Below are positions 1 through 20,486 of a stretch of 20,486 bases of DNA, piece by piece. The notes beneath the pieces are model-generated. The model was not told the origin of the DNA. It saw only the letters and a list, made by a program, of their open reading frames with translations, and did no database searches. The position numbers were made by a program, and so were the translations under genes. Within the stretch, counting starts at the first letter, position 1; the number at the start of each line of letters is the position of its first letter. Source of the stretch: Paraglomus occultum (taxonomy: Eukaryota; Glomeromycota; Glomeromycetes; Paraglomerales; Paraglomeraceae); assembly GCA_910592205.1 (NCBI GenBank), contig CAJVPJ010000627.1, positions 1 to 20,486 on the forward strand, given 5' to 3'.

Positions 1-1516
1 ATTTATACAGCACATATCAAGCATTTGTTGAATGGTCAGATATACCAATCAATAAGGATTTAGTTTTCAAAGGTGAACTGATGATTATTAAAGATTTGGA
101 GATCAGGAATGGGCTAAAGCTGCTGTAAAATCAGAGTCAGATGTGGATACTTTCAAGTCAGATCTGAAGCATACCCTGGTCCATATTGGTGGTTATGCCC
201 CTGTATCATATCCATATTCTTTATTGTATGGTATACTAGAAATTACTCAGAAACTCATAATATCCACAAAAAATACTAGCATTTTGGCTCACTGCTATTA
301 CCTTGCAGTATTAGTATTGACACTTGACCTTGTATTGACAGAAAATATTCAATTTAAAGCAATAGAAGTCTTGACAACACTCTATATCTACAAAAGAGAT
401 CCAGATACTTTTTCAGTTGTCCAAGTAGATTTGTGCCAACATATTGAACATGTTGGAGAATTGGATGAAGCTAGTAAAAGCAAGCTTCAAGATGTGGTCA
501 CATACATTAATCTAAAATATAAGTTTATTAAACCTGCAGTAGATATAGAAACATCAATAATGTTAACACAAAACACTGTAATGGAACAGAATCCTGAGGA
601 GTTGCTTGATTCTAATCCAGATGAGTTGTTGATTTTAATTTTGGATATGGTGGCTGACCATCTCACATGCCCCTTTACACAGAGAGTTACAGATGATTTT
701 AGAATACTATGATGTGGACACAAAATCAGCTACTCAGCATTAGAATAATTCAGGAAATTAAATTATTTATCATTAAAATGTTTTTACTGTAATGAAAAAA
801 TCAGGATGCAGGGTACTAAATCACTAGAAAGTTTACCCATTTATAAGCATTGTATGAAAAGTTTGTTGAAACTGGACACATTAAACCAAAAGACAACACA
901 TCAGACTTTACAGCAGCTGTGGAAAACCAGGATGATATAGATAGTGATTCTGAGGAATACTCTATTATGAAAACAAAGTTATTATATTTATTGAAAATGA
1001 AACCTAAGAAAACTCTTATGCAAAGCTTAAAAGACCAAAAGGACAACATCTCACTTACAGACAAGGCCAGACAGCATTTAATAACAAAAAATACAAGGAG
1101 GCAATATTGTAATTGTGGTTGGAAAGAGCACTTGAACATTATCCTAATAGATCTAGTATTCAGTGTGATCTTGCTTATGCATATATGCAAAATTCAGACT
1201 ACCAAAAGTGTCATGATTATATAAATAAGACTATCAAGAATAATCCTAAAAATGCCAAAGCCTGGGCAATATTAATATGTGGAAACAATTATATGTTGCA
1301 ATCTGAGTATAGACAGTCTCTTAAAAATCTTAAACAGTCATTGGAAATTGAACCAGATAATGCATTTGCATTGAGAGTAAGAGGACAAGTCTATCAAATA
1401 CAAATGCTTGAACAACATGATAGTGCATTTGTTGATCTCAATAAATCATTGGAAATTGAACCAAAAGACATATATACATTGAGAGTAAGAGGAGAAGTCT
1501 ATTACATGCTTAAACA

Positions 1517-1577
1517 ATATGATAATGACTGGTTTTGTGTCCTTTATTAGGTGCAACTAAGATATGATAATGACTGG
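1517..1577 (-). repeat. Short insertion 1 (29 bp) with 16-bp direct repeats
   Basis: The 29-bp insert is at 1533-1561. Its flanks, 1517-1532 and 1562-1577, are identical 16-mers of the TPR unit (ATATGATAATGACTGG). The insert introduces the in-frame TAG that ends the reading frame at 1550. Read on the - strand it ends in GGACACAAAA. Confidence 0.8.
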
Positions 1578-1618
1578 CTGATCTCAATAAATCATTGGAA
1601 ATTGAACCAAAAGACATA

Positions 1619-1649
1619 CAGTGTGTAACAAAAGTTTTTGGAATTTTTT
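1619..1649 (+). repeat. Left terminal inverted repeat of the Tc1/mariner element
   Basis: The first 31 bases match the reverse complement of 2897-2927 without mismatch. A TA precedes it at 1617-1618. Confidence 0.95.
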
Positions 1650-1798
1650 TTACATACTTCAATTGTCAATAACTTTTCCAAAATAAAAGCAATACGCGTC
1701 ATATTTTAAACATGTAAACAATGTGTCCTAAACTGTAAACAAATAAAGTTTTAAATAATGGTTTGTTTTGTTTTTGTTGAGAGATTGCTTTTACAACA

Positions 1799-2770
1799 AT
1801 GTCTTCTGATAAAGAAACTCAAAGAAAAATTATATTACAATTGTGGCTGAATGGAATCACTTCTGCAAAAGAAATACATTCTAGAACTGGCATCACATTG
1901 TCAACTATCTATTATAATCTAAAAAAACTGATACTGAATGAAAAAGGGGACAATTCAAGAAAGTTAGCAAGTGGTCACCCCAAAAAAGTTATAAGTTACT
2001 GTGCATGAATCAAGAGCAATAGCTCAATATTTGCATCATAATCCAAAACTGTCTACAAGAAATTTGGTGATTAAATTGACAAACAATGTCAGTAAGGTAT
2101 CTCACATGACAATTTCAAGACATTTGGCAAGATTGGGTTACAAAAACAGTCTGCCCTTAAAGACACCTATGCTTACTGTTGCTCATAAAGAAGCTCATGT
2201 TAGTTGGGTGACCAGACATCTCAATGATAATTGGGCAACTACATTGTTTTCTGATGAAACTGCCTTTCAGTTATTCAGAAATACAATAACTCAATGGTAT
2301 AAGGGTGAATGGCCAGTACAGCAGGTTCCCAAAGATCACACTAAAATCTTTGCATGGGGAGGATTTGTATACTAATACATGGAAAACTTCTCTATTTTGT
2401 TTTAGAAACATCATGAATGTGAAGTTTTACATTGATATTTTGTGCAATCATAAGCAAGAAATTAACTGACTTTTTAGAAACATTTGGTGCTTCCAGCAAG
2501 ATAATGACCCAAAGCATACAAGTCAGGTTGCTCAGGCATTTCTTAGCAAAAATTTTCTGGAAGTTCTGGACTGGCCTTCCAATAGTCCAGACTTGAACTC
2601 AATCAAAAATCTTTGGGCAATTGTCAAAAGAAGTGTAAAAATGCGCATGCCTAAAAATCTTTTAGAATTATAAATTAGAGCAGTATATGGCAGAAGAATG
2701 TGATAGAATTCTGAATAGTGTTCTAATTAACTGTATTAGATTGATGAGAAGGAGATGTGAGGTGAGATGA
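1799..2770 (+). pseudogene. Tc1-like transposase, broken (catalytic Glu replaced by Lys)
   Basis: An ATG at 1799 opens an N-terminal helix-turn-helix region (1799-2008). After a frameshift near 1985-2000 the reading continues from 2001 with the second DNA-binding part and the first catalytic Asp (codon 2253-2255, context LFSDETAF). After further stops at 2373 and about 2413, the second Asp appears (codon 2500-2502, context QQDNDPKHTS). The third catalytic position lies exactly 34 residues later (codon 2605-2607, context SPDLNSIKNLW) and is Lys where the family has Glu. There are also stops at 2467 and 2671, then a frame change into the C-terminal tail (MRRRCE) ending at 2770. Known of the family: DDE chemistry cuts and joins DNA at the inverted repeats. 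This copy cannot encode an active enzyme. Confidence 0.9.
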
Positions 2771-2896
2771 TAATAGAAAACAATGGTGAAAGAATAAGTT
2801 ACTAATTTTATATTGATAAAATCTTTGGATTATGAGCTTTATTTTGATATATTTTCCGTTCATTTTTATGCAGTAGTTTTTGAGTAACAAGTAAAT

Positions 2897-2927
2897 AAAA
2901 AATTCCAAAAACTTTTGTTACACACTG
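2897..2927 (-). repeat. Right terminal inverted repeat of the Tc1/mariner element
   Basis: This is the inverted copy of 1619-1649, followed by the duplicated TA at 2928-2929. Confidence 0.95.
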
Positions 2928-2975
2928 TATATGCATTGAGAATAAGAGGAGAAGTCTATCATATGCTTAAACAAT

Positions 2976-3038
2976 ATGATAATACACAGGTTTTGTGTCC
3001 TTTATTAGGCGCAACTAAGGTGGAATGATAATACACTG
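2976..3038 (-). repeat. Short insertion 2 (34 bp) with ~15-bp direct repeats
   Basis: The 34-bp insert at 2991-3024 has the same sequence as insertion 1 plus a few more bases. Its flanks, 2976-2990 and 3025-3038, differ by one or two bases. It sits at the same point of the TPR unit as the other copies. Confidence 0.75.
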
Positions 3039-3521
3039 ATCTCAATAAATTGTTGGAGATTGAACAAAATAATGTATTTGCATTGAGAATAAGAGGTGAT
3101 GTGTATCACATGCTTAAACAATATGAAAATGCATTGGCATAAGTCATTGGAAATTGAACCAAATAATGCATTTGCATTGAGAATAAGAGGAGAAGTCTAT
3201 CATATGCTTAAACAATATGATAATACACTGGTTGATCTCAATAAATTGTTGAATATTGAACCAAACAACACACTTGCATTGAGAGGAAGGGGAGAAGTCT
3301 ATCACATAGTTAAACAATATGACAATGCACTGGCAGATTTTAATAAATTGTTGGAGATTGAATCAGATAATGCATTTGCATTGAATAAAAAGGGAGAAGT
3401 CTATTGTATGCTTAAACAATATGACAACGCACTGGTTGATCTCAATAAATCGTTGGAGATTAAACCAAACGACGCATTTGCATTGAGAGGAAGGGGAGAA
3501 GCCTATTGCATGCTTAAACAA

Positions 3522-3599
3522 TATGACACTGCACTGGTTTCGTGTCCTTTATTATGACACTGCACTGGTTTCGTGTCCTTTATTATGACACTGCACTGG
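3522..3599 (-). repeat. Short insertion 3 (15 bp), present twice as a 31-bp tandem
   Basis: A 16-bp TPR segment (TATGACACTGCACTGG) occurs three times, at 3522-3537, 3553-3568 and 3584-3599. The 15-bp insert TTTCGTGTCCTTTAT separates them at 3538-3552 and 3569-3583. The period is exactly 31 bp, so the second copy may be a tandem duplication of the first. The insertion shifts the reading frame and leads to the stop at 3555. Confidence 0.8.
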
Positions 3600-3685
3600 T
3601 TGATCTCAATAAATCGTTGGAGATTGAACCAAACGACGCGCTTGCATTGAGAGTAAGGGGAGAAGTCTATCACATAGTTAAACAA

Positions 3686-3795
3686 TATGAAATGCACTGG
3701 TTTCGTGTCCTGGAAATGACAATGCACTGGTTTCGTGTCCTTTATTAGGCGCAACTAAGGTGGACCTCTAAAGCTGCTTGATGACAATGCACTGG
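3686..3795 (-). repeat. Short insertions 4 (15 bp) and 5 (50 bp) with 15-bp direct repeats
   Basis: Insert 4 is at 3701-3715 and shares only its first 10 bases (TTTCGTGTCC) with the others. Insert 5 at 3731-3780 is the longest copy, 50 bp. Insert 5 is flanked by identical 15-mers at 3716-3730 and 3781-3795 (ATGACAATGCACTGG). The left flank of insert 4 is an imperfect copy with a 2-bp loss. Confidence 0.8.
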
Positions 3796-3887
3796 TTGAT
3801 CTCAATAAATCGTTAGAGATTGAACCAAACAACACATTTGCATTGAAAACAAGGGGAGATGTCTATCGTAAGCTTCGTAAAAAATGA

Positions 3888-4233
3888 CGACAATAATACT
3901 GAAAGCAGGTCAATATGCCTCTAATACTAACGATCTCAATAGTAATAGATTAAACGAAAATTGAGCAAAATATCAATGTTATAATATATTTCATCACAGA
4001 GTTGTATCTAATTTGAAACAAGTCAATAAACCACTATGCACTTCTTGAACTACAAGCTATCTCCAACTTCGCGTGGTCTATAAGACATTGCTTCAGACTA
4101 AAAGGAAACGATATTAATATTGAACAAAACAATGTTCTACGAAATCAAAGATTTAAGACATGTGATCTCAAAATTTAAACGCGTACTTTTACAATTAATC
4201 TTTAATATCATATCATTTTGTAACTTTCTAGAT
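3888..4233. other. Intergenic stretch upstream of the condensin gene
   Basis: AT-rich sequence with no recognisable gene. The frame of the condensin gene stays open upstream to an ATG at 4132, but the added residues are hydrophobic and unlike the Ser/Pro-rich start expected. A tract CTTTCTAG at about 4223-4230 just before the chosen ATG could be the 3' end of an intron in the 5' leader. Confidence 0.5.
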
Positions 4234-7200
4234 ATGTCTTTCTCCCCTTCAGGCTTTCATACACCCCCCCAACGACGTTCTCTCGGCTCACCACGACGTC
4301 ACTCAGTTGGCTCACCTTTACGCTCACGAGAACTAAACATACTTCCAAATGATGCCGAAATCGAAAAGATAGCACGTCGGCGGTCGTTTATTGACAATCA
4401 ACGAAAGTCGTTAACCGAAACCCCTGTTCTTCCTAGCAGAGGTCCAAGTAAAGAAAACAGTAATTCAAGACTATCTATTACGTCACCCTTGTCAACGCCT
4501 AGGAAGACTGTCACGAGAAACATTGAAGTCGTTACACCTCAACCCAGACTTCCGCTTGAGCAGATGCACAATAATTTCGAGGAATGGATAAAAATGGCTA
4601 CTGATAATGTAAGTTTGTTTTAACATCAAGGACTGTATCAAGAACACGCAAATTGACAATATGAATAGTGGTTGAACAAGTAGATACTGTACATTTACTT
4701 TTTCAACGTCAATACCATCAAGTACAATCTATCACTAATTATAACTTTTCCCGTTGCAATTCTGAATTGATAACAGAAAATCAACCGTTCAAACAGCTGG
4801 AAGCTTGCTTTAATAGATTACTTTCATGAGATGGCGTTTCTAAAAGACGGAGACTCGATCAACTTCCAAAAGGCTTCATGTACACTAGATGGATGTGTAA
4901 AAATATATACTTCGCGTGTAGATTCGGTCGCAACCGAGACCGAAAGACTGCTCAGTGGGCTTGCTGACAGTACAAGTGAGTTTTTTTCAACGATGGAAAG
5001 AGGAAAGCGGGGACGGGCATGTCGTGGATGTGAAGACATGAATGGGAATAAATTGGAGTTACGATAAAAACCTTTCAACTCATGTCATGTGAGATTATGC
5101 ATGTATTAATGAAGCTGTTTATACCACCAGAAAATAGATTTCGAGATGAAGAAGACTCTAACCAGACGGAGGAAGCCGAAGAAGATCAAGATGCTCAAAC
5201 GAAACAAAGGCGCAAAAAGGTATGAATTCCATCTCATCTCCCTTTGATATTGCTATGTATCCAAACTCTAACTGCATTATTTATTCCGACTGAAAGCCTC
5301 GTACAGAACAGACACTAGCAAAAGATCCATCTGCCATCTGCGTCAAAGACTGGGATCTCGAATATCAAGTCGATCCCCTATGGAAAAAAATGGCAGCCGA
5401 TTTCGATGAAGGAGGCGCTCGCGGACTGTTGCTAAATCAATTGGCAGTTGATGCCGAGGGAAGGATTGTGTTTGATACTAGTGAAGCGGTCGTTGATGAC
5501 GGCAGCGAGAGTGCCGGTATCGAGATGGATATGACGAAACTTGTGTGTGAGTCTCATATTTACAAAAAGAGAGAGACAAAATGTATTTTCTTGAAATTAT
5601 TGATCACATCTTGATGACTTTTTTATGCTGTTCACAAATATACTTTAGTACAATTTCGTGACAACCTGCGGACCATCTCAGCCAAGGATATCTGCCCAAC
5701 GTTAAAGTCATTCAACTTCCACCCTTCCTCCACGTTTGACACTTCCAATCTTCCGTCCCATTTCATTGCTTCGCCTTCGGCCCCACAATTCAACATGTTC
5801 AACACCACTGATGATATTGACGCAATGATGACTACAGACGCGGACATACTAGACGACGCATTTAACGATAGTCTAGAAAATCCCTTTCTTGTAACAGAGA
5901 CAGATGCATTTCCACCTTCCAGCCCAACACCTAATAACAGAAATCGACCAGTATTTACTGAAAGAGATATCATAATGGGAATGGCCGTTGACGACAACAT
6001 GTTTTCATATTTTGATTCGGCATTCTTACGAAACTGGGCTGGGCCCGAGCATTGGAAGATCCGATCGGGTGGGAGAGGGCGTGGTGGGAATGGTAACGGT
6101 AATGGCGAAGACGTTACTGGTAATTCTAATGACGGCGACGGCGAAAATGAGCAAGAAGACAGACAGCCGAGAAGACGCCCAGCGAAAGAACCCTTTTTCG
6201 TGGATTTCCATAGTGATAATACGGACGGAAGCAGACTATTCGTTCCGGCTACTACATCGATTAATCTACCCAAAGCCGTGGAAAAGAGTGGGCACAGGTA
6301 TTTATTACCGGATGACATACATTTCAACTCGAAGCAGTTGTTGCAATTGTTTATCAAGCCACGTTGTAAGGTAAATGGATATATATGATCGATCTAAAAT
6401 GTTGCCATTTCGGGGAAGTACTGATTATCATTTGATTTGGTAGTTGGGCATAAGGCGTGCCGTTGAAGAAGATAGACCGAATGGTAAGCAACAACGACAA
6501 TTCATATAGTCCCATGTGTGTCATTTAACTTAACCGTTATCCTGGTTTATGCTAATCATCTACACTTCACATACTCGTTAAAAGATCAGATTCCAGAGTT
6601 TGGGGACGATTCAGCTCCAGATGTATCAGCCGAGTTTTGGGCCACACACGCAGACGATCAGTTTAGCGATGCTGGATTCTTTAGGGGAACCAATGCCACG
6701 AATGCCGTTGATGCCGACAATGATGACGATTGGTTTGACTTTGATGATTGTATCGGTGAACAGGCATCACGAGTGCGGCCCGAATTTGTCAATTATGCAA
6801 AGACGGCGAAGAGAGTTGACGTTAAAAAATTAAAGGAAAATATTTGGAAGACATTGGTTAATGAAGACAACGCAGGCGAGGTCAGTATGAGATTTTGTCA
6901 AGTGAATTGGATTGGATGGCTTCGAGGTTCTGCGTTACGACGGACCTGGCGCGTTCCATCTTACCGACCTTCGGCATTTGTTTATCCGAAACATTATTCT
7001 TATATTTATTTCTGACGTATTGTCACTTGCCTTTCTAGACGAATTCTGTACAATGTGAGACGAATTTTACGTCAGTAATTCAAAACGTGAAAAAGAATTA
7101 TTCCGATCGCAAGGTGAAAGATATCTCTGTGTCCTTTTGTTTCATTTGCCTTCTCCATTTGGCAAACGAAAAGAATCTTAAAATCGTGGGAACTGAATCT

Positions 7201-7242
7201 CTTTCGGAATTATATATCACGCAAGATACCGTTGTCCAATAA
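4234..7242 (+). CDS. Condensin complex subunit 2 (CAP-H / Barren / Brn1)
   Basis: This is the kleisin subunit of condensin, which bridges the SMC2-SMC4 heads and compacts chromosomes in mitosis. The model joins 4234-4608, 4777-4975, 5131-5219, 5297-5546, 5649-6370, 6444-6483, 6585-6880 and 7039-7242. Every junction is GT-AG and keeps phase, giving 724 aa, normal for the family. Barren-type blocks seen are LIDYFHEM (about residue 140), an FDEGGARGLLLNQL segment (about 256-270) followed by DAEGRIVFD, ICPTLKSF (about 320), FVNYAKTAKRVDVKKLKENI (about 620-640) and SVSFCFICLLHLANEK (near 695). The first 110 residues hold several Ser/Thr-Pro sites (SPRR, SPLR, TPRK), matching CDK control known for CAP-H. 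A Gly/Asn-rich insert lies near residues 438-470. The ATG at 4234 was chosen as the start of the SP-rich tail. Strong identification; the start and the small exon 6 (40 nt) are the least certain parts. Confidence 0.93.
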
Positions 7243-7246
7243 TAAA
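7241..7246 (+). terminator. Poly(A) signal overlapping the condensin stop codon
   Basis: AATAAA overlaps the TAA stop (7240-7242) and lies about 120 bp before the next gene's TATA element. If used, the 3' UTR would be very short. Confidence 0.4.
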
Positions 7247-7366
7247 TCGTGTGATGTGTTACGGTGACATCATTTGGATGGCGTGAGTTACAATTTACAG
7301 AGTGGCATGATTTTAAACATTGAGTATGCTACACAAACATATGACATGACATCACCCTGGGAACTG

Positions 7367-7376
7367 TATAAATAAA
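7367..7376 (+). promoter_or_regulatory. TATA element of the universal stress protein gene
   Basis: TATAAATAAA lies 80 bp before the ATG at 7447, in the only ~200-bp gap between the condensin stop and this gene. Position and sequence fit a core promoter; the start site is not visible from sequence. Confidence 0.6.
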
Positions 7377-7446
7377 ACGCAGAGAAAGTCCAAAGTGTCA
7401 AGCAAGAAAACTTTCAAATCATCATTTTCTAAAAAGTTAAAATACA

Positions 7447-8431
7447 ATGGCAGAAGTAACAGCAACTCAAACCGAGTACCACGATACAGAACTTGTAAAT
7501 ACCGTTAATGAAAGTACGAACGACCCTGATAGTCGTGTAATTATCATTGCAATCGATCATTCTACACATTCACATCATGCGTTCGATTGGGCGGTAAAAA
7601 ACTTTCTCAGAAAAAAGGGTGACAAGGTAGAGACAAAGTTGCATACACGTTGATAAGTCGCATGGTTTTAATCGACGTAATCTTAATAATTTTTATCATT
7701 CTCCCCCATCGTTTCCCAAGGTCGTTCTAGTAAACGTACGTCCAGTCCCGACAGTTCCGGGACCATATGGTGAGCCAGCCGGTAAAAACCATTTGCATCC
7801 TGTATATTAGTCTCCGTACATGAATATTTATCAACATGCATTTCGCGTCTTTTTATAGCTATTGGTGCGGCTTACATGGACTTTAGCGAAGTAGTCAGTA
7901 ATCTCGAAGAGCAGGTAAGATTTGACGGGGAGATGTTGTTAAATGGGTCGATTAGATGTGACGGAGAATTATTGGCTAATTGTCAAATCCTTTTTAAAAA
8001 TAGTATCGAGCAAACAGTCATTCACTATTGAAAGACTTTGCCAGCAAGTTAAAGGCTCAGGGTGTAAGTATTTATTTATTTTTTTGTGGTTTGTGACTTG
8101 AGTGATTACATGTATTGCAACTAATTTTATCGTTATACGTATCAGTTTGAATGTAAAGCAATAGCCATGCGAGGTGATGCACGAGATGAACTGGTTCGTA
8201 AAGTAACCGAACTCAAAGCGGATGCACTTGTTATTGGTTCCCGTGGTCTTGGTGTATTCAAGCGGTAAGACATCCGAATGTATGGTTAAACATTCAACAT
8301 TTGGTTTGTTACACTTCCCTAATTCTCTTTTTATGCGCTCGTGTAGAACCATTCTCGGCTCGGTTAGTGACTATTGTAGTCATAACTGTGACTGTACAGT
8401 TATTATCGTGAAGGACAAGGAAACCCATTAA
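7447..8431 (+). CDS. UspA-domain universal stress protein
   Basis: A single UspA (alpha/beta, ATP-binding type) domain protein, probably cytosolic. Joined exons: 7447-7626, 7721-7781, 7859-7914, 8004-8063, 8146-8264 and 8347-8431, giving 186 aa. The first strand reads VIIIAIDHSTHSHHAFDWAV (residues 32-51). The C-terminus has the nucleotide-binding pattern GSRGLGVFKR then ILGSVSDY (Gly-x2-Gly-x9-Gly-Ser), diagnostic for ATP-binding Usp proteins. Exon 2 has two possible donors in the same phase, GTGAGC at 7770 and GTAAAA at 7782; the shorter form loses four residues (182 aa). I prefer the longer because it keeps the PGPYG segment. Role: Usp proteins help survival under stress; the exact task here is unknown. 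Confidence 0.92.
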
Positions 8432-8501
8432 TATGGAACGGACTCTTTGGTTTACGATATATTATGTTATTGTTTCTAATATTTGTATCAAAATTAATGT
8501 G

Positions 8502-8507
8502 AATAAA
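8502..8507 (+). terminator. Poly(A) signal of the universal stress protein gene
   Basis: AATAAA lies about 70 bp after the stop codon at 8429-8431, in AT-rich sequence, as expected for a fungal 3' UTR. Confidence 0.5.
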
Positions 8508-8722
8508 AGTTGATTATCATTAATGTGCTTGAACGCTCAATCTTGGCTGGAGTTATTTAAACTATACATTCCTTGCTATATGCTTATATTGCGACAGTTA
8601 ATGTTACCAGAGATAACAGTTCAACACGTTTGTCACAATGTGCGTCATTATTGACGTATTCCTTTTCATTTTTGCAATTCGCTGCTTTGAGTGATACGTC
8701 TCATTCTCGGATGACTCATTGA

Positions 8723-8728
8723 TTTATT
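8723..8728 (-). terminator. Possible poly(A) signal of the SKA1-like gene
   Basis: AATAAA on the - strand about 120 nt after the SKA1-like stop codon. If used, the C-rich tract at 8778-8802 lies inside the 3' UTR as a G-rich RNA. Confidence 0.4.
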
Positions 8729-8777
8729 AAACACAATATTAACATTACTCAACCTAAACTCTTGCAAATCCATTATA

Positions 8778-8802
8778 CCCCCCCTCCCCCTCCCCCTCTC
8801 CC
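8778..8802 (-). other. G-rich tract on the - strand (G-quadruplex candidate)
   Basis: The + strand is nearly all C with single T breaks. On the - strand this gives four G runs (3, 5, 5 and 7) separated by loops of one to three bases, the pattern for a stable G-quadruplex. It lies between two converging genes, downstream of the SKA1-like stop. Confidence 0.6.
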
Positions 8803-8847
8803 TACTGGCCTTACCTTCTCGTCCGCTTTATAATTATTCAAGTCTAA

Positions 8848-10179
8848 TCATCCAGTCAACACATATCGCGTATATCCGCCGCCTCTTATCTCCTTTATCC
8901 TTCCAATGTGTCTTAACAGTGCCAAGACGGTTTTGCCAGCAATGTCTGGTTTGAATTTTATTCGAACGTTTGATGACTTTAAATCTTTTTCTGTTATATA
9001 CGGTCGTTCTGCATGATGGACGCGTGTCAGTAATTCGTTGGATGAGTACGTGTGGTATAATATTATGCAGTTGTTAAGCATCAATAAATATGGATGATGT
9101 AAGTACCCTTGGTTTCATCAATGTATGATTCCTTGTATTCCTGCAAGTTCCAAACACATAATCGCAGAATAAGTAAGATGGCAAATAACCATGTCAAAAA
9201 CACTGTAGTTATTTACCCAATATCGAGCTTTCATATTCTGAGACATGGAACTCGGACTCATTCTGAGTATCCGATACTTTTCACCAAAGACTTTGTTGAT
9301 ATCGTCTATGGCTTCGTTTATTTTCTCACGCGTTAACCTTTTCACAATGTATCTGCGATGCAAAACAAAAAGAAATAGCCATATTAAGAGTCGGAACACA
9401 GAATATGGTCAACCCACAGAAACAATGATTATATGATATTACTTTGGGACATTCTCAAACTCTGATATTGTCACATACGATACTTTGGGTAATCGGTCCG
9501 AGTCGTCATTTTCTTGTGTTCTTTTCGTGGTCTTGGTAACGGGTTTCTGTAATCTCTTGCTCTTGACACTTGAATGCATCTGTTAGTGAATCTGCGTTCG
9601 GTTGCGTGAATTCATAAGGTCAAAGATTCAATAAGTACCCTGATTTCTGTTTTTTCTGTGTTTGCAATTTCGACTGCGTTTGTGATTGCGATTGCGATTG
9701 TGATTCTGAAAACTGATTCTCTGTCAGAGCTTGTCTGATAGCCGCATCCGCAGTCCCGGGCAGATGTTTAGGTAGATTGCTTTGTATACGTTCAAGACAT
9801 CTGTACTGTGCTTTCAATCTATATGTAATGTCCTACATAATATATACACAACTTCAATCTGGCGCTTAAACATGATCGTAACAATGCAATATCAACACAT
9901 ACCTGAGCAAGATCAATAGAAACCCTTTCCTCAGACAGAAACGACGACATGTAAGATACATGATTTTCAAGTTCGCCTAGTATGTTGTGCATATTCAAAA
10001 GTATCAAATTCATTTCTTCATTCGGTTCTTTCATATGGAAAAGAACTGAACAGTGAGTGTGGGTTCTTACGAGTAACAGAGGAGACGTGAACAGTAGGAT
10101 AATTACCGTCTACACGTAGCAGCAGCGATGTTCTGAGGTCTTGTAACTTTCTATTGAACTCTGCCATCATTGCCTCCAT
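8848..10179 (-). CDS. SKA1-like spindle and kinetochore-associated protein
   Basis: SKA1 is part of the Ska complex that links kinetochores to microtubules. On the - strand the exons are 10179-10107, 10045-9903, 9832-9639, 9568-9443, 9352-9217, 9140-9107 and 9008-8848. All keep phase (867 nt, 288 aa; animal proteins are about 255). The N-terminal ~110 residues are heptad-like, as in the SKA1 coiled coil, and include QSNLPKHLP. A Ser/Gln repeat (SESQSQSQSQTQSK) follows near residues 117-130. The C-terminal winged-helix microtubule-binding domain starts near 165 (SEFENVPKYIVKRL), continues with KINEAIDDINKVF, and ends with LLRHIGRIKEIRGGGYTRYV, the strongest signature. The 34-nt exon 6 is required to keep frame and supplies IDETK. 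A perfect CTAAC branch site supports the exon 4 acceptor. The first of two near ATGs was chosen. Confidence 0.88.
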
Positions 10180-10235
10180 AGTTAAGCTAATATTAAAGTA
10201 AAGGGATTATACGTTTTGAAATAGAATGAAAAAAG

Positions 10236-10565
10236 ATGAATAGAAATACTGAAATACGCGTTTCAGTTGACCAAAACGAGATCTGGTTTTCTATTGGCTG
10301 GAATAATGAGTGGCTCGATGATCGTCATGTCACATGCCGACTGAAAGTTGAAGTAAGAACAAAACTGTTGATTATATGTAATGGACATTTTGTTACAATG
10401 CCAAATAATCATGTCGTTTATTCGCACATGCATTCCGGATTATCATGGCGCATTCGCCTTTTATTACGAATTACTTTAAGTGTGAAAGTAATAAGAACTA
10501 GCAAAAGCAAACTGCAGAGTCAGATTATTTATGAATTGACGAACTATTTGGGCTTGCTCCGGTAA
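10236..10565 (+). CDS. Possible first exons of an unrecognised gene, divergent from SKA1-like
   Basis: An ATG at 10236 lies 56 bp from the SKA1-like ATG on the opposite strand. The frame is open for 109 codons. A good donor (GTAAGA) follows codon GAA at about 10352, and an in-phase acceptor (CTGCAG) lies near 10515, followed by SQIIYELTNYLGLLR and another GT at the end of the open frame. This could be two exons of a gene continuing downstream, but no family was recognised and no convincing third exon was found. It may also be a chance ORF; the second half without splicing is rich in unusual residues. Confidence 0.25.
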   Translation: MNRNTEIRVSVDQNEIWFSIGWNNEWLDDRHVTCRLKVEVRTKLLIICNGHFVTMPNNHVVYSHMHSGLSWRIRLLLRITLSVKVIRTSKSKLQSQIIYELTNYLGLLR

Positions 10566-10567
10566 AA

Positions 10568-13500
10568 ATTGAAAACGCAAAACGGGTTTAGTTTGGAAGT
10601 GAGAGTAAAGCAGTTGCCATTTTTTAGCATTTTTACATTAAATCTAATGATTTTCATGTTAGTAAAATGTAATTGATATTTCGGGACTCTTGACGTGGAA
10701 AACCAGTCTTTCCTTGTTTATGATGAAAGATGTATAGATAAGCCCGAAAATAAATGTTACTTTAGTCTTTACAGAGTTACTTTTATTATTTTGTTAATGT
10801 TCAAATACATTATGCTTATAACATATTTGGACAATAATCACTACGGCAAAGTGTATAGCATGCTGGATCTGTGTGAATTTATTTCTACCCACAATCCGAA
10901 CTGTATATAATATACTGCGCGTGTTATTTGAAGAATATTTGAAATACATGCCTGACAATTGTACGTTTCATTATTCCTGTTGGCGGAGATGTTAACCTTT
11001 TTTGATCACTCGATTTAATTGGATTGTTTAATGTCATGTGATAATGTCATGGCCGACGAACGCGCAAAATAAATCGAAAGATTATTGTCATGTGTCATTA
11101 CATGACTGTAATTACATCATCGCATGTGCAATATAACATCATAACTACAATAGTTGACTGTCTACATTGATATCTCGACACAGCCTCAAGCTGCTTGTTT
11201 AAACCATATATATCAACTCACATCCATACAATCAAATATTGATCAATACAGTCTGTATGACGAGACAGACCTGGTCTTCTGTCTTCTGTTTACGTACTTG
11301 CTAATTTTTTACAGATTCTCATGGCCTTTGTTCTCGTTCTTGTTCCATTGCTTTCTTTCAGTAGTATCACCCACCGCCACACAAATCTTCATATAGTTCT
11401 ATTGTTATAAATATAAATAAAGTATACATTACCACATATGTGAGTACTGGGCGTGTGAAGTAATATTCGGCAACAATCGATGAAATGGATGGGGGACAGG
11501 ATCAAAGTATGTTTGAATGGTTCCCAAGCAAGCGACTTAGTGTTAAAGTTAGTTTCATATATTTACTAAAACGTTGCAGACATACAGTGTAATTGATAAA
11601 AATAGATTATACATACCAATGACATTATACTTTAACTTACCAATATTTCGATCTGTACTGGCGACATATTCTTGCATGCATATTTTTTTATATTATTATT
11701 CATTGTTGCCCCGTGTTATTAATTTGACGTTCACCATAATACTCCCACCACTCGGCATATTAAATATTGTTCTCGCAAATAATAATTGTATCTTAACAAG
11801 TATGGCATATCTATGGCATAGTTGAAAGTCAAGACAAAGACATAAGATAGTATAATGAGCAATTACTGTATTATAATTACTTATGTGACAAACTTTTACC
11901 AGTAAATTGATACGGTTATCGAAAGTACTCCTTCCCGTTCGTTAGCTGCGCAGTAAATGTTAGTTACATGTCAAACATACATAAATTTAGTATTATAAAT
12001 TTACTGTTACTATAGATTTTACTTAAACAATGAAAATACACTGACATACCAAATTATTATGAAACTCACTTTCTTTGACATAACAAGCACCAACCACAAT
12101 AGCCAAATATATGATCTAAAGAATATGTGCAAGCAAAAAAAAAACTTGGCAAAAGAGAATGTATTATTTGTGAATAAAACGAGAAGTAGAATGATCATCG
12201 TTTGACGTATTCTCGTCTTTAAAAGTCAATTTCCATACACTCCTAAGATTATCGATCCATGACATTGGTAGAATGCTGAAATAACGTATGCATTTTCTTG
12301 CTCCACTGCATATCTGCACGCTTGTACATTCGTATTCTCACATCTGCACGTTCAAAAATACGTACTTATGGTTTGTCTTCTTTGTAGGAAATGACAAATT
12401 GATATCATGGATACAGACAACAATGTTCACGGCAAAGAGTACATGTGTAATATTTATATTCTATATCCTCGGGGGTGATATTCTAGTCCCTTGTTCTAAA
12501 AACACTAATTTATGTAATATTCGTAGGAAAAATAAAATTTTTTTTTTCTCCGGTATACATGTTACCAAAATATATTGTCTGTGGGGCAGTGTTACGGCAT
12601 GTGCATGGGAACTGCAAAATATGTACCGTTTGGAGTTATTTCTGATGCTAGAAAGTTGCACAGATGCAATCGGGGCATTTGGTGATCCCGTTAAATTAAG
12701 TTTTCGGCATTCAATGGAAGCATGTCGAACGTTCGTATTGCAGACAACGTCTTTCCTCATCCACGTTATTGCCATTAATTTTGTTACTTATCAATGTCTT
12801 ATTCGAGTATCATAATAAGGTTTATGATATTCATGATATTCATGATATTTATTACAGACATCATCGCCAACATGAATGATCGATAGATACATTTACGATT
12901 AATGTGTTTGACAATATGAGTAACCACACCGGATTTGCAGAAAGATACATGATGCTGCATCCCTTGTAAACAATTAACATGTGGTCAACAATTCGATTGT
13001 TGGATATACTGAAATTGCGCAATGTTTCAAATAAGCCATGACTACTATAAATAACACAAAGATATTCGGTAATCAAGTTCTTTTTCTCGTAATTCTGTAT
13101 TAATTTGGTACGCTTGGTCGTAATTAGCACTCTTCTATTTCAAAGGACAACACGCAGTCGATCAATTAATTGCCAACTTGTTTTCCCACCTGTTCAGAGA
13201 AACCGATCGCTTGTCAGGATATGTACTGTCTGTGCCTCGTGAGAAAAGTCATCAAAATAAAGTTAATGCATAAAATAATGTACTTATGGTACGCATAAAT
13301 CTTATTCCCAACATCCATTGTAACCGTCGATTTTTCATTCCTGTCTTTATTTGTCCTAGTGCGCGTCTTTGATAGGATAATCGATTAAGCTGTTAGTTGC
13401 GTGACTGTTCTTTGTTGTCAACCCCCCAACCATTCATTGGTCTTTTGAAATTATTATAATTTAATACATGTCCGTGTTCATATTAAATAGAACCTCCCGA

Positions 13501-13742
13501 ATTGGGATCAAAATGTGCGTTCTATTTGCATAGAAATAGGTATTTATCTAAACGTTGGAGACACTTATTATGCGTATACATGTATAATAAAAACTACTTT
13601 GATTCTACTAATATAATACGCGCAATGCTTTATTGTAGTATGCAATTGCTGATGTATTGTAATTGAATCAATTATTGTCCTCTTTCTTTCTACGATTGTT
13701 ATATTAAATACTACTTGTTTAATACATCAATTTTAACCAACA
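10568..13742. other. Long region without a supportable gene
   Basis: About 3.2 kb of AT-rich sequence. ORFs of 70-175 codons occur on both strands (for example 12288-12815 + and 12461-12775 -), but none matched a family I know, and most are rich in Cys, Ile, Phe and Tyr, as translated non-coding AT-rich DNA tends to be. I saw no tRNA, no transposon ends and no homeodomain motif. It may hold regulatory DNA for the HMG gene, a long non-coding RNA, or a lineage-specific gene I cannot recognise. Confidence 0.4.
12824..12850 (+). repeat. Nine-base tandem repeat, three copies
   Basis: ATGATATTC occurs at 12824-12832 and 12833-12841, and with one change at 12842-12850. It lies in non-coding sequence. 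Confidence 0.85.
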
Positions 13743-13749
13743 TATAAAG
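13743..13749 (+). promoter_or_regulatory. TATA element of the HMG-box gene
   Basis: TATAAAG lies 44 bp before the first ATG (13793) and is followed by a run of C. The spacing leaves a short 5' leader of about 20 bases. Confidence 0.5.
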
Positions 13750-13792
13750 CCCCCCAGTTGGGCGCTTGGGCTCATCTTACCCCACTTCAAAC

Positions 13793-14466
13793 ATGGAACA
13801 AAATCATTATTGTGGCCTAATCATGTTCGATACTCCGCCAACAACGACCCACAATACTCTTCCCGATACTGATCATCCCGCAACCGTTCACAGAAGATGT
13901 CGTAGGCGTCATCGATATGCCAAACTAATGCGCATACCACGTCCACCTAACGCATTTATTCTCTACAGAAAATTTAAGCAAAAAGACGTCATGGCCAAAT
14001 ACAAGGATCTAACAAACGCCCAGGTCTCTAAAATAGTCTCTATGCTGTGGTGGAAAGAATCGGAAGAGGTCAGGTTCAAGTGGGAAAAAATTGCCGACAG
14101 AGAAAAGCTTCGTCACATGAAAGAGTACCCGAATTATGTGTATCAGCCGAAAAAGTCCAATCCTCGCAAGACAAACAACAAGAAGATCAAAAAAAACGAA
14201 CAAGCTTGCCGTGAAACGGTAACGGAACTTAAATTCGTAAGCGATGTCGATGGTAATGACGATACCGACGCAAATACCGGCAGCAAAAATTCACCGTCAA
14301 TAAAACATAAATTACGTAACAGCGGCAACAACGGCAACGGCAACAACGGCAAACAGATCGATCCTAGACTGGCCGCTATAGCAGAAGTCATGTTTGCTGC
14401 GTCACGTAACTCAAAACCTGACCCATATCCTAACTACAAATCTGTAAACAATTGGTTGCATGTCAA

Positions 14467-14501
<35 letters not shown>

Positions 14502-15046
14502 GCGCTAATCCACATTCGGCGTTACCGCATCCGCATACAAACTCTGCTCTGACTATACCATCTCCACAACATTTTTCATTTGCTTCGACCACGTCCTTTT
14601 CTCCTCCAATTGTACCATCCTCATTTTCACCTCAACCTCCAATGTCGACGACATTTTCTCCTCCCAATATGTATACATCCATGTCTCCGTCTGGCTCGAC
14701 GACTGTCTATCAACCACCCCTACCACAAGAACAACCGTCACTATCACAAGCACAACCGTCACTATCACAAGAACAACAGCCATACGTATTTTACACGTTT
14801 CCGAAACCATATTCGGGCACTGACGCCATATACGTCGAGGCAAATTCTTTTCACGGATACGTGCCTGCAACCGTACCAAATAATGTAAATGGAATGCATT
14901 GCAAGTATGAAGAATTATACAACTGTGGTGTACCACCACCGCCGCCACCACCACCATCGATCACAAATGCTTCGACAAGTTGCATAACTAATGCAGAGGA
15001 TCTTTCATCAAATGGTATATATTACAATCCGATGCCAAACAGTTGA
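13793..15046 (+). CDS. MATA-type HMG-box transcription factor
   Basis: An intronless 417-residue protein. A basic patch (HRRCRRRHR, about 33-41) precedes an HMG box at about residues 46-121. The box has RPPNAFILYR at its start, NAQVSKIVSMLWW in helix 2, and ends with EYPNYVYQPKK, the signature of the fungal MATA_HMG/Sox-like subgroup that bends DNA in a sequence-specific way. The rest is low-complexity: Asn/Gly and Asn/Ser tracts (about 170-245), Ser/Pro/Phe-rich sequence (about 258-320), a Gln/Ser repeat and a run of nine prolines near 385, as seen in activation regions. Such genes are greatly expanded in Rhizophagus; only a few fungal members are true mating-type genes, so a mating role is not implied. 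The reading is also open nine codons upstream, but without an ATG. Confidence 0.93.
14464..14503 (+). repeat. AGC/AAC trinucleotide tract in the HMG-box gene
   Basis: A run of AAC and AGC codons encodes the mixed Asn/Ser tract. Such tracts vary in length by slippage; here it stays in frame. Confidence 0.8.
14726..14779 (+). repeat. 21-bp coding tandem repeat in the HMG-box gene
   Basis: Two nearly identical 21-bp units (14726-14746, 14747-14767) plus a partial third encode QEQPSLS, QAQPSLS and QEQ. The copies differ by a single base, so the duplication looks recent. Confidence 0.85.
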
Positions 15047-15060
15047 TAAACAGGTTTGCA

Positions 15061-15066
15061 AATAAA
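15061..15066 (+). terminator. Possible poly(A) signal of the HMG-box gene
   Basis: AATAAA begins 14 bp after the stop codon. Another AT-rich region follows up to the CTU1 promoter. Confidence 0.35.
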
Positions 15067-15487
15067 TGTGCGATACAGTCAGCATGTAAGTCTGGCAAAG
15101 GGCATTGTAATATATTTACTCATTGCATATTTAGTGTGCAATTAGGCCCTTAAAATTTAAATACAAACTCTTGCATAAATATTGTTATTTACTTTTTCTT
15201 TTTTCATTCTTTCTCCCACTTTATTAACTTTCAATATTCAAGCCTCAGAATAACAATTGAACCAATTTTTCGATTTTAAGATTACTTTAGTTTTTCGTTT
15301 ATAGCTGATTCAATGTTGCGCACTTGAGTGCCAACGTCTCTATGTTATGATAACTGACCCTTTTTTTTTAACCATTTAAATTCGTTTTTTGGTAAAAAAA
15401 AATTACGTGAATAACTAATAAAGTATTTCGAAAATAAATTAAACGGGGGCAAAGGTTTTAACATAGTGTTGACGGCGTTATTCAGCA
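15067..15487. other. Intergenic stretch between the HMG-box and CTU1 genes
   Basis: AT-rich with T and A runs (for example 15361-15369). I see no gene, RNA or transposon end in it. Confidence 0.5.
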
Positions 15488-15507
15488 CACGTGATACATA
15501 ACACGTG
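15488..15507 (+). promoter_or_regulatory. Paired CACGTG E-boxes upstream of CTU1
   Basis: Two CACGTG palindromes at 15488-15493 and 15502-15507, 14 bp apart, sit 8-27 bp before the TATA element. In fungi this hexamer is bound by bHLH factors of the Cbf1/Pho4 type, which control sulfur or phosphate genes. Since CTU1 acts in sulfur transfer the link is attractive, but it is inference. Confidence 0.4.
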
Positions 15508-15514
15508 CAAAAAT

Positions 15515-15522
15515 TATAAAAG
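15515..15522 (+). promoter_or_regulatory. TATA element of the CTU1 gene
   Basis: TATAAAAG lies 45 bp before the ATG at 15560, directly after the E-box pair. Confidence 0.55.
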
Positions 15523-15559
15523 GGGAACTTTTGTCAAAAAGCTCTCCAAATATTTAATA

Positions 15560-17348
15560 ATGAAGATTTGCGTTCTTTGTAATAGAAATAAGGCCATTTT
15601 GAAACGACCCAAAACTTCTCAGCAAATATGCAAAGAATGTTTCTATCATGTGTTTGAGACTGAAATTCATCATACCATTATAGACAATAAATTGTTTAAG
15701 CCTGGGGATAGAATCGCTATTGCTGCGTCGGGCGGAAAAGGTATGAATTTGCGTATATCGATATGGGTCGTTAGTTGAAACGAGAAGGAGAAAGAGAAAA
15801 TAATTTACTTTTCGTTTCTGAAATGGCTTGATCTAGGATTAATTGAGCTGTGCGAACTTTTTTCTATTCAGATTCGACCGTGTTAGCATACGTAATAAAG
15901 CTATTGAATAATAGATACAACTATGGATTGAATCTGTTTCTGTTGTCTGTTGACGAGGGGATAACTGGTTATCGAGACGATTCGTTAGAGGTGAACGTTG
16001 CTAAAACTCCATATTGGGTTTTTTGCTTTCTGCTACTTTTCATCATTCTCACTCTAAATTACCCATTAGACGGTCAAGCGGAATCAGCAACAATACGATC
16101 TTCCGCTCGAAATAGTGTCATACCGTCAATTGTATGGATGGTCCATGGATGAGATTGTTAAAGAAGTTGGGCTAAAGAACAATTGTAAATACCTGCATGT
16201 AACTTGTATCGAATGGCTGGTGATCGAAATCACATTCTAAAACTCTTTTCGATACCTAGGTACATTTTGCGGGGTCTTTCGCCGTCAAGCACTTGACCGT
16301 GGAGCAATGTTGCTTAACGTCGATCACATAATTACTGGACACAATGCAGACGATATCGCCGAAACGGTTCTCATGAACAGTACGTAACGTTATGTAAGCG
16401 CGTATTGATACGAGATAAAAAAAAAATCGAGTTTTTGGCAACAGTCGGGATCTATTCAAACACAAATGTTTTTACCTTTTATAGTCCTTCGCGGAGATAT
16501 CGCGCGTCTTCAGAGGTGTACCGAGATAGTGACAACCGGCGATGAACGTATAAAGAGATCGAAACCGTTCAAGTATACATACGAGAAGGAAATTGTCATG
16601 TAATGTCAAAAAACGTGTCGAATTCAGAAATGATTTGTCCGTGTGAATGATTTACGCAACTTTGTCTGATTTTTAACGATTTCTTTTTCGTGTATAGGTA
16701 TGCATATTTTAAAAAGTTGGACTACTTTTCGACGGAATGTGTGTACTCGCCAAACGCCTACAGAGGATATGCACGAACGTTTCTAAAGGATTTAGAATCG
16801 ATAAGGCCGAGTACTATAATAGGTAAGCCATACCTGCCATATTGCAACTCGTATTTGTAAACGCGTGCCCCATGAACAAAAAGTAATTTCCAACACATTC
16901 TCTGTCTAGACATTATACATTCTGGTGAAGCTTTTCAAATCAAACAAGATGTCAAACTCCCAGTTCAAGGCACGTGTAAACGTTGCGGATACATGTCATC
17001 GAACGAACTATGCAAGGCGTGCGTCTTGTTAGAGGGACTCAATCGGGGACTTCCAAAGTAAGCGTATCACCAATTCATTGCGCAATCTGTTATTTTTTCA
17101 TGGGATATTATTGACATTATGCTCACATGAATTGATTAGGCTTGGTATCGGGAAGACGAATCGGATGGTGAGGTTCATTTGTACATCATTATACATATTA
17201 TGTGGCCGTTTATTAACCATGTCTTATTTTATAGCGTAAACTTCACGGGGATATGCCTGATAACACGAGTACAATACAACATCTAGACGCTCTAAAAAAT
17301 GAAGTTAACAACAATAATAAATTAAATGACTCTTTACAACCCCTGTAA
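15560..17348 (+). CDS. NCS6: Cytoplasmic tRNA 2-thiolation protein 1 (Ctu1/Ncs6)
   Basis: The enzyme adenylates and thiolates wobble U34 of Lys, Glu and Gln tRNAs with sulfur from Urm1, working with Ctu2/Ncs2 in the cytosol. Exons: 15560-15740, 15872-15990, 16070-16184, 16260-16379, 16485-16599, 16698-16822, 16910-17057, 17140-17167 and 17235-17348. All keep phase, giving 354 aa, close to the usual ~350-360. Seen: an N-terminal Cys pair set (C4, C7, C24, C27), the PP-loop SGGKDS at 57-62 split by intron 1, [14 protein letters not shown] with the conserved Cys at 142, [28 protein letters not shown], and a second zinc set (CKRCGY and CKAC). The stop TAA overlaps a perfect donor GTAAGT, so splicing there would give a different tail. 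The ATG at 15560 starts exactly where the family's Cys-x2-Cys begins. Confidence 0.95.
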
Positions 17349-17397
17349 GTGGACTGGACGATGTCTAGAATATCCTGAAGCAACAATCTTTTAACAG

Positions 17398-17731
17398 ATT
17401 AAACTTATCGAGGTGGTCACGAGAGTACAAGATGAATCTCTCGACGCTTACATATATAGAGGTTTTGATCAGCCCACCAGTCGTAAAGAATTCAGAGGTT
17501 TTTATTAATAGCTTTCAAACCGCATAATGCATATATCCTATATGATTAATTAGATGCTGTATTAATATTGTGTCCCGGGGGTATATTCATATTTATCAGA
17601 AAACAAGTGAATGTCCTTGATAAAAAAAAACTATACTATGCTTTAATAGACTAGGAGAAAAAGCAAGTACCAGAGATGTGTTTGCACATGCTAAAAAAGC
17701 TTTCCAGTTCACTGCGAAATACACAACATGA
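17398..17731 (+). CDS. Two phase-matched exons of unknown identity after CTU1
   Basis: After a clean acceptor (TTTTAACAG) the frame from 17398 is open to 17497 (reading ESLDAYIYRGFDQPTSRKEF in part). It ends at a possible donor GTTTTT and resumes after CTAG at 17655 with EKASTRDVFAHAKKAFQFTA, to a TGA at 17729-17731. Phases match (100 + 77 nt). No start codon is evident. The exons could be an alternative 3' end of CTU1, reached from a weak GTTAAC donor at about 17286, or the remains or end of a small separate gene. The composition looks protein-like, but I recognise no family, and the donor is unusual. Chance is possible. Confidence 0.3.
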
Positions 17732-18372
17732 AAGCCAACCACTTGCATCACAACAATATAAATAGTTTTGATGACATCAATGAAACAAGGAAAAATATGC
17801 TGGAAAGAATCGTGAAGCTTATCTTAATCTTTGTTAAGTTAACAGACGGATAAGAAATTTCTTGAAACGTAACGACAATTAAAGAAAGCATCTATCTGGA
17901 TTCGTCTGCCAGTATCTCTGATCCATACTCTCTCATCACAATGCGAGCCTTTCACACACTTGGAAACATATGTTCTGATGTTTCCTCATATCCAGTGATT
18001 ACATTAATAAATTCATTCCTTGCTTTGCCCATCAACTCCGGGGGCTTTCTCTAATTTTTTCATAATAATAACACGAACGAATTATAAGTTGGCATGAATG
18101 AAAGTTTACGAAGGAGAAGCGGTGTAATGCTACAAGCGCAAGGCGTTCGCATATTGTGCTTAACGTGATCTCTGTCTGTGAATGCGGTGGTACATTTGTG
18201 CTATAACCCACCCTCAATAACCTTCGACTTGGGCTTTCTCTGCTTGTAATGTAGACTGGCGCTTTAGCGAGCACCTTGTTGTTCCTCGCGATAGGTGTTA
18301 CAAAAAATCGACATAACAAAATACGCGTACGTAGCTTTCTGTATCAAATACTATCAAAAAAAGAACAACGCC
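17732..18372. other. Stretch without a recognised gene
   Basis: A 95-codon open frame on the - strand (18032-18319) matches nothing I know. The part next to 18373 may be eroded upstream sequence of the transposase relic, but no catalytic motif could be read in it. Confidence 0.4.
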
Positions 18373-18871
18373 ATTATTGACCAGCCGAGTAACAGTCCTG
18401 AGCTCAACACCTCTGGACTATTGTTAAGCCAGGGTGGAAAGAGAACGCCTCGAAACAGCCGGTGAATAAAAGCGTTTTATGGTTGAGGAATGGGAGAAAG
18501 TTAGTTTAAATCAATTAGAAAAGTATCGAATTCTTTCCCGAGATAATATTTTTACTTATTTTCATTCACCAATCAAAACTCTTTTGGTTTTAGTAGATTA
18601 TGCTAATATTGACTGTGAGGAACTATTCAAAAACGAAAAGTTGATCATTTTTCCGTTCTTTCTGAGGAGAATAAGCCTAATAAACCAGCAATTGAACCAC
18701 CAGGCCACTACCCACGATGTCTTAAGAAATTTAGTAAAGTCGATGCGAAAGAGGTGCGAAGCAATTAATGAAAAAATGGTGAACGGGATCTCATCAATAA
18801 AAGTACGATTTTATATTAATGTGCAACGCGTTTTAATAACTCACACAGCGAATTCCGCCGCTGATCCGTAG
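18373..18871 (+). pseudogene. Tc1/mariner-like transposase relic, C-terminal part
   Basis: The catalytic-core pattern around the third acidic residue is visible from about 18377 (DQPSNSPELN, where the family has NSPDLNPIExLW). After a frame change and in-frame stops the C-terminal tail follows: VEEWEKVSLNQLEK from 18482, then NLVKSMRKRCEA from about 18728. These match the closing part of DDE_3/Tc1 transposases. The two tail blocks are normally adjacent but are separated here by 204 bp (18523-18726), which starts GTATCG and ends TTAAG, keeps the frame open and has a length divisible by three. It could be an intron or an in-frame insertion. No inverted repeats were found, and it is not the same copy type as the 1619-2927 element. 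Confidence 0.6.
18523..18726 (+). other. Intron-like 204-bp segment in the transposase relic
   Basis: The segment begins GT and ends AG. Removing it joins LeuGluLys to AsnLeuValLysSer, restoring the usual spacing of the transposase tail. The lack of stop codons and the multiple-of-three length also fit a plain insertion. Confidence 0.4.
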
Positions 18872-19033
18872 ATCATTTCCAGAAATTGCCTTGCGGAATT
18901 GCCGTCCCCTCGCTACTATTTTGGAAGGACAATTTTCTTATTATTATACGTAACTGCAAGTCACGTAATGAGTTGAAAAACTACATAGCTTCTCACACCA
19001 TGCATAGCAGCTAATCTTATTCTCATTCTTTAT
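18872..19033. other. Short gap between two transposon relics
   Basis: Nothing recognisable. It may contain the outer end of one or both transposons, but no inverted repeat stands out. Confidence 0.4.
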
Positions 19034-20486
19034 TTATTTTAAAAACATTGTCCACGGTTTAAAATCTTTCCATGTTCTAGCTCGCTTACGTTTTTCTCTT
19101 GCTACCTGGATGTCACCCATAATATCATTAATCCGTTTTGTATTATTTAGTAGCGCTTGGACATGCTGGTAATTTTTCTGTTCAAATTCTGCCGTTAAAT
19201 GATCTAAAAATTCTTTTCGCGTTTGGATCTCGTGCCGTAGCTGCTCAACATCGATCTCGGGAGATTCGGAAACTGTGGCGTTGTCAATGGGTTCTTGCAA
19301 GTGAACCGAATCTATATAATTTTTATTGGTTACTTGCTCTAATCGAAGCATATCCATACTATTTTCATTACTCTTGTTCCGATTCTCTATGATCGTCTTT
19401 TACAAATCTAATAAATGGACGTTCCCTGCCTCTTCTGATTTCATTGTAGATTAACCGTTTGGAACACCCGCTAGCAGTAATTACCAAATGTTTACACAAC
19501 AGAAATCGGTTTTGCAGAAAATTGGGACAACTACATACCCATGAAGCATCTGATGTATAATACTTTTCCCCAGAGATAGTAGAAAAATATCTTTGTTCTA
19601 TTGTTCTATTTCCTTTTAAATTCTTCCCACCAATGTGGGTATTGACGGCCGTTTAGTAATTGTAGAAGCCGATTCTTCTGCTGCGAAAGAAGATGCTCGC
19701 ATATGATATAGATTACATAATCCAAACGCGGTTAGTTGAAGCGATACAGGTAATCACGTTTTAGAACTTTCCAATGTGCTTCAATCATCATCGTTGTTTT
19801 GCTGAAAGGTATTTGTGGGTGACATGAGCGAGCCCAGAGAGAATACCAACATGAAAATAGGTAAAGCCATAATGCTGAAAGATTATTTAATCTGCAAAAA
19901 TCATAGAATTTTTTTGTTGAATTGTAGTGAATTTGATCAGGCGTCAAAGAACCACCACTCACATCAATTGGCATCAATGGATGCAGATTAAAATGTCTTT
20001 CTATCAGAGTTACAACTGACTTGTGTAAGAATACGGGACAAAATAATGATGTGCTTCCAGGTATTGGTCGAAATGTTGGATCGATAAAGGGAATCGTTTA
20101 AGGTTACTCTCTTTAATATATGCAAACCTTTGCTGTTCCTTTTTGCTTCGTAACCGAGTTAGAATTGCTCTTTTTATGTGCCATAAACACAGCCTTGTTT
20201 GTGAGTATCTCCACACTAATTGTGCAGCATTGATTTCAGCAAAGTCTTTATCGGTAAAAATAAACTTTGGTATTAGGCTTTGATTCCTAAGCGCCTGGAA
20301 GAATTCTATGAGTAATTGTGTCCGAATGGACTCATTATTACCCAAATGTCTACTCGTATCCGTTAAACAGTACGCAAGAGGAAATCCACTTCCATTGATT
20401 TCTCCGACAACGCCATATAATTCGAAGCGACCTTTAGCTGTTTTGTAAGTCGCGTCCACATGGGCTTCTTCAATTTGTTGGGCATA
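19034..20486 (-). pseudogene. MULE transposase with SWIM zinc finger, decayed (5' end outside window)
   Basis: Read on the - strand from 20486: HVDATYKTAKGRFELYG (first catalytic Asp of the MULE domain, codon near 20459), then FTDKDFAEINAAQ (second Asp, near 20255), LCLWHIKRAI (near 20180), a helical region, a SWIM zinc finger SWVCSCPNFLQNRFLLCKHL (CxC...CxH, about 19490-19550), and a coiled, charged C-terminus ending WTMFLK at 19034-19036. Lesions: a 1-nt loss at a T run near 20040, a TAA at about 19733-19735, a stop and frame change near 19600-19610, and a frame change near 19385. MULE enzymes move Mutator-like DNA transposons, and domesticated copies can act as transcription factors. Multiple lesions argue for a dead copy, though two could in principle be introns. 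Confidence 0.85.

Follow-up and report, generated by a model that had tools for sequence, protein, structure and literature searches.

The insertion-site preferences of LINE clades are summarized in PMC13295347, which gives TT|AAAA as the target of human L1 and treats target-specific elements from the Tx1 and R1 clades. A conserved 3' stem-loop, considered necessary for template recognition, is known from LINEs of a monocot L1 lineage, and this tail is described for both LINEs and SINEs (PMC3747384). Among fungi, chimaeras of the Magnaporthe LINE MGL display hairpin-linked template breaks and, in one case, 14-bp direct repeats (PMC2104539), and a Rhizophagus repeat library contains several LINE groups (PMC11075540). 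Our literature search, conducted at the level of titles and abstract openings and covering few subscription journals, returned no report of a LINE with a bare 49-nt tail as its commonest genomic product.

The family described here, found in Paraglomus occultum, resembles L1-clade LINEs (mammalian LINE-1 and plant L1) in its two frames, its APE-type endonuclease and RT with a zf-RVT domain, an RT nearest to LINE-1 ORF2p among solved chains, its target duplications and its 5' truncation. Unlike them, it has a TG(G/A)^(A/T)TGA target and no poly(A) tail, and copies of ~49 nt are the commonest. With the stringent-type LINEs of PMC3747384 it shares a conserved 3' end of ~45-50 nt with a predicted hairpin common to its subfamilies, but in this genome insertions most often consist of the tail by itself, and the hairpin is a prediction with weak covariation. 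Direct repeats and break points near predicted hairpins are features in common with the fungal LINE MGL, whose pieces of 230-5461 nt are described as fused to copies of other RNAs (PMC2104539), whereas ours are mostly 15-50 nt long with the duplication adjoining. As for the Tx1 and R1 clades of PMC13295347, the preference is strong enough to strike repeats at one base; unlike theirs, it extends over ~7 bp and is exerted at many unrelated places, not in one gene family.

The window, i.e. the whole 20,486-nucleotide stretch of DNA that was analysed, corresponds to contig C627 in an assembly of 1408 contigs totalling 32.3 Mb. It harbours the remnant of a TPR-repeat gene (Table 1) whose run of units is interrupted by a Tc1/mariner-like transposon and by short inserts, designated below by their first positions. 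The open frames at 1113-1550 and 3093-3557 of this remnant stop in an insert or just past one. Nine TPR units were identified between positions 1000 and 4000 by a CAATATGA-like motif, of which four are occupied and five are free. The Tc1/mariner-like DNA transposon (1616-2930) has perfect 34-bp inverted repeats and what looks like a TA duplication, and its transposase (HTH_Tnp_Tc3_2) is fragmented. Elsewhere, the window contains an exon for the condensin subunit Cnd2 (5618-6388) and a gene for an HMG-box protein (13748-15046). The Cnd2 fragment is 41-44% identical to Funneliformis and Acaulospora proteins over about half its length, which points to a probable fungal host close to the Glomeromycotina.

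Table 1. Coordinates of the inserts, their target duplications and the frames of the putative source element (positions in the window unless the C1342 contig is named).
Feature	Position	Strand	Remarks
TPR-repeat gene remnant	1113..3887	+	limits approximate; units of ~102 bp
Left target duplication, ATATGATAATGACTGG	1517..1532		identical to right copy 1562-1577
5'-truncated LINE 3'-end copy, 29 nt	1533..1561	- (element sense)	
Right target duplication of 1533 insert	1562..1577		followed by CTGATCTC
Left target duplication of 2991 insert, ATGATAATACACAGG	2976..2990		
LINE 3'-end copy, 34 nt	2991..3024	-	
Right target duplication of 2991 insert, ATGATAATACACTGA	3025..3039		not identical to left copy
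Target duplication TATGACACTGCACTGG, three copies	3522..3537, 3553-3568, 3584-3599		
LINE 3'-end copy, 15 nt	3538..3552	-	
Second 15-nt copy	3569..3583	-	31-bp tandem duplication or re-insertion into restored target
10 nt of LINE 3' end (3701-3710) plus unaccounted TGGA	3701..3714	-	
Target duplication ATGACAATGCACTGG between 3701 and 3731 inserts	3716..3730		right copy 3781-3795
49-nt copy, whole hairpin tail	3731..3779	-	100% identical to C1342 LINE 3' end
Restored target after 3731 insert	3781..3795		followed by TTGATCTC
ORF1-like frame, 397 aa	C1342 contig, 1853-3046		CCHC knuckle by eye
ORF2, two overlapping frames	C1342 contig, 3047-5662 and 5620-6534		endonuclease, RT, zf-RVT

The inserts share GGTTTCGTGTCC, which occurs six times in the window with at most one mismatch; over 100 shuffles, it occurred 0.07 times on average and never more than once. 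An earlier note on this DNA had located the inserts, and its positions were confirmed by reading the letters of the window. It had described the inserts as differing only in how far they extend, but those at 1533 and 2991 have TTTTG instead of TTTCG, and the former additionally has GGTGC instead of GGCGC. The AATAAA that it had placed 5-6 bases upstream of the end directly adjoins GGACACGAAA, 10 bases before the end. The duplications of 14-16 bp that it had reported at all inserts are exact at 1533, 3538, 3569 and 3731 (0 differences between left and right copies in up to 14 positions), while 2 of 14 bases differ at 2991 and the left copy at 3701 is short by 2 bp. The 3701 insert does share 10 bases with the others, TGGA making up the remainder, and the supposed 50 bp of 3731-3780 consist of 49 bp of LINE tail followed by one additional G at position 3780.

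The copies on contigs C1342 and C439 extend for more than 500 bp beyond these 49 bases; 561 bp align at 94% identity, with the same end base, and on the opposite strand the continuation is the end of a LINE. A Pfam search with the 397-residue ORF1-like frame of C1342 returned no domain. The ORF2 frames harbour Exo_endo_phos (3.4e-8), RVT_1 (6e-39) and zf-RVT (5.7e-9) domains, and their closest solved chains are LINE-1 ORF2 (1.1e-53), ahead of R2 (5.5e-29). In an RT tree, midpoint-rooted, without support values and built from one limited set of retrieved sequences, the C1342 LINE is placed beside Monodelphis and Tanacetum RT proteins, which we take to be L1, and apart from the X-element and Fusarium RTs. 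The domains and the closest solved chains point to an L1-like LINE, of which the C1342 copy, with its ORF2 split across two frames, is the putative source. Using the ORF2 protein as a query, we found at least 21 matching stretches in the assembly, several of which are pieces of one copy. More distant ORF2 relatives, with stretches at 34-62% identity, are present on C876, C1291, C120, C446 and C944 of the same assembly.

We then collected the dispersed copies. Because the genome search ranks the best candidates only, the counts are lower bounds. The 24-base insert start including two flanking G's, GGTTTCGTGTCCTTTATTAGGCGC, was found with up to three mismatches at at least 27 places, 3 of them within the window, and its reversed control at none. 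The 15-base core yielded at least 42 places with up to one mismatch; as its reversed control scored 9, part of these places are chance matches. The hairpin part of the insert was found at at least 42 places and a second subfamily at at least 23, with no control hits in either case. These sets overlap; letters were read at 37 of the 42 core, 39 of the 42 hairpin-part and 11 of the 23 second-subfamily places. Since six copies (C425, C964, C627 at 3731 and at 3538, C1248, and C97 at 27847) are identical to the C1342 LINE tail over the whole compared length, and since the second-subfamily stubs resemble the long copies of C1111 and C1395, the short copies look as if copied from LINE RNA, not from a separate lineage.

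A few loci have a more complex organization. On C152, three second-subfamily 3' ends are found ~137 bp apart (at ~2347, 2484 and 2620), an array that has arisen by either duplication or repeated insertion. Of the copies at ~23710 of C188 and ~1977 of C767, one is without the usual 3' start yet has a repeat on either side, and the other lacks a portion of the hairpin. The C523 and C545 copies have additional bases at their 5' junctions.

Hairpin tails of ~49 bases outnumber longer copies of the LINE in this assembly. Its last 402 bp have at least 33 matches; of the 33 listed, 24 start at 46-56 nt from the end, 7 extend further (the query locus among them) and 2 are shorter (P about 8e-31 versus uniform starts, for a stretch picked post hoc). 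The curated short sites agree: the 5' end lies at least 46 nt in at 22 of 38 sites, and its mid-position falls at 45-51 in 23 of 38 (P 3e-11 versus a uniform distribution over 10-60, also for a stretch picked post hoc). Around the near base of the hairpin, 5' ends form another cluster (8/38 at 17-27 nt), which was discarded as being at chance level (P 0.14).

The common start point is located 2 nt past a hairpin predicted at nt 3-29 of the unit (GCAGCU...AGUUGC), and the 5' ends of both subfamilies fall at this same place. In either subfamily, an A-run directly precedes the stem in the long copies. The short copies terminate in a small number of A's, with no poly(A) tail. Folding of the 50-nt tail was moderately better than that of shuffles, with a z score of -2.15 (8/200 shuffles as good), whereas that of the last 142 nt was not (z score of -0.90, 38/200). 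In the hairpin alignment, 94.3% of cells pair, compared with 24-55% when the alignment is slid, a value that shuffles reach in 169 of 500 cases. Covariation is weak, with only two cells changed on both sides, and shuffles do about equally well, 75/500 reaching the score and 30/500 the pair types.

Target duplications, mostly of ~11-18 bp, score 9 or more at 29 of the 47 sites with enough flank, a set that takes in long copies and some chance core matches; permuted left and right flanks reached this score in 0.04% of cases, with 9 as the highest value. At the other 18 sites, some of which are chance 15-base matches or long copies, duplication is absent by score. For the target motif, we curated by hand a list of 38 sites, from which we excluded long copies (C1342, C439, C1247, C1111, C299, C1395 and C152 at 2347), chance 15-base matches (such as C41, C63, C111, C114 and C190) and sites lacking a usable duplication; 3538/3569 was counted once and 3701 was not counted. 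The target reads T33 G33 (G19/A19) ^ (A21/T10) T29 G23 A25 (counts out of 38), with a slight bias towards the motif in that placement at a few weak sites (C5, C193 and C357 at 12198) rests on a shared TGG. Among the 32 sites outside C627, C425 and C565, TG(G/A)^(A/T)TGA is matched at all seven positions in 9 (background 0.05%) and at six or more in 18, versus 0.74% of window positions.

The TPR unit, CACTGG^TTGATCTCAATAAATC, matches this motif at 7/7 positions, and TGGTTGATCTCAATAAATC is present within one mismatch in six of the nine window units. The apparent fixed point of insertion is thus explained by the recurrence of the preferred target along the TPR gene. A TPR unit of C425 is struck at the same base as those of the window, and the C565 insert lies about one unit length past the preceding TPR match, hence at about the same point judging from coordinates. 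At least 29 TPR-type targets exist in the assembly, 23 of them outside the window. As none of these 23 coincides with an insert place found in the assembly, the motif alone does not explain why a single ~2.3-kb gene received five or six insertions; the pseudogene status of the window gene may contribute to its being hit so frequently.

We consider it very likely from these sequence features that the inserts represent copies of an L1-like LINE with an extreme 5' truncation, generated by target-primed reverse transcription of its tail. This process would explain why the copies have a 3' end in common, vary in length, lie in duplications and favour the motif. The LINE endonuclease would nick the + strand behind TGG or TGA, and the freed 3' end would prime cDNA synthesis at the extreme 3' end of the LINE RNA, TTTCGTGTCC being the first bases made. 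By analogy with stringent-type LINEs, the 3' hairpin probably serves for template recognition. Synthesis would pass this hairpin and mostly end at its far base, ~49 nt in, or sooner, and second-strand joining would produce the target duplication. With several TPR units offering CTGG^TTGATCTC, one gene would present many good targets, and insertion could recur at the side on which the duplication has regenerated the target. The nested pair 3701/3731 can be explained by such re-insertion, because the duplication left by the first insertion restores the target. Searching the assembly for close double inserts (exact TTTYGTGTCC with a spacer of 5-35) retrieved only the two pairs of the window.

The earlier note had proposed an extremely truncated retroelement with this geometry, and the longer source found in C1342 and C439 bears it out. 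The copies with a common 3' end and varied 5' ends that it envisaged do exist, in dozens rather than hundreds, and the expected duplications are clear at the 29 sites mentioned above. Its term site-specific holds as a strong target preference; the 38 curated sites are spread over many contigs and have only the motif in common, instead of forming a single genomic target class. Its small-RNA origin survives only in the sense that the LINE's own 3' tail would be the small RNA.

Within target-primed reverse transcription, the template might be a discrete 49-nt hairpin-tail RNA, either the 3' remnant of a LINE RNA degraded from its 5' side or a 3' fragment shielded by bound protein, with the 49-nt copies as complete products. 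The clustering of 24 of the 33 listed starts inside a 10-nt stretch, at one place in both subfamilies, is in keeping with this idea, as is the lack of an obvious cause for a polymerase to halt just beyond the stem once past it. However, the A-run upstream of the stem could also halt synthesis, and the short copies correspond to the LINE tail, no separate lineage having been seen among them. We give a discrete template a modest chance, and release of the polymerase at the A-run is slightly more likely to set the 49-nt length because it requires no new RNA. We propose more tentatively still, and with some doubt, that the hairpin tail might be mobile in its own right, its 49-nt 3' RNA being copied more than longer pieces and target-rebuilding re-insertion seeding tandem arrays in repeat genes.

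The discrete length and the excess of short over long copies would also fit a true SINE-like unit that has master copies and a promoter of its own. Nevertheless, the copies read have no body upstream of the hairpin, and they sort into the subfamilies of the long copies (C1342/C439 and C1111/C1395). Reading the copies revealed no tRNA-, 7SL- or 5S-derived 5' body with an internal promoter, the duplication directly adjoining the hairpin base. We therefore regard such a unit as improbable.

That a single insertion was spread by duplication of TPR units, or that the inserts are assembly errors, is more improbable again. The two 15-nt copies with identical flanks do resemble a 31-bp tandem duplication, which may equally well explain the pair 3538/3569. 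Between different inserts, the duplications differ at 1 to 9 positions, partly owing to an indel; those of 3538 and 3569 are identical, and those of 3538 and 3731 are one base apart. Because left and right duplications agree within inserts and vary between most of them with unit-specific differences, and because the inserts are 29, 34, 15, 10 and 49 nt long, the data speak for several separate insertions in the window, consistent with the earlier view that unit duplication did not generate all copies; moreover, the family is present on many other contigs. Filler templated by a single donor locus in the course of break repair, the other origin suggested at the outset, might account for the extra junction bases of a few copies (window 3711-3714; C523 and C545) and for those that begin elsewhere than at the usual end (C188 and C147), but is the least credible reading, as almost every one of the copies read starts from the same tail end, with the target motif and mostly with duplications.

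If target-primed reverse transcription of the tail is indeed at work, this LINE would alter coding genes mainly by insertions of 15-50 bp, which annotation of repeats readily misses, with a 3' RNA domain determining the product. Template choice and abortive reverse transcription become accessible to testing through the target motif, the discrete length and the rebuilt target. Such insertion would also provide a concrete route by which retrotransposition may start a short tandem repeat.
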